Under the pieces are notes generated by a model, which had not been told where the DNA came from, made no database searches, and saw only the letters and a program-made list of their open reading frames with translations. DNA of 64,000 nt from NCBI RefSeq assembly GCF_003602095.1, contig NZ_RAHH01000001.1, forward strand, positions 1 through 64,000, given 5' to 3'. This document shows positions 1 through 64,000 of the stretch, piece after piece. Source of the DNA: Rahnella woolbedingensis. GTDB taxonomy: Bacteria; Pseudomonadota; Gammaproteobacteria; Enterobacterales; Enterobacteriaceae. Position 1 is the first letter of the stretch. Every line of letters begins with the position of its first letter. The translations under genes and the position numbers were made by a program.

Positions 1-222
1 CTTGCTATCAGGCAATACTTATGAGTAAATGCGTGCAGCCTGTGTTGCAGCGCTATTTATGTATGAGAGTAGAGTAAAGCAGTTCCTCCCAGACGTTATC
101 TCTTTCCCGATGATTCCGCTTCCAAGACGAACCTTCTAAGTCCTCCCCATAAGTAATTGTCTGAACTATTGGCCAAAATTGCCGAATGGCAGGATTTTAT
201 ATTTCGTAATAAGGTTTTAAAG
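1..222 (+). promoter_or_regulatory. Upstream region and leader of the first cold-shock gene
   Basis: These 222 bases precede the first cold-shock gene. I see no convincing protein gene here and could not place a promoter with confidence. A long leader is typical of csp genes. The ribosome binding site AAGG lies 8 bases before the ATG at 223. An in-frame TTG at 157 would add 22 residues unlike any cold-shock protein, so I treat that stretch as untranslated leader. Confidence 0.4.
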
Positions 223-432
223 ATGTCTAAGAAAAATGGTCAGGTTAAGTGGTTCAATGAAAGCAAAGGTTTTGGTTTTATTGAGCAAGCTGATGGCGGT
301 AAAGATGTATTCGTACATTTTTCTGCAATCGCAACTGATGGCTTCAAAACTCTGGCTGAAGGCCAGCGTGTAGAATACACCATTCAGGACAGCCCGCGCG
401 GTCCGGCTGCTGCCAACGTTATCGCTCTCTGA
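223..432 (+). CDS. cspE: Cold-shock-domain RNA chaperone, CspE/CspC type
   Basis: A 69-residue single cold-shock domain protein, the usual length of CspA-family members. It binds single-stranded RNA and DNA, melts secondary structure and can act as an antiterminator. Both nucleic-acid motifs are intact: RNP1 KGFGFI (about residues 16-21) and RNP2 VFVHF (about residues 30-34). The C-terminus [10 protein letters not shown] is typical of CspE and CspC. The start at ATG 223 follows AAGG with good spacing and gives the family length. It is monocistronic, with a terminator at 493-514. CspE is the closest match I recall, but the N-terminus [15 protein letters not shown] is also compatible with CspC, so the exact paralogue name is uncertain. 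Confidence 0.9.
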
Positions 433-492
433 TAAGAGACTGGCGTGGTGATATAAAATAACGTGAATCGTGATTTATATCAGCAGAATAAA

Positions 493-514
493 GCCCGCCC
501 TATGGCGGGTTTTT
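493..514 (+). terminator. Intrinsic terminator of the first csp gene
   Basis: Six-base stem CCCGCC/GGCGGG with a short loop, followed by TTTTT. It lies 60 bases after the stop of the cold-shock gene. Confidence 0.75.
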
Positions 515-691
515 AGTGAGAAGAAGTCTGTTAATTTTTAAGTTTTAAACAGCAAAAAGTAAAAATAATCGTTAAATAATTCGCTCATTAGAGGTTTTTT
601 ATAAAAAAATAACTTAGAAATGGGCAAACGCATCCGAACAATAATAAAAAAGTGTGTTCATGGATGCCCAAAAGAAAGGATAGAAATTATG

Positions 692-901
692 ATGTTAAAA
701 ATGGGTTTAGTTAAATGGTACAACCAGGCTAAAGGCTATGGTTTTATTTGCCCGCTTGATGGTACTTCTGAAATTTACGTTCAGCGTACGGCCATCGCCA
801 ATACCAAAAATAAATCACTCAGCGCAGGTCAGAAGGTAGAGTTTACAACCTATCGCAGCGTGGCACACGGCCCTTCAGCGGCAGATGTGATTGCATTCTG
901 A
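692..901 (+). CDS. Divergent cold-shock-like protein with degraded RNP2
   Basis: A 69-residue cold-shock domain protein when started at ATG 692 (ATG 689 directly before it is also possible; AGGA at 677-680 serves either). RNP1 is kept as KGYGFI, but the RNP2 segment reads IYVQRTAI where active members have VFVHFSAI, so the His and Phe that stack on nucleic acid are lost. The C-terminus GPSAADVIAF still fits the family. This pattern resembles the atypical Csp paralogues (CspF/CspH type), which are not cold-induced in E. coli, but I cannot assign it to either. It has its own AT-rich upstream region (about 520-620) and no obvious terminator before ycaQ. Single-strand binding is probably weaker or altered; that is inference. 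Confidence 0.8.
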   Translation: MLKMGLVKWYNQAKGYGFICPLDGTSEIYVQRTAIANTKNKSLSAGQKVEFTTYRSVAHGPSAADVIAF

Positions 902-984
902 GTCTGATTTAGTCGTTCACCGTTGAGCTGAATTTTACGCTCCGGAAAAAATATGCTATCGGTATCCACAGTTTATTCGCTGCC

Positions 985-2220
985 ATGGATACCGATATGT
1001 CTCACCCGGTTATATCTCTCGCTTCAGCCCGCACCCTGCATTTATCTGCGCAAAATCTCTTAAAACCCCTGACCAGAAAACCGTCTGCGGCCGATGTTGT
1101 AGAGGCTATCCGTGACATGGGATTGCTGCAAATCGACACCATCAGCGTGGTGGCCCGCAGCCCTTATCTGGTTCTGTTCAGTCGCCTGGGTAGCTATTCT
1201 CCGCAATGGCTGGAAGCAGCCCTCGCCAGCGGAAAAATCTTTGAGTACTGGGCGCATGAAGCCTGCTTTATTCCCCGCGAAGATTATGGACTGCTGCGAC
1301 ACCGGATGCTGGATCCACAGGGAATGGGCTGGAAGTTTTCCCAGGCCTGGTTTGATGAGCATGAATCAGATATTCAGGCGCTGCTGGGGCATATTGCAGA
1401 GAACGGTCCTGTGCGTTCGGCCGATTTCACCGCAGATAAAAAATCTGCCAGTGGCTGGTGGGACTGGAAACCGCATAAAAAACATCTGGAAACGTTGTTC
1501 ACCTCGGGAAAACTGATGGTGTCTGAGCGCCGCAATTTCCACCGGGTATACGACCTGGCCGAACGGGTTATGCCAGGCTGGGATGATGCCAGCCAGACTC
1601 TTAATCAAGATGCGGCACAATTCCAGATGCTGCGACGCTCGGCGCAGTATCTCGGCATTTTCAAACCGGAATGGCTGGCTGACTATTACCGCCTCAGGCG
1701 CGTGAATACCCAAGCTGTTATTGAACAATTACTGGCAGATGAGGAAATCACACCGGTCGAAGTCACAGGGCTTGAAGGTGTTTTTTACGTTCATCAGCAA
1801 CAGTTTTCTTTGTTGCAACAAGCGACAGAATCAAAAATAAGGTCAACCGTCACCACGCTGCTTTCACCTTTTGATCCGGTAGTGTGGGACCGCAAACGCG
1901 CGTCGGTGCTGTTTAATTTTGAATACCGGATTGAGTGTTATACGCCGCAGGCAAAACGCCAGTACGGGTATTTCACGCTTCCGGTATTACAGCGTGGTGA
2001 ACTGATTGGCCGTGTCGATGCCAAAATGCATCGCAAAGAAAAAATCCTGGAAGTGAAAAGTTTGCATCTTGAACCACAGGTCGCAATGACGACGCGTCGC
2101 GCGCAGGATATTCACGGTGCGATTACGCGGTTTGCTCAGTGGCAGGGCGCTGAAAACGTATTGACGGGAAATGTGCCTGAAACACTTATGGTGTTGTGGG
2201 GGACTGACTGGCAGGTCTGA
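985..2220 (+). CDS. ycaQ: Winged-helix DNA glycosylase YcaQ (interstrand-crosslink repair)
   Basis: A 411-residue member of the AlkZ/YcaQ (HTH_42) family. E. coli YcaQ is a DNA glycosylase that unhooks nitrogen-mustard-type interstrand crosslinks and removes N7-alkylguanine. The catalytic QxD motif is present as Q49-I50-D51, inside a stretch (LLQIDTISVVARSPYLVLFS) characteristic of the family, and the later block SPFDPVVWDRKRA is also conserved. Length matches E. coli (about 410). Neither ATG 985 nor ATG 997 has a strong ribosome binding site; the E. coli protein aligns from the second one (MSHP). In E. coli the gene lies between lpxK and ycaR; here two cold-shock genes lie directly upstream. 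Confidence 0.92.
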   Translation: MDTDMSHPVISLASARTLHLSAQNLLKPLTRKPSAADVVEAIRDMGLLQIDTISVVARSPYLVLFSRLGSYSPQWLEAALASGKIFEYWAHEACFIPREDYGLLRHRMLDPQGMGWKFSQAWFDEHESDIQALLGHIAENGPVRSADFTADKKSASGWWDWKPHKKHLETLFTSGKLMVSERRNFHRVYDLAERVMPGWDDASQTLNQDAAQFQMLRRSAQYLGIFKPEWLADYYRLRRVNTQAVIEQLLADEEITPVEVTGLEGVFYVHQQQFSLLQQATESKIRSTVTTLLSPFDPVVWDRKRASVLFNFEYRIECYTPQAKRQYGYFTLPVLQRGELIGRVDAKMHRKEKILEVKSLHLEPQVAMTTRRAQDIHGAITRFAQWQGAENVLTGNVPETLMVLWGTDWQV

Positions 2221-2261
2221 TGCTGTAAATAACGTTCTGTAAGTGGGATCCCGCAAAATGA

Positions 2262-2284
2262 AACGGCTGCGTCAGGCAGCCGTT
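2262..2284. terminator. Hairpin serving the small minus-strand RNA and/or ycaQ
   Basis: Perfect 9-bp stem AACGGCTGC/GCAGCCGTT with a 5-base loop. The 3' tail is TCATTTT on the minus strand and ATTTC on the plus strand, so it may end the small RNA, ycaQ, or both. Confidence 0.6.
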
Positions 2285-2316
2285 ATTTCACGATGATTGC
2301 AGGTGTGACTTCAGTA

Positions 2317-2367
2317 TTAGTGACTGAAGTTAGCGAACATTGCGATAATTTTGTTAATGATTTTCAT
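2317..2367 (-). CDS. Small amphipathic peptide resembling the AzuC N-terminus
   Basis: A 16-residue ORF, MKIINKIIAMFANFSH, starting at ATG 2367 with a purine-rich AGAAGAG about 8 bases upstream. Aligned without gaps to the first 16 residues of E. coli AzuC as I recall it (MKLRKILKSMFNNYCK), M1, K2, M10, F11 and N13 are identical and most other positions are conservative (I/L, A/S, F/Y, S/C, H/K). Hydrophobic I3, I4, I7, I8, M10, F11, F14 against K2, N5, K6, N13 gives an amphipathic helix, as reported for membrane-associated AzuC. The C-terminal part of the 28-residue E. coli protein is absent. The identification rests on a short alignment from memory. Confidence 0.5.
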   Translation of the reverse strand: MKIINKIIAMFANFSH

Positions 2368-2394
2368 TTTAGTGCTCTTCTGTGGGGTTGATAG

Positions 2395-2410
2395 TGTGAC
2401 CTACATCACA
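2395..2410. promoter_or_regulatory. Perfect CRP core site TGTGA-N6-TCACA
   Basis: The sequence TGTGACCTACATCACA matches the CRP core consensus at all ten specified bases. It starts one base inside the predicted transcription start (about 2409) of the small minus-strand RNA, so bound CRP would block that promoter. Its centre is about 135 bp upstream of a candidate ycaR promoter, too far for a standard class I or II activator site there. Confidence 0.75.
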
Positions 2411-2415
2411 AAAAA

Positions 2416-2444
2416 ATTGTACTCCCACTCAATCTTCAACGCAA
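2416..2444 (-). promoter_or_regulatory. Sigma70 promoter of the AzuC-like transcript
   Basis: Minus strand: -35 TTGCGT (2444-2439), 17-base spacer, -10 TACAAT (2421-2416). Expected start near 2409, directly next to the CRP core. Confidence 0.65.
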
Positions 2445-2514
2445 TCACTCCCTGATGAAATTTTTCATTCACATTGAATTAACCTTTTAGGGGTAGGCGC
2501 GGGCGAACTGAGGA

Positions 2515-2543
2515 TTAACGGGTGACAGGCGTTATGCTATCCT
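2515..2543 (+). promoter_or_regulatory. Candidate promoter of ycaR-kdsB
   Basis: TTAACG (2515-2520), 17-base spacer, TATCCT (2538-2543), giving a leader of about 80 bases before ycaR. The match to consensus is only moderate. Nothing else was recognised between 2445 and 2628. Confidence 0.35.
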
Positions 2544-2628
2544 CTGGGACCGCTGTCTTGTGTTTTCCAATGTTTTTTTGCGTTACACCTTGCTGAAAAC
2601 GCGGTGTATTCGCCTCCGGGAGGAACTT

Positions 2629-2811
2629 ATGGATCATCGTTTACTTGAAATCGTTGCATGCCCTGTCTGCAACGGGAAGCTCTACTTTAATAAAGAATCA
2701 CAGGAACTGGTGTGTAAGGCAGACAGCCTGGCTTATCCGGTTCGCGACGGTATCCCGGTATTATTAGAAAATGAAGCCCGTCCGCTTTCTGTTGATGAGA
2801 CGCATCCATGA
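2629..2811 (+). CDS. ycaR: Trm112-family small protein YcaR
   Basis: A 60-residue protein of the Trm112/UPF0434 family, the same length as E. coli YcaR. It begins [18 protein letters not shown]; the CPVC pair looks like half a zinc knuckle, with one more cysteine further on (ELVCKAD). Start ATG 2629 is fixed by a strong GGGAGG ribosome binding site; an upstream in-frame start at 2560 lacks family similarity. Its stop overlaps the kdsB start (ATGA), indicating translational coupling. Trm112 proteins activate methyltransferases in eukaryotes, but the role of YcaR is not established to my knowledge. Confidence 0.92.
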
Positions 2812-3560
2812 GTTTTATTGCGATTATTCCGGCCCGGTTTGGGTCAAGCCGTTTACCCGGCAAGCCGCTGGCAGATATCAACGGCAAACCGATGGTTGTG
2901 CATGTGATGGAACGCGCCCTTGAGTCCGGGGCGAAAAGAGTGATTGTGGCAACCGATCATCCTGATGTGGCAAAAGCTGTCGAAGCAGCCGGTGGCGAAG
3001 TCTGCCTCACTCGTCCTGATCATGAGTCCGGTACTGAGCGTCTGGCTGAAGTGATTGAGTTATGCCAGTTTGCTGATGACGAAATTATCGTGAACGTGCA
3101 GGGTGATGAGCCGCTGATCCCGCCGGTGATCATTCGTCAGGTGGCAGACAATCTGGCAAAAAGCGAAGCCGGTATGGCGACGTTGGCCGTGCCTATTGAA
3201 ACGGCGGAAGAAGCGTTCAACCCGAATGCTGTAAAAGTCGTTCGTGATGCACGGGGTTATGCGCTGTATTTCTCACGGGCAACTATTCCGTGGGAACGTG
3301 AGCGTTTTGCCGTCTCGAAAGAGACCGTAGGGGATACTTTCCTCCGCCACATCGGCATTTATGCCTATCGCGCAGGGTTTATCCGCCAGTATGTTAAATG
3401 GGAACCGAGCCAGCTTGAGCACATCGAACTGCTCGAACAGCTGCGGGTACTGTGGTACGGTGAAAAAATCCACGTTGATGTCGCGAAAGCTATTCCGTCC
3501 GTGGGTGTGGATACGGCAGAAGATTTAGAACGCGTGCGCGCAATCCTGAGCCCTAAATAA
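2808..3560 (+). CDS. kdsB: 3-deoxy-manno-octulosonate cytidylyltransferase (CMP-Kdo synthetase)
   Basis: KdsB activates Kdo with CTP to give CMP-Kdo, the donor that WaaA uses to build the inner core of lipopolysaccharide; cytoplasmic. The 250-residue product has the nucleotidyltransferase N-terminus [19 protein letters not shown] and the conserved segments NVQGDEP (about residues 96-102) and [10 protein letters not shown]. coli KdsB is 248 residues. Translation is coupled to ycaR through the 4-base overlap. A probable terminator follows at 3586-3615. Confidence 0.97.
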
Positions 3561-3585
3561 AGATCCTGATCCATTCGTAATAAGA

Positions 3586-3615
3586 CGGAGTGTCCCGACA
3601 TTCCGTTTCTTCTTT
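3586..3615 (+). terminator. Probable terminator of ycaR-kdsB
   Basis: Near-perfect inverted repeat CGGAGTGTC/GACATTCCG (one G-U pair, tight turn) followed by the T-rich run TTTCTTCTTTT. Confidence 0.55.
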
Positions 3616-3752
3616 TAGACTTTCCCGGCGTTTTGCGCGACATCTTCCTTTTTCTGCCTTCATTATCCGGTTTTTGTTTGATCTGAAACGGGGTAATCCG
3701 CCACCGAAGCTTTCATCATAAACGTTAACTTTTTCGTCACTGCGAACACGTT

Positions 3753-4646
3753 ATGGAACAGCTAAAAGCCGAATTGAGCATCGTGTTGGGCGAGCGTTTG
3801 TCCCGACTGGAATGTGTGAGTGAGCAGCCTTATGCCCATCTGTTTTCCCTCTATGATGAGCAGGGTTACGCCATGCCTTTGCTGGCGAAAAGTTTTATTT
3901 GTCAGGGTATCGCCGGACAGGAAGCCTATAAATTATCAATGCTGGCGAAAGAGGGCGTGGTACGCGTTCCGACAGTCTATGGCATGGTCACCACGCATCA
4001 GAAACCTTATCAGGAAATCCTGCTAATCGAGCGGCTGCGTGGTGTTTCAGCGGAAGCCCCGACGCGTACGCCGGAACGGTGGAAAATATTACAGGAGCAA
4101 ATTGTCGAAGCGATGCTGGCCTGGCACCGCATCGACAGTCATGGCTGCGTCGGTTCCGTCGACAGCACACAGGAAAACAGCTGGCAGAACTGGTATCCGC
4201 AAAGAGTGGAAGTGCTGTGGGCGACCTTGTCGAATTTACAGGCGCCGGAACTGACGCCCGAAGACCGCACGCTGCTTTTTCGTTCCCGTAAATGCATTGC
4301 GGCGCTGTTTGAAGATTTTGACGATACGCCGGTGCTGGTTCACGGCAATCTGTCGCTGCGAAGTATGTTAAAAGATCCGCGCAGCGATCAACTGCTGGCG
4401 ATGCTCAATCCGGGGCCAGTACTGTGGGCACCACGTGAGTTTGATTTATTCCGCCTGTGGGAAAGGGGGATGAGCGAGGAGTTGCTGTTCTGCTATCTGC
4501 AAAAAGCGCCGGTTTCGGAAAGCTTCCTTGCCCGCCGATGGATGTATCTGGTGTGGGAGTGCGTTGCTCACATGATCCACACGGGTAAACTCGATCGCCG
4601 CCAGTTTGATTTTGCACGGCAACAGTTGCTGCCGTGGCTGAACTGA
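3753..4646 (+). CDS. ycbJ: Aminoglycoside-phosphotransferase-like protein YcbJ
   Basis: A 297-residue protein, the same length as E. coli YcbJ, with an APH/protein-kinase-like fold. The usual APH catalytic loop is HGDLxxxN; here the corresponding segment (about residues 198-206) reads VHGNLSLRS, so the catalytic Asp is replaced by Asn. The later motif APREFDLFRLW replaces the metal-binding DxD region. As I recall the E. coli protein shows the same HGN, so this looks like a family trait and suggests a pseudo-enzyme or unusual chemistry. It probably has its own promoter in the 190-base gap after kdsB. Substrate and function unknown. Confidence 0.88.
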   Translation: MEQLKAELSIVLGERLSRLECVSEQPYAHLFSLYDEQGYAMPLLAKSFICQGIAGQEAYKLSMLAKEGVVRVPTVYGMVTTHQKPYQEILLIERLRGVSAEAPTRTPERWKILQEQIVEAMLAWHRIDSHGCVGSVDSTQENSWQNWYPQRVEVLWATLSNLQAPELTPEDRTLLFRSRKCIAALFEDFDDTPVLVHGNLSLRSMLKDPRSDQLLAMLNPGPVLWAPREFDLFRLWERGMSEELLFCYLQKAPVSESFLARRWMYLVWECVAHMIHTGKLDRRQFDFARQQLLPWLN

Positions 4647-4654
4647 GCTGGACT

Positions 4655-5437
4655 TCACTCCTGCGTTGCGGGCGCGGACAGCGTCATCCATTGCCACAAG
4701 CGCCCCAGAGTTTCGTACCATGCCCGTTCGCTGTGCGATAAGAACAAGGCCTGTGGCAAGGCTCGTTCCCATGGATTAAGCGGTGAATCGATCGCCAGCT
4801 GATTCGCCGGTGCCGGGATCGGATGCAATCCCTGCTGGCGGAAAAACACCATCGCCCGTGGCAAATGATTCGCTGATGTTACCAGTACGAAAGGCTGGTC
4901 TGCGATCAGCGCTTTGACTTCCTGCGCTTCCTGATGCGTATCTTTGGGTTTATCGAGCAAGATAATATCGCTTTCCGGCACCCCTAAACTTTGCGCCACC
5001 TTACCCGCTACCGCTGCACTGCTGACCGGATTCGTCATCGCCTGTGCGCCGGTAAAAATCATTTTCGAACCCGGATTCGCGCGGTAAATCCGGATACCCT
5101 CTGTCACCCGTGGCAGGCTGTTGCTGATGAGATTGGAGCTTGGCGCCCAGTCTGGGTTGTAGGTATAACCCCCTCCCAAAACCACCACAAATTTAACGGG
5201 CGCATGCGCAGATATCTGATAGGTCGGATACCCGTATTCAATGGGGCGCAGAAGACTGTCCGCGACCGGCTGCACACTTAGCAGCAGTAACAGCAGCCAA
5301 CTCAGTAAAAAAAACACTTTTCCGGTTTTTTGCCAGCGGGTCATCCACAGTAATACCAGTGCAACCGCCATGATGACCAGAATAAAGGGCAGCGGTAATA
5401 ACAGGCCACCGAAGGTCTTTTTTAGGATAAATAACAT
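4655..5437 (-). CDS. elyC: Envelope biogenesis factor ElyC (DUF218)
   Basis: A 260-residue inner-membrane protein (E. coli ElyC, formerly YcbC: 259). Two hydrophobic segments lie near the N-terminus (about residues 10-30 and 38-53), followed by a periplasmic DUF218 domain beginning VVVLGGGYTYN and containing TSANHLPRAM and DSPLNPWERALP. ElyC is needed for peptidoglycan synthesis at low temperature, probably through lipid-carrier metabolism. Start ATG 5437 (MLFILKKTF) matches E. coli; an in-frame start at 5479 adds residues without similarity. It ends 8 bases from the ycbJ stop (convergent) and is divergent from cmoM. Confidence 0.95.
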   Translation of the reverse strand: MLFILKKTFGGLLLPLPFILVIMAVALVLLWMTRWQKTGKVFFLLSWLLLLLLSVQPVADSLLRPIEYGYPTYQISAHAPVKFVVVLGGGYTYNPDWAPSSNLISNSLPRVTEGIRIYRANPGSKMIFTGAQAMTNPVSSAAVAGKVAQSLGVPESDIILLDKPKDTHQEAQEVKALIADQPFVLVTSANHLPRAMVFFRQQGLHPIPAPANQLAIDSPLNPWERALPQALFLSHSERAWYETLGRLWQWMTLSAPATQE

Positions 5438-5584
5438 CTGAAACCGGTCCTTTTGGGTGAAAAAACGACATCCGGGCATGAATCCGCGTCAGGATGATTT
5501 ATTCTATGCCAGCCTGTGCCAAAATAGCAGGTCGCGCAGATAAACCCTTTAACAGAATGCACCATCAGGAACAGGTATATCTTC

Positions 5585-6370
5585 ATGCAGGATCGTAACT
5601 TCGATGATATGGCGGAAAAGTTTTCGCGCAATATCTACGGCACGACTAAGGGACGTATCCGTCAGGCGGTGCTGGGTCAGGATCTGCAGGAATTGCTACA
5701 CACGTTGCCTCAGCGTCCGTTGCATATTCTTGATGCGGGCGGTGGCGAAGGGCAAATGGCCTGTGAACTTGCCGCTTTAGGACATCAGGTCTTGTTGTGC
5801 GATCTTTCCGGTGAGATGATCCGACGCGCCGAGGCGGCTGCGGTGGAAAAAGGTGTGAGCGGGAACATGCAATTTGTACAATGTCCGGCTCAGAACATTG
5901 CAGAGCATTTGGAACAGCCGGTTGATCTGATATTGTTCCATGCGGTCATTGAATGGCTGGCAGAACCTCGTCAGGCGCTTGCCGCGCTGGTCGATTGTCT
6001 GGCACCGGGTGGCGCATTATCGCTGATGTTTTACAATATCCACGGTCTGGTCATGCGGCATATGATCCTCGGCAATTTCGGTCATGTCGAAGCGGGCGTG
6101 CCAAAAATCAAAAAAAGTTCCCTGTTACCCGATCATCCGCTGGAACCTGCGCAGGTTTATCAGTGGCTGGAAGAACTGGGAATGCAGATAAGCGGCAAGA
6201 CCGGTGTTAGAGTGTTCCACGATTATTTGCGAAACAGACAACAACATAAGCAGGATTTTGACGAGCTTTTGGCACTGGAGCAGCGTTATTGCCGTCAGGA
6301 ACCTTTTGTTAGTTTGGGACGTTACATCCATGTGATGGCGCACAAACCCATTCTGAAGGACGAATTATGA
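5585..6370 (+). CDS. cmoM: tRNA 5-carboxymethoxyuridine methyltransferase CmoM
   Basis: A 261-residue class I SAM methyltransferase (E. coli CmoM/SmtA: 261). It methylates the carboxyl of cmo5U34 to form mcmo5U in wobble positions of certain tRNAs. The SAM-binding motif I is [10 protein letters not shown] (about residues 48-57), followed by an acidic post-I segment [10 protein letters not shown]. It is the first gene of the cmoM-mukF-mukE-mukB operon: its TGA overlaps the mukF ATG (ATGA). The divergent promoter region with elyC is 5438-5584. Confidence 0.96.
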
Positions 6371-7689
6371 GTGAATTTTCCCAGACTGTACCCGAACTGG
6401 TCGCCTGGGCACGGAAAAATGATTTCTCAATTTCGCTGCCAACGGAGCGGCTGGCTTTTCTTCTGGCGATTGCCACGTTAAACAGCGAGCGCCTTGACGG
6501 GGAAATGAGTGAGGGTGAACTGGTTGATGCGTTTCGTCATGTCAGCAAAGGATTTGAGCAGACGAACGAAACCATCACCGTACGTGCCAATAACGCCATC
6601 AATGACATGGTGCGTCAGCGCTTGCTCAACCGTTTTGTCAGTGAAATGGCGGACGGTAATGCCATTTATCGCCTGACCCCGCTGGCGATCGGAATTTCAG
6701 ATTATTACATCCGCCAGCGTGAATTTTCCACGTTGCGGTTGTCTATGCAGTTGTCGATTGTTGCACAGGAACTCAAACGTGCGGCGGATGCGGCCGAAGA
6801 GGGCGGCGATGATTTCCACTGGCATCGTAACGTTTACGCGCCCCTGAAATATTCCGTTGCTGAGATTTTTGACAGCATCGACATGACCCAGCGCATCATG
6901 GATGAACAGCAGCAGGGTGTGAAAGACGATATCGCCGCACTGCTGAATAAAGACTGGCGCGCGGCCATTTCCAGCTGTGAAATCCTTCTGTCAGAAACCT
7001 CCGGCACGCTGCGTGAATTACAAGATACGCTCGAAGCCGCGGGCAACCTGCTACAGGCGCATCTGATGCGCATTCAGGACGCCACGATGGTTGAACTCGA
7101 CTTGAGTTTCGTCGACAAACTGGTGTTCGATTTACAGAACAAACTCGACCGTATTACCAGCTGGGGTCAGCAGGCCATTGACCTGTGGATTGGCTATGAC
7201 CGCCACGTGCATAAATTTATCCGTACTGCGATCGACATGGATAAAAACCGGGTGTTCGCGCAACGTCTGCGTCAGTCGGTGCAAAACTACTTTGACCAGC
7301 CGTGGACGCTGACCTTTGCCAATGCTGACCGTCTGCTGGATATGCGTGACGAAGAGCTGGCACTGCGCAGCGAAGAAGTGACCGGCGAACTTCCGCCAGA
7401 TCTCGAGTTTGAAGAATTTAACGAAATCCGCGAACAACTTGCGGCATTGATTGAACAGGCATTACAAGTTTATCAGCAACAAAAAACGCCGCTCAATCTG
7501 GGCATGGTAATGCGCGAATACCTTAAACAGTATCCGCGTGCCCGACATTTTGATGTCGCGCGAATTGTGGTCGACCAGGCGGTACGCCTCGGTGTGGCTG
7601 AAGCAGATTTTTCAGGGTTGCATGCCGAATGGCAGGCAATCAATGATTACGGAGCCAAGGTGCAGGCCCATGTCATCGACAAATATTGA
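6367..7689 (+). CDS. mukF: Chromosome partition protein MukF (kleisin)
   Basis: A 440-residue kleisin of the MukBEF condensin, the same length as in E. coli. It has an N-terminal winged-helix dimerisation region, a central helical/coiled-coil part, and a C-terminal winged helix that contacts the MukB head. It bridges two MukB heads and recruits MukE. The start overlaps the cmoM stop by 4 bases; mukE begins 20 bases before the mukF stop. The tight overlaps suggest coupled translation and fixed stoichiometry of the complex. Confidence 0.98.
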
Positions 7690-8401
7690 ACACATAATGC
7701 CAGCTAAGCTGGCGCAGGCACTGGCGAACTCAGTGTTTCCTGCTCTCGACAGCCAGCTGCGTTCTGGCCGTCACATCGGCATTGACGAACTGGATAACCA
7801 CGCTTTCCTGATGGACTATCAGGAAGAGATGGAACTGTTTTACAGCCGCTACAGCGTGGAATTAATCCGGGCACCGGAAGGCTTCTTCTATCTGCGTCCG
7901 CGTTCCACCACGCTTATCCCGCGCTCCGTGCTTTCTGAGCTGGACATGATGGTTGGGAAAATCCTCTGCTATTTGTATCTCAGCCCGGAACGTCTGGCTC
8001 ATGAGGGGATTTTTACCCAGCAGGAGCTGTATGACGAATTGCTGAGTCTGGCTGACGAAAGCAAATTGCTGAAATACGTCAACCAGCGCTCAACCGGCTC
8101 GGATTTAGATCGCCAGAAGTTGCAGGATAAAGTCCGCACGTCACTGAATCGCCTGCGCCGCCTGGGTATGGTGTATTTCATGGGCGTCGACAGCAGCAAA
8201 TTCCGTATCACCGAAGCGGTGTTTCGTTTTGGTGCGGATGTCCGCAGCGGCGATGACGCGCGAGAAGCGCAGTTGCGCATGATCCGCGACGGCGAAGCGA
8301 TGCCAGTCGACAGCGCGTTGTCATTGAATGACGAAACTGAAGACGGCGAACCGCTGGCAGGGCAGCATGGGCATGAGAGCGCAGAGGATGAACAGGAATG
8401 A
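7670..8401 (+). CDS. mukE: Chromosome partition protein MukE
   Basis: A 243-residue accessory subunit of the MukBEF condensin (E. coli 234), binding MukF and DNA through winged helices. Start ATG 7670 gives [20 protein letters not shown], as in E. coli; in-frame upstream codons lie inside mukF in another frame and show no similarity. The extra length is at the acidic C-terminal tail (rich in E, D and G, about residues 222-243), probably disordered. It overlaps mukF by 20 bases and mukB by 4 bases. Confidence 0.97.
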
Positions 8402-11400
8402 TTGAACGCGGTAAATTTCGCTCACTGACGCTGGTTAACTGGAACGGCTTTTTCGCCCGGACATTTGACCTCGATTCACTGGTCACCACGCTTTCCGGCG
8501 GTAACGGGGCGGGTAAATCCACCACCATGGCCGCCTTTGTCACGGCGCTGATCCCCGATCTGACGTTGCTGCATTTTCGTAATACTACCGAAGCGGGCGC
8601 AACATCTGGCTCACGCGACAAAGGTCTGCACGGTAAATTGCGCGCAGGTGTCTGTTACTCGGTTCTGGATGTCGTCAACTCGCGCCATCAGCGCATCGTT
8701 GTGGGTGTTCGTCTGCAACAGGTTGCCGGTCGTGACCGTAAAGTCGACATCAAACCCTTCACCATTCAGGGCTTGCCGGTTGCGGTAAACCCGACAGAAA
8801 TGCTGACAGAAACGGTTGGCGAGCGTCAGGCCCGCGTGTTGCCTTTGCATGAGCTGAAAGAGCGCGTTGAAGCAATGGAAGGCGTGCAGTTCAAGCAGTT
8901 CAACTCGATTACCGATTACCATGCGCTGATGTTCGACCTGGGTGTTATCCCGCGTCGTCTGCGTTCCGCGTCTGATCGCAGTAAATTCTATCGCCTGATT
9001 GAAGCCTCACTGTACGGCGGTATCTCCAGCGCCATCACCCGTTCCCTGCGCGACTATCTGTTGCCGGAAAACAGCGGTGTGCGCAAAGCGTTCCAGGATA
9101 TGGAAGCGGCGCTGCGTGAAAACCGTATGACGCTGGAAGCGATCCGCGTTACACAATCTGATCGTGATCTGTTTAAGCATCTGATTTCTGAAGCGACGTC
9201 TTACGTAGCCGCCGACTATATGCGCCATGCCAACGAACGCCGCATTCATCTTGATGGCGCGCTGGTGCTGCGTAACGATTTGCTGACCAGCCGCAAACAG
9301 CTTTCCAGCGAGCAATATCGTCATGTCGAAATGGCGCGTGAACTGGCTGAACAAAGTGGTTCGCAAAGTGATCTGGAAACCGATTATCAGGCTGCCAGTG
9401 ACCATCTGAGTCTGGTTCAGACCGCGATGCGTCAGCAGGAAAAAATCGAGCGTTACGAAGGTGACCTTGAAGAACTGACGTACCGTCTGGAAGAACAGAA
9501 CGAAGTGGTGGCGGAAGCCAGCGAACAGCACGCAGAGCACGAAGCGCGTGCGGAAGCGGCTGAGCTTGAAGTGGATGAACTGAAAAGTCAGCTGGCCGAT
9601 TATCAGCAGGCGCTGGATGTTCAGCAAACCCGTGCAATCCAGTACCAGCAAGCCTTACAGGCCATTGAGCGCGCCCGTGACTTGTGTCAGATCCCTGATC
9701 TGAGCATTCAGAACAGCGAAGAATGGCTCGAAACATTCCAGAACAAAGAGCAGGAAGCCACTGAAATACTGCTGATGCTGGAACAGAAAATGAGCGTGGC
9801 TTCTGCCGCCCATAATCAGTTCGAAAATGCTTATCAGCTGGTGGTGAAAATCGCCGGTGAAGTTAGCCGCAGCGAAGCCTGGCAGACGGCGCGTGAATTA
9901 TTGCGCGACTGGTCTTCGCAGCAACATCAGGCGGAACGGGTTGAACCGCTGCGTATGCGCTTGTCCGAGCTGGAAGGGCGACTGCGTGAACAGCAGGACG
10001 CCGAACGTCAGTTGCAGGAATTCTGTAAACGCACCGGTCAGGATGTGCATCCGGAAGATCTGGACGAAATGCAGCGCGAGCTGGAAGTGCAGATTGAAGA
10101 ATTGCAGGGCGTGGTGTCGCAGGCCGGTGAACGTCGCATGGAAATGCGTCAGGAGCTGGAACGTGTTCAGTCCCGCATTCGCGAACTGACCGCCCGTGCG
10201 CCGGTCTGGCTGGCCGCACAGGAGGCTCTCAGCCAGTTAAGCGAGCAAAGTAAAGAACCGCTGGAAAGCAGCCAGCAGGTTACCGAATACATGCAGCAGT
10301 TGCTGGAAACGGAGCGCGAAACCACCGTTGAGCGTGACGAAGTGGCTGCACGCAAACGTCGTATTGAAGGTCAGATCACTCGTCTGAGTCAGCCAAGCGG
10401 TGCGGAAGATTCCCGCTTAATCGCTCTGGCAGAACGCTTCGGTGGTGTGTTGTTATCTGAAATTTATGATGACGTGACCATCGACGATGCGCCTTACTTC
10501 TCCGCGTTGTATGGCCCGTCACGCCACGCGATTGTTGTGCCGGATTTGTCTCTGATCCGCGATCAGCTCGACAGACTGGATGATTGCCCGGAAGATCTGT
10601 ATCTGATCGAGGGGGATCCGCAGTCATTCGATGACAACGTGTTTGAAGTCGAAGAAATGCAGGGTGCTGTCCTGGTGAAAACCGGGGATCGCCAGTGGCG
10701 TTATTCTCACTTCCCGCAGGTACCGTTGTTTGGCCGTGCGGCGCGTGAAAATCGTCTTGAGACTTTACATAAAGAGCGTGAAAATCTCTCTGAGCGCTAC
10801 GCGACACTGTCGTTTGACGTGCAGAAAATTCAGCGTGCGCATCAGGCGTTCAGCCGTTTCATCGGCAGCCATCTGGCCGTTGCATTTGATGCCGATCCGG
10901 AAGCGGAAATCCGTACCCTGAGCGGTCGTCGTGGCGAACTGGAACGTGCTATCAATGCGCACGAAGGCCAGAATCAGCAACAGCGTCAGCAATACGATCA
11001 GGCGAAAGATGCGATCGGTATGCTCAATAAATTGCAGCCGCGCGTGGGTTTGTTGTGCGACGAAACGCTGATTGACCGTGTGGAAGAAATCCGCGAAGAA
11101 ATGGAAGAGGCGCAGGATTCTGCCCGTTTCATTCAGCAGCACGGTGTTTCACTGGCTAAGCTGGAACCGCTGGTGTCGGTATTGCAAAGCGATCCGGAAC
11201 AGCACGAACAGCTGAAAGAAGATTACGCGCAGGCGCAGCATTCACAGCGTCTGGCGAAACAGCAGGCATTTGCCCTGACCGAAGTGGTTCAGCGCCGTGC
11301 GCACTTCAGCTATACCGATTCTGCCGGCATGCTCAATGAAAACAGCGACCTGAATGACAAACTGCGTCAGCGTCTGGAACATGCGGAAGCAGAACGTACG

Positions 11401-12846
11401 CGTGCCCGTGAGCAGATGCGTCAGCATCAGACTCAGTTGACTCAGTACAGTCAGGTTCTGGCGTCGCTGAAAAGTTCGTTCGATGCCAAACGCGATATGC
11501 TCAAAGAGCTGAGCCAGGAATTGCAGGATATCGGCGTTCAGGCTGATCCGAATGCCGAAGCGCGTGCCAAGACCCGTCGGGATGAGTTGCACGCCGCGCT
11601 CAGCAGTAACCGTGCACGTTGCAACCAGCTGGAAAAACAGATCACCTTCTGCGAAGCAGAAATGGATAATCTGCAGAAAAAACTGCGTAAGCTTGAGCGC
11701 GATTACCATCAGAGCCGTGAACAGGTGGTGTCCTCGAAAGCGGGCTGGTGTGCGGTCATGCGTCTGGTGAAAGACAACGGCGTTGAGCGTCGTCTGCACC
11801 GTCGTGAGCTGGCTTACATGGATGGCGACGAACTGCGTTCGATGTCGGATAAAGCGTTGGGTGCGTTGCGCCTCGCGGTGTCTGATAACGAGCATCTGCG
11901 CGACGTGCTGCGTCTTTCTGAGGATCCGAAACGTCCGGAACGTAAAATCCAGTTCTATATCGCCGTGTATCAGCATCTGCGCGAACGTATCCGTCAGGAT
12001 ATTATCCGCACCGACGATCCGGTCGAAGCCATCGAGCAGATGGAAATCGAGCTGGGACGTCTGACTGAAGAGCTGACCGCCCGCGAGCAGCAACTGGCCA
12101 TCAGCTCGAAAAGTGTGGCGAACATCATCCGTAAAACCATTCAGCGCGAACAGAACCGTATCCGTCAGCTGAACCAGGGGCTGCAGGCTGTGGCGTTTGG
12201 TCAGGTGAAAAGTGTGCGTCTGAACGTGAACGTGCGTGAAGCCCATGCGGGCCTGCTGGATGTGCTTTCTGAACAGCAGGAACAGCATCAGGACCTGTTC
12301 AGCAGTAACCGCCTGACCTTCTCGGAAGCGCTGGCGAAACTGTATCAGCGTCTGAACCCGCAAATTGATATGGGTCAGCGCACGCCACAAACCATCGGCG
12401 AAGAACTGCTGGATTACCGCAACTACCTGGAAATGGAAGTGGAAGTCAACCGTGGTTCAGACGGCTGGCTGCGCGCGGAAAGTGGCGCGCTGTCGACCGG
12501 TGAAGCGATCGGTACCGGTATGTCGATTCTGGTGATGGTGGTTCAGAGCTGGGAAGATGAGTCGAGCCGTATGCGTGGCAAAGATATTTCGCCATGCCGC
12601 CTGCTGTTCCTTGATGAGGCCGCGCGTCTGGATGCGAAATCCATCGCCACGTTGTTCGAGCTGTGTGACCGTCTGGAAATGCAGCTGATCATCGCTGCGC
12701 CGGAAAACATCAGCCCGGAAAAAGGGACGACGTATAAACTGGTGCGTAAAGTATTTGGCAATAATGAGCATGTGCATGTGGTGGGTTTACGCGGTTTTGC
12801 CGCAGAACTTCCTGCACTGGCCAATACTGAAGCTGACGTTTCCTGA
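8398..12846 (+). CDS. mukB: Chromosome partition protein MukB (SMC-like ATPase)
   Basis: A 1482-residue SMC-family ATPase (E. coli 1486), the motor of the MukBEF condensin that organises the chromosome and works with topoisomerase IV. Walker [10 protein letters not shown] lies at residues 34-42; the C-terminal signature LSTGE has S1366 at the same number as E. coli, and Walker [11 protein letters not shown] (1402-1411) includes the hydrolytic E1407. Between them are long Q/E/R-rich coiled coils with the hinge near residues 650-780. ATP heads form from the N- and C-terminal ends. Start overlaps mukE (ATGA). A strong terminator follows at 12868-12895. The long coiled-coil codons give open antisense frames that are not genes. 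Confidence 0.99.
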
Positions 12847-12867
12847 TTATTTTCAAAATACGATCAT

Positions 12868-12895
12868 GCCCCGGCTTATGTCGGGGCTTTTTTTA
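12868..12895 (+). terminator. Terminator of the cmoM-mukFEB operon
   Basis: Stem GCCCCGG/TCGGGGC with a short loop followed by seven T residues, 22 bases after the mukB stop. Confidence 0.85.
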
Positions 12896-13247
12896 AACTC
12901 ATTTCCCGTTGTTTCGTTGTGATTCTTTCTTTTAGACTCTTCCTTCTCGACGCTAATTAATTCATTCATCAGATATTTCTCTGAAAATTTCCTCTTTTAT
13001 TAATTATAAAATAAAGATTGTCCTAATGACTGGATGAAATCTGAGCTGACGGATCGTCGGTGAGTGGAAAGTGCACAATCAAACCTTTATTTCGGCTTAC
13101 GGCTGGCTTAGAGTCTTCACGTTACACGCAGACTGTATTTCATTGAGCTACCGCGCAAAAAAAGAATTCTGTTTATATACTTAAGTCAGACGTTGCTGGC
13201 TTAATTTTGGAGAATGAATTGGGCAATTTATCGGGAGGCAAAGGAAG
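12896..13247 (+). promoter_or_regulatory. Upstream region of ldtD
   Basis: About 350 AT-rich bases between the muk terminator and ldtD. No gene was seen. E. coli ldtD responds to the Cpx system, so I looked for GTAAA-N5-GTAAA and found no match. The promoter could not be placed confidently. Ribosome binding site GGGAGG (13233-13238) lies 9 bases before ATG 13248, and AAGGAAG serves a second ATG at 13254. Confidence 0.4.
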
Positions 13248-15098
13248 ATGTTAATGAATCAAAGGTCTCTCAGGTTTTTAGTCGCCAGCTGCTTGCTGGC
13301 GAGCGGTCTGTCTCCGTGGTTTGCTGCCTGGGCGGTAGTTCCCACCCTGCCGGTAGGGAAGACCACGCTGTCCAGCGTGCAGAGCATGAGCCAGTTGCAG
13401 GCAGAACTCATGCCAAGAGGCATCCGGCCTCTGTATCTGTCATCTCTCTCATCGCTTTATGCGGCTAACCATATGCAGCCGATGTGGAAAGATCGGCAAA
13501 CAGTACAGATCTTCCAGCAGCAATTAGCTGAACTGGCCATCTCAGGTATTCAGCCGCAGTTTACACAATGGGTAAAATGGCTGACTGATCCTGAAGTGAC
13601 CGGTATGGCACGCGATGTTGTGCTGTCTGATGCGATGCTGGGATATTTGCAGTTTACCAGCAGCGTGGAGGCCAACGGGGATAAGTGGCTTTACGGTACG
13701 ACACCTTACAAGATGACGACGCCATCACTGACGGTGATTAACCAGTGGCAGCTGGCGGTGCGACAGGATGACACCGCGCGCTATCTGTCGACGCTGACGC
13801 CACAGCATCCTTATTACGTCAAAATGCATGATGCGCTGAAAACGATGCTGGCGGACAATCGTCCGTGGCCCGCAATGCGCGGTTCAGCAAGTCTGCGTCC
13901 TGATCAAATCAGTGACGATGTTCCGGCACTGCGAGAGATCCTCACCAGAACCGGCATGATGGTCGCCTCGCCTCAGGAAACCAGCGCTCCGAAGCCGACG
14001 GATGAAACTATCGCCCCGAATACACCCGGGAGTGCGGCGAATGATGATTTGTCTGTGGACGAAAGCGCAGATAAAGCTCAGCCAGCGACGCCAGCGGTAA
14101 GTCCTTCTGCGACATCGGTTCAGGATGTTCTGCCTTCGGTTCAGTCGACAGAACCCCCCGCACCGGCTGCGCCAGTTGCCGTTTCGAACAACCAGTACAC
14201 GCCTGACTTAGTGGAAGCGGTGAAACGCTTCCAGAAATGGCAGGGGCTGGAAGCCGATGGCATCATCGGCGGGCGCACGCGTCAGTGGCTGAATGCCTCG
14301 CCGCAGTTGCGTGCGACACTGCTGGCGCTGAATATTCAGCGTTTGCGGATCCTGCCCGGGAATGTGAATACCGGAATTATGGTAAACATTCCCAACTATC
14401 AGCTCACCTACTATCTCAATGGCAATGAAGTGCTGACATCACGGGTCATTGTCGGACGTCCGAGTCGTAAGACTCCGCTAATGAGCAGTGCGCTTAATAA
14501 CGTGGTGGTGAATCCTCCATGGAATGTGCCGACAACATTAGTGCGTGAAGATATCGTGCCGAAAGCCATGAACAATCCCGGCTACTTCCAGCAACATGGC
14601 TATCAGGTGTTGTCAGGCTGGAGCAATGACGCGGAAGTCATCGATCCTTCCATGATCGACTGGGCAATGGTGTCCCCTAACCACTTCCCGTACCGTATCC
14701 GTCAGGCTCCGGGAGTAAGCAACTCGCTTGGCCGCTATAAATTTAATATGCCAAGTTCGGACGCGATTTATCTGCACGACACGCCGAACCATAATCTTTT
14801 CAGCAGAGATATTCGCGCGCTGAGTTCAGGTTGCGTGAGGGTGAATAAAGCGTCTGAACTGGCGAATATGTTGTTGCAGGACGCTGGCTGGAATGACACG
14901 CGTATCTCTTCTGCATTACAGGGCGGGAACACCACCTACGTCGCAATCCGCCATCATATACCAGTAAAACTGTTTTATCTGACGGCCTGGGTTGCGGATG
15001 ATGGTAAGCCGCAGTTCCGCACCGATATTTACAATTATGATGCAACAGTGAGATCTGGCGCGCAAATTTTGCCTCAGGCAGAAATTTTGCTTCAATAA
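13248..15098 (+). CDS. ldtD: L,D-transpeptidase LdtD (YcbB)
   Basis: A 616-residue periplasmic L,D-transpeptidase that forms 3-3 (mDap-mDap) peptidoglycan crosslinks, important under envelope stress and in beta-lactam tolerance. In order: signal peptide (about 1-30, cut after AWA), scaffold region, a Pro/Ala/Ser-rich linker (about 240-312), a peptidoglycan-binding domain (about 318-350), and a YkuD catalytic domain whose motif HD...SSGCVRV has the nucleophile C529. The linker looks longer than in E. coli LdtD. Both ATG 13248 and ATG 13254 have usable ribosome binding sites; the first mirrors the E. coli MLLN start. mepK, which cleaves the bonds LdtD makes, is the next gene. Confidence 0.96.
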   Translation: MLMNQRSLRFLVASCLLASGLSPWFAAWAVVPTLPVGKTTLSSVQSMSQLQAELMPRGIRPLYLSSLSSLYAANHMQPMWKDRQTVQIFQQQLAELAISGIQPQFTQWVKWLTDPEVTGMARDVVLSDAMLGYLQFTSSVEANGDKWLYGTTPYKMTTPSLTVINQWQLAVRQDDTARYLSTLTPQHPYYVKMHDALKTMLADNRPWPAMRGSASLRPDQISDDVPALREILTRTGMMVASPQETSAPKPTDETIAPNTPGSAANDDLSVDESADKAQPATPAVSPSATSVQDVLPSVQSTEPPAPAAPVAVSNNQYTPDLVEAVKRFQKWQGLEADGIIGGRTRQWLNASPQLRATLLALNIQRLRILPGNVNTGIMVNIPNYQLTYYLNGNEVLTSRVIVGRPSRKTPLMSSALNNVVVNPPWNVPTTLVREDIVPKAMNNPGYFQQHGYQVLSGWSNDAEVIDPSMIDWAMVSPNHFPYRIRQAPGVSNSLGRYKFNMPSSDAIYLHDTPNHNLFSRDIRALSSGCVRVNKASELANMLLQDAGWNDTRISSALQGGNTTYVAIRHHIPVKLFYLTAWVADDGKPQFRTDIYNYDATVRSGAQILPQAEILLQ

Positions 15099-15145
15099 AT
15101 GCAGTAAAACTAATCTGATAAGGGTCAGAGTATTTGGCCATACAA

Positions 15146-15175
15146 CGAGCGTGAGTCCCTGGCACGCTCGTTTTG
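15146..15175 (+). terminator. Terminator of ldtD
   Basis: Perfect 8-bp stem CGAGCGTG/CACGCTCG with a 9-base loop, then TTTT. Confidence 0.75.
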
Positions 15176-15277
15176 CGTATCGGGGTCTCTTGACTCGCCG
15201 ATAGTTGGCAGTTAAGGTTCGAAACGGTGCATCAATCGCACTTATTTTTGACTCTCTTATCGGATAGTAAACTGTTC

Positions 15278-15829
15278 ATGAATGAAATCGACAAACATCG
15301 CCGTAAATGGCTGGCACTGGGCAGTGCCGCTATGGGGATTGCATTACTTCCGAGTCGTGCATTTGCCACTCTTTCCACTCCTCGTCCGCGTATTTTAGTC
15401 GTTAATAACTTAAATACCGGCGAAACCCTCAAAACTGAGTTTTTTGATGGAAAGCGTTACAACAAGGATGAGTTGGCTCGGTTGAATCATCTGTTCAGAG
15501 ACTATCGGGCGGAAAAGGTAAAATCTATCGATCCTGCCTTGTTCGACCATCTTTATCGTCTGCAGGTTATGCTCGGTGGCACCAATAAACCTGTTCAGCT
15601 GATTTCCGGCTATCGCTCACTGGCAACCAATAACAGTATGCGTGAACCGGGAAGTGGGGTAGCGAAACACAGTTATCACACGCTCGGACAGGCAATGGAT
15701 TTCCACATTCAGGGAATCGAATTGAGTAATATCCGCAAAGCCGCGTTAAAAATGCGGATGGGTGGTGTAGGATATTATCCACGAAGTAACTTTGTGCACA
15801 TCGATACCGGGCCTGCACGGACCTGGTGA
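15278..15829 (+). CDS. mepK: Murein endopeptidase MepK (YcbK), Tat-exported
   Basis: A 183-residue M15/DUF882 peptidase. E. coli MepK cleaves mDap-mDap 3-3 crosslinks, the product of L,D-transpeptidases, and so helps murein expansion. The N-terminus has a twin-arginine signal (RRKWLALG, about residues 8-15, then a hydrophobic stretch ending ALLPSRAFA). Metal-site residues appear in KHSYHTLGQAMDFH and FVHIDTG. Start ATG 15278 matches E. coli; the in-frame start at 15227 would bury the Tat signal. It follows ldtD after a terminator, so it likely has its own promoter, and ends at a terminator at 15841-15868. Confidence 0.94.
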   Translation: MNEIDKHRRKWLALGSAAMGIALLPSRAFATLSTPRPRILVVNNLNTGETLKTEFFDGKRYNKDELARLNHLFRDYRAEKVKSIDPALFDHLYRLQVMLGGTNKPVQLISGYRSLATNNSMREPGSGVAKHSYHTLGQAMDFHIQGIELSNIRKAALKMRMGGVGYYPRSNFVHIDTGPARTW

Positions 15830-15840
15830 TGTGTGTAATT

Positions 15841-15868
15841 AATGGCCTGCCAATGTGCAGGCCATTTT
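15841..15868 (+). terminator. Terminator hairpin between mepK and gloC
   Basis: Perfect 10-bp stem AATGGCCTGC/GCAGGCCATT with a 6-base loop and a TTTT tail. It ends a few bases before the gloC ribosome binding site GGAG (15871-15874). Confidence 0.75.
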
Positions 15869-15878
15869 GTGGAGCCCT

Positions 15879-16526
15879 ATGAAAATCCATCTTATTACCG
15901 TCACGGCTTTCAGCCAGAACTGCTCTCTGATTTGGTGTATGAAGACCAACCAGGCCGCCATTGTCGATCCCGGTGGCGAAGCCGCGCGGATTATTCAGGA
16001 AGTGTCTGCCAAAGGTGTTTTGGTCACTCAGATTTTGCTGACGCATGGTCATCTTGATCACGTGGGTGCTGCAGCTGAACTGGCTGCGCATTATCAGGTG
16101 CCTGTTATTGGCCCGCAGAAGGAAGATCAATTCCTGCTGGATGCTTTGCCGACACAGAGTCAGATGTTTGGCCTTGACCACTGTGACCCGCTGACGCCAG
16201 ATACCTGGCTGGAAGAAGGTGACACGGTGAACGTGGGCGAAGAAATCTTATCCGTATTACATTGTCCGGGTCATACACCGGGGCACATTGTTTTCATCAA
16301 TGATAAAGCGCGTATTGCCGTTTCCGGTGATGTGATTTTCAAAGGCGGCGTCGGGCGTAGTGATTTCCCGCGCGGCGATCATCAGGCGCTGATCCATTCG
16401 ATCAAAACCAAACTCTTGCCTCTGGGCGATGACATGGTCTTTATACCAGGCCACGGCCCGATGTCAGACTTTGGCTACGAGCGTAAAAACAATCCCTTCC
16501 TGCAGGACGAAATGCCTGTCTGGTAA
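15879..16526 (+). CDS. gloC: Glyoxalase-II-like hydrolase GloC (YcbL)
   Basis: A 215-residue metallo-beta-lactamase-fold hydrolase, the same length as E. coli GloC. It hydrolyses S-lactoylglutathione in methylglyoxal detoxification. The zinc motif THGHLDHVG (about residues 54-62) is followed by [25 protein letters not shown] and PGHGP, the standard metal ligands of the family. Start ATG 15879 follows GGAG; the in-frame start at 15855 lies in the terminator hairpin. mgsA, which makes methylglyoxal, is elsewhere in this window (about 54 kb). Confidence 0.95.
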
Positions 16527-16545
16527 AAGTTGATTACCGGAATAC

Positions 16546-16582
16546 AAAAAGCCCGTCAATTAATCATCTGACGGGCTTTTTT
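16546..16582. terminator. Bidirectional terminator between gloC and aspC
   Basis: Stem GCCCGTCA/TGACGGGC flanked by A5 and T6, serving both convergent genes. Confidence 0.85.
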
Positions 16583-16605
16583 AATGCGACGGCAGCGCTG
16601 GTTCT

Positions 16606-17796
16606 TTACAGCACGGCGACAATCGCTTCACACAGCGGAGCCATGTTTTCCAGCGTAATGCCCGCGACGTTAATACGGCCAGAATTCACCGCGTAAACGC
16701 CGAATTCATCACGCAGACGCAGTACCTGATCTTTGGTCAGGCCGCTAAATGAAAACATTCCGTTCTGATTGATAATGAAGCTGAAATCCTGCTGCGCCCC
16801 TTTTTCCTGCAGGGTGCTGACAAACAGCTGACGCATACGGTGGATACGCTGGCGCATATCGCTCAGTTCCTGCTCCCACAGCGTGCGCAACGCTTCATTA
16901 CCCAGAATGGTGGCAACAACCGCTGCGCCGTGTGCTGGCGGGTTAGAGTAGTTTGTACGGATAACTGATTTTATCTGGCTGAATGCGCGATCGGCTGTTT
17001 CAGCATCTGCGGCGACTAATGTACAGGCACCGACACGTTCATTGTATAAACCGAAGTTTTTAGAGTAAGAACTGGCGACCAGTAATTCTTTATGGCTGGC
17101 GACGAACAGGCGCAGGCCAGCGGCATCTTCTTCCAGACCTTTAGCAAAGCCCTGATAAGCGAAATCAAACAGCGGTAACCAGCCGTTTGCCAGTGATAAT
17201 TCCGCCAACGTCTCCCATTGTTCCTGCGTCGGGTCGATACCCGTCGGGTTATGGCAGCAACCGTGGAACAACACCACGTCACCGGCTTTCGCTTCGCTCA
17301 GGCTTTTCAGCATGTCGTCGAAATCCAGGCTGTGATTTGCTGCGTCGTAATAGTTGTACTCTGCAACTTCCAGACCGGAGGCAGAAAATACACCTTTATG
17401 GTTCGGCCAGCTCGGATTGCTGACCCACACGCGCGTAGCGGTGGTTTGATTTGCAATAAAATCTGCTGCAATGCGCAGGGCACCGGTACCGCCCGGAGTT
17501 TGTGCCGTGCGGGCGCGTTTGTCTGCAATCACTGCGCTGTCTTTACCGAACAGCAGTTCCTGCGTGCAATGCGCGAAATCAGGCAACCCGTCGATGCTCA
17601 GATAGGTTTTCGTGGTTTCATTTTCCAACAGGAATTGTTCGGCTTTTTTCACGCTGGCCAAAACCGGCGTTTTACCCGTTTCATCTTTATAAACACCAAT
17701 CCCAAGATTGATTTTATTCGAGCGATCATCCGCGCGGAAAAGATCGGTAAGACCCAGAATAGGGTCAGCAGGTGCTGCAGTGATTTTTTCAAACAT
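16606..17796 (-). CDS. aspC: Aspartate aminotransferase AspC
   Basis: A 396-residue class I PLP aminotransferase, the same length as E. coli AspC. It interconverts aspartate + 2-oxoglutarate with oxaloacetate + glutamate and also acts on aromatic amino acids. Visible signatures: the PLP-lysine motif [14 protein letters not shown] (Lys around residue 246), the Arg-binding segment [10 protein letters not shown] near the C-terminus, and [13 protein letters not shown]. Start ATG 17796 ([13 protein letters not shown]) is chosen by similarity; a start 15 bases upstream is in frame but not conserved. It lies downstream of ompF, separated by the ompF terminator. Confidence 0.98.
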
Positions 17797-17966
17797 GTCG
17801 GAAAATTCCATAGCCTGATATGACGAAAGAGGGCTTCAGGGTACCGCCAGCGCTACCGTTTGCCAACCGTTTGCGGCAAAAAGAAAGCAGAGTTGTGAGA
17901 AGGCGTGTGAGATTAAAATTTTTTATAGAAGAGGGTAGCAAAGTTCGGTTTTTGAATTGCTTAAAT

Positions 17967-17994
17967 GCAAAAGGCAGAGCCGAAGCTCTGCCTT
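17967..17994 (-). terminator. Terminator of ompF with UUCG tetraloop
   Basis: Perfect 10-bp stem AAGGCAGAGC/GCTCTGCCTT; on the minus strand the loop is the very stable TTCG tetraloop, followed by TTTT. Confidence 0.85.
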
Positions 17995-18037
17995 GATATC
18001 TACTATGATGCGCCCGAGAGCGCATCGTTAAGCGATA

Positions 18038-19150
18038 TTAGAACTGGTATTGCAGACCAACACCAACGATGTCGTCTGTGCTACGGCCAGCTGCTTTGGT
18101 GTAGCTGTTGTCGTCCAGCAGGTTGATTTTGTAGTCAACATAGGTAGACATGTTTTTGTTGAAGTAGTAGTAAGTACCCACTTCTACGTATTTAACCAGG
18201 TCAGCATCGCCGCCAGCGTAGGTAGAACCGTTGTTGGTGAAACCGTTCAGGCTCTTACCTTTAGACTGCAGGTATGCGATAGATGGGCGCAGGCCGAAAT
18301 CGAACTGATACTGAGCAACAACTTCGAAGTTCTGAGTTTTGTTAGCGATTGAATCCGGGTTGCCGTAATCAGTGGTGTTACGTGATTCACCGTAGAAGGT
18401 CGCCAGGTACAGGTTGTTAGCGTCGTATTTCGCGCCGAATGCGTATGCGTCAGCTTTGTCACCAGCACCATCTTCTTTCTGAAGAGTAGTACGGTTAGAA
18501 GAGAAGTAAGCACCAGTCAGGCTAACACCGGAGTTGCCGATAGCGTAGGCAGCAGAAGTACCCCAGCCGTCGCCATTGGAGTCAACTGCGCCACGGTCGT
18601 CACGACCTTCGTCGTTTTTGCCTTGGTACTGTACAGCGAAGCTCAGGCCATCAACCAGACCAAAGAAGTTGCTGTTACGGTAAGTTGCCATGCCATTACC
18701 ACGACCAACCATGAAGTTGTCGTTGTTCTGGTACATAGTGTCATCGCCGAAGATTGGCAATTGGTCAGTGTAGGACATTACGTCGTAGATTACGCCGTAG
18801 TTACGACCGTAGTCGAATGAACCTGCATCGCCAAATTTCAGACCTGCGAAGCCCAGACGAGTTTTGTTACCTTCGTCGCCAGCGCTTTCTGCGTGGTTAG
18901 CCTGAACGTTGTATTCCCACTGGCCGTAACCGGTCAGTTGGTCAGTAATTTGAGTTTCGCCTTTGAAGCCGAAACGAACGTAAGTCTGGTCGCCGTCATC
19001 GCCAGCGTTGTCAGAGAAGGTGTGGCGCGCGTCAACTTTACCGTACAGATCCAGTTTGTTGCCGTCTTTGTTATAGATCTCAGCCGCATTAGCTGCACCA
19101 GCAACTAACAGAGCAGGGATTACCACTGCAAGAATATTGCGCTTCATCAT
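18038..19150 (-). CDS. ompF: General outer-membrane porin OmpF
   Basis: A 370-residue trimeric 16-strand porin precursor. The signal peptide is [21 protein letters not shown] (22 residues), then mature [19 protein letters not shown]. The conserved loop 3 constriction region ([16 protein letters not shown], about residues 125-150) and the C-terminal GLQYQF, ending in Phe as needed for BAM insertion, are present. Position between aspC and asnS is that of E. coli ompF rather than ompC or phoE. Ribosome binding site GAGGG precedes ATG 19150. The leader (19151-19251) resembles E. coli ompF, including the region that MicF pairs with, as I remember it. Confidence 0.95.
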
Positions 19151-19251
19151 TATTATTACCCTCATTGGTTTTATTTGGACACCTGCCACTGCCTTAAATA
19201 ATTCTTTACGGAACTATTCGTGAAAGTTTGGTGTCTCCTGTGTCTGAACGC

Positions 19252-19350
19252 ACTATTCCATCCGTGGTGAGCTTAATCCATAGCGAAAATGCTACTAAAT
19301 TACTAAATATGTTTCAGTTGGAAAAAATGTATTACAAAATGTGTATTTTA
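19252..19350 (-). promoter_or_regulatory. ompF promoter with probable OmpR sites
   Basis: On the minus strand a weak -10 AATAGT (19257-19252) sits about 100 bases before the ompF ATG, with no good -35, as expected for an activated promoter. Upstream, TTTTTTCCAACTGAAACATAT (boundary near 19307) and a neighbouring TTTGTAATACAT resemble OmpR boxes (pattern with AAACATAT). Assignment is by resemblance to the E. coli ompF promoter. Confidence 0.5.
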
Positions 19351-19379
19351 CGGAACTTTGTGACAGGGATCTATCTTTC

Positions 19380-19411
19380 AAAATGACTAAGGCCAGCATT
19401 GCTGGCCTTAG
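19380..19411 (-). terminator. Terminator of asnS
   Basis: Eleven-bp stem CTAAGGCCAGC/GCTGGCCTTAG with a tiny loop; on the minus strand it is followed by TCATTTTG. Confidence 0.7.
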
Positions 19412-19450
19412 TATTGTAACTATTTTGTTATGTAGAAATAGTTTATTTAA

Positions 19451-20851
19451 TTAGAAGGTTGCATTACGTGGTGTGCGCGGGAACGGAATCACGTCACGAA
19501 CGTTCTGAACACCGGTCACATAGGCGACTAAACGTTCAAAGCCTAACCCGAAGCCGGAGTGCGGGACCGTACCGTAACGACGAAGATCGCGATACCACCA
19601 ATAATCTTCAGTTTTCAGTCCCATTTCGACCATTCTCGCATCCAATACATCCAGACGTTCTTCACGCTGTGAACCGCCGATGATCTCGCCAATTCCCGGT
19701 GCCAGCACGTCCATCGCTGCTACAGTTTTGCCATCATCGTTCAGGCGCATGTAGAAGGACTTGATATCTTTAGGATAGTTTTTAACCACTACAGGCGCTT
19801 TGAAATGCTGCTCAGCCAGGTAACGTTCGTGTTCAGAAGAAAGATCGACACCCCAGGAAACCGGGTTTTCAAATTGCTGACCACAATTCATTAGGATTTC
19901 TACTGCATCGGTGTAATCCACCTGTGCGAAATCGGATGTTACAAATCGCTCAAGGCGCGCAACAGCATCTTTGTCTACGCGGTCGGCAAAAAAGGCCATA
20001 TCGTCTGCGCGTTCATCTAAAACGGCTTTGAAAACATATTTAAGCATGTTTTCAGCAAGCGCAGCGATGTCGTCCAGCGTAGCAAAAGCCACTTCCGGTT
20101 CAACCATCCAGAACTCAGCGAGGTGACGGCTGGTGTTAGAGTTTTCTGCGCGGAAGGTCGGGCCGAAGGTATAAACCTTAGACAGCGCACACGCATAGGT
20201 TTCGCCGTTAAGCTGACCGGAAACCGTAAGGAACGCTTCTTTACCGAAGAAGTCTTCGCTGAAGTCGATTTCGCCTTTGTCGGTACGCGGCAGGTTTTGC
20301 AGATCCAGCGTTGAAACGCGGAACATTTCACCGGCACCTTCGGTATCGGACGCAGTGATCAGCGGAGTGGACACCCAGAAGTAGCCATTTTCGTGATAGA
20401 AACGGTGAATCGCCTGCGACAGGGTGTTGCGCACACGGGCAACGGCGCCGATCAGGTTGGTGCGCGGACGAAGGTGAGCCACTTCACGCAGGTATTCGAT
20501 ACTGTGGCGTTTTGCCGCCATCGGGTAGGTATCAGGGTCATCCACCCAGCCAACAACTTTAACGGCGGTGGCCTGCAATTCGAAACTCTGACCTTCGCCA
20601 GGAGATGCGACAACAGTACCGGTCACTTCTACTGAACAACCCGTCGTCAGACGCAGGACGTCTTCCTGATAATTGGGCAGAGAATTATTGATGACGGCCT
20701 GTAAAGGATTAAAGCAGGAGCCGTCATAAACGGCGACGAATGAGATACCAGCTTTAGAATCTCTCCGGGTACGTACCCAACCGCGTACGGTGACTTCACT
20801 GTCAACCGCAGCACGGCCTTGCAGTACGTCGACTACAGGCACAACGCTCAT
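19451..20851 (-). CDS. asnS: Asparaginyl-tRNA synthetase
   Basis: A 466-residue class IIb aminoacyl-tRNA synthetase, the same length as E. coli AsnS, charging tRNA-Asn in the cytoplasm. An N-terminal OB-fold anticodon-binding domain (about 1-110, [16 protein letters not shown]) is followed by the class II catalytic core with motif 2 [18 protein letters not shown] and motif 3 [15 protein letters not shown]. The C-terminus PRTPRNATF is conserved. It has its own terminator and lies downstream of pncB; the 270 bases between contain the pncB terminator (21084-21115) and otherwise only the asnS leader and promoter region. Confidence 0.98.
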
Positions 20852-21083
20852 AGATTTCTCTCTTTCTTTATATATGTTGACTAAGAAATATTGGACACCC
20901 TGTAGATAGGGATTTTGCTATGTTACTTAGCCTTTCTCAGGACACAAGCAGAAATCACCGTTGGTGAGGAAGAATTGTCAGGCAAAGGCGTGGATTATCA
21001 GGAAACATTGAGATAGCGAATAAAAGCCGAGCGGAATGAGATTGCAGGTATATAAAGGAAAGAAAGTAAGGAAAGAAATTCTG

Positions 21084-21115
21084 ATAAAGCGCCGAAATGC
21101 ATTCCGGCGCTTTAT
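21084..21115 (-). terminator. Terminator of pncB
   Basis: Perfect 11-bp stem ATAAAGCGCCG/CGGCGCTTTAT just after the pncB stop; T-tail is short. Confidence 0.75.
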
Positions 21116-21121
21116 GGACAG

Positions 21122-22327
21122 TCAGGATGCTTTTTTTACCAGCGGCAAATCGAAGGCCTTGCGCAGTGCTTTCACGAAGGCTTTGTCCTGACAAATGGTT
21201 TTGCCCGGACTGTCAGACAGCTTGGCGACCGGCTTGCCGTTGCACTGAACCAGTTTGATCACGATATTCAGCGGTTTAACACCGGGAATATTACAGGTCA
21301 GGCGAGTACCAATACCAAACACCAGATTCACCCGCTGGTGGAAATGACGATAAAGATGCAGTGCTTTATCCAGATCCAGATTATCGGAAAATACCAGAGT
21401 TTTAGTCATCGGGTCGATATCGAGTGCGTGGTAATGCGCGATCGCTTTTTCGCCCCATTCAAAGGGATCCCCGGAGTCATGGCGCAGCCCCTGATAGGCA
21501 TTGGCGAATTCACTGCCAAAATCACGCAGGAAAGCATCCATCGTAATACAGTCGGTCAGCGCAATCCCGAGCTGGTCCGGATATTCATCCAGCCAGGCCT
21601 GCAATGCTGCGCGCTGGCTGTTGGCCAGAACCGGACTGATTTGCTGATGCGCCTGGAACCATTCGTGAGCCTGAGTCCCGACCGGTGTCAGCTGCAATTT
21701 ATGTGCTAAATCGTAGTTGCTGGTACCGACCAGATAAGGGAATTCGTTTTTAAGCGTGCTGACGATAGCTTCCTGAACGTCGCCCGAAAAACGACGGCGT
21801 GTGCCGAAATCCATCAGACGGAAAGCGGAAAGGTCAATATCTGCCGCCTGCTCTTTGAAGCTGGCGAGATTTTTACGCAGCTGATCAACGGCCATTTGCG
21901 CGGTAACTTGCGGCGAGCGCTGACGATGCACCACTTCGCTGATCACAGCCAGCAGTGGCACTTCCCACATAATCACTTCACGCCACGGCCCTTCAATGCG
22001 CACGTGCAAATGCCCGTTGCGATCGGAAACGGTGACATGGTCAGGATTGTAGCGGAACGCTTTCAGCCAGTTCAGATAGTCCTGAGTGAAGAAGGGCAGG
22101 CCGGAAAGATAAGTAAACTCATCATCCGTAAGTGCCAGCTGACTCATCATCCGGACTTGCTCGAGAATTTCGCTGGCATATTCACCCAGCAGTTCATCGC
22201 CGCGGCAACGGAACTCGGCTACTACGCTGATATTGCGATAGCGATGGTAAACCGCTTGCTGCATATGAAGCTTGTAGGCATCGGTATCTAACAGCGAAGT
22301 CAAAATCGGGGAGGCGTATGAAGTCAT
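21122..22327 (-). CDS. pncB: Nicotinate phosphoribosyltransferase
   Basis: A 401-residue enzyme (E. coli 400) of NAD salvage: nicotinate + PRPP + ATP gives nicotinate mononucleotide. Recognisable segments are [18 protein letters not shown] near the N-terminus, [19 protein letters not shown] (around the phosphorylated His region) and [16 protein letters not shown]. In E. coli pncB is repressed by NadR; I found no full TGTTTA-N6-TAAACA site upstream, only a shorter inverted repeat (22361-22376). Its terminator is at 21084-21115. Confidence 0.97.
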
Positions 22328-22590
22328 AGCGCGTTTACAGCATCCTCGTCAGAAACTGAGTGTTTGAACACAAACAACCGTTCCGTAAAAAAAACGTTCG
22401 GGATAAAACAGCAAAGTCTGTGAAGTATACCGTATTATCCTGTCAAAGAACCCTCATCACATCATAATTGTCTGCGAATGGTCGAGGCTTAATTGTGCTC
22501 AAACATAGGAAACATGGGTAAACAGGCGATTTTTCGGCTTAAAAAAAGCACAAATTGATTACATAAATTTAATCTACCTGACAATAAGAA
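22328..22590 (-). promoter_or_regulatory. Upstream region of pncB
   Basis: About 260 AT-rich bases, part of the 336-base gap before the MFS transporter gene. It holds an inverted repeat TGTTTG-N4-CAAACA at 22361-22376, resembling but not matching the NadR spacing. No gene was seen. Confidence 0.35.
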
Positions 22591-22624
22591 AAGAAAAATC
22601 GGGGTGATTTTACCCCGATTTTTG
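22591..22624 (-). terminator. Terminator of the MFS transporter gene
   Basis: Stem AAAATCGGGGT/ACCCCGATTTT with a T-rich tail on the minus strand (TTTTTCTTTTC). This separates the transporter gene from pncB downstream. Confidence 0.85.
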
Positions 22625-22663
22625 TATGTTCATTCCGCTTCGTTTGTTCACGATAGTAAACGA

Positions 22664-24076
22664 TCAGATGTTTTCCAGATTAATGCCCCGCGTTTTTGGC
22701 CCGAAAATACCGATGACCAGCATCACAATAATCATGCTGACGACAATGAAAGCAATCACGCCCTGCGTTCCGGTATATTGCAGTAGCAGGCCGATCAAAA
22801 TGCTGCTAAAGACGGTCGACAGGCGGCTGAATGAATAGCAAAAGCCGACGGCGCGGGCGCGGATATGCGTCGGGAACACTTCGGTCTGGTAGGCATGATA
22901 GCTGAACGTCAGCCAGGCGTTGGAGTAGGTGATCAGGAAGCCGCAAATCACCAACATCACCGGATTGGTTTGCAGGGCGAATAAGGTACCGAATACCACC
23001 GTCATTAGTGACGAGAGAACGATCTGCCATTTGTTTTCAATTTTGTCGGCATACCGGCTGCAAATCAGCGATCCGAGCGGATAGGCCAGCGTAATAAAGA
23101 AGGCGTACAGCAAACTGTGGGTGACGGTCGTGCCTTTGCCGGAGAGCAGGGCGGGCAGCCAGTTACCAAAGCCGAAGAAACCTATGGCCTGGAAAAAGTT
23201 CATCACAGTCAGCATCAGTGTACGTTTGCGGTATTCCGGTGACCAGATTTCCCTGAACGTGCCTTTTCGGGGTAATTCCGTTGTGCTTTCTTGCGCGATA
23301 TACACCGGGCTGTCAGCGACCCCGCAGCGTTTCTCCATCGCACTCACCACATTATGCGCATCCTCATGACGCCCTTGTTGCGCCAGCCAGCGGGCGGATT
23401 CCGGCAGATTTTTACGCACAATCCACACCACCAGTGAACACAGAGCGCCAGCAATCACCACGTAACGCCAGCCTGTCAGCCCGAAAAAGGTTTGCGGCAC
23501 CAGCCACCAGGACATCAGCGCCACTGCCGGTACGGAAAGAAACTGGATAAAGAAAGCGAACGCGAACGCGCGGCTGCGCATATGGCTCGGCACCCATTCG
23601 GTCAGATAGGTATCGATAGTCACCAGCTCAAGACCCAGACCAATCCCGACCAGAAAACGGCAAAGAATGATGCCTTCAGCACTGTTCTGGAACGACATGA
23701 GCAAAGAAAAACAGCCGTACCACGCCAGCGCAAACATAAATGTCATCCGGCGGCCGAAGCGGTCTGCATTCGGTGCCAGCAGGCTCGCGCCGAAAAAAAG
23801 ACCTAAAAATGTGGAGGAAGCGAAGGCGGCCTGATCGGATATACCAAAAACCCCCGCAGAGCCGATATGAAATATGTTCTCTGCCAGTAAACCTGAACTA
23901 ATGTATCCGGTTTCGAAAAGATCATAGAGTTCGAAGAATCCACCCAGTGACAGCAATATGATGAAGCGCCAGAGTCCGGCGGAGGCGGGAAGCGCGTCAA
24001 TGCGGGCTGATAATGTCTTGTTATTTAATGTTTTTTGTTTAGGTATCCCCATCTCGGGGGCGCAGGTGTCACTCAT
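22664..24076 (-). CDS. MFS transporter, metabolite:H+ symporter type, substrate unknown
   Basis: A 470-residue major facilitator protein with about 12 hydrophobic segments. The loop 2-3 motif appears as APNADRFGRRMTF (a variant of G-x-x-x-D-R-x-G-R-R), and the sugar-porter-like segments RFLVGIGLGLELVTIDTYLTEWVPSHMRSR and PESARWL, with the related YHAYQTEVFPTHIRARAVGF in the second half, place it near the aromatic-acid/NiaP/YdjE-like transporters. It is not part of E. coli synteny here, where pncB is followed directly by pepN. It lies upstream of pncB on the same strand but has its own terminator, so a link to niacin uptake is suggested only by proximity and NiaP-like features. Confidence 0.85.
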   Translation of the reverse strand: MSDTCAPEMGIPKQKTLNNKTLSARIDALPASAGLWRFIILLSLGGFFELYDLFETGYISSGLLAENIFHIGSAGVFGISDQAAFASSTFLGLFFGASLLAPNADRFGRRMTFMFALAWYGCFSLLMSFQNSAEGIILCRFLVGIGLGLELVTIDTYLTEWVPSHMRSRAFAFAFFIQFLSVPAVALMSWWLVPQTFFGLTGWRYVVIAGALCSLVVWIVRKNLPESARWLAQQGRHEDAHNVVSAMEKRCGVADSPVYIAQESTTELPRKGTFREIWSPEYRKRTLMLTVMNFFQAIGFFGFGNWLPALLSGKGTTVTHSLLYAFFITLAYPLGSLICSRYADKIENKWQIVLSSLMTVVFGTLFALQTNPVMLVICGFLITYSNAWLTFSYHAYQTEVFPTHIRARAVGFCYSFSRLSTVFSSILIGLLLQYTGTQGVIAFIVVSMIIVMLVIGIFGPKTRGINLENI

Positions 24077-24380
24077 TTTATTATTAGCCTCAGTGATTCA
24101 TCGTATTCATGATCATGCTAATGACACCCGATCGGATTTAAATATTGAATTTATGTAACGAATAAGAAAATAGAGCATAAAAAACTGCGCAAAAACGCAT
24201 TGAGAAAAGTACAGTTTTATCGGTCCAGAATGTGACGCGGATCTGACTTCCACTTTTCACCCCCGAAACGCCCTTTAAGACAAATTTCTGTGTTTTGGTT
24301 GAAAGGTGCGCATACGCACTCACAGACTGGCAACAATCTGGGATTTTCTGATGCCTGTGTTAGAGTTTAGAGAGAGAAGT
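24077..24380. promoter_or_regulatory. Intergenic region upstream of the MFS gene and pepN
   Basis: About 300 AT-rich bases between the divergent MFS gene and the pepN side. It must hold both promoters. I saw the dyad ATGATCAT near 24108 but no site that I can name, and no gene. Confidence 0.35.
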
Positions 24381-24467
24381 ATGAAGGCCGGCAGGGCTCT
24401 GCGCAGCGAATCACTGATGAAAAGCGCCCGCTTAAATGCCATGAATCGTCATCACCATAAACAATGA
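24381..24467 (+). CDS. Possible 28-residue basic leader peptide before pepN
   Basis: A 28-codon ORF starting at ATG 24381, preceded by the purine-rich AGAGAGAGAAG, and ending 19 bases before the pepN ATG. The product begins MKAGRALRSESLMK and ends MNRHHHKQ; it is rich in Arg, Lys and His with one acidic residue and no signal peptide. I do not recognise it. Its position in the pepN leader suggests a translated upstream ORF that could couple to pepN, but it could also be a chance frame; the short purine run and codon use alone do not decide it. Confidence 0.3.
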   Translation: MKAGRALRSESLMKSARLNAMNRHHHKQ

Positions 24468-24486
24468 AAACGCCAAAAGGTTTTTT

Positions 24487-27102
24487 ATGACTCAACTGCC
24501 ACAAGCCAAGTTCCGCCATGACTATCGTGCGCCGGACTATACCATCACGGATATCGACCTTAATTTCGAGCTTGATGCACAGAAAACCATTGTGACTGCT
24601 GTCAGTCAGATTAAACGACAGGGCGCAGAAGGCGCGCCGCTGGTGCTCAATGGTGAAGATCTGACCCTGATCAGCCTGAAAATTAACGATCAGGACTGGC
24701 CGAAATATCAGTTAAAAGAAGGCGTGCTGGAAATTACCGGCCTGCCGGAAGCGTTTGAACTGGCCATTGTTAACGAAATTCACCCGGCGAAAAACACCGC
24801 GCTGGAAGGGCTGTATCTTTCTGGTGAAGCGCTGTGTACCCAGTGTGAAGCTGAAGGTTTCCGCCACATTACCTATTATCTGGATCGCCCGGACGTTCTG
24901 GCGCGTTTTACCACCCGCATCGTGGCTGACAAAGCCCGTTATCCTTATTTGCTTTCCAACGGTAACCGTATTGACCAGGGCGAACTGGATGGCGGTAAAC
25001 ATTGGATCAAATGGCAAGATCCGTTCCCGAAACCTTGCTACCTGTTTGCGCTGGTCGCGGGCGATTTCGACGTTCTGCGCGATTCTTTCAAAACCCGTTC
25101 CGGTCGCGATGTGGCGCTGGAACTGTTTGTCGATCGCGGAAATCTGGATCGTGCGGGCTGGGCAATGGAATCCCTGAAGCAATCTATGAAATGGGACGAA
25201 ACCCGTTTCAATCTGGAATACGATCTCGACATCTTTATGATTGTCGCCGTTGATTTCTTCAACATGGGCGCGATGGAAAACAAAGGCCTGAACGTCTTTA
25301 ACTCCAAATATGTGCTGGCAAAAGCTGAAACCGCGACTGACAAAGATTACCTCGGTATCGAAGCGGTGATCGGCCATGAATACTTCCATAACTGGACCGG
25401 TAACCGCGTGACTTGTCGCGACTGGTTCCAGCTGAGCCTGAAAGAAGGCCTGACCGTTTTCCGTGATCAGGAATTCAGTTCTGATCTGGGCTCGCGTTCA
25501 GTCAACCGTATCGATAATGTCCGCGTGATGCGTGGCGCGCAGTTCTCTGAAGATGCCAGCCCGATGGCGCACCCGATCCGTCCGGAAAAAGTCATCGAAA
25601 TGAATAACTTCTACACCCTGACGGTGTATGAGAAAGGTTCAGAGGTCATCCGCATGCTCCATACCCTGCTGGGTGAGGAGAAATTCCAGGCCGGGATGCA
25701 GCTGTATTTTGAGCGTCATGACGGCAGCGCCGCGACCTGTGACGATTTCGTACAGGCGATGGAAGATGCGTCAAACGTGGACCTGTCATTGTTCCGCCGC
25801 TGGTACAGCCAGTCCGGTACGCCGGTGCTGACCGTGCGCGATGACTATGACGTGGAAAAACAGCAATACACTCTGACCGTCAGCCAGAAAACCCCGGCGA
25901 CGCCTGATCAGACTGAAAAGCTGCCACTGCATATCCCGCTGGATATCGAACTGTATGATCCGCAGGGCAACGTGATTTCGCTGAAACAAAACGGTCAGAC
26001 GGTCAGTAACGTGCTGAATGTGACCGAAGCCGGGCAGACGTTTGTCTTCGACGATGTGGAATATCAGCCGGTACCTTCTTTGTTACGTGAATTCTCCGCG
26101 CCGGTGAAACTCGATTACAAATGGGGCGATCATCAGCTGACTTTCCTGATGAAATACGCACGTAACGATTTCGCCCGCTGGGATGCGTCGCAAAGCCTGC
26201 TGGCGATTTACATCAAGCTTAACGTGGCACGTCATCAGCAGAAACAGCCTCTGTCTCTGCCGTTGCATGTGGCGGATGCGTTCCGTGCAGTATTGCTGGA
26301 TGAAAGTATCGATCCGGCGCTGGCGGCGCAAATCCTGACCCTGCCGTCTGAAAACGAAATTGCTGAGCTGTTTGAAATCATCGATCCAGAAGCAATCAGC
26401 GCCGTTCATGATGCGATTACCCGCTGCTTAGCAACGGAAATGGCCGATGAATTCCTGGCGGTTTACAACGCTAACCGCCTGCCTGCATATCGTGTGGTAC
26501 ATGAGGATATCGGTAAACGTTCACTGCGTAATACCTGCCTGCATTATCTGGCCTTTGCCGATGTCGCGCTGGCTGACCAGCTGGTGAAAGCGCAGTTTGA
26601 ACAGGCTGATAATATGACGGATTCTCTGGCGGCGATGTCTGCAGCCGTTTCCGCGCAACTGCCTTGCCGCGAATCGCTGATGGCAGCTTATGATGAGCGC
26701 TGGCATCACGACGGTCTGGTCATGGATAAATGGTTTATCCAGCAGGCGACCAGCCCGGCAGCCGATGTGTTGCACAAAGTCCGCTCACTGCTGAACCACC
26801 GTTCATTCAGTATGAGTAACCCGAACCGCGTTCGTTCATTAGTTGGCGCGTTCGCCTCTGCTAATCCTTCGGCATTCCACGCCGCAGACGGCAGCGGTTA
26901 TCAGTTCCTGACTGAAATGCTCACCGATCTCAACACCCGTAACCCGCAGGTGGCCGCGCGTATGATTGAGCCGTTGATCCGCCTGAAACGCTACGACCAG
27001 AACCGTCAGGCGCTGATGCGTCAGGCGCTGGAACAGCTGAAAGGGCTGGAAAATCTGTCCGGTGATTTGTTCGAGAAAATTACTAAAGCGTTAGAGGCTT
27101 AA
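24487..27102 (+). CDS. pepN: Aminopeptidase N
   Basis: An 871-residue M1 zinc aminopeptidase (E. coli 870) that removes N-terminal residues, especially Ala, Arg and Lys, in the final steps of cytosolic protein turnover. The exopeptidase motif GAMEN is at 261-265 and the zinc motif HEYFH at 297-301, the same numbering as in E. coli, with the third ligand Glu in the following KEGLTVFRDQEF segment (about 320). The C-terminal helical domain is complete. A terminator with a GAAA tetraloop follows. Confidence 0.98.
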   Translation: MTQLPQAKFRHDYRAPDYTITDIDLNFELDAQKTIVTAVSQIKRQGAEGAPLVLNGEDLTLISLKINDQDWPKYQLKEGVLEITGLPEAFELAIVNEIHPAKNTALEGLYLSGEALCTQCEAEGFRHITYYLDRPDVLARFTTRIVADKARYPYLLSNGNRIDQGELDGGKHWIKWQDPFPKPCYLFALVAGDFDVLRDSFKTRSGRDVALELFVDRGNLDRAGWAMESLKQSMKWDETRFNLEYDLDIFMIVAVDFFNMGAMENKGLNVFNSKYVLAKAETATDKDYLGIEAVIGHEYFHNWTGNRVTCRDWFQLSLKEGLTVFRDQEFSSDLGSRSVNRIDNVRVMRGAQFSEDASPMAHPIRPEKVIEMNNFYTLTVYEKGSEVIRMLHTLLGEEKFQAGMQLYFERHDGSAATCDDFVQAMEDASNVDLSLFRRWYSQSGTPVLTVRDDYDVEKQQYTLTVSQKTPATPDQTEKLPLHIPLDIELYDPQGNVISLKQNGQTVSNVLNVTEAGQTFVFDDVEYQPVPSLLREFSAPVKLDYKWGDHQLTFLMKYARNDFARWDASQSLLAIYIKLNVARHQQKQPLSLPLHVADAFRAVLLDESIDPALAAQILTLPSENEIAELFEIIDPEAISAVHDAITRCLATEMADEFLAVYNANRLPAYRVVHEDIGKRSLRNTCLHYLAFADVALADQLVKAQFEQADNMTDSLAAMSAAVSAQLPCRESLMAAYDERWHHDGLVMDKWFIQQATSPAADVLHKVRSLLNHRSFSMSNPNRVRSLVGAFASANPSAFHAADGSGYQFLTEMLTDLNTRNPQVAARMIEPLIRLKRYDQNRQALMRQALEQLKGLENLSGDLFEKITKALEA

Positions 27103-27133
27103 TCGCCTCTACGGGTAAACAGCAGCAAAGTAA

Positions 27134-27161
27134 AAGGGCGATGGAAACATCGCCCTTATTT
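27134..27161. terminator. Bidirectional terminator between pepN and ssuB
   Basis: Perfect 10-bp stem AAGGGCGATG/CATCGCCCTT closing a GAAA tetraloop; T-rich on both sides, shared by convergent pepN and the ssu operon. Confidence 0.85.
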
Positions 27162-27187
27162 CGTTTTGAATTCACTGAATGCGAAAA

Positions 27188-27970
27188 TCAGTTACGTGCG
27201 CGTTTCGCTTCCTGAGCGATATTTTGCAACGGCTGCGGCGTCAGCACACGTTCCAGTACTTCGGCTTCCAGCTCCGCCAGTCGCGCTGAACCCTTACGGC
27301 GCGGACGCGGTAAATCTACCGTCAAATCCATACCAATCTGCCCCTGATCGATAAGGATCACCCGATCAGCGACGGTCACCGCTTCGCTGACGTCATGTGT
27401 CACCAGCAGGACGGTGAAATCATGCTGTTGCCATAAGCGCTCGATCAGGCTTTGCATCTCAATACGGGTCAGGGCATCCAGTGCACCCAGCGGTTCATCG
27501 AGCAATAACAGGCGGGGACGGTGGATCAATGCACGCGCCAGCGCCACACGTTGTTTTTGTCCGCCGGATAATGCGGAAGGCCAGTCGTCTGCGCGATCCG
27601 CCAGTCCGACTTCTTCCAGCGCGGCCAGAGCGGCTTCACGCCATTTTCCTTTTAAGCCCAATCCGACATTATCGATCACCTTTTTCCACGGCAGCAGGCG
27701 GTCATCCTGAAACATCAGACGTGTATCATCGCGCACCTGACTCAGTGGCGCGCTGGCGCTGAGCAGTTCGCCCTGCGTGGTTTTTTCCAGCCCGGCCAGC
27801 AAACGCAGCAGGGTGCTTTTGCCACAACCGCTGCGCCCGACCACCGCCACAAACTGGCCGGGCGGAATGCGCAGATTAATGTCATTCAGCACGGCGCGGT
27901 TGCCGTATTTTTTAGTGATGCCGGAGAGTGTCACCGGCGTGCCTTGCGGGATACGTGCGGGTGCGCTCAT
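27188..27970 (-). CDS. ssuB: Aliphatic sulfonate ABC transporter ATPase
   Basis: A 260-residue ABC ATPase energising sulfonate import. Walker [12 protein letters not shown] (about 45-55), signature [15 protein letters not shown] and Walker [13 protein letters not shown] are all intact. It is the last gene of ssuEADCB; its ATG overlaps the ssuC stop by 4 bases. Together with SsuA and SsuC it forms the importer, feeding SsuD and SsuE for sulfur release under sulfate limitation. Confidence 0.97.
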
Positions 27971-28758
27971 GCGGCATCTCCTTGTTTTTTCTGATAAGCA
28001 GGATGCCAGCGCAGCCAGACACTTTCCAGCAGGCGGGCAAGAACGTCGGCAAGTTTGCCAAGGATGGCATACAGCACGATGGCAACGACCACGACATCAG
28101 TTTGTAAAAATTCACGGGCATTCATCGCCAGATAACCAATACCGGAGTTGGCGGAAATGGTTTCTGCCACAATCAGCGTCAGCCACATGAATCCCAGCGC
28201 AAAGCGTACGCCGACCATAATCGACGGCAACGCGCCGGGTAATACCACCTGAATAAACAGCGGGAACCCGGAAAGTCCGTAGCTGCGCGACATCTCCAGC
28301 AGACCGCGGTCAATGTTGCGAATGCCGTGATAAGTATTGAGATAAATAGGGAACAGGGTCCCCAGCGCCACCAGGAAAATCTTGGCGGATTCATCAATGC
28401 CGAACCACAGAATCACCAGCGGGATCAGCGCCAGATGCGGAATGTTACGCAGCATTTGCAGCGAGCTGTCCAGCAGGCGCTCGCCCCAGCGGGAAAGCCC
28501 GGTAATAAAGCCGAGTAGTAAACCGAGACTGCCGCCGATGGCAAAACCAATCAGTGCGCGGAAGGTACTGATTTTCAGGTTTTGCCAGAGGTCACCGCTT
28601 TTTGCCAGTGTCCAGAAGGCTTCCACCACAGCGCTCGGTGCGGGCAGGATCCGGTTGGATAACCAGCCGGCTTCAACTGCCAGTTGCCAGCCGCCGATGA
28701 GTACCACCGGCACAACCCACGGGGCAACGCGGTTCAGCCAGCGTTGTGTCGTTGTCAT
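27967..28758 (-). CDS. ssuC: Aliphatic sulfonate ABC transporter permease
   Basis: A 263-residue inner-membrane permease, the same length as E. coli SsuC, with about six hydrophobic segments and the BPD_transp_1 EAA-type loop ([23 protein letters not shown] region, about 170-195). Start ATG 28758 (MTTTQRWLN) follows an AAGGAG site; an in-frame start at 28806 would overlap ssuD and has no similarity. It begins 10 bases after ssuD. Confidence 0.96.
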
Positions 28759-28768
28759 CTGCTTCTCC

Positions 28769-29923
28769 TTAATGCTGGCTGGCGGTGCGTTTGTTGACAA
28801 AGTCATGAGCGACCAGCTCGCCGCGCGGCAAAATGGCTTTCTTCACGACGTTGTCATCTTCAGGTTTGGCCAGATCCAGATGCGGGAACAACAACTCGCT
28901 GACGCGGTACGCTTCTTCCAGATGCGGATAACCGGAGAAGATAAAGGTGTCGATGCCCAGATCGGCATATTCCTGCATGCGTGCAGCAACGGTCGGGCCA
29001 TCGCCGACCAGCGCGGTTCCGGCTCCGGTACGCACCAGACCGATACCGGCCCAGAGATTCGGATAGATTTCCAGCTTGTTACGGTCGCCGCCGTGCAATG
29101 CCGCCATACGGTGCTGGCCCACAGAATCTGTTTTGGCGAAAGCGGCCTGCGCGCGCTGGATGGTTTCGTCATCCACATTGGCAATCAGTTTGTCGGCAGC
29201 GCGCCACGCTTCTTCGTTGGTTTCACGCACAATCACGTGCAGACGGATACCGAAACGCACGGTACGCCCTTTCGCGGCAGCTTTGGCACGCACCTGTTCA
29301 ATTTTCTCTTTCACTAACGCCGGTGGCTCGCCCCAGGTCAGATACAGTTCAACCTGCTCGGCGGCAAGATCCTGCGCTTCGTCGGAAGAACCGCCAAAAT
29401 ACAGCGGCGGACGAGGGTACTGAACCGGCGGATGCATCAGGCTCGCGCCTTTGACCTGAATATGTTTGCCTTCGTAATCGACCGTTTCGCCTTCCAGCAC
29501 GCGGCGCCAGATGCGGGTAAATTCCGCCGAGGCTTCATAACGTTCTTTATGGTTGAGATGTAACCCTTCCGCCGCCAGTTCAGACGGGTCGCCACCGGTG
29601 ACCAGATTAAACAAGGCACGACCACCGGAAAGCCGGTCGAGTGTCGCCGCCTGACGGGCAGCCAGTGTCGGGGAGATGATCCCCGGACGCAGCGCCACCA
29701 GGAATTTAAGCTTCTGCGTAACAGAAATCAGTGAGGCGGCCACCAGCCATGAGTCTTCGCATGAACGGCCGGTCGGCAGTAATACGCCGCCGAAACCTAA
29801 GCGGTCTGCGGCCTGGGCAATCTGCTGGAGATAACCGTGGTCCACCACACGGGCACCTTTTTCAGTGCCTAAATAACGGCCATCGCCATGGGTGGGTAAA
29901 AACCAGAATACGTTCAGACTCAT
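28769..29923 (-). CDS. ssuD: FMNH2-dependent alkanesulfonate monooxygenase
   Basis: A 384-residue flavin-dependent monooxygenase of the luciferase-like family (E. coli 381). It splits alkanesulfonates to the aldehyde and sulfite using FMNH2 supplied by SsuE. It starts [19 protein letters not shown] and contains [17 protein letters not shown] (with the Cys near residue 54) and the [21 protein letters not shown] block. It sits third in ssuEADCB, 58 bases after ssuA. Confidence 0.97.
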
Positions 29924-29981
29924 AGTATGTTCCTCTCAAGGTTTGCGATTCGTGACCGCTCAGCGGCGGCTAAATTAGGGT

Positions 29982-30956
29982 TCAGTTGGCTTGTACAGCC
30001 GGTTTCCAGATGCGGTCTTTGATTTCAACCGGCTTGGGTAAAATATGATTCTGATAGAACAGATCGGCGGTTTGCTGCTGGCGCTTTTCTGTTTCGGCAT
30101 TGACCGGGGTGATAGGCATATCGGGCAAATGATCCAGATACGAGGCGACCACTTTTTCCGGTAATCCCATCGACTGGGAAAGCAGTTTGATACTTTGTTC
30201 GCGGTCAGTTTTGGTCAGCGCATTCGCCTGCGTTAACACATCCAGCACCTGACTGATGAACTGAGGGTTGGCCTCGGTATATTTTTTCGGAGCCAGATAG
30301 AAGGAACCGGTCTGATGCAGCGTCGAGCCGTCAGTCAGCACGCGAACATCTCCCTGAACTTCAGCGGCGGAATAGTACGGATCCCAGATAGCCCAGGCAT
30401 CGACGTCATGTTGCTCAAACGCGGCGCGCGCATCGGCAGGCGTCAGATAAACCGGCTGGATATCACTGAATTTAAGGCCCGCCTGTTGCAGGGCGCGGAG
30501 CAGTAAATTGTGCGAGCTCGAACCTTTCTGGAAAGCGACTTTGTGGCCCCTGAGATCTGCCACGGTTTTGATCGGACTGTTGCTGTCGACCAGAATGACT
30601 TCCGCTTTAGGTTTCGGCGGTTCTGAACCGATATAAAGAAGATCCGCACCGGCCGCTTGTGCAAACAACGGCGGTAAATCGCCTGTGCCACCCAAATCAA
30701 TACTGCCGACGTTCAGCGCTTCAAGGATTTGCGGGCCAGCGGGGAATTCCACCCAGCTGATTTTGGTGTCCGGGAAACGTTTTTCCAGCAGCTGATGTGA
30801 TTTCGCCAGCACCAGGCCGACGGAGCCTTTCTGATAAGCGATGCGTAATTGCGCAGGATCTTTTTCCTGAGCAGACGATGTGGTGCTGAATATCAGGCTG
30901 GTGACCAGCCCGGCAATTACGGGTAACTGGCGTAATAAAGAGAAAGACGCAGGCAT
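29982..30956 (-). CDS. ssuA: Aliphatic sulfonate-binding periplasmic protein
   Basis: A 324-residue periplasmic binding protein (E. coli 319) with an N-terminal signal peptide (about 1-29, ending SSAQ/EKDP). NMT1/SsuA-type motifs are visible: LRIAYQKGSVGLVLAKS, GSIDLGGTGDLPPLFAQAAG and DAWAIWDPYYSAAE. It delivers sulfonates to SsuBC. It starts 18 bases after ssuE with AAGGA before ATG 30956. Confidence 0.96.
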   Translation of the reverse strand: MPASFSLLRQLPVIAGLVTSLIFSTTSSAQEKDPAQLRIAYQKGSVGLVLAKSHQLLEKRFPDTKISWVEFPAGPQILEALNVGSIDLGGTGDLPPLFAQAAGADLLYIGSEPPKPKAEVILVDSNSPIKTVADLRGHKVAFQKGSSSHNLLLRALQQAGLKFSDIQPVYLTPADARAAFEQHDVDAWAIWDPYYSAAEVQGDVRVLTDGSTLHQTGSFYLAPKKYTEANPQFISQVLDVLTQANALTKTDREQSIKLLSQSMGLPEKVVASYLDHLPDMPITPVNAETEKRQQQTADLFYQNHILPKPVEIKDRIWKPAVQAN

Positions 30957-30974
30957 GATTAAATCCTTTTAAAG

Positions 30975-31556
30975 TCAGACACGCAGGGCTTGCGCGGAAA
31001 GGGAAGCGACAGACGGAATGTGCGGACGGCGGCGGCTCAGCGCCAGATAGAAGTTTTCCAGTGATTCAGTCAGGCGTTCTTCCAGTGCCGGATCCAGCTT
31101 GGCCGGGAACGTTTGATAATCGGTGATCAGACTGTCATCGGCGAAAACGCCCTGTAAAACTTCCTGCGCTTTCAGCGAGGCCAGTACCGGTTTCAGCGCG
31201 TAATCGACGGCCAGCATGTGTCCGATTGATCCGGCCGTAGCCAGTGGCAACACGACTTTATGGTCGAGTGCGCGCTCAGGCAGCAAGTCGAGCAAGGTTT
31301 TCAGGGCGCCGGAGAAAGAAGCTTTGTAAACCGGCGTGGCGACAATCAGACCATCCGCACTCGCCAGTTCGGCATTGAGTTGCTTGAGTTGCGGGCTGCC
31401 GAAATTGGCGAACAACAGATCGTCTGCTGAGAAATCCTGAATATTGTAGGTAAAAACTTCAACGCCGCGGCTCGCGAGCCACTGATGGCTGAGCGCCAGC
31501 AGGGAAGAGGAGCGGGAGGGTTGTCGCGGGCTGCCTGCCAGGGTGACTACACGCAT
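30975..31556 (-). CDS. ssuE: NAD(P)H-dependent FMN reductase SsuE
   Basis: A 193-residue flavodoxin-like reductase (E. coli 191) that supplies FMNH2 to the monooxygenase SsuD. It has the N-terminal [18 protein letters not shown] phosphate-binding loop and the [26 protein letters not shown] segment typical of the family. It is the first gene of the ssu operon; regulation by Cbl/CysB is known in E. coli, but I could not place those sites in 31557-31750. Confidence 0.96.
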
Positions 31557-31751
31557 TTGCTTATTCCTTATAACAATCTGTTATAGAACTATCATTTTTA
31601 TTAACGAAGTGAAGTAAACCTAGCAGGCAGAGGCGGCACAGCGGAAATCTCAATTTTGGCTATGGAAAGTTTCAAATCAGATAAAGCACTTTTTACGCTG
31701 GGTTCAGGCGCAGGCGGGTTAAGAAGGAAAAGTGAATTAAAAGTAACGAAA
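31557..31751 (-). promoter_or_regulatory. Upstream region of the ssu operon
   Basis: AT-rich half of the 314-base gap between divergent ssuE and pyrD. It must contain the ssu promoter and, by analogy to E. coli, Cbl/CysB sites; I see no match that I would call. No gene. Confidence 0.35.
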
Positions 31752-31767
31752 AGGTAATCGTTTGCGC
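31752..31767. promoter_or_regulatory. PurR operator upstream of pyrD
   Basis: On the minus strand GCGCAAACGATTACCT, close to the PurR consensus ACGCAAACGTTTNCNT (mismatches at the first and tenth positions). pyrD is a known PurR target in E. coli. It lies about 120 bases before the pyrD ATG. Confidence 0.7.
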
Positions 31768-31804
31768 TCAGAGTCAATTATTCGGCCAATATGCCGGTTA
31801 TCGT

Positions 31805-31842
31805 TTCCAATTAAGCCGCGCTTAGTCGATAATACCGCCCCG
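31805..31842 (+). promoter_or_regulatory. pyrD promoter and C/G-rich start region
   Basis: TTCCAA (31805-31810), 17-base spacer, GATAAT (31828-31833), with the predicted start in CCGCCCCG (31835-31842). In E. coli and Salmonella pyrC and pyrD choose between C and G starts according to CTP/GTP level; the run of C followed by G here would allow the same. Confidence 0.5.
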
Positions 31843-31870
31843 TCTAGCCACCGGGAATCCAGGAGTCTCC

Positions 31871-32881
31871 ATGTATTATCCTCTTGTCAGGAAAGCACTG
31901 TTTCAGCTCGACCCAGAGCGCGCCCACGAGTTAACCTTTCGTCAGCTGAGCCGTATTTCCGGCACCCCTTTTGAATTCTTGATCCGCCAGTCAGTGCCCA
32001 CCAAGCCGGTAAACTGCATGGGATTATCCTTTAAGAACCCGTTGGGACTGGCCGCAGGCCTGGATAAAAACGGCGAATGTATTGATGCACTCGGTGCAAT
32101 GGGCTTTGGATTTATTGAGGTCGGCACAGTCACACCACGTGCGCAGGCAGGTAATGATAAGCCGCGTTTATTCCGCATCGTTGAAGCAGAAGGCCTGATT
32201 AACCGCATGGGCTTTAATAACCATGGCGTGGATAATCTGGTGAATAATGTCAAAAAATCACATTTTGGCGGCATTCTGGGGATTAATATTGGCAAGAATA
32301 AAGACACGCCTGTTGAGCACGGCGCTGACGATTATCTGACCTGTATGGAAAAGGTATATCCGTATGCCGGTTATATCGCGGTGAATATTTCTTCGCCTAA
32401 TACCCCCGGTTTACGTTCACTGCAATACGGTGAAGCGTTGGATGATTTGCTGGCGGCGATTAAGAATAAACAGCTCGAACTTCAGCAGCGCCATCAGAAA
32501 TATGTGCCGGTTGCTGTGAAGATCGCGCCGGATCTGTCTGAGGAAGAATTGATCCAAATAGCTGACAGTCTGGTTCGTCATAATATGGACGGCGTTATCG
32601 CCACCAATACCACGCTCGATCGTAAACTGGTTCAGGGTCTGAATTATTGTGAGCAGGTCGGTGGTCTGAGCGGGCGTCCGGTGCAGTTGCGCAGTACAGA
32701 AATCATCCGCATGTTGTCAAATGAACTACAGGGACGTCTGCCTATTATTGGCGTCGGTGGCATTGATTCATTAACGGCTGCGCGTGAAAAAATGGCGGCG
32801 GGTGCATCATTAATTCAAATCTATTCCGGCTTTATCTTCAAAGGTCCGGGTTTGATCAAAGATATTGTTACCCATATCTAA
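31871..32881 (+). CDS. pyrD: Dihydroorotate dehydrogenase (quinone), class 2
   Basis: A 336-residue membrane-associated flavoenzyme, the same length as E. coli PyrD, oxidising dihydroorotate to orotate with quinone in pyrimidine synthesis. The N-terminal amphipathic extension ([20 protein letters not shown]) marks class 2. FMN and substrate segments are visible: [35 protein letters not shown] with the catalytic Ser, and GVGGIDS. The start follows AGGAG. Confidence 0.98.
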
Positions 32882-32898
32882 TATTTTTCATCCTTAAG

Positions 32899-32940
32899 GC
32901 GAGTCAGGGGTTTATTTATTAACCCGGCTCGTCTATATTT
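32899..32940 (+). terminator. Possible terminator of pyrD
   Basis: Imperfect hairpin pairing CGAGTC..GGG..TT with AACCC..GGCTCG, then TATATTTTG. Contains bulges, so only tentative. Confidence 0.4.
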
Positions 32941-33065
32941 TGTCCACTGACCGTAATTCAGGCTCAGGATTTGTCTGATATCGTTTCATTATCGAAAACT
33001 CTATTATGCGAGTTGAGTGGATAATGGATTCAGGCAAGGGGCATGAGGGCAAACAGGATGACGAA

Positions 33066-33611
33066 ATGAAAATCAAACCAGATGATAATTGGCGTTGGTA
33101 TTTTGATGCAGAGCATGACCGGCTTATGTTGGATCTCGCCAATGGCATGATTTTTCGTTCCCGTTTCCCGGCTAAAATGTTAACTCCCGATGCATTTGGA
33201 AATATGTCATTTTGTGTCGATGATGCGGCTTTGTATTTCGATTATGAAGAACAGTGCAAAAATATTCGTCTCGCTGCTGAACAACGCGCTGAATTAGTTT
33301 TAAATGCCTTAGTCGCTTTCCGCTTTTTAAAACCTCTGATGCCTAAGAGCTGGCATTTCAGTCAGCAGATGCGTCCTTTCCAGCCGGAGAATGGCCAGCT
33401 TGCTCAGGTGCAGGTAATGGACAGCGGTGAACAGGCGACATTGCTGGTGGTAGAATCGGGCGATAACGCCAGCCTGTGCCTGCTGGCGCAGGAACGATTG
33501 ACGGTAGCAGGGCGCGGCATGGTACTTGGCGATGCAATCAAAGTGATGCACGACCGGTTAATGCCTGCGGCCTTCCGCGTTGATAGCGATGTGTACGATC
33601 AGGCAGTCTGA
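33066..33611 (+). CDS. zapC: Cell division protein ZapC
   Basis: A 181-residue FtsZ-ring stabilising protein (E. coli ZapC 180). It binds FtsZ in the cytoplasm and promotes protofilament bundling. The start [21 protein letters not shown] at ATG 33066 aligns with E. coli; an earlier in-frame ATG at 33006 adds 20 unrelated residues. The conserved segments [31 protein letters not shown] and [12 protein letters not shown] are visible. It is probably transcribed alone, downstream of pyrD, and converges with ycbX. Confidence 0.93.
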
Positions 33612-33633
33612 TTGACTGCCTGATTCTCATTAA

Positions 33634-34746
33634 TTACATTGACTCGCCGATGACGATATCCGTTGCCGGAATACAGCTGCACGACAATATCTTTCCATCT
33701 TCCCCGATGGCGCTTTCTTTCAGCGGCGATACTTTCCCTTCTTTTAGCGTCATTTTACAGGCACCGCAAATTCCCGCACGGCAGGAATAGGATATACGTA
33801 ATCCCTGCAACTCCAGTTGTTCGAGCAAAATCTGCTGATTGTTGCCGGTAAACTCTGTGCCCTGATAGTTAATGCGGACTTCCTGAGCGGTGCTCTTTGG
33901 CGCTTCGACATTTCCGACGACTTCACCTGCGCTGTAAGGGCGAGGGGGTTTGGTCGCCAGCACCTGAACGCCGTCACCGGCGCGGATAACGCCGTTGTTG
34001 CGGGCAATCATATTCTGACCGAAATCGACGTCGCCATCGCTGGCTGTTCGATAACCCTGCAAGGTTTTCAGGGGTTCGCCACGCGGATGCTTGCGGCCTT
34101 TTTCGACGCTGACCGTAGTGAAAATGCAGCGACTGCAGGGTTTCACCAGATCGAAAATGACTTCCCCGATGCGGATGGTTTGCCAGCTGTCTTCTGCGTA
34201 AGCGTCCGCACCGCTGACCACAATATTTGGCCGGAACTGCTCAATCCTGACACCACCCGGGCAACGGCGTTGCAAATCCTGCATCGATGCTTCGTTGATC
34301 AGCAGATATGGGAACCCGTCTGCGAACGACAGCGGCACCTCCGGATATTTCTTCACCCGGCGGGTCGGCTCTTCACCCACCCATCGCAGCTGCACATCGC
34401 GTTTTAGATATACACTTAACCAGCGATTTACCGGTTCCGGCGCGATGAGTGAGGTAAACTGATTGCCCCAGACTTCCGTCGGTGCGTTATCACTGGCGAA
34501 ATCGCGGAATTTGACGCTGATGTTCTCGCCTTCCGGGGCTGAGATCATCAGGCCATCAGGTAATAAAATCGGAGTTAACAGGACGAGGTTCGGATACTGA
34601 CGGGCAGTAATAAACATGCCTTGCGGGTCGGTAATCATGAACTGACGATCGAATGCCAGACCTGTAGGTGTGACCAGCGAGTGAGAAACCTGCAGGCCAC
34701 GCATTGATTTAACCGGATGAACAAATAAACGTGAAAGAATGGGCAC
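33634..34746 (-). CDS. ycbX: MOSC and 2Fe-2S ferredoxin domain protein YcbX
   Basis: A 370-residue protein (E. coli 369). An N-terminal MOSC beta-barrel (VHPVKSMRG) and MOSC domain (about 1-250, with the conserved CSRCIFTTV cysteine region) is followed by a C-terminal plant-type 2Fe-2S domain (about 285-370) with cluster cysteines in [13 protein letters not shown] and the last in LSCSC. E. coli YcbX is involved, with the molybdenum cofactor, in detoxifying N-hydroxylated base analogues such as 6-hydroxylaminopurine. It is divergent from rlmL. Confidence 0.94.
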
Positions 34747-34856
34747 TGAACACTGCCTCTCAGAGGATAAAGTCTTAAGAATAACCAGAGACTTTATGAC
34801 AAGCGGCGGGGATTAGCTATAATGCGCAACTATTTTATTTTTGGTGATATGTCGAT

Positions 34857-36977
34857 ATGAACTCTTTGTTTGCCAGCACGGCGCGTGGTCTGGAAGAACT
34901 GTTAAAAAGCGAACTGGAAACGCTGGGTGCGCAAGCCTGTAAAGTTGTGCAGGGAGGGGTGCATTTTGAAGGTGACGATCGCCTGCTGTACCGTAGCTTA
35001 CTGTGGAGCCGTCTGGCTTCGCGCATCCTGTTACCGCTGAACGAATTCAAAGTTCACAGTGATCTGGATCTTTATCTTGGCGTGATGGCGATTGACTGGC
35101 CATCCGTATTTGGCGTGGAAAAAACCTTCGCCGTGCATTTCAGCGGCCTGAATGACGAAATTCGTAACAGCCAGTACGGCGCGCTGAAAGTGAAAGACGC
35201 CATCGTCGACAGCTTTACGCGCAAAATGGATGAACGTCCGAATGTGGCGAAACAGCAGCCCGATATTCGTGTCAACGTCTTCCTGCAACGCGATACTGCC
35301 AGCGTTGCGCTGGATCTGAGCGGCGAAGGCCTGCATCAGCGTGGTTATCGTGATCTGACCGGTCAGGCTCCGCTGAAAGAAAGCCTGGCGGCGGCGATTG
35401 TTATGCGCTCCGGCTGGCAGGCAGGCACGCCGATGGTCGATCCGATGTGTGGTTCCGGTACCTTGCTGATTGAAGCAGCAATGATCGCCGCCGATCGCGC
35501 ACCGGGGTTACATCGCCAGCACTGGGGCTTTACCGGCTGGAACAAATTTGACGCCGAACTCTGGCGCGAACTGACCGCAGAAGCGCAGGTGCGTACCCGT
35601 CGTGCGGTGCAGGAAACACCTTCACGCTTCTTCGGTTCTGATATCGATCGTCGCGTGATTGAGATGGCGCGTGCAAACGCCCGTCGCGCCGGTGTGGCGG
35701 AGCTGATTAGCTTTGAAGCCGCAGAAGTCGGTAAGCTGGTGAATCCGCTGCCGGAAGGCCCGGTAGGTACGGTTATTAGCAACCCGCCATACGGCGAGCG
35801 TCTGGAAAGCGAACCTGCGCTGATTGCGCTGCACAACATGCTTGGCCGCATCATGAAGACCAAATTTGGTGGCTGGCAGTTGTCGCTGTTCAGTGCGTCA
35901 CCGGAATTGCTGAGCTGTCTGCAACTGCGTGCTGAGCGCCAGTTCAAAGCCAAGAATGGTCCGCTGGAATGTGTGCAGAAAAACTATCAGCTGGCAGAAA
36001 ACCCGACGGGTGCTGCCGGTGCTCAACTGGCGGATGATTACGCTAACCGCCTGCGTAAGAACGTCAAAAAACTGGAAAAATGGGCCAAACAGCAGGGCAT
36101 TGAATGCTATCGCCTGTATGACGCCGATTTGCCAGATTACAACGTAGCGGTTGACCGCTACGGCAGCAAAGTGGTGGTGCAGGAATATGCGCCGCCAAAA
36201 ACCGTGGATGCACAAAAAGCCCGTCAGCGCTTGTTTGACGTGATCAATGCCACCATGTCAGTGCTGGATATTTCTTCCAGCCAGCTGATCCTGAAAACCC
36301 GCGAGCGCCAGAAAGGCACCAGTCAGTACGAGAAGCTGGCTCAGAAAGGTGAGTTCCTGCTGGTTGAGGAATTCAACGCTAAACTGTGGGTTAACCTGAC
36401 GGATTATCTCGATACCGGTTTGTTCCTTGACCACCGTATTGCCCGCAAAATGCTCGGTGAAATGAGCAAGGGTAAAGACTTCCTTAACCTGTTCGCATAC
36501 ACCGGCACCGCCAGTGTTCATGCAGGTCTGGGCGACGCGCGCAGCACCACCACGGTAGATATGTCCCGTACTTATCTGGAGTGGGCAGAAAAAAACCTGC
36601 GTGCTAACGGTCTGACCGGCCGCCAGCATCGCCTGATCCAGGCGGATTGCCTGTCGTATCTGGGGATGTGCGACGAACAGTTCGATGTGATCTTTATCGA
36701 TCCGCCGACGTTCTCCAACTCTAAACGTATGGCCGAAAGTTTTGACGTACAGCGTGATCATCTGGCTCTGATGAAAGATCTGAAACGCATTTTACGTCGT
36801 AACGGCACCATTATGTTCTCCAACAACAAGCGCGGTTTCCAGATGGATCTCGAAGGATTGAGCAAACTGGGACTGAGCGCGAAAGAAATCACCAGCCAAA
36901 CCCTGTCACAGGATTTCGCCCGTAATCGTCAGATTCATAACTGCTGGCTGCTGTCCCATGCCGGCGAGGAAAAATAA
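34857..36977 (+). CDS. rlmL: 23S rRNA m2G2445/m7G2069 methyltransferase RlmL (RlmKL)
   Basis: A 706-residue two-domain methyltransferase (E. coli 702). A THUMP domain (about 45-155) and the first Rossmann methyltransferase with catalytic NPPY at 309-312 (m2G2445) are followed by a second methyltransferase with the DPP motif at 615-617 in [13 protein letters not shown] (m7G2069). Both halves look intact. uup starts 5 bases downstream, so both are likely cotranscribed. Confidence 0.97.
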
Positions 36978-36982
36978 AGTTT

Positions 36983-38887
36983 ATGTCGTTAATTAGTATG
37001 TCAGGTGCCTGGCTGTCATTCAGTGACTCGCCGCTGTTGGATAACACCGAATTACACATCGAGCCGAATGAGCGCGTCTGTCTGGTTGGCCGTAACGGCG
37101 CCGGTAAATCGACGCTGATGAAAATCCTGAACCGCGAAGTGCCGCTGGATGACGGTCGCATCGTGTACGAGCAGGATTTGATTGTGGCACGTCTGCAACA
37201 GGATCCGCCGCGTAACGTTGAAGGCACGGTATTTGATTTTGTTTCTGAAGGCGTGTTCGAGCAGGCAGAACATCTGAAGGCGTACCACGCCATTTCGCAT
37301 CTGGTCGAAACGGATCCGAGCGAAAAGAATATGAACAAACTGGCCCAGGTGATGGAAATTCTTGATCACCAGGGGCTGTGGCAGCTTGACAGCCGCATCA
37401 ACGAAGTGTTGCTGAAGCTGGGTCTGGATGCGGATACCGAGCTGAAATCTTTGTCCGGTGGCTGGCTGCGTAAAGCCGCGCTGGGCCGTGCGCTGGTCAG
37501 CGCGCCGCACATTCTGCTGCTCGATGAACCGACGAACCACCTGGATATCGAAAGTATTGCGTGGCTGGAAGATTTCCTGAAAGAGTTCCAGGGCAGCATT
37601 ATCTTCATCTCGCATGACCGTTCTTTCATCCGCAATATGGCTACCCGTATTGTTGACCTCGATCGCGGCAAACTGGTTTCTTATCCGGGCAATTACGAAG
37701 CGTATCTGCTGGCGAAAGAAGAAGCGCTGCGCGTTGAAGAACTACAAAACGCCGAGTTCGATAAAAAACTGGCGCAGGAAGAAGTGTGGATCCGTCAGGG
37801 CATTAAAGCCCGTCGTACCCGTAACGAAGGCCGCGTACGCGCCCTGAAAGCCTTGCGTAAAGAACGTTCCGATCGCCGTGAAGTGATGGGCACCGCCAAA
37901 ATGCAGGTGGTTGAAGCCTCAAGCTCCGGTAAGATTGTCTTTGAAATGGAAGACGTTTACTACAGCATTGCGGGTAAACAATTGGTCAGCAATTTCTCCT
38001 CGCAGGTTATGCGTGGCGACAAAATTGCACTGATTGGCCCGAACGGTTGCGGTAAAACGACATTACTGAAACTGATGTTAAGTCAGATTCAGGCCGACAG
38101 CGGCCGGGTTCACTGCGGTACCAAGCTGGAAGTCGCGTACTTCGACCAGCACCGTGCTGAGCTGGATCCTGAACGTACTGTGATGGATAACCTGGCAGAA
38201 GGTAAGCAGGAAGTCATGGTCAATGGCCGTGCCCGCCACGTGCTGGGTTACCTGCAGGACTTCCTGTTCCATCCAAAACGCGCCATGACACCGGTGAAAG
38301 CGTTGTCAGGCGGCGAACGTAACCGTCTGCTGCTGGCAAAACTGTTTCTGCGTCCAAGTAACCTGCTGATCCTCGATGAACCGACCAACGACCTGGATGT
38401 GGAAACCCTCGAGCTGCTGGAAGAGATGATCGACAGCTATCAGGGTACTGTAATGCTGGTGAGCCATGACCGTGAATTTGTTGATAACTCAGCGACTGAA
38501 TGCTGGATTTACGAAGGTAACGGCGTGATCAACAGTTATGTGGGCGGTTACCACGACGCACAGCACCAGCGCCGTCATCAGCGACCAATCCGCCAGGCTG
38601 CGGTCGTCGAAGATAAACCGGCTGCCCAACCAAAAGCAGAACCGGCCAAACGCACAGCGAATAAGCTCAGCTATAATCAACAACGTGAGCTGGAACAATT
38701 GCCTGCGCAAATCAGCTCACTGGAAGAAAAAATTGAAGCTTTGCAAAAGCAAATGAGTGATGCGAATTTCTTCACACTTCCTCATGAAGAAACTCAGCAG
38801 GTTCTCACCGCTTTTGCTGCGGCAGAGCTGGAGTTAGAGCAGGCGTTTGAACGTTGGGAAGCGCTGGAAGCGCAGAAAAACGGCTAA
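36983..38887 (+). CDS. uup: ABC-F ATPase Uup
   Basis: A 634-residue ABC-F protein (E. coli 635), soluble, with two ATP cassettes and no membrane domain. First Walker A GRNGAGKST at 36-44, signature LSGGWLRKAAL, Walker B ILLLDEPTNHLD; second Walker A GPNGCGKTT, signature LSGGERNRLLL, Walker B LLILDEPTNDLD. A C-terminal coiled coil (about 560-634) binds DNA in E. coli. ABC-F proteins act on the ribosome; Uup loss raises precise transposon excision and affects recombination. It is 5 bases after rlmL, upstream of pqiABC. Confidence 0.97.
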   Translation: MSLISMSGAWLSFSDSPLLDNTELHIEPNERVCLVGRNGAGKSTLMKILNREVPLDDGRIVYEQDLIVARLQQDPPRNVEGTVFDFVSEGVFEQAEHLKAYHAISHLVETDPSEKNMNKLAQVMEILDHQGLWQLDSRINEVLLKLGLDADTELKSLSGGWLRKAALGRALVSAPHILLLDEPTNHLDIESIAWLEDFLKEFQGSIIFISHDRSFIRNMATRIVDLDRGKLVSYPGNYEAYLLAKEEALRVEELQNAEFDKKLAQEEVWIRQGIKARRTRNEGRVRALKALRKERSDRREVMGTAKMQVVEASSSGKIVFEMEDVYYSIAGKQLVSNFSSQVMRGDKIALIGPNGCGKTTLLKLMLSQIQADSGRVHCGTKLEVAYFDQHRAELDPERTVMDNLAEGKQEVMVNGRARHVLGYLQDFLFHPKRAMTPVKALSGGERNRLLLAKLFLRPSNLLILDEPTNDLDVETLELLEEMIDSYQGTVMLVSHDREFVDNSATECWIYEGNGVINSYVGGYHDAQHQRRHQRPIRQAAVVEDKPAAQPKAEPAKRTANKLSYNQQRELEQLPAQISSLEEKIEALQKQMSDANFFTLPHEETQQVLTAFAAAELELEQAFERWEALEAQKNG

Positions 38888-38970
38888 CACTGCCCCATCA
38901 TGTGCCGCGGGATGAAGGATTGTTCCTGCGGCATATGCTATTGCACGTTCCGCAATTGAGGAGTTGGCTT

Positions 38971-40236
38971 GTGTGTTCTCATGTCCACGATCCGCACATT
39001 TTATGCCCCCAATGCGATTTGCTGGTGGCAATCCCTGAGATTGCTGTCGGGCAAAAAGCAAAATGCCCGCGCTGCCACACGACGCTGACGTCGCGCTGGA
39101 AAGAGCCGCGTCGCCGCCCGATTGCCTATGCAGTCAGCGCACTATTCATGCTGCTGTTGTCTAATCTTTTCCCTTTCGTGAACATGAAAGTTGCCGGTCT
39201 TGGCAGTGAAGTCACGCTGATTCAAATTCCCCAGGTTTTAGTCTCTGACGATTACGCCAGCATGGCGTCGTTGTTTATGATTCTGGTTCAGCTGATGCCT
39301 GCGTTAGGCATGATTTTCATCATCATTCTTTGCCAGGGCACATCGATCCCCAGTCACTGGCAGATCAGCATTGCCCGCAACTATTTTCGCCTGAAAGCCT
39401 GGTGCATGGTCGAGATTTTCCTGGCGGGTGTACTGGTCAGCTTCGTGAAACTGATGGCTTATGGTGATGTCGGCGTGGGCACCAGTTTCTATCCCTTTGT
39501 GCTGTTTTGTATTTTACAGCTCAGGGCTTTTCAGTGTACTGACCGTTACTGGATCTGGCAGCAGGTTGCCCCCGCGCCGAAGCTGAACATGCCGCTTCGG
39601 GTTGGTGAGAGCGGGTTATCGCAAGGACTACGTTCCTGCCATTGCTGTATGGCTATTTTGCCGGTCGATCAGAAACAGTGCGATCGCTGTGAGACTTCAG
39701 GCCATGCGCGCCGCAAAAACAGTTTGCAATGGACGATGGCACTGCTCATAACGTCTATATTCTTGTATATCCCCGCAAATCTGATGCCGATCATGATAAC
39801 TCAGGTGTTGGGTTCGCCGATGCCATCCACCATCATGGCTGGTGTTGTCCTGCTGTGGAGTGAAGGTTCTTATCCCGTTGCCATGGTGATTCTAATTGCC
39901 AGTATCATGGTGCCGACGCTGAAAATGATTGCTATTGGCTGGCTATGCTGGGATGCGAACAGTAATAAGCCAATCGACAGGGAAAGATTGCACGTAATTT
40001 ACGAGGTGGTGGAATTCGTTGGCCGCTGGTCAATGATTGACGTTTTCGTGATTGCGGTACTTTCGGCTCTGGTAAGAATGGGGCAACTGATGAGTATTTA
40101 TCCGGACATTGGCGCGCTGCTTTTTGCCAGTGTTGTCATTCTCACGATGTTCGCTGCAATGACGTTTGACCCAAGGCTCATTTGGGATCGCGCTGTAATG
40201 AAGTCTGCAAAGGAGCCACAAGATGGCGGGAAATAA
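38971..40236 (+). CDS. pqiA: Intermembrane transport protein PqiA
   Basis: A 421-residue inner-membrane protein (E. coli 417) of the PqiABC lipid-transport system. Two CxxC zinc-ribbon-like pairs (HILCPQCD and AKCPRCHT, then CHCCM and CDRCE) precede each of two four-helix membrane halves. The start is GTG 38971, fixed by GAGGAG (38958-38963) and by agreement with the E. coli N-terminus (MCSHVHDPHILC); a longer frame from 38854 overlaps uup. It overlaps pqiB by 14 bases. The operon is paraquat-inducible through SoxRS in E. coli. Confidence 0.95.
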   Translation: MCSHVHDPHILCPQCDLLVAIPEIAVGQKAKCPRCHTTLTSRWKEPRRRPIAYAVSALFMLLLSNLFPFVNMKVAGLGSEVTLIQIPQVLVSDDYASMASLFMILVQLMPALGMIFIIILCQGTSIPSHWQISIARNYFRLKAWCMVEIFLAGVLVSFVKLMAYGDVGVGTSFYPFVLFCILQLRAFQCTDRYWIWQQVAPAPKLNMPLRVGESGLSQGLRSCHCCMAILPVDQKQCDRCETSGHARRKNSLQWTMALLITSIFLYIPANLMPIMITQVLGSPMPSTIMAGVVLLWSEGSYPVAMVILIASIMVPTLKMIAIGWLCWDANSNKPIDRERLHVIYEVVEFVGRWSMIDVFVIAVLSALVRMGQLMSIYPDIGALLFASVVILTMFAAMTFDPRLIWDRAVMKSAKEPQDGGK

Positions 40237-41878
40237 TATGGCAGAGCACGACGGAACTGCCAAAGTAGAAAAGATTAAACGCTGGTCGCCGGTGTGGATT
40301 GTGCCGATTGTCACGGCACTGATCGGTGCCTGGATACTGTTCTATCACTACAGCCATCAGGGCCCGGAAGTGACATTGATCACCACCACGGCGGAAGGGA
40401 TTGAGGGTGGGAAGACCACCATCAAAAGTCGTAACGTCGATGTCGGTAAGGTTGAATCTGTCACGCTCAGTGAAAACTTGCAGCAGGTTATCATCAAAGC
40501 CCGTCTGAACACTGGCATGGAAAAAATGCTGCGTGGCGACTCCGTATTCTGGGTCGTTAAACCCCAGATCGGTCGCGAAGGCGTGTCTGGCCTGAGCACA
40601 TTATTATCCGGCGCCTATATCCAGTTGCAGCCGGGCAGCAAAGGCGATGAGAAGGCGCAATATACGCTGGACGATTCGCCGCCGCTGGCTTCGCCGGATG
40701 CCAAAGGGATACGTGTGATCCTCGAAAGTGAGCGTTCAGGCCAGCTCAGCCCGGGTGACCCGGTGCTTTTCCGTGGCTTCCAGGTCGGTACGGTGGAAAC
40801 CAGCCACTTTGATCCGAAAGCCCGAAACATTAAATATCAGCTGTTCATCCGCGCACCTTACGACACGCTGGTGTCAGACAATGTCCGCTTCTGGAAAGAC
40901 AGTGGTGTGAATTTCGATATGTCTGCAGCCGGTATGCGTGTGGAAATGGGCTCACTGACCACCTTATTCAGCGGTGGCGTCAGCTTTGATATTCCAAATG
41001 GCTGGACTCAGGGGCAGGCGGCTAAAAACGGCGATAATTATCAGCTGTTTGACGATCAGAAAAGTATTCAGGAATCGCTGTATACCCGTCATATGGATTA
41101 CGTGCTGTTCTTCTCTGATTCTGTTCGTGGTCTGCAACCGGGCGCGCCAGTGGAGTTCCGCGGTATCCGTCTGGGTACAGTGGCCAAAGTGCCTTATCCG
41201 CTGAATGTGCTCAAGCAGCAGATCTCGGATGATTATCGTATTCCGGTGCTGATCCGTATTGAGCCTGATCGCTTTGATCAGTTGCTGGGTGCTGATTTTA
41301 ATATCGCAGACCATATCCGTCAGGGGATCCAGCAAGGCCTGCGTGCCTCAATGAAATCCGCCAACCTGTTGACCGGTTCCACTTATGTCGATCTGGATTT
41401 CTATCCAAACGAGAAACCGTGGAAAGGGCCGCTGGAGATTGCCGGGATTAAACTGTTGCCGACGGTAAGCGGCGGGTTTGCGCAGATCCAACAGAAACTG
41501 ATGACCACGCTCGATAAGATCAATAATCTGCCGATCGAACCGATGATGCGTGAAGCCACCAGTACGCTGGCGGAAAGTCAGAGGACTATGAAAGCGACGC
41601 AGAAAACCATCGACTCGCTGAATACGATTGTCAGCAGCAAGGAAATGAAAAATCTGCCGCAGGATATGCAGCAAACACTGATCCAACTTAACCGCAGCCT
41701 GAAAGGCTTCCAGCCTGGTTCTCCGGCATACGGACATATGGTGAATGATATGCAAAGTCTGGATAAGACCCTGCGTGAACTGCAACCGGTATTGAAAACG
41801 CTGAACCAGAAAAGTAATGCACTGATTTTCGCCGCCCCAGGGCAAGATGATCCTCAGCCGAAGAAGGCCAAACAATGA
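40223..41878 (+). CDS. pqiB: MCE-domain transport protein PqiB
   Basis: A 551-residue protein (E. coli 546): one N-terminal transmembrane helix (about 25-45, WIVPIVTALIGAWILFY) and three MCE domains (about 50-130, 165-250, 300-400) followed by a long C-terminal coiled coil. MCE rings and the coiled-coil needle form a lipid tunnel across the periplasm. Start ATG 40223 follows AAGGAG; ATG 40238 is an alternative. It overlaps pqiA and pqiC, so the operon is tightly coupled. Confidence 0.96.
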   Translation: MAGNNMAEHDGTAKVEKIKRWSPVWIVPIVTALIGAWILFYHYSHQGPEVTLITTTAEGIEGGKTTIKSRNVDVGKVESVTLSENLQQVIIKARLNTGMEKMLRGDSVFWVVKPQIGREGVSGLSTLLSGAYIQLQPGSKGDEKAQYTLDDSPPLASPDAKGIRVILESERSGQLSPGDPVLFRGFQVGTVETSHFDPKARNIKYQLFIRAPYDTLVSDNVRFWKDSGVNFDMSAAGMRVEMGSLTTLFSGGVSFDIPNGWTQGQAAKNGDNYQLFDDQKSIQESLYTRHMDYVLFFSDSVRGLQPGAPVEFRGIRLGTVAKVPYPLNVLKQQISDDYRIPVLIRIEPDRFDQLLGADFNIADHIRQGIQQGLRASMKSANLLTGSTYVDLDFYPNEKPWKGPLEIAGIKLLPTVSGGFAQIQQKLMTTLDKINNLPIEPMMREATSTLAESQRTMKATQKTIDSLNTIVSSKEMKNLPQDMQQTLIQLNRSLKGFQPGSPAYGHMVNDMQSLDKTLRELQPVLKTLNQKSNALIFAAPGQDDPQPKKAKQ

Positions 41879-42444
41879 TGAAATGGATACCCGTCGTCTT
41901 AGCATTATTCCTGACTGCCTGTAGCAGCAGTGACCATAAAGCCTACTACCAGTTGCCGGTGCTCAATAGTGCTCCGACAACAGGCAGCGCGATGTCATCA
42001 GGCATGACCGCGCAGCACCATCTGTGGGTTGAAAGGGTCAGTGTGGCAGATTATCTGTCAGGCAACGGGCTGGTTTATCAGACCAATGACGTGCAGTACA
42101 CGCTGACCCAGAATAATCTCTGGGCCAGTCCGCTGGATCAGCAACTTCAGCAATCGCTGGTGACTTACCTGCGACGCGACTTGCCGGGGACTCTGGTTTC
42201 CACTCAGGCCGTGAGTAGTGATGACCAGGATGTACTGAACGTGAATGTGACCGGGTTCCACGGTCGCTACGACGGCACGGTGGTCATCAGCGGAAGCTGG
42301 ACGCTGAGCCGCAGCGGACAGATGCTTCAGCGTGACTTTACGCTGAACCTGAAACAGAACGAAGATGGTTATGATGCGCTGGTGAAAACGCTGGCTGCCG
42401 GTTGGCAGCAAGAAGCGGGCCAGATAGCTTCACAAATTAGATGA
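41875..42444 (+). CDS. pqiC: Outer-membrane lipoprotein PqiC
   Basis: A 189-residue lipoprotein (E. coli 187) with signal sequence MMKWIPVVLALFLTAC; LTAC is the lipobox, with the lipidated Cys at residue 16 followed by SSS, compatible with outer-membrane sorting. It has an ABC-transport auxiliary (DUF330) domain and is the outer-membrane anchor of the Pqi system. The start overlaps the pqiB stop by 4 bases. A strong terminator follows at 42481-42523. Confidence 0.95.
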   Translation: MMKWIPVVLALFLTACSSSDHKAYYQLPVLNSAPTTGSAMSSGMTAQHHLWVERVSVADYLSGNGLVYQTNDVQYTLTQNNLWASPLDQQLQQSLVTYLRRDLPGTLVSTQAVSSDDQDVLNVNVTGFHGRYDGTVVISGSWTLSRSGQMLQRDFTLNLKQNEDGYDALVKTLAAGWQQEAGQIASQIR

Positions 42445-42480
42445 CGTTTTTTTAAGCTTAATATTATTTAAGTAAAACGT

Positions 42481-42523
42481 AAAAAATCCCGGTTTCTGAG
42501 TTTTCAGACGCCGGGATTTTTTT
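42481..42523 (+). terminator. Terminator of the pqi operon
   Basis: Twelve-bp stem AAAAAATCCCGG/CCGGGATTTTTT followed by T. Confidence 0.85.
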
Positions 42524-42621
42524 ATGGCGATCAGCCAGATGAGGTTTTTATCGGCACGATTATCTTGCGCGCAATAGAATAATATAGCTCACAAATATGA
42601 CATTGGCGTGAATTTTGCGCA

Positions 42622-42650
42622 TTGACCTCTCTGCCAATTGCAGCTATTTG
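42622..42650 (+). promoter_or_regulatory. Candidate rmf promoter
   Basis: TTGACC (42622-42627), 17-base spacer, TATTTG (42645-42650), giving a leader of about 65 bases before rmf. rmf is stationary-phase induced in E. coli. Confidence 0.45.
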
Positions 42651-42719
42651 TTAGGTGTGGACGCAGAAGCGGGCCACTGTTTTCTTTCCACCTGACCTGA
42701 ATAATGAGGGATATAAGGC

Positions 42720-42887
42720 ATGAAGAGACAAAAACGCGATCGCCTGGAACGGGCACAATCACGTGGATATCAAGCAGGTATTGGCGGACGCTCAAAAGAG
42801 ATTTGTCCGTACCAATCATTAGATGCCCGATCACACTGGCTCGGGGGTTGGCGACAAGCCATGGAGGACAGGGCCGTTACCGCTTAA
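42720..42887 (+). CDS. rmf: Ribosome modulation factor (hibernation factor)
   Basis: A 55-residue basic protein, the same length as E. coli RMF, that dimerises 70S ribosomes into inactive 100S particles in stationary phase. The product begins MKRQKRDRLERAQSRGYQ, contains GGRSKEICPYQ and SHWLGGWRQAMEDR, and ends RAVTA. ATG 42720 has TAAGG just upstream. The gene lies between pqiC and fabA, as in E. coli, and ends at a clear terminator (42914-42939). Confidence 0.97.
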   Translation: MKRQKRDRLERAQSRGYQAGIGGRSKEICPYQSLDARSHWLGGWRQAMEDRAVTA

Positions 42888-42913
42888 GCGGCTCCCCTGT
42901 CAGAATAAGGAAC

Positions 42914-42939
42914 AACCTCCGCTGCGCGCGGAGGTTTTT
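42914..42939 (+). terminator. Terminator of rmf
   Basis: Perfect 9-bp stem AACCTCCGC/GCGGAGGTT, 5-base loop, T5 tail. Confidence 0.85.
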
Positions 42940-42980
42940 GTTTGTAGCTAACATCATCACGCGCGCTTAAAAATGCGAAT

Positions 42981-43014
42981 AAAAAAACGGCGAGCCAGAA
43001 GACTCACCGTTTTA
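42981..43014 (-). terminator. Terminator of fabA
   Basis: Stem AAACGGTGAG/CTCGCCGTTT (one G-U pair) on the minus strand followed by seven T residues. Confidence 0.8.
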
Positions 43015-43036
43015 TCAGACTCAGCAATATGCTTTC

Positions 43037-43555
43037 TTAGAAAGCAGCCGCGTCTTTGAACAAACCGACTTTCAGATCAGTTGCGGTGTAAATCACCACA
43101 CCATCAACCAGCACTTCACCATCGGCCACGCCCATGATCAGTTTACGGTTGATAACACGTTTGAAATTCAGGCGGTAAGTCACCACTTTTGCGGTTGGAA
43201 GAACCTGACCGGTGAATTTAACTTCACCCACACCCAGTGCGCGGCCTTTGCCTTCGCCACCGAGCCAGCCCAGGTAGAAACCGACTAACTGCCACATTGC
43301 ATCCAGACCCAGACAGCCTGGCATCACCGGGTCGCCGATAAAGTGACAGCCGAAGAACCACAGGTCAGGATTGATATCTAACTCAGCTTCAACATAACCT
43401 TTGCCATGGGTGCCGCCATCTTCTTGCATCTTAACGATGCGATCCATCATCAGCATATTGCCTGATGGTAATGGAGGACCGCCAGCGCCGAACAGTTCAC
43501 TGCGGCCAGAAGCTACGAGGTCTTCTTTCGTATAGGAATCGCGTTTATCTACCAT
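43037..43555 (-). CDS. fabA: 3-hydroxydecanoyl-[ACP] dehydratase/isomerase
   Basis: A 172-residue hotdog-fold enzyme, the same length as E. coli FabA. It dehydrates 3-hydroxydecanoyl-ACP and isomerises trans-2- to cis-3-decenoyl-ACP, the branch point to unsaturated fatty acids. Catalytic H71 is in [12 protein letters not shown] and D85 in LGLDAMWQL (70 and 84 without the first Met). It is controlled by FabR (repressor) and FadR (activator), both of whose sites lie just upstream (43594-43629). Confidence 0.98.
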
Positions 43556-43593
43556 GTTCTATGTAAGCCTTATTTTAATGAAGGGCGAAGCTT

Positions 43594-43611
43594 AGCTTAC
43601 AGCTGTAAGCT
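43594..43611. promoter_or_regulatory. FabR operator of fabA
   Basis: AGCTTACAGCTGTAAGCT, a perfect 18-bp palindrome 39 bases upstream of the fabA ATG, matching the FabR pattern (AGCGTACANNTGTTAGCT in E. coli as I recall). FabR represses fabA and fabB when unsaturated acyl thioesters are plentiful. Confidence 0.8.
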
Positions 43612-43612
43612 G

Positions 43613-43629
43613 AACAACTCCGATCAGCT
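43613..43629. promoter_or_regulatory. FadR activator site of fabA
   Basis: Minus strand AGCTGATCGGAGTTGTT, very like the E. coli fabA FadR site and directly next to the FabR palindrome. It overlaps the stop codon of lonH (43624-43626). Confidence 0.75.
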
Positions 43630-45390
43630 GCGGCTGAACCAGTTCAGCCAGCGAAGAGGCCACGGGTAGCGCGGGCCACCTTGCGATGTGACCAGTGCAA
43701 TGCGCTGCTGAATCAATCCCAGCAGGCTCGGACGCTCTTCTTCAGCTTCTTCTTCGTTTGTGTAAATCAGTCCGGTCAGGATAGGCAGCGCTTCGGCTGC
43801 GTTATCAACTGCCCATAAGTGAAACTGGCCTTCGCGAACGGCGTCCAGAACCTGCGGATGCAGGCAAAGATTACGCACGTTGCTGGTTGGCAGAATGACC
43901 CCTTGCTTACCGGTCAGACCGCGACGCTGACAAACTTCGAAGAAACCTTCGATTTTCTCGTTCACGCCACCAATAGGTTGCACATTCCCAAACTGATCGA
44001 CAGAGCCGGTGACCGCAATTTGCTGGTTAATCGGCTGCATCGATAACGCACTGATCAGTGCGCAGAGTTCAGCGAGGGATGCGCTGTCGCCGTCCACTTC
44101 TCCGTAAGACTGCTCAAACACAATCGAAGCGGAGAAGGGCAGAGGCTGGTCGAGTTCTAACTCGGAAATCAAAAAGGCCTGCATAATCATCATGCCTTTG
44201 GCATGCAGATTGCCGCCTAATTCTGCTTTGCGTTCAACGTCAGTAAATTCACCATCGCCGGTGTGTACGACACAACTAATACGCGAAGGTTCACCTAAAG
44301 CGCGCGGATGACCCGGGTATTCCAGAACAGAGAGGCCGTTAATCTGCCCGACCACTTCACCTTCGGTTTCGATGCGGATTTGCCCAAGCTCAATTTCATC
44401 CTGCATACGTTCCTGCAGATAGCTTTCACGCCATGCGCGTGCATTAGCGGCCGCTTCCAGAGATTTGGCGCTAAGCAACTCATCTTCATTGTAGAGCGCG
44501 GCTTCACTTAGCTGGCCATTAAGCCAGACAGGGTCGAGTGTCAGGCTTCCCTGATCGGTGCTGTGGCGGATGGCAATTTTTAGAAACTCTGGCCAGGCAT
44601 CGGCAGCAAGACGCGGGATCTCAAGTTCGTCGGCCAGTGTGTTGACGTAACCACACCAGGTCTCCATGTCACTTTCTTCGGTCAGTGGCAGATCGGCTTC
44701 GAATTCGCCATAAATAGCGCAATCCATCAGTTCCGGCTCCATATCACTGAGGTCACCCAGCGACAGGCGATCGCCGACCAGAATCAGACGCAGGTCAAGC
44801 GGCATTGGAGGCACAGTAACCGGCAAAGGTTTGGTTTCATCCGGGGAAACCCAGTGATACTGGCCTTCAGTGATCATCTGCTTGAGGCGCAACCACATCA
44901 GAGGCTGAGCGATAAGTGTGCGGATAGACAGCACTAACACACCGCCATTGACCTGATGCACCAGACCCGGCTCAAGCTGGATCTGATCTTTAAACAAGCG
45001 AACACAGCCAAACAACTGTTCCGGCTCAATCCATTCGCGGTACTGACAGGTAAAGCTTGCCGCGAACGTGTCTTCGGCAGTTTTGGCTGCCAGCAGCGTC
45101 ACCTTATTACCATCGATATGGTAGCGGTTGCCGATCACTTCGGTTTGTTCCGGCAGCAGGCTGCTGACCACGTCAGAAATACGTGACAAGTACTCGCGAT
45201 TTTCCTGCGCCTTAAGCGTCATGAAACGCGCACGGGAACGGGGATGACAAAACAGCGTTAAACCATTTTCCAGCCGGGGCTGAGTGCCTGCGAAATCGAC
45301 AGGGGCTAACTGGGCAGCCGTTGCAAAAATTGCCTCGTAAGGCGCGGTATCGGGCAGTAAAAGCTGCCAGTCAAGTCGGTTATTGGTCAA
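43624..45390 (-). CDS. lonH: Lon-related protease LonH (YcbZ)
   Basis: A 588-residue Lon-like protein (E. coli YcbZ 586). The C-terminal S16 protease domain has the Ser/Lys dyad: Ser in DGDSASLAELCALISAL and Lys in IGGVNEKIEGFFE. The N-terminal half resembles an AAA-like domain but I do not find a clear Walker A P-loop, so ATP dependence is doubtful from sequence alone. It is divergent from matP and lies upstream of fabA on the same strand; its 3' end carries the FadR site of fabA. Confidence 0.93.
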   Translation of the reverse strand: MTNNRLDWQLLLPDTAPYEAIFATAAQLAPVDFAGTQPRLENGLTLFCHPRSRARFMTLKAQENREYLSRISDVVSSLLPEQTEVIGNRYHIDGNKVTLLAAKTAEDTFAASFTCQYREWIEPEQLFGCVRLFKDQIQLEPGLVHQVNGGVLVLSIRTLIAQPLMWLRLKQMITEGQYHWVSPDETKPLPVTVPPMPLDLRLILVGDRLSLGDLSDMEPELMDCAIYGEFEADLPLTEESDMETWCGYVNTLADELEIPRLAADAWPEFLKIAIRHSTDQGSLTLDPVWLNGQLSEAALYNEDELLSAKSLEAAANARAWRESYLQERMQDEIELGQIRIETEGEVVGQINGLSVLEYPGHPRALGEPSRISCVVHTGDGEFTDVERKAELGGNLHAKGMMIMQAFLISELELDQPLPFSASIVFEQSYGEVDGDSASLAELCALISALSMQPINQQIAVTGSVDQFGNVQPIGGVNEKIEGFFEVCQRRGLTGKQGVILPTSNVRNLCLHPQVLDAVREGQFHLWAVDNAAEALPILTGLIYTNEEEAEEERPSLLGLIQQRIALVTSQGGPRYPWPLRWLNWFSRS

Positions 45391-45600
45391 TGTGTTAGCT
45401 GTTTTCTATAAAAAGGGAAAGAGCGATTATACAAGAATAAATCCGGCTGCATACAATCAGAGTCGTAGCACAATTGGTCTTAGCGCACATTGCTGAACGG
45501 GTGCTTAAAAAACAGGCAAAATAAGCGGGTTTATTTGGGGTGAAAATTGAATTAAAGCTGTTATGCTTAGTAAAGTTACGTGGTCACCGAAGAGTTCACG

Positions 45601-46059
45601 ATGAAATATCAGCAACTGGAAAATCTCGAAAGCGGTTGGAAATGGAAGTATCTGGTGAAAAAACACCGGGAAGGTGAGCGGATCACTCGTCATCTGGAAA
45701 ACAGCGCTGCTGAAGAATCTGTGAATGAACTTCTCAGGCTGGAAAACGAACCGGTTAAAGTGGCGGATTGGATTGTAAATAATATGAATCCGTCGCTGGA
45801 AAATCGGTTGAAACAAACAATCCGTGCCCGCCGTAAGCGTCACTTCAACGCTGAACATCAGCATACGCGTAAGAAGTCTATCGATCTGGAATTTCTTGTC
45901 TGGCAGCGTTTGGCAGGCTTAGCGCAAAGGCGCGGAGCAACATTGTCTGACACGATCATTCAGTTGCTGGAAGATGCGGAACGTAAAGAGAAATACGCTA
46001 ATCAGATGTCTTCACTCAAAGAAGATCTGGAACAAATCCTCGGTAAAAAAGAGAGCTGA
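45601..46059 (+). CDS. matP: Macrodomain Ter protein MatP
   Basis: A 152-residue DNA-binding protein (E. coli 150) that binds matS sites and organises the Ter macrodomain, also linking it to the divisome through Zap[23 protein letters not shown] at the N-terminus and the ribbon-helix-helix region [22 protein letters not shown] are nearly unchanged from E. coli; the C-terminal coiled coil [19 protein letters not shown] mediates tetramers. Start ATG 45601 is by similarity over a 7-residue longer frame. MukB, whose action MatP limits in Ter, is in the same window. I saw no matS consensus here. Confidence 0.97.
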
Positions 46060-46112
46060 GTCTCTCTTCTCCTTCCTCTGTTTATGCTTTGACTTTCTCT
46101 TCATCAGACATA

Positions 46113-46139
46113 AAAAAACCCCGCCGAGGCGGGGTTTTT
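46113..46139. terminator. Bidirectional terminator between matP and ompA
   Basis: Stem AAACCCCGCC/GGCGGGGTTT with a tight loop, flanked by A7 and T5. Confidence 0.85.
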
Positions 46140-46169
46140 GATGTCTGTAGCAAAAGCTAAAGAGTGTTA

Positions 46170-47246
46170 TTAAGCCTGTGGCTGAGTAACAGTATCTTTG
46201 TAGCCTTTAACTTCGATTTCTACACGACGGTCTGGTGCCAGGCAGTCGATCAGAGCTGCACGGCCTTTAACGGAGTCACAGGTAGAACCGGTAACTGGGT
46301 TAGATTTACCCTGGCCTTGTGCAGAGATCTTGTTAGCAGGGATACCTTTAGATACCAGGTAATCTACTACGCTCTGAGCACGTTGCTCAGACAGTTTCTG
46401 GTTGTATTGTTCTGAACCGATACGGTCGGTGTAACCCAGAACGATAACAGAACCGTCTTTAGGATCGATTGAGCTCAACTGGCTGTACAGCTGATCCAGA
46501 GCCTGTTGGCCTTCTGGTTTCAGAGTCGCTTTGTTGAAGTTGAAGAGAACGTCAGATTTCAGAGTGAATTTCTTAGTCTCTACAACTGGAGCTGGCGCTG
46601 GTGCCGGAGCAACAACTGGAGCAGCTGCTTCATCTTGACCGAAACGGTAAGAAACACCTACAGACAGCATTGTGTTGTCAGGACGTGCACCAACGGTAGC
46701 TGCGTCACCAATGTTGCTAACAAACTGGTAATCCAGACGGGTAGCCCAGTTTTTGGTCACTGCGTATTCAACACCAACTGCTGCCAGTGGAGAAACACCG
46801 GTGTCGTGATCGCTTACGCGGCCGTTAGCACCGTTGTTGAAGTTACCATTGGCATCTGCACGCCAGACCATACCACCCAGACGGGTGTAGATGTCCAGAT
46901 CGTCAGTCAGTGGGTAGCTCAGTTTAGCAGCCAGCTGAACGCCTTGTGCCTTGAACGCGCCATTGTTTACGCTGCCTTTGTAAGGCATACGGCCAAGCCA
47001 GTCATATCCCATTTCAAAGCCCAGGTATTGGTTCGCTTGGTAACCCAAGAACGCACCTGCACCCAGTTGACTTTCGTGGGTAGGGCCGTTGCCGATACCG
47101 TTGTAAGCATTTGCGAAACCAGTGTCATGGTATTGGGACCAGCCCAATTTACCACCGGTATACCAGGTGTTATCTTTAGGGGCGGCTTGCGCTACGGTAG
47201 CGAAACCTGCCAGTGCCACTGCTAATGCGATAGCTGTCTTTTTCAT
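46170..47246 (-). CDS. ompA: Outer-membrane protein OmpA
   Basis: A 358-residue major outer-membrane protein. Signal peptide [21 protein letters not shown] (21), then an 8-strand beta-barrel (mature [17 protein letters not shown]...), a Pro/Ala hinge [13 protein letters not shown] (about 218-230), and a C-terminal periplasmic OmpA-like domain with the peptidoglycan-binding motif region [23 protein letters not shown]. Start ATG 47246 is fixed by GAGGCG. The leader is long, as in E. coli where it controls mRNA stability and MicA pairing. Confidence 0.98.
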
Positions 47247-47603
47247 TTTGCGCCTCGTTATCATCCAAATAGGCAATTGAGCTTTATGCTTTTTAAGCCC
47301 TTGGTTAAAATCCTTACGCCAAGATTATTGCTTCATTTCAGAACTTGCCACTTTACGTTGGCATTATTGAGCAACCTTGGCGTTGTAAAGTCTACAACGT
47401 GGCGCGAAACTTACAAGCTTGATATGTTAACACCGTGGAAAAAAAGGGAAAAACGTACACATTTTTTAACGGCTTTGACTAATTGCTGACAATTTATGAA
47501 GGCAATCTACATTCGGGAAGCCCATTTTTACTGGGTTCTGGAGCTTTCTCAGCACAAATCACTAAGTTCCGCATTATTTTCGTAGGAACATTCCTATTTT
47601 GAA
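47247..47603 (-). promoter_or_regulatory. ompA promoter and long 5' leader
   Basis: The 357-base gap between sulA and ompA. On the minus strand CTTGTAAGTTT and ACGTTGTAGACTTTACAACG (47400-47381) resemble the E. coli ompA promoter start region, placing the start about 135 bases upstream of the ATG. The stretch also holds a perfect inverted repeat CGTTGTA-N5-TACAACG (47381-47399). The part nearer sulA (47440-47603) shows no feature that I recognise. Confidence 0.5.
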
Positions 47604-48110
47604 CTAATGGTATACGGAAGAGTGAATTTTTACTGTTGAGTGATGTCCACAAGCTGAATTCTGCTCATTTGTTGGCTTCATGATGAAGCCGTAAGCTCCC
47701 CCCTGACGTGCAGCAATTTGCAATCTTTCCCTCTCAGCATCATTCAAATCTGGCAACCATCCGAGCACGACACTGTAGTTACCCGTTTGCAATGCTTTCT
47801 CCATTGCATCGACGGTCGACATCGCAGTTATCTGATTAACCTGCACCATTTTATCTACCGGTAATCCGGATTGTGATAACCAGTGGCGGCTCAATTTTTG
47901 CTGAGGTGTCAGCCACAACAACCAGCGTGATTGCATGCCGAGATGTTGCAGCAGGGGCAGCAGTAACTGGGCAAAAGCGGGTTGGCTCGCACTATAGACG
48001 AACTCAGTGATCAGACCATTATTCAAGGATGCAGACGTATTTACCTGTGCGCGGGAGACCGGCAAAGCAAGCTGACTAAAATGATGATTTGTATGGTGTT
48101 GAGTTCGCAT
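47604..48110 (-). CDS. sulA: SOS cell division inhibitor SulA
   Basis: A 168-residue FtsZ inhibitor (E. coli 169), induced by DNA damage and degraded by Lon. Conserved core LLPLLQHLGMQSRWLLWLTPQQKLSRHWLSQSGLP and the Lon-recognised C-terminus ending KIHSSVYH are visible. Start ATG 48110 lies 21 bases after a perfect LexA box (48131-48150), within the usual distance; longer frames run through the operator and are not real. It is upstream of ompA on the same strand and divergent from sxy. Confidence 0.97.
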   Translation of the reverse strand: MRTQHHTNHHFSQLALPVSRAQVNTSASLNNGLITEFVYSASQPAFAQLLLPLLQHLGMQSRWLLWLTPQQKLSRHWLSQSGLPVDKMVQVNQITAMSTVDAMEKALQTGNYSVVLGWLPDLNDAERERLQIAARQGGAYGFIMKPTNEQNSACGHHSTVKIHSSVYH

Positions 48111-48130
48111 AGAGTTGTACCCCAGTGAGT

Positions 48131-48150
48131 TACTGTATGAATGTACAGTA
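48131..48150. promoter_or_regulatory. LexA box of sulA
   Basis: TACTGTATGAATGTACAGTA: CTGT-N8-ACAG with full TA flanks, essentially consensus. It lies 21 bases upstream of the sulA ATG. Confidence 0.93.
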
Positions 48151-48326
48151 CTCTGGCGATGAGCAAAGATCAACCCAATTTTTCCAAGACATCTCGCAAA
48201 TTTTGAAGGCAATACCCTGCAACTGCATTTTATGTTTGTTGCCACCCATGACATTGCGTATTTTGCATTTAGCTGTTCTGGTAACTCAAACTGGTCGTAA
48301 GGAATGAATGTGAAAAGGATAACGCA

Positions 48327-48959
48327 ATGATAAATCAATCAAAAAAAAGAGTGCTTGAATGTCTGGAACTCTTTGCCCCTTTGGGCAATATACGCTCGCG
48401 TACTCAGTTTGGCGGGTTCAGTTTATCGGCCGATAGCGCCATGTTCGGTCTGGTCTCTGACGGGGAGTTATATCTGCGGGCGAACGATGACAATGAAGCT
48501 CACTTTTGCCGTAAAAAAATGGAGCGACTGATTTACCGCAAGCGTGGGATGGATGTGCATTTACGTTATTTCAAAGTCAGTCATGACCAATGGAGTGATC
48601 CTCAGATACTCCTGAGGCTGGCGAAAGTTGCGTTAAAAGGTATGCAACGGGAAATTGAATCCAAGAAAAATAGTGAAGCCCTGCGTTTAAAAGACTTACC
48701 CAATCTCACGCTAGCACTTGAGCGAATGCTGTGGCAGGTGGGGATTGAAAATTCAGGTGACCTTCGGATGCAGGGCGCGCGCAGGGCTTATCTGAAATTG
48801 TGCGCAGTAAAAAAAAAGAATTTGGGCATTAACTTACTGATGGCGCTGGAGGGGGCTATTCTGGGTTTTCATGAAGCTGCCTTGCCGATGGCGTCCAGAG
48901 AGTTATTAACTCAATGGTTTAACCATCAGCAAGATAAGTATCCCAAGACCATGCACTAA
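48327..48959 (+). CDS. sxy: Competence regulator Sxy (TfoX)
   Basis: A 210-residue co-regulator (E. coli 209) that with CRP activates CRP-S promoters of competence genes. An N-terminal TfoX_N domain (RSRTQFGGFSLSADSAMFGLVSDGELYLR, about 18-46) is followed by a C-terminal helix-hairpin-helix TfoX_C domain (LKDLPNLTLALERMLWQVGI, then LEGAILGFHEAALP). Start ATG 48327 follows AAAGGA. It is divergent from sulA and converges with yccS. Confidence 0.93.
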   Translation: MINQSKKRVLECLELFAPLGNIRSRTQFGGFSLSADSAMFGLVSDGELYLRANDDNEAHFCRKKMERLIYRKRGMDVHLRYFKVSHDQWSDPQILLRLAKVALKGMQREIESKKNSEALRLKDLPNLTLALERMLWQVGIENSGDLRMQGARRAYLKLCAVKKKNLGINLLMALEGAILGFHEAALPMASRELLTQWFNHQQDKYPKTMH

Positions 48960-48986
48960 GCCGTAACGCTTAACGGCTGCGGAGAG

Positions 48987-51128
48987 TCAGGAACTCTGAA
49001 CGGGCAGAATTTTACTATTAAGGCTGGTGAGTTCAGGTAAATGAGCCACCAGTAATCCAATTTGCTGCAATACCAGCTGTTCTTTACTGTCCGAATCCGT
49101 GGTTCTCATCTGAATTCGGGCAGTCAGATTTTCAAGTGCCTGCTGAATACGATCCGCTTCAGAGGGCAGATGGTGCAGTGCCCCGTCCACACAACAGACC
49201 GCGTCATTGAGCAAACTCAGGATTTCTGCATCGTTAATTTTCTCGCGATGTGCGCCCAGGGCAGAGATGTAACTCAACATCGTATGGTTCAGACACAACA
49301 GCCGGAATGCGGCATCCAGTGTCGCTGTATCGTTATTCTTCTCAGAACTCATATTTGAGACAACGGACGCCAACTCTGCATCGCAGTTATGTGCATCACG
49401 GCGCGCCAGACGATAATCGAGACTGTTGTCTTTTCCCTGGTGGTATTGCACCAAAATCGCGTCAAGGTAACGACAGTTCGCATCGAAGGTTTTGCTGACG
49501 ACGCGGTCGATTTGCCTGAATTTCCAGTCCGGCCAGATAAAGGTCACCGCCGCCCAGGCAATACCACAGCCAATCAGCGTATCGATAATACGGGGAATGG
49601 CGATTTCAAAACCTTCGCCCAGTAAGTTAAAGCACAACAGAACCAGCAGGGTGATGAACATCGTTGCCTGCGCGTATTGCACCGTACGAAAGGCGAAGAA
49701 CAATAACCCGCTGATCACGATCAGGATCATTTGCCCGTCAATGGAAGGTACGAAATACAGTATTGGAATGCCCAGTGCGATACCGGCAAGCGTGCCGACA
49801 ATCCTCAGCGCCAGTCTGCGTCGTGTGGCGCTGTAGTTAGGCTGACAGACAAACAAACTGGTGAGTAATATCCAGTAGCCGTGGTTCAAACCACTGACCT
49901 GAAGAAATACGTAGCCGACAAACAGCACGACAGACATTCGCACCGCGTGGCGAAACAAGACCGACTGTGGCGTGAAATGGCGCGATATACGCAACCAGAT
50001 ATCATCGAGCCCGGTCAGGCGGTCTTCGGCGAAGGTATTTTTGCCCGTCTCATTATTTTCAGGCAGCGATTGCTCGGATTCAATATTGGCCAGTTGCGCA
50101 TCAATGGCGTGCAGATTGCGTAAAAGATGACGCAATGCCTGCAACATTTCCCGATGCTCACCCTGAGATTCCAGACGTTTCAGCGCCTCTTCGAGCCTAG
50201 CGAATGCGCGCTCAAACTGGCTGTTATGTTGATATTTCTGACGATAAAGAATGCATTGTGACAACTGCGAACAGGCACGCGCCTGCATACTCATTAAACG
50301 CTGGAAACGAAACAAGATATCGCTGTGATGGAATTGCTGACTCAGCTTGAGGTACTTCACGTGCGAGGAACTGGCGCGCTCATGAATATCCTGCACCACA
50401 AAATAATAATGCAACGTCCGGCGCGTTCCTTTCTGTCCCCGGTCGCCTTTCAGGCGGGTTTGCAGCGTATTTTTAGTCTGATTTAGCGTGGAAACCAGCT
50501 GTCCGTTGGCCATCGCCAGTTCAACCAGTTGCTGATTATTGTCCTCCTGATCGGGGTCGAACAGCGTCGCTTTGGCCTCCAGATAGGCCGCAAGTTGCGT
50601 AAAGCAACGTGAAATCTGATCCTGCAATGGCCGGATGGGAAAGATAATATGCCCGGCCAGCGTCAGCAGGTTATACCAGATGGCACCGGCGAGCAGGATC
50701 AGCGGTTGCTGATACCAGATGTGGTACATGCTGGTACCAAGCATGGTGTAGATGGCAATCAGCAACGCGCCGAAAGCAATGGTGGCATAACGCTGGCCGA
50801 GTGCGCCGAGCAGGATAAACCCGCACGTGGAAAGCATTAGCCCCGGCGCAAACAGCCACGGATAGGGGAAAAGTAATTCGATTGACGCGGAAGCGATGAA
50901 AAAACACACCAGCGTGATCAGCAGATTGCGCAGCCTGCCGGCCAGACGATCGTCAAGATCAGCCAGTGCGGCGGCGACGACACCGAGCGTCAGGGGAATG
51001 GTCAGTGTAATCTGACCCAGCCACCATGGAACGGCGGCCGCGCCTGCCAGAGCAATGAAAATTCTGATGTGATAAAGAACATTGCTGTTATAGGCATAGC
51101 GCCTTAAACCCGGTGCAATCGAAAGCAC
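48987..51128 (-). CDS. yccS: Inner-membrane protein YccS (FUSC family)
   Basis: A 713-residue inner-membrane protein (E. coli YccS 717) of the FUSC/YhfK family. About ten hydrophobic segments lie in two blocks (about 20-165 and 395-530), with cytoplasmic regions between and at the C-terminus; YPNYSATRRRLALRIVGTLAGIALG-type motif marks the second block. The start is GTG 51128, preceded by GTGGGG, matching the E. coli MLS N-terminus. yccF lies directly upstream in the same direction. Function unknown; related to aromatic-acid efflux proteins. Confidence 0.93.
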   Translation of the reverse strand: MLSIAPGLRRYAYNSNVLYHIRIFIALAGAAAVPWWLGQITLTIPLTLGVVAAALADLDDRLAGRLRNLLITLVCFFIASASIELLFPYPWLFAPGLMLSTCGFILLGALGQRYATIAFGALLIAIYTMLGTSMYHIWYQQPLILLAGAIWYNLLTLAGHIIFPIRPLQDQISRCFTQLAAYLEAKATLFDPDQEDNNQQLVELAMANGQLVSTLNQTKNTLQTRLKGDRGQKGTRRTLHYYFVVQDIHERASSSHVKYLKLSQQFHHSDILFRFQRLMSMQARACSQLSQCILYRQKYQHNSQFERAFARLEEALKRLESQGEHREMLQALRHLLRNLHAIDAQLANIESEQSLPENNETGKNTFAEDRLTGLDDIWLRISRHFTPQSVLFRHAVRMSVVLFVGYVFLQVSGLNHGYWILLTSLFVCQPNYSATRRRLALRIVGTLAGIALGIPILYFVPSIDGQMILIVISGLLFFAFRTVQYAQATMFITLLVLLCFNLLGEGFEIAIPRIIDTLIGCGIAWAAVTFIWPDWKFRQIDRVVSKTFDANCRYLDAILVQYHQGKDNSLDYRLARRDAHNCDAELASVVSNMSSEKNNDTATLDAAFRLLCLNHTMLSYISALGAHREKINDAEILSLLNDAVCCVDGALHHLPSEADRIQQALENLTARIQMRTTDSDSKEQLVLQQIGLLVAHLPELTSLNSKILPVQSS

Positions 51129-51165
51129 TAAAAAACCCCACGTAAAAAATCAAAAATGATGAAAA

Positions 51166-51627
51166 TCAGCGAATGCGTCCGTCTTTCATCAGACGGCTGG
51201 CATTAGCTTCACGAACCTGTCTGGCGAGCTCAACAGAAACCACGCGACGCCCTACCGGCCAGAGGGCAATCACCGCGATTTTAAAATTCGCGATGCCCAC
51301 CGGAATACCGATAATACTGATACATTGAGCGATACCCGCCATGATGTGGGACAAGCATAACCACCAGCCGAAGAAAATAAACCAGAATATATTCAACAGA
51401 GTACCACCACCGGACATCAGCGCATTGCGTTTTTCAGGATACAATTCATCAACGTGTACGGCTTCGTTGCCAAACGGCATCAGGGACAGGCGGGTGATTT
51501 CCCAGCAAGAGCGGGTCAGGGGCAGGGTAAAGATCAGTACTATGCTCACCAACGTGGCAAACAGCCAGGCGAGAGTGGTAAAAAAACCACCTAAAACAAA
51601 GTTGAGAATATTAAGAACTGTGCGCAT
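51166..51627 (-). CDS. yccF: Inner-membrane protein YccF (DUF307)
   Basis: A 153-residue membrane protein (E. coli 148) with hydrophobic segments at about 5-30, 70-90 and 90-115 and the repeat-like pattern GIPVGIANFKIAVIALWPVGRRVV. It starts at ATG 51627 after GGAAGAG and sits 37 bases upstream of yccS, probably one operon. Function unknown. Confidence 0.92.
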   Translation of the reverse strand: MRTVLNILNFVLGGFFTTLAWLFATLVSIVLIFTLPLTRSCWEITRLSLMPFGNEAVHVDELYPEKRNALMSGGGTLLNIFWFIFFGWWLCLSHIMAGIAQCISIIGIPVGIANFKIAVIALWPVGRRVVSVELARQVREANASRLMKDGRIR

Positions 51628-51821
51628 GTCTGCTCTTCCCGAAGAGTTTAGAAGTTAAAAGATTTCATGTTTCCCTAAAAGAAACATACCTCGTATTCTA
51701 CTCTGTTTTGTAACGTGGATCGCCTGCGCTTATCAAAGGTAAACTCTTAAATACGCTTGCATGTAAAATAATAAACATTACCTTTCCGTCAGGAATTTTA
51801 GAGAAAACACGGTGTGATGAT

Positions 51822-53876
51822 ATGGAATTGAAATCGACCTCATTCGGGAAACATCTGGCTCAGCATCCGTATAACCGGGTGCGTCTGCTTAATGCGGGCG
51901 TGGAAGTCAGTGGCGATAAACATCATTACCTGATCCCTTTCAATCAGCTTATCCAGATCCGCTGTAAGCGCGGCATCGTCTGGGGCGAGCTGGAATTTGA
52001 GTTGCCGGAACAGAAAGTTGTGCGCCTGCACGGCACCGAATGGCAGGAAACTCAGCGTTTTTATCACTACCTCCTCAATATCTGGCAGACCTGGAGTCAG
52101 GAGATGAGCGGGGTCAGCGCCGGGGTATTGCACGGACAAATCGAAAAAATCACTCAGATTGAACAGCAGGATAAATGGTTCAAACGGGCTGATTTAGCGG
52201 ATGTACAAAAAGATATTCAGGAAGCCTTTTCTGCGGTGCCGGTGCCTGTAGAACGCCTCAATGATTTTGACAATTGCCGTGACGATTACCAAACCTGCCT
52301 GCGCTGGCTCGAGCAGGGCAAACGCAGCGTGACGCAGCGTAATCTGGCCTGGACCGACCGGGTAATTGCGGACAATCGTGACTTTTTCGATACCGTCGAG
52401 GTGTCGCCGCTTAACGAGAGTCAGTGTCGCGCGGTGGTCAACGGTGAGGATTCCGTTCTGGTTCTGGCCGGTGCCGGCAGCGGTAAAACGTCCGTGCTGG
52501 TGGCCCGTGCAGGCTGGTTATTGCGGCGTCAGGAAGCGCTTCCTGAACAAATTCTTTTGCTGGCCTTCGGGCGTCAGGCTGCGGATGAAATGAATACCCG
52601 CATCAAAGAACGGCTGCACACCGACGGAATCAAAGCCAAAACCTTCCATGCACTGGCATTACAAATCATTCAGGAAGGCAGCAAAAAAGCGCCGAAGATA
52701 AGCAAACTCGAAACGGATGCTAAAGCGCGCCGCAGTCTGCTGATTAAAACCTGGCAGCAGCAGTGTGCGGAGAAAAAAGTCCAGGCCAGCGGCTGGCGGC
52801 AGTGGATGACCGACGAGCTGGAATGGACAGTGCCTGACGGTGATTACTGGAAAAACAAATCGCTGGCTGAACGACTGGGCAGCCGCCTCGAACGCTGGCT
52901 CAGCCTGATGCGTATGCACGGTGGCAGTCAGGCAGAAATGATTGAAAGTGCGCCGGAAGAAGTCAGGGACCTGTTCACGAAACGCATTCGTCTGATGGCA
53001 CCGCTAATGAAAGCCTGGAAAACCGCGCTCAAAGATGAAGGCGCAGTGGATTTCTCAGGGCTCATTCATCAGGCGGTCAATATTCTGGAAAAAGGCCGTT
53101 TCGTCAGTCCGTGGAAACACATTCTGGTCGATGAATTTCAGGATATTTCGCCTCAGCGCGCGCTACTGCTCTCGGCGTTACGTAAGCTTAATAAGCACAC
53201 CAGCTTATTTGCTGTAGGGGATGACTGGCAGGCGATTTACCGTTTCAGCGGGGCGGAACTTTCGCTGACCACCGCTTTTGCCACCAACTTTGGCGAAGGT
53301 GCGCAATGCGAGCTGGATACGACTTACCGGTTCAACGACCGAATCGGTGAGATTGCCAATAAGTTTGTCCAGCAAAACCCTTATCAGCTGAAAAAACCAC
53401 TGAACAGTCTGACCAAAGGCAATAAGAAGAACGTCGTTATCCTGCCTGAGGATCAGCTGGAAAAACTGCTGGATAAGCTAAGCGGATATGTCACTGCCGA
53501 CGAGCAAATTTTGGTGCTGGCGCGCTATCATCACCTGCGACCGCAAATTCTGGAAAAAGCCGCCACGCGCTGGCCAAAACTCAATCTCGAATTCATGACC
53601 ATTCACGCCAGCAAAGGGCAGCAGGCGGAATACGTGATTATCGTCGGGTTGCATGAAGGGAATGATGGTTTCCCTGCAGCAGCGCGGGAGTCCCTTCTGG
53701 AAGAAGTTTTGCTTCCGGAACCGGAGGACTTTATGGATGCCGAGGAGCGGCGTTTATTGTATGTCGCCATGACGCGGGCGAAGCATCAGGTCTGGCTGAT
53801 GCAGGATAAAGAGCGTCCGTCGGTATTTGTGGAGCAACTGGAAGATATTGGCGTTCCGGCGCAGCGTAAACCCTGA
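51822..53876 (+). CDS. helD: DNA helicase IV (HelD)
   Basis: A 684-residue SF1 helicase, the same length as E. coli HelD, translocating 3' to 5' on single-stranded DNA. Walker A GAGSGKT lies at 217-223; motif II LVDEFQDISP, motif III GDDWQAIYRFSG, motif V MTIHASKGQQAEYVII and motif VI LLYVAMTRAKHQVWL follow in order. It is divergent from yccF. The 194 bases between them hold both promoters, which I could not place. Terminator at 53884-53907. Confidence 0.97.
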   Translation: MELKSTSFGKHLAQHPYNRVRLLNAGVEVSGDKHHYLIPFNQLIQIRCKRGIVWGELEFELPEQKVVRLHGTEWQETQRFYHYLLNIWQTWSQEMSGVSAGVLHGQIEKITQIEQQDKWFKRADLADVQKDIQEAFSAVPVPVERLNDFDNCRDDYQTCLRWLEQGKRSVTQRNLAWTDRVIADNRDFFDTVEVSPLNESQCRAVVNGEDSVLVLAGAGSGKTSVLVARAGWLLRRQEALPEQILLLAFGRQAADEMNTRIKERLHTDGIKAKTFHALALQIIQEGSKKAPKISKLETDAKARRSLLIKTWQQQCAEKKVQASGWRQWMTDELEWTVPDGDYWKNKSLAERLGSRLERWLSLMRMHGGSQAEMIESAPEEVRDLFTKRIRLMAPLMKAWKTALKDEGAVDFSGLIHQAVNILEKGRFVSPWKHILVDEFQDISPQRALLLSALRKLNKHTSLFAVGDDWQAIYRFSGAELSLTTAFATNFGEGAQCELDTTYRFNDRIGEIANKFVQQNPYQLKKPLNSLTKGNKKNVVILPEDQLEKLLDKLSGYVTADEQILVLARYHHLRPQILEKAATRWPKLNLEFMTIHASKGQQAEYVIIVGLHEGNDGFPAAARESLLEEVLLPEPEDFMDAEERRLLYVAMTRAKHQVWLMQDKERPSVFVEQLEDIGVPAQRKP

Positions 53877-53883
53877 AATGATG

Positions 53884-53907
53884 AACCCGGCAATGGCCGG
53901 GTTTTAC
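53884..53907 (+). terminator. Terminator of helD
   Basis: Stem AACCCGGC/GCCGGGTT with a 4-base loop, then TTTACTTTT. Confidence 0.75.
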
Positions 53908-53946
53908 TTTTCTGCTAATTCACATTTAACAGTGTGAGTCTTTAAA

Positions 53947-54408
53947 TCAATCTTTCAGGCGCGACCACAAATAGCGTTGATAGTCGGGAATAACGATTTC
54001 GACATCAGACTGGAACATCGGGGAGTTGATCAGGAAATCCGCTGTCGCCACGTTAGTCGCAACCGGAATATTCCACACGGTTGCCAGACGCAGCAGGGCT
54101 TTAACATCAGGGTCATGCGGAACCGCATTCAGCGGATCCCACAGGAAAATCAGTAAATCGATTTTGCCTTCGGCAATCATCGCGCCAACCTGCTGATCAC
54201 CACCCATCGGGCCGCTCAGCATACTTTTTACATTGATGCCGGTATTGCGCTGCACCAGATTACCGGTGGTGCCGGTGGCGTAGAGAATGTGTTTGGATAG
54301 TTCGGCAATATTTTTGTCGACCCATTTCATCAGGGTGTTTTTACAGTGGTCATGCGCGACCAAAGCAATATGTTTTTGTTTTGCGATCGTACGGGTCGTG
54401 TATTCCAT
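53947..54408 (-). CDS. mgsA: Methylglyoxal synthase
   Basis: A 153-residue enzyme (E. coli 152) converting dihydroxyacetone phosphate to methylglyoxal plus phosphate, a bypass that relieves sugar-phosphate stress. [11 protein letters not shown] (with the catalytic Asp), GTTGNL phosphate loop, [12 protein letters not shown] and the [18 protein letters not shown] His block are intact. ATG 54408 is chosen; one codon earlier is TTG. gloC in this window and glyoxalase I detoxify its product. Confidence 0.97.
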
Positions 54409-54524
54409 CAAATTCCCTAAACGCGAAGTAAGAGTGGATCACAGAATACTGAAACTCTGTTTTACTGCATAGAGCGGGGACAATAATTCGGCATGAAGAG
54501 AAAGAATGCGTGATGCAGGTTAAA

Positions 54525-55175
54525 TTACGAGGTCTGTTCCTGTTCACCGGGCAGCTTAAACCAGAGCAGAAATTGTTCAAAGCTGGTGTTTGCTGCCAGG
54601 CGAGTCCAGAGCGGATGGAGATAAGTGATTGAAATTTGCGATGGAGTACCCCGGGCAAGTACCGATTTTTTATCCGTCGCTCCTTTCGCAAATGAAGGAA
54701 CTGCCGCACGTGCGCCGGACAAATTGTACGTCATCATCATTTTTTCAGCGTCAGCGGTGTGCACGGGATTAAACATATTCAGAACATCACGCTGCGTCGG
54801 TATCTGCCGACCCTGGTCATCGACCAGCTGATAGTTCATCTGCTGGTTAAATTGCGCCGCCTCGGTTTCGTTGCTCAGTTTGGGCAAAATGAACGAAACA
54901 GAGCGATTGCTTTTGGCATTGAACGTCACGATAAGGGCAGGGGAGTGATACATCGGCGTCACGCCGTTATGAAGATTCTTGCTGACCTGAAACAGGATCT
55001 GATGCTGGCCGCCGTCGAGTTCGAGACTGTCCGCGCCTTTAAGAATTGCGCCGGACATTTGTTTGCCGTCGATCACCAGAACGTCAACATCAGGGGACAA
55101 TTTGAGTGAGGTCGCCGAAGCTGACGCCATCAGGCTGAGACTCGCTAATGCGACCAGCGCATGACAGACTTTCAT
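54525..55175 (-). CDS. csgI: Periplasmic DUF2057 protein CsgI (YccT)
   Basis: A 216-residue protein (E. coli YccT 220) with a signal peptide (about 1-21, MKVCHALVALASLSLMASASA). DUF2057 domain follows, with SLKLSPDVDVLVIDGKQM and LELDGGQHQILFQVSKNL. In Salmonella and E. coli this protein, renamed CsgI, inhibits curli assembly in the periplasm. No csg genes are in this window. It stands alone between mgsA and yccU. Confidence 0.9.
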   Translation of the reverse strand: MKVCHALVALASLSLMASASATSLKLSPDVDVLVIDGKQMSGAILKGADSLELDGGQHQILFQVSKNLHNGVTPMYHSPALIVTFNAKSNRSVSFILPKLSNETEAAQFNQQMNYQLVDDQGRQIPTQRDVLNMFNPVHTADAEKMMMTYNLSGARAAVPSFAKGATDKKSVLARGTPSQISITYLHPLWTRLAANTSFEQFLLWFKLPGEQEQTS

Positions 55176-55363
55176 TCTTCTTCTCCCCGGATACCAAATT
55201 GCTCATCGTCTATTATTCAGCAATGGTGATAATGTGTCAAAGTTTTACAAAATGTTTTAATTGACACGAGCAGAGTGAGGTATGTCGCCTTTTTGATCCA
55301 CAGGCTGTCGGAATAGCCAGTCTGCGTTACACTTAACGAATACAGGTAAAAGGAGATATTCCC

Positions 55364-55777
55364 GTGCAAGATAATGATATTCGCAAGATTCTTGAGGAAG
55401 TGAAAACCATCGCTTTGGTGGGCGCCAGTGACAATCCGGGCCGTCCGAGCTTCGGCGTGATGGCGTATTTACTTTCTCAGGGCTATGAGGTGATCCCGGT
55501 CAGTCCGAAGCTGGCAGGGAAGGAATTACTCGGCCAAAAGGCTTACGGTTCACTGGCTGAAATTCCGCATCCGGTGGATATGGTTGATGTATTTCGTAAC
55601 GTCGATGCCGTATATGGCGTGGCGCAGGAAGCGATTGCCATCAAAGCCAAAGTGCTGTGGCTCCAGTTAGACATTATCAACGAACAGGCGGCCGTGCTGG
55701 CAAAAGAGGCCGGATTAAAAGTGGTGATGGATCGTTGTCCGAAAATTGAAATCCCGCGTCTGGGGATGGAAAAGTAA
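55364..55777 (+). CDS. yccU: CoA-binding protein YccU
   Basis: A 137-residue Rossmann-like CoA_binding domain protein, the same length as E. coli YccU. Visible: TIALVGASDNPGRPSFGVM near the N-terminus, VIPVSPKLAGKELLG and VVMDRCPKIEIPRLG at the end. The start is GTG 55364, supported by AAAGGAG 8 bases upstream and by the family length. Related to succinyl-CoA-synthetase nucleotide domains; cellular role unknown. Convergent with hspQ across a shared terminator. Confidence 0.93.
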   Translation: MQDNDIRKILEEVKTIALVGASDNPGRPSFGVMAYLLSQGYEVIPVSPKLAGKELLGQKAYGSLAEIPHPVDMVDVFRNVDAVYGVAQEAIAIKAKVLWLQLDIINEQAAVLAKEAGLKVVMDRCPKIEIPRLGMEK

Positions 55778-55815
55778 CCGGAATTTGTACCGCTATCTAC
55801 GTCAAAATCAGGCAA

Positions 55816-55846
55816 TAAAAAAACCGGCCATCGAAGCCGGTTTTTA
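55816..55846. terminator. Bidirectional terminator between yccU and hspQ
   Basis: Stem AAAACCGGC/GCCGGTTTT with A- and T-rich flanks, shared by the convergent genes. Confidence 0.85.
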
Positions 55847-55875
55847 ATTTTTAAGAGCGTCCCGCAGGATTTGAC

Positions 55876-56193
55876 TCAGTTACGCAGACGCGGCGCCTGA
55901 AGCTGGCTGCGGATGGACTCGGCCAGGTCATCCAGAGACGTTTGTTCCGGATGAGAACGCGCGGCTTCGTGATCAATCTGAATCTCTGCCAGATAGGTAT
56001 GCACCGGCTGGCCTTCTTCATCTTCCATCACCACGTGATACCAGGGAGCCGTGCGCAGGGTATCGTCAGCGGCGACATCATCGACACCGGGCTTTTCGAG
56101 CGAATACTCTGCATCGACATCAATCACCACACCTAAGTAACCTAACAGTCTGTGGCGAACCTGCTGGCCGATACCGAATTTACTGGCAATCAT
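55876..56193 (-). CDS. hspQ: Heat-shock protein HspQ
   Basis: A 105-residue hemimethylated-DNA-binding-like protein, the same length as E. coli HspQ. It is a Lon specificity enhancer and substrate and affects DnaA turnover. [43 protein letters not shown] and the C-terminal QLQAPRLRN are conserved. Start ATG 56193 follows GGGAGG; a GTG two codons upstream is unlikely. A sigma32 promoter is visible upstream. Confidence 0.96.
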
Positions 56194-56224
56194 TGTCACC
56201 TCCCAAAATAATTCATTGATCTCT

Positions 56225-56252
56225 ATATGGAGATAAAACGTGCTATTTCAAG
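56225..56252 (-). promoter_or_regulatory. Sigma32 heat-shock promoter of hspQ
   Basis: Minus strand: CTTGAAA (56252-56246), 13-base spacer, CTCCATAT (56232-56225). Both halves match the sigma32 consensus CTTGAAA-N13/14-CCCCATNT with one mismatch. Predicted start lies about 25 bases before the ATG. Confidence 0.75.
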
Positions 56253-56271
56253 TTATGACCGCTCTTTCTGC

Positions 56272-56309
56272 TAAAAATTCGACGGCGTGTCGTCAGTACA
56301 GCACGCCGT
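56272..56309 (-). terminator. Terminator of rlmI
   Basis: Minus strand stem ACGGCGTG/CACGCCGT with a 12-base loop, followed by CGAATTTTTAG. Confidence 0.65.
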
Positions 56310-56319
56310 GCTTACTTTC

Positions 56320-57513
56320 TCAGTTCATGACCCGGCAGGCGAAACCTTTCAGATACAGGCCTTCCGGATACGCGCCGGTCACCGGATGGTCGGCGGCCTG
56401 ACGGAACTGCTCAACGAACTGAATTTCGCGACCGGCATCAAGCGCAGCATCGGCCAGAATTTTCTGGAACAAGTCAGTCGGCAGTAAACCGGAGCAAGAG
56501 AAGCTCAGCAGGATACCGCCCGGACGCAGCAGTTGCAGCGCCAGCATATTGATATCTTTGTAGCCACGACAGGCGCTCGCCAGCTGATTTTTATTCTCAA
56601 CGAATTTCGGCGGATCCATCACAATCATGTCGAACTGCTGGCCTTCAGTGCGGTATTTGCGCAGCAGCTGGAACACGTCTTCACGCACGAATTCGGCTTT
56701 AGACAGATCCAGCTTGTTCAGCTCAACGTTCTGACGGGCTACATCGAGCGCGGCCTGTGAGGTATCCACGTTGGTGACTTTGGTACAACCGCCCAACAGC
56801 GCAGACACCGCGAAAGCGCCGGTATAAGAGAAGCAGTTCAGTACATTACGGCCAGCGGCGTAATTGCGCGCGGCAAGGCGGCTGTCACGCTGGTCGAGAT
56901 AGAAACCGGTTTTATGGCCTTCTTTGATATCCACCAGCAGGCTCATGCCGTGTTCCTGAATAGGCAGCAGGGCTGGCGGCTCATCGCCGACCACATGCCC
57001 CTGAGTCAGTTCCAGACCTTCTTTTTTACGCACAGCCACGTCGGAACGGTCCCAGATGGCGCATTCCGGATAGCAATGTTGCAGCGCAGCTATCAGCGGC
57101 GCACGCTGATATTCGGCACCGGCAGAAAGCAATTGCAGCACCAGGAAATTCTGGAAGCGGTCGATGGTGATACCCGGCAGACAGTCGGATTCGCCGGCAA
57201 TCAGGCGGTAACCATCCAGCCCGTCGCGGCTGGCGATATAGTCACGCCAGCTTTGCGCCTGTTGCAGACGGCGGATAAAGAATTCGATATCTATGTCTTC
57301 ATCTTGCTTAAACGTCCAGACGCGCGCACGGATCTGAGAAGACGGTGAATAAGCACCGCGTGCCAGCCATTTTCCCTGACTGTCTACAATATCTATAGTC
57401 TCGCCGGAATTGGCTTTACCTTCGACACGGTGTACCGCGCCGGAAAATACCCACGGGTGGCGGCGGAGAAGTGATTTTTCACGGCCTTTGGCCAGAATTA
57501 AACGTGCAGTCAT
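56320..57513 (-). CDS. rlmI: 23S rRNA m5C1962 methyltransferase RlmI
   Basis: A 397-residue SAM-dependent methyltransferase (E. coli 396) that methylates C1962 of 23S rRNA. N-terminal PUA domain ([21 protein letters not shown]), central EEHD/RlmI domain, and Rossmann domain with [28 protein letters not shown] and the catalytic Cys in SFSCSG. Start ATG 57513 ([10 protein letters not shown]) aligns with E. coli; the longer frame from 57582 overlaps the yccX upstream region. Divergent from yccX. Confidence 0.97.
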
Positions 57514-57611
57514 AAAATTAGGTTCTGTCGGTTCGGAGACAAAAAAGAGCGACATTGTCCGGTCATGCAGGTGAAATTGCAACGAACCATACCGCTAACG
57601 GAGAGAAAATT

Positions 57612-57890
57612 ATGTCAACAGTCAGTATAGCCGCCTATGTGTACGGCATGGTGCAGGGCGTGGGTTTTCGTTTTGCGACCCAACATCAGGCAACCGGTTT
57701 AGGTTTGACCGGTTACGCAAGAAATCTTGAGGATGGCAGCGTCGAAGTCGTGGCGAGCGGGGAACAGGAAAAGGTAGATAAGCTGCTGGCCTGGTTAAAA
57801 GAGGGCGGTCCGAAGCATGCACGGGTGGATCGCGTGCTCAGTGAGCCGACCGCACCCGGCCATTACAGCGATTTTAAAATCAAATACTGA
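57612..57890 (+). CDS. yccX: Acylphosphatase YccX
   Basis: A 92-residue acylphosphatase, the same length as E. coli YccX, hydrolysing carboxyl-phosphate bonds such as in acetyl phosphate. The signature GMVQGVGFR ends with the phosphate-binding R20; the catalytic Asn is N38 in [13 protein letters not shown]. Start ATG 57612 follows GGAGAG. It ends 6 bases from the convergent tusE stop. Confidence 0.95.
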
Positions 57891-57896
57891 AGGTTT

Positions 57897-58226
57897 TCAG
57901 AGACACTTCACCGGCTTTGGCAGACCGGCAATTTTGGTTGCCTGTTTGGCCGGACCTTTCGGGAACAGCCGGAACAGATAGCGGCTGTCGCCTTTCTCTT
58001 CGCCATATTTCTGCGCCATCGCTTTTACCAGCATACGCACGGCAGGCGACGTATTGAATTCGAGATAAAACTCGCGCACGAAGCGCACGACTTCCCAGTG
58101 AGCGTCGGTAAGCTCAATGCCTTCTTCTTTCGCCAGCAGAGGCGCCATACCTTCCTGCCACTCCTGACTGTTTTTCAGGTAACCCTGAGCGTCGGTTTCA
58201 ATAACCTGACCTTCAAACTCCAGCAT
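57897..58226 (-). CDS. tusE: Sulfurtransferase TusE
   Basis: A 109-residue protein, the same length as E. coli TusE, the last carrier in the Tus relay that takes persulfide from TusBCD to MnmA for 2-thiolation of U34 in tRNA-Lys, -Glu and -Gln. The conserved C-terminal Cys (C108, in PKPVKCL) is the sulfur carrier. DsrC-family blocks [19 protein letters not shown] and [15 protein letters not shown] are intact. Confidence 0.97.
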
Positions 58227-58282
58227 ACCACCTCAAACCCGTAAAAATGCGGCGGCCAGTTTAACAAAAACGCCGGTCAGAC

Positions 58283-58313
58283 AAAATAAAAAGCCCCGCA
58301 CGAGGGCGGGGCT
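58283..58313 (-). terminator. Terminator of yccA
   Basis: Minus strand stem AGCCCCGC/GCGGGGCT with a 6-base loop, followed by TTTTATTTTG. Confidence 0.8.
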
Positions 58314-58333
58314 GCAATTCATTGCACGTATTA

Positions 58334-59008
58334 TCAGTTACGTGATGACATGCCCAGAATGCTCAGCAGGCTGACAAAGATGTTGTACAGCGACACATAC
58401 AGGCTTACGGTCGCGCGAATATAGTTGGTTTCGCCGCCATGAATGATGTTGCTGGTTTCCCACAAAATCGCACCCGCAGAGAACAGAATAAACAGGCAAC
58501 TGATGGCCAGTGACAGCGCCGGAATTTGCAGGAACAGGTTAGCGATCACTGCCACCAGCAGCACCACAAAACCTGCCATCATCATGCCGGACAAGAACGA
58601 CATGTCTTTGCGCGTGGTCAGCACATAGGCCGAACAACAGAAGAACACCAGCGCTGTACCGCCGAGCGCCAGCATAATGATGTCACCTGCGCCGACAGAA
58701 AGCAGCGAACTCAGCAACGGTCCGAGCGTATAACCCATAAAGCCGGTCAGCGCGAAGGCTGACAAAATGCCTGCCAGGCTATTCGCCGTACGGTAGGTCA
58801 GAAACATCAGGCCATAAAATCCGACGATCGTCAGCAGAAAGCCCGGAGACGGCAATCTCAGAACCGTACTTGCCGTCGCAGTAATCGCGGAAACGCCCAA
58901 CGTCAGCGCCAGCAGGAAATAAGTATTACGCAGCACCCGGTGCGTGCTTAGCAGCGAGCCAGCGCGTGATGATGACGAAGATGCAACGATACGATCCATG
59001 CGGTTCAT
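58334..59008 (-). CDS. yccA: FtsH modulator YccA (BAX-inhibitor-1 family)
   Basis: A seven-helix inner-membrane protein of the UPF0005/BI-1 family (E. coli 219). E. coli YccA is a slow FtsH substrate that inhibits FtsH and protects jammed Sec[30 protein letters not shown] at the N-terminus and [29 protein letters not shown] at the C-terminus are highly conserved. ATG 59008 (MNRMDRIV) has GAGAA seven bases upstream; E. coli begins at the equivalent of ATG 58999 (MDRIV), which lacks a good site here, so I extend by three residues. Confidence 0.95.
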
Positions 59009-59227
59009 AATAAAATTCTCACTCTTAACAAAAAGTTGGAGTCGGTGAAAATACAAACAGGTTGCAGTGTAAGTAGTTGCGGGGCGTCATTAAAGACGTT
59101 TTACCCTTCTTTACCTGCTCAGGGCGGGCAGGGCGCGGTTTCCTGGCTTCAAAATCACCGAAATGATGCTTAAATCGCCGCTTGCAAGCCGAATGCCTGT
59201 TTTTCAGGCAAACAAACAGAATCAGAC

Positions 59228-59256
59228 TTTACAAGCGGATCGGCACTGTTTATAGT
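59228..59256 (+). promoter_or_regulatory. Promoter of the first tRNA-Ser gene
   Basis: TTTACA (59228-59233), 17-base spacer, TATAGT (59251-59256), 12 bases before the mature tRNA 5' end. Confidence 0.7.
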
Positions 59257-59268
59257 TCGCTTCGTTGC

Positions 59269-59356
59269 GGAGGGGTGGCCGAGCGGCTGAAGGCACCGGT
59301 CTTGAAAACCGGCGATGGGAAACCATTCAAGAGTTCGAATCTCTTCTCCTCCGCCA
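59269..59356 (+). tRNA. serT: tRNA-Ser (anticodon UGA), copy 1
   Basis: An 88-nt class II tRNA including encoded CCA. Acceptor GGAGGGG pairs with CTCCTCC; D-arm GGCCGAGCGGCTGAAGGC; anticodon stem CCGGT/ACCGG around CTTGAAA gives anticodon TGA; long variable arm CGATGGGAAACCATTC; T-arm AAGAG-TTCGAAT-CTCTT. Same position as E. coli serT next to yccA. Own promoter and terminator. Confidence 0.95.
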
Positions 59357-59371
59357 TAAACAACACAAGAA

Positions 59372-59399
59372 AGCTGCTAAGAAATTAGCGGCTTTTTTT
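59372..59399 (+). terminator. Terminator of tRNA-Ser copy 1
   Basis: Nine-bp stem AGCTGCTAA/TTAGCGGCT (one G-U pair), GAAA loop, then T6. Confidence 0.8.
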
Positions 59400-59477
59400 G
59401 TATCTGCGATTTAGTGGCAAGATTTACTGACAAGTTTAAATGCTCATAAAATCAACAAACTAGACAGAAAATAATGT

Positions 59478-59513
59478 TTGCATCTTTTCTTCGGTCTTGT
59501 ATACTACGCCCCG
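59478..59513 (+). promoter_or_regulatory. Promoter of the second tRNA-Ser gene
   Basis: TTGCAT (59478-59483), 16-base spacer, TATACT (59500-59505), followed by the GC-rich discriminator GCCCCG (59508-59513) typical of stringently controlled stable-RNA promoters. Confidence 0.75.
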
Positions 59514-59551
59514 TACTGAACGACTGATGTCGTAAAGTACTTGTTGTTTAC

Positions 59552-59639
59552 GGAGGGGTGGCCGAGCGGCTGAAGGCACCGGTCTTGAAAACCGGCGATG
59601 GGAAACCATTCGAGAGTTCGAATCTCTCCTCCTCCGCCA
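59552..59639 (+). tRNA. tRNA-Ser (anticodon UGA), copy 2
   Basis: 88 nt, identical to copy 1 except for two bases that form one pair: the first T-stem pair is G-C here (GAGAG/CTCTC) and A-T in copy 1. Anticodon TGA, encoded CCA. It has a different promoter from copy 1 but a closely similar terminator, as expected for a duplicated gene plus 3' flank. E. coli has a single copy at this place as I recall. Confidence 0.95.
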
Positions 59640-59654
59640 TAAACAACACATCAA

Positions 59655-59682
59655 AGCTGCTAAGTAATTAGCGGCTTTTTTT
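59655..59682 (+). terminator. Terminator of tRNA-Ser copy 2
   Basis: Nine-bp stem AGCTGCTAA/TTAGCGGCT, loop GTAA, then T7; near-copy of the terminator after copy 1. Confidence 0.8.
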
Positions 59683-59705
59683 GTGTCTGGAATCTGGAAG
59701 TCGTC

Positions 59706-60650
59706 TCACTCCGCAATTGCTTTATCTTCTACGCCCGCTTCTTCTTTCTGCCCGTATTGCCTTGGTGAACACCCAAGCGTGCGTTTGAACGCCGTACTGA
59801 ACGCACTTTCTGATCCGTACCCGAGTGAAAGCGCCACGGCCGATATTGGTTCTTTACTGTTCGCCAGCCGGTCTCCGGCCAGCAACATCCGCCAGCGTGT
59901 CAGGTATTCCAGAGGCGCGCTGCCGGTGGCTTGTTTAAATTTCAGAGAGAAAATCGAGCGCGACATGCCTGCCCGTTCCGCCAGCATCTGTACCGTCCAG
60001 CGGTGTGCAGGATTTTCATGCATCGCATTCAGCGCTTTAGACAGTTGCTTATCGGCCAGCGCCGCAAACCAGCCACTGTTTTCTCCTTTCTGCGTGTTAT
60101 CGACGTGCATCCGCAGCGCCTGCACCAACATCATGTGTGCCATATGCTGTGCGATCAGCAATCCGCCCGGCCGTTCATCACGCAGTTCCTGCATCATGCA
60201 TTCCACTGCCCAGCGTAAACTCTGCCTGTCAGATTCTTTCGAGATATGCACCACGGGCGGCAGCATCGCCAGCAGGGTCGAGGCGTTTGCGCCGCTGACT
60301 GCAAACCGGCTGCCGGTAAGAAAGAAATCTTTGCCACCGTTGCAGGATACCGTCCCGCCATCGCGTGCCTTCTCGAAAATCGGCACGGCATCGACAGCAG
60401 GAATACTTAAATCACTGGCCAGCCGGAACGGGCGACCGCTGGGTAATACAAAACAGTCGCCTGCCTGCAGATGCACCGCTGCGGGCACGCCATCAACTGC
60501 CAGCCAGCATTCACCGGTAATGATCGCGTTACATTTAATCGACTGATAATGGTCGGGAAATTGTACTGACCATTCGCCGCCTGCTTCAAAACCCTTGGAC
60601 ATATAACTGCGCGGTTTGAGCAGTGACAACACATCGGAAAGAGGATCCAT
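59706..60650 (-). CDS. AraC-family regulator with N-terminal cupin
   Basis: A 314-residue transcription factor. An N-terminal cupin-type sensing domain (about 15-195; AraC cupin_6 type, VPAAVHLQAGDCFVLPSGRPFRL) is followed by a C-terminal AraC double helix-turn-helix (about 205-300) with WTVQMLAERAGMSRSIFSLKFKQATG and the second HTH ISAVALSLGYGSESAFSTAFKRTLG then SPRQY. It is divergent from an SDR gene across 137 bases containing a perfect 17-bp palindrome, so it likely controls that gene. Not part of the E. coli order here. Ligand unknown. Confidence 0.88.
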   Translation of the reverse strand: MDPLSDVLSLLKPRSYMSKGFEAGGEWSVQFPDHYQSIKCNAIITGECWLAVDGVPAAVHLQAGDCFVLPSGRPFRLASDLSIPAVDAVPIFEKARDGGTVSCNGGKDFFLTGSRFAVSGANASTLLAMLPPVVHISKESDRQSLRWAVECMMQELRDERPGGLLIAQHMAHMMLVQALRMHVDNTQKGENSGWFAALADKQLSKALNAMHENPAHRWTVQMLAERAGMSRSIFSLKFKQATGSAPLEYLTRWRMLLAGDRLANSKEPISAVALSLGYGSESAFSTAFKRTLGCSPRQYGQKEEAGVEDKAIAE

Positions 60651-60737
60651 CAGAGACTCCGGACGATTGCAAAGATAATGCGGACATTAGCGCATAGATC
60701 GTCTTTTCTACAACGCCTATATTCGGTTACGTCAGGA

Positions 60738-60754
60738 TTAGCCGTTTCGGCTAA
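60738..60754. promoter_or_regulatory. Palindrome between AraC regulator and SDR gene
   Basis: TTAGCCGTTTCGGCTAA: perfect 7-base arms with a 3-base spacer, 34 bases before the SDR ATG. Candidate operator for the divergent regulator, though AraC proteins more often bind direct repeats. Confidence 0.5.
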
Positions 60755-60787
60755 CAAAAGATTGAGCCAACAACAGAGGAATTCGCA

Positions 60788-61678
60788 ATGCGTGTATTCG
60801 TGACAGGTGCAACAGGTTTTGTCGGTTCTGCGGTGGTGCAGGAATTATTGCGCGCGGGTCATCAGGTGCTCGGTTTAGCGCGTTCAGAGGCCTCAGCGCA
60901 GGCGCTGACTGACGTCGGTGCCGACGTGCTTCGCGGCAGTATTGAAGATCTGGAGAGTCTGGCGTCCGGCGCGGCGCAGGCCGACGGCGTGATCCACACC
61001 GCCTTTATCCATGATTTTTCGAAGTTTCTGGAAAACTGTGAAAAAGACCGGCTGGCGATTGGTGCTTTGGGCGCGGCGCTGAAAGGAACCCATAAACCGC
61101 TGGTGGTGACCTCCGGCACCGCGCTGGTGAATACCGGCCGTCTGGCGACGGAAAACGATTTACCCGATCCGCAAGGTCAGAATCCGCGCGTGGCGTCTGA
61201 TCTGGCTGTTGCCCGGCTCGCAGAGCAAGGCGTGCGGGTTTCTCTGGTGCGCCTCCCGCCGTCCGTGCATGGCGAGGGTGATCATGGATTTGTGCCAGCG
61301 ATTATTGCGATGGCACGCGAAAAAGGGGAATCGGCTTATCCTGGTAATGGCGAAAATCTCTGGCCCGCGGTGAACCGTTTTGATGCCGCACGGGTATTTG
61401 TGCTGGCGCTGCAGAAGGGCGCGCAGAACGCGACTTATCACGCGAACTCAGAAGAAGGCGTGCCATTTCGGGAGATTGCCGCACTGATTGGCAGGCACCT
61501 AAACCTGCCGGTGGTGAGTAAAAACGGGCCAGATCTGGCGGCGCATTTTGGCTGGTTTACGCATTTCGCTTCGCTGAATAACCCGACGTCCAGCCAGATC
61601 ACCCGCGATATTTTGGGCTGGAAACCGGTGCATCAGGATTTACTGACCGATATGGATACCGCCGGTTATTTTAAATAA
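60788..61678 (+). CDS. NAD(P)-dependent epimerase/dehydratase-like oxidoreductase (atypical SDR)
   Basis: A 296-residue extended/atypical short-chain dehydrogenase with an N-terminal Rossmann motif VFVTGATGFVGSAVVQELL (G-x-x-G-x-x-G, about residues 7-13) and GHQVLGLARSE for cofactor specificity. A TSGTALVNTG segment and RLPPSVHGEGDHGFVP replace the classical YxxxK region, which I do not find, so catalysis may differ from standard SDRs. It is divergent from the AraC-type regulator and ends at a terminator (61697-61735). Substrate unknown. Confidence 0.85.
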   Translation: MRVFVTGATGFVGSAVVQELLRAGHQVLGLARSEASAQALTDVGADVLRGSIEDLESLASGAAQADGVIHTAFIHDFSKFLENCEKDRLAIGALGAALKGTHKPLVVTSGTALVNTGRLATENDLPDPQGQNPRVASDLAVARLAEQGVRVSLVRLPPSVHGEGDHGFVPAIIAMAREKGESAYPGNGENLWPAVNRFDAARVFVLALQKGAQNATYHANSEEGVPFREIAALIGRHLNLPVVSKNGPDLAAHFGWFTHFASLNNPTSSQITRDILGWKPVHQDLLTDMDTAGYFK

Positions 61679-61696
61679 CTCCCGTTTTCTGACATC

Positions 61697-61735
61697 CAAA
61701 ACAGGTCATTCAGATGGCCTGTTTTGCTTTTTTCG
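61697..61735 (+). terminator. Terminator of the SDR gene
   Basis: Nine-bp stem CAAAACAGG/CCTGTTTTG with a 12-base loop and the tail CTTTTTTC. Confidence 0.8.
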
Positions 61736-61876
61736 CCGTGGTTTTAATGGTGTTAATTGCCTAAAAAACGCCCCGAATCACAAATCGGGAAGATAAAAAC
61801 GTTACCCTATTGCCTGTCCGATGTTATGCGTTATGTTGATTTTTAGTTTCCCAAATGTAACTAGAGGTTAACAATA

Positions 61877-62965
61877 ATGTCGAATAAATTACGTATCTCT
61901 CTGATTGCTGTGGCTGTAATGATGTCTTCCTCTGCAATGTCTGCATTACCTCAGGGCTATCCGGCCGACTATCAAAAAATCGTCGATGCGGCGACCAAAG
62001 AAGGCAAAGTCGTGGTGTATTCCACGACCGATACCAAAGCCGCAGGCCCGCTGATCCAGGGCTTCGAGGCCACTTATCCGGGCATCAAAGTCGAATATAA
62101 CGACATGAACAGCACCGAGCTTTACAACCGTTATATCAGTGAACAGGCGGCAGGCGGCACCAGCGGCGACGTGGTCTGGAGTTCCTCCATGGACACTGCG
62201 CTGAAGCTGGCGACCGACTATGCGCAGGAATACAAATCCCCTGAGCAGGGGCAGTTGCCAAAATGGGCGGTGTGGAAAGACAAAGCTTACGGCACGACGT
62301 ATGAGCCGGTGGTGTTTATCTATAACAAGCGTCTGATCCCGGCCGGTGACGTGCCAGATTCCCACGCGGCGCTGGCAAAACTGATTTCCAGCCAGACCGA
62401 AAAATTCAACAAAAAAGTCACCACGTATGATATCGAGAAATCCGGCCTCGGATTCATGTTGTCCGTGCAGGATTTCAAAGCCGATCCGAATTATTTCAAA
62501 ACGCTGGCTGACGTCGCCAAAGGCGGCTTAGCGGTGCAGTCTTCCACCGGCACCATGATGGAACGTGTTTCTTCCGGCGAAAACCTGATCGGCTTTAACA
62601 TCCTCGGTTCCTACGCCGAAGCCCGCGCCAAAACGGATCCGTCGCTCGGCATCTCCTATCCGAAGGATTACACCCTGGTGCTTTCCCGCGTTTCCTTCAT
62701 CAGTCAGGAATCGAAAAACAGCAACGCCGCCAAACTGTGGCTGGACTACGTGCTGTCTGAGAAAGGGCAGAGCATTCTGGCCAATCAGGCTGACATTCCT
62801 TCCATTCGTAATGATATCGAAGGTAAAAACGACATCGACGGCATGACCAAAATGCTGGGCAAGGCACTTAAACCCATCCCGGTGGATGAAACCCTGCTGG
62901 AATACCTGCAACAGAAAAAACGCCTGGATTACATCAAAGAGTGGCGCACCGCTGCCAAAAAATAG
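61877..62965 (+). CDS. ABC importer periplasmic binding protein (AfuA/FbpA-like)
   Basis: A 362-residue periplasmic protein with a signal peptide (about 1-23, ending SAMSA). The fold is of the type-2 binding proteins of ferric iron/thiamine/phosphonate importers: GKVVVYSTTDTKAAGPLIQGFEATYPGIKVEY, DVVWSSSMDTALKLA, WAVWKDKAYGTTYEPVVFIYNK and LWLDYVLSEKGQSILA. Ribosome binding site AGAGGT precedes ATG 61877. The permease gene follows 76 bases downstream. No Fur box is evident upstream, so ferric iron is not especially supported; the substrate is open. Confidence 0.88.
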   Translation: MSNKLRISLIAVAVMMSSSAMSALPQGYPADYQKIVDAATKEGKVVVYSTTDTKAAGPLIQGFEATYPGIKVEYNDMNSTELYNRYISEQAAGGTSGDVVWSSSMDTALKLATDYAQEYKSPEQGQLPKWAVWKDKAYGTTYEPVVFIYNKRLIPAGDVPDSHAALAKLISSQTEKFNKKVTTYDIEKSGLGFMLSVQDFKADPNYFKTLADVAKGGLAVQSSTGTMMERVSSGENLIGFNILGSYAEARAKTDPSLGISYPKDYTLVLSRVSFISQESKNSNAAKLWLDYVLSEKGQSILANQADIPSIRNDIEGKNDIDGMTKMLGKALKPIPVDETLLEYLQQKKRLDYIKEWRTAAKK

Positions 62966-63041
62966 CAATTGGGGCGTGCGTTTAACGCCGCACGCCTCCC
63001 TTTCTCTTGCCTGATTTCGCTGTTAACCGAAGGGAAGTAGC

Positions 63042-64000
63042 ATGAATGCATTGCGCAGAAAGTGGCAGAGCCTGCCGCGCGGCATTGTGGTGTTGATAAC
63101 GGCGCTGGTTATCTACATTCCATTGTCGTTCATCGTGATACAAAGTTTTCTCTCCGCACCGTTCTTTTCTCCGTCAAAAGAATGGAGCCTCGAATCCTTT
63201 GGATTCATCTTCACCGATCCGGATTTCTACAAGGCGCTGAGAAGCGGCTTTATTCTGGCTTTCGGGCTTGTCGTTATTGCTATTCCGCTCGGCGGTATTC
63301 TGGCGTTCCTGATGGTGCGCACGGATTTACCGGGCAGACGCGTGATTGAACCGCTGATCCTGGTGCCGATTTTCGTTTCGCCGATGGTATTAGGTTTCGG
63401 CTACGTAGTGGCTGCCGGTCCGGTGGGCTTCTTCTCGCTGTGGGCGCAGAGCATTTTTGGCTTCGTACCGTGGAATATCTACGACATGTCGAGCATCGTG
63501 GTGATCGCCGGTCTGACGCACGTTCCGCACGCTTATCTGTATATCTCCTCGGCGCTGCGCAGCGTCGGGTCGGATGTTGAAGAAGCCGCGCGAACCGCCG
63601 GTGCCTCGCCGTTGCAGGTGATGACCGCGGTCAGCCTGCCGATGGTGCGCCCGTCGATTCTTTACGCCACCGTATTGTTGTTCTTCCTCGGGCTGGAAGT
63701 ATTCGGGCTGATGCTGGTACTCGGCGACCCGGAAGGCAACATGGTGCTGGCGACCTATCTCTATCAGCTGACCAATAAACTCGGGACGCCGTCGTATCAC
63801 CTGATGGCTGCGGTAGCGGTAGTGCTGATTTGTATCACTATTCCGCTGGTGATGTTGCAGCGCCGTCTGATGCGTACCGCTAACCGTTTCGTCACAGTGA
63901 AGGGGAAAGCGTCGCAGGCGCGCGCCTTACCGCTGGGGAAATGGCGCTGGGTTGCCGGTGCCGTGGTGGCATTCTGGCTGACGGTGACCATTGGTGTTCC
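63042..64000 (+). CDS. ABC importer permease (partial, runs off the window)
   Basis: The first 319 residues of a permease open to the window end. Several transmembrane segments and a BPD_transp_1 domain (about 60-270) are visible, with the EAA loop EEAARTAGASPLQVMTAVSLP contacting the ATPase. A new hydrophobic segment begins after residue 300 (WVAGAVVAFWLTVTIGV), suggesting the fused double-permease (FbpB/AfuB/SfuB) architecture of about 550 residues or more. The start ATG 63042 follows AGGGAAG. It forms an operon with the upstream binding protein; an ATPase gene is expected beyond the window. Confidence 0.88.
   Translation, partial: MNALRRKWQSLPRGIVVLITALVIYIPLSFIVIQSFLSAPFFSPSKEWSLESFGFIFTDPDFYKALRSGFILAFGLVVIAIPLGGILAFLMVRTDLPGRRVIEPLILVPIFVSPMVLGFGYVVAAGPVGFFSLWAQSIFGFVPWNIYDMSSIVVIAGLTHVPHAYLYISSALRSVGSDVEEAARTAGASPLQVMTAVSLPMVRPSILYATVLLFFLGLEVFGLMLVLGDPEGNMVLATYLYQLTNKLGTPSYHLMAAVAVVLICITIPLVMLQRRLMRTANRFVTVKGKASQARALPLGKWRWVAGAVVAFWLTVTIGV

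Follow-up and report, generated by a model that had tools for sequence, protein, structure and literature searches.

A conserved and apparently undescribed family of small-protein genes with a CRP-type site at the promoter, in the ycaQ-ycaR gap of Rahnella and near atpC

The RNAs AzuCR and Spot 42 of Escherichia coli and VcdRP of Vibrio cholerae have been reported as CRP-repressed, and the peptides encoded by AzuCR and VcdRP bind enzymes (PMC8672173, partial text). In the same partial text (PMC8672173), AzuC is described as binding and activating GlpD, and VcdRP as a CRP-repressed RNA of 306 nt that codes for a small protein of 29 residues tied to carbon metabolism, with a CRP site upstream of its -35 element and a base-pairing cytosine run. 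The E. coli azuC gene is located at 1987873-1987959 of NC_000913, beside yecJ and yecR, and codes for 28 residues with a C-terminal K-x-VPPG motif on an RNA annotated at 159 nt. Here we describe a unit of similar layout in the window, which is the whole stretch of 64,000 nucleotides analyzed from Rahnella woolbedingensis. It resembles AzuCR in being a short unit with CRP-like sites, an amphipathic peptide that starts with MK, and a terminator, and its predicted RNA of about 155 nt is close to AzuCR in size. On the other hand, the Rahnella gene lies in the ycaQ-ycaR gap and its peptide has 16 residues without the K-x-VPPG motif. The CRP-like sites of AzuCR are, in our reading, upstream of and inside the promoter, whereas that of Rahnella lies over the start. 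Spot 42, which would share CRP repression with the Rahnella unit, codes for a 15-residue peptide, SpfP, and both peptide and locus differ from those of Rahnella.

The unit is found on the minus strand between ycaQ, which ends at 2220 and is convergent with it, and the 60-codon ycaR, which starts at 2629 on the plus strand. The following elements were read from the sequence: a -35-like TTGCGT (2439..2444), a -10 TACAAT (2416..2421) after a 17-nt spacer, a Shine-Dalgarno-like AGAAGAG (2375..2381), and the 16-codon ORF MKIINKIIAMFANFSH (2317..2367, with the ATG at 2367 and the stop codon ending at 2317). A terminator scan placed a 9-bp hairpin at 2262..2284 of the same strand. The initial annotation had proposed this arrangement of promoter-like site, 16-codon ORF, and hairpin (2444-2262, minus strand), and its coordinates proved correct when re-read. 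Two features were absent from it, namely a CRP-type palindrome, TGTGATGTAGGTCACA (2395..2410), which overlaps the predicted start at about 2408 and to which CRP would bind, and a 3'UTR block, ACCTGCAATCATCGTGAA (2287..2304, minus strand), which is conserved in the RNA alignment of the genus. Together, the -35 and -10 elements match 8 of 12 consensus bases, and the promoter was missed by a simple scan because the -35 matches just three of six. The terminator scan found one terminator versus 1.4 expected in shuffles, i.e., not above chance, and the hairpin probably serves both the peptide unit and the convergent ycaQ. The case for the gene is its conservation; neither promoter nor terminator is remarkable as a pattern.

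The locus matches once in its own genome. BLASTN detected it in all 13 other genomes of the genus that were searched and in one other genus (E 2.9e-7), and the remaining matches among 59 genomes were short and near chance. An ORF of 16 codons with an identical stop position was present in the 15 oriented loci, derived from 14 Rahnella genomes and the one other genus; in these aligned loci the start of the ORF was placed by a regular expression and the stop was not. Of the earlier interpretation, the small-protein gene is supported and is conserved, on an RNA predicted to be short. The peptides of the 15 closest loci follow the pattern MK[TIR]INKIIA[ML][FL]ANFS[HQNA]. Values of pN/pS, calculated as uncorrected pairwise counts without a tree, were 0.092 within the genus (11 unique ORFs), 0.178 for the 39 unique 16-codon ORFs of the FA type, and 0.275 for 68 unique ORFs from all members of the family described below (codons 2-12). 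The initial annotation had suggested examining the conservation of the ORF among relatives, and these values point to a constrained ORF; across genera, the peptide outlasts the 3' regions. A conserved small ORF under purifying selection is also a characteristic of CRP-repressed dual-function RNAs, which are treated here as a working type and are no family defined by sequence.

Among 56 unique peptides, position 5 was N or H in every case, and A9, F11, and N13 occurred in 54, 54, and 43, respectively. The constancy of M, K2, K6, I7, and the class of residue 8 is no evidence, because the extraction of members demanded them; positions 4, 5, and 9 were fixed by one of the search patterns (the ORF-only pattern) and are therefore biased for the loci that it supplied. 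When residues 2-13 of the window peptide were modeled as a helix, the hydrophobic moment was 0.62, a value reached by 2.1% of shuffles and in line with the amphipathic character that had been proposed for it. Amphipathicity varies, with the moment of MKRFHKIIALFSNLSF being reached by 8.6% of shuffles and that of AzuC by 7.2%.

The ORF-only pattern matched 40 of the 392 genomes of the window's GTDB family, with zero matches in the rows of a reversed-pattern control. A second pattern demanded a CRP palindrome 22-50 nt upstream of the ORF, so that the co-occurrence of both is built into its matches. It matched 77 of the 392 genomes, belonging to 30 of 154 genera, with one match per genome, and recovered all 40 of the ORF-only genomes. 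The same pattern gave 10 matches over 345 genomes of the order, every one inside the window's GTDB family, and no matches in 316 genomes from other families of the order. With a single match in each genome, a move of the gene seems likelier than a duplication. After one regular-expression artefact (L164) was removed from 99 sequences, 98 distinct members remained, 48 of them beside YcaR, 43 beside the C-terminus of AtpC, and seven without a marker. Positions were typed by a short-motif test on the translated neighbors, and four of the seven unmarked members had been fetched via YcaR. In these searches the small-protein family was confined to the GTDB family of the window and occupied two sites, the ycaQ-ycaR gap and a position near (downstream of) atpC. 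The atpC-type member of L049 is followed by a convergent 462-residue ORF (1632-3020), which we take to resemble alginate or pectate lyases.

Searching by YcaR yielded 80 named loci, 28 of which carried a member upstream. These were derived from Rahnella, Yersinia, Serratia, Ewingella, Hafnia, Rouxiella, a Sodalis, and two MAGs, and most Serratia members start one residue earlier (MIK or VIK). No member was found at the other 52 loci, including those of Pantoea, Erwinia, Pectobacterium, Chimaeribacter, Serratia oryzae, and Y. similis; one of them (L071) offers only 245 nt upstream. A blastn search with one atpC-type member against 20,395 E. coli records gave no match, and neither did one with the window locus against plasmids, both being searches that a short diverged copy could escape. 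The atpC-glmU gap of E. coli K-12 contained no CRP-like site by regular expression and no such ORF by eye, and the ycaQ-ycaR gap of this strain, of 51 nt, contained no family member. NCBIfam and Pfam gave no match to three atpC-type peptides of 23 residues, and Rfam gave none relevant to the peptide locus, either over the whole window or permissively over 2200-2520. Proteins of fewer than 20 residues elude gene finders and profile libraries. In the literature within reach, from which subscription journals were largely missing, we found no report of a ycaQ/ycaR small RNA or of a CRP-linked sRNA between atpC and glmU, and six member peptide sequences did not appear in print. Apparently, this is a conserved family of small-protein genes that is unannotated and undescribed. 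In Yersinia pseudotuberculosis, the RNA Ysr206 was seen only in a crp mutant and direct CRP binding was described (PMC4376681 and PMC4585118, partial texts). Ysr206 might be the same gene as that of the 16-residue peptide, an idea that is not used in our argument; the ycaQ-ycaR gap of Y. similis, a close relative of Y. pseudotuberculosis, holds no family member.

The CRP-type palindrome of the window is perfect, lies directly 3' of the -10 element, and is retained in all 15 of the closest loci. The CRP site was not part of the query in the YcaR-based and ORF-only searches. A palindrome was nonetheless present at most 75 nt away in each of the 30 ORF-only loci fetched, and a CRP-like site accompanied 27 of the 28 members fetched by YcaR alone. 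L093 has the ORF and no recognized CRP-like site. The sequence ATTGCG of the -35 region was present in all 14 aligned loci of the genus. Over the whole family, a loose TTGNNN-15..19-TANNNT box ending 1-10 nt before the CRP site occurred in 98 of 98 members, versus a mean of 3.6 of 98 in 50 shuffles, the members being related rather than independent. Since this box stands just before the CRP site, CRP would cover the predicted start, which is the position of a repressor. By sequence, the unit has a CRP-type operator at its promoter, as do CRP-repressed dual-function RNAs, and both binding and repression at the palindrome are predicted on this basis. A second CRP-like site further upstream was detected in 33 of the 43 atpC-type members, one of the 48 ycaR-type members, and one of the seven unmarked members.

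The predicted RNA (2411-2253) folds at -38.5 kcal/mol, with a z of -3.3 versus shuffles. In the 13 loci of the genus whose contig reaches that far (L013, where the contig ends, was omitted from the RNA alignment), the terminator stem is kept and invariant and therefore gives no covariation evidence either way. No RNA covariation beyond that of shuffles was detected in the alignment of the genus, and L015, from the other genus, differs in its 3' region. A candidate hairpin spanning the stop codon was rejected, as its one covarying pair was no more than in shuffles.

Within the 3' region, CACCTGC (2305-2299) is the complement of the first seven nucleotides of the sRNA FnrS (nt 1-7), and all 14 genus genomes contain FnrS with the 5' end GCAGGUG. 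In the partial text of the appendix of PMC7311995, G4 and G5 of FnrS pair with C-5 and C-6 of folX at ACCTGC. This hexamer occurs in all 13 aligned RNAs of the genus, and the whole block ACCTGCAATCATCGTGAA is identical in 12 of them. Among 69 sequence-thinned members of the family, ACCTGC was found in the UTRs of 31, versus a null mean of 2.5, when a 3' stretch of 110 nt was included. Because this stretch may overrun the terminator, the count was redone with 50 nt, which gave 28 of 69 versus a null mean of 1.7 and a maximum of 6; the best hexamer of shuffled 69-member sets reached 15.9 on average and 24 at most. These counts are over related members and the motif was spotted post hoc. At the level of 20 coarse groups, ACCTGC reached at least half of the members in eight and was absent from two of the largest (0/18 and 0/8); large atpC-type groups lacked it. 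With one representative per coarse group, it occurred in 6 of 20 versus a null mean of 0.67 and a maximum of 4, which is not significant as a blind find, since the best hexamer of shuffled 20-group sets averages 6.2.

The position of the motif also varies. Rahnella and most Yersinia members have it in the 3'UTR, and in 10 of the 15 members listed it lay no more than 22 nt ahead of the start codon; of the other five, some have it inside the CRP box. By the criterion of our script, the motif was the best pairing site for FnrS nt 1-12 in 10 of the 13 genus RNAs, and in the other three the best duplex begins 6-7 nt further upstream and extends across the motif. The duplex energies had only a modest advantage over shuffled RNAs, 0.5 to 26.5% of which reached them, and the motif site was not chosen when a full-length FnrS duplex was left unconstrained. 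We regard the FnrS link to those peptide RNAs that bear ACCTGC, which is post hoc and not universal, as a lead and not a finding. The 49 AzuC loci examined were a chosen part of the matches to the AzuC profile NF033642 plus E. coli, and 25 of them had ACCTG in the 60-nt stretch preceding the ORF. Among these loci (L031 and 48 others), the AzuCR 5'UTRs of many genomes keep a stretch like AACACCTGCATAAC, possibly an FnrS pairing site of AzuCR itself.

We consider it probable that the unit is a stand-alone CRP-repressed mRNA for a cationic amphipathic peptide that works in the manner of AzuCR and VcdRP. The gene layout, the constraint on the ORF, the CRP-type site, the two locations, and the distribution were computed directly, and computational support for a gene with its predicted operator is strong. 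According to this proposal, cAMP-CRP over the start site would shut off the peptide gene, and when glucose lowers cAMP an RNA of about 155 nt would be made and translated. By analogy with AzuC-GlpD and VcdP-GltA, the peptide would most likely dock on a membrane or on a central-carbon enzyme and tune it during sugar-rich growth. Where the RNA carries ACCTGC, as in Rahnella, pairing with the anaerobic sRNA FnrS may hold down expression when oxygen is absent. Transcription, translation, the peptide partner, and FnrS pairing are what we infer here from the layout and from these analogies. A broader reading, which we hold tentatively and with considerable doubt, is that the CRP-repressed micropeptides include, next to AzuC, this second family of independent origin, that the RNAs of both families share the FnrS hexamer, and that a single move took the gene between ycaQ-ycaR and atpC. 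If so, the peptide would be made only when glucose and oxygen are available together, and this control logic would be common to small amphipathic regulators acting on central or respiratory metabolism.

The initial annotation had seen in the peptide an N-terminus of the AzuC type. It is unlikely that the gene is a true AzuC homologue that was relocated and truncated and that its product acts on GlpD. Aligned without gaps, the peptide shares 5/16 residues with AzuC 1-16. By BLOSUM, AzuC was equalled by 1 of 643 other MK-starting 16-mers, and by the family profile 9 of 643 scored as well, a null that excluded peptides with KII or KIL and so biased the comparison in AzuC's favor. A faint resemblance remains, because residues 3-16 of AzuC outscore 99.2% of their shuffled versions by BLOSUM and 97.5% by profile; CRP-like sites are found in both families and ACCTG in the AzuCR 5'UTRs of 25 of 49 loci. 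However, four of five further AzuC sequences scored below zero with the family profile, and the CRP-like sites are, in our reading, placed differently. NF033642, for which membership was set at at least 30 bits, gave no match at E <= 0.01 in the window genome and five further genus genomes, with a positive E. coli control; the 16-mer itself falls below the 20-residue limit for a direct scan. As the initial annotation had noted, the C-terminal part of AzuC is missing: the peptide stops at residue 16, and the motif K-x-[VI]PPG-x-[ML], present in the 49 AzuC loci by construction of their search, is absent from MKIINKIIAMFANFSH. Furthermore, NF033642 was above its cut-off in 115 of the 392 family genomes and both families occurred together in 38, hence the 16-residue gene is not simply AzuC moved and shortened. 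Rfam has no AzuCR family, and E. coli azuCR itself yields only sub-threshold matches to other families. By these tests the 16-residue peptide represents a family separate from AzuC and similar to it in layout. What stands of the proposed likeness is a conserved amphipathic peptide gene with predicted CRP control of the type reported for AzuCR; membership in AzuC is unsupported. This suggests that AzuC is not the sole peptide of its type in these bacteria.

The remaining explanations concern what the RNA does and how CRP acts on it. A mainly non-coding sRNA with an incidental ORF would fit the identity of the 3'UTR block in 12 of 13 genus RNAs and the fold z of -3.3, yet the peptide is retained across genera while the 3' regions diverge, pN/pS is 0.09 to 0.28, and covariation is not above the control, so we consider this quite improbable. 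We give still less credence to the possibility that CRP acts from its site as an activator of a promoter closer to the ORF rather than as a repressor of the upstream promoter. The center of the site, about 35 nt before the ATG, could be read in that way, but a -35/-10-like pair is placed immediately upstream of the site in all 98 members and transcription starting 41.5 nt beyond the site center would begin inside the ORF. It is highly improbable that the ORF is the leader peptide of an attenuator, as a short ORF followed by a terminator hairpin might suggest, because in the two loci examined the downstream gene is convergent (ycaQ here and the large ORF in the atpC-type locus L049). For the preferred reading, that of a CRP-repressed peptide mRNA, the gene, present in 30 of 154 sampled genera, would tie a peptide effector to catabolite control (CRP) and possibly to oxygen (FnrS), a connection that can be tested.

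Other features were observed elsewhere in the window. The Rfam cspA thermoregulator (RF01766) was matched at 71-518, over a cold-shock gene that is followed by a second, more divergent CspA-like ORF (within 620-901). A PyrD leader RNA (RF02373) was detected at 31804-31876 with 49.6 bits versus a gathering score of 47, and two tRNA matches of similar score (59269-59353 and 59552-59636) lie about 280 bases apart.
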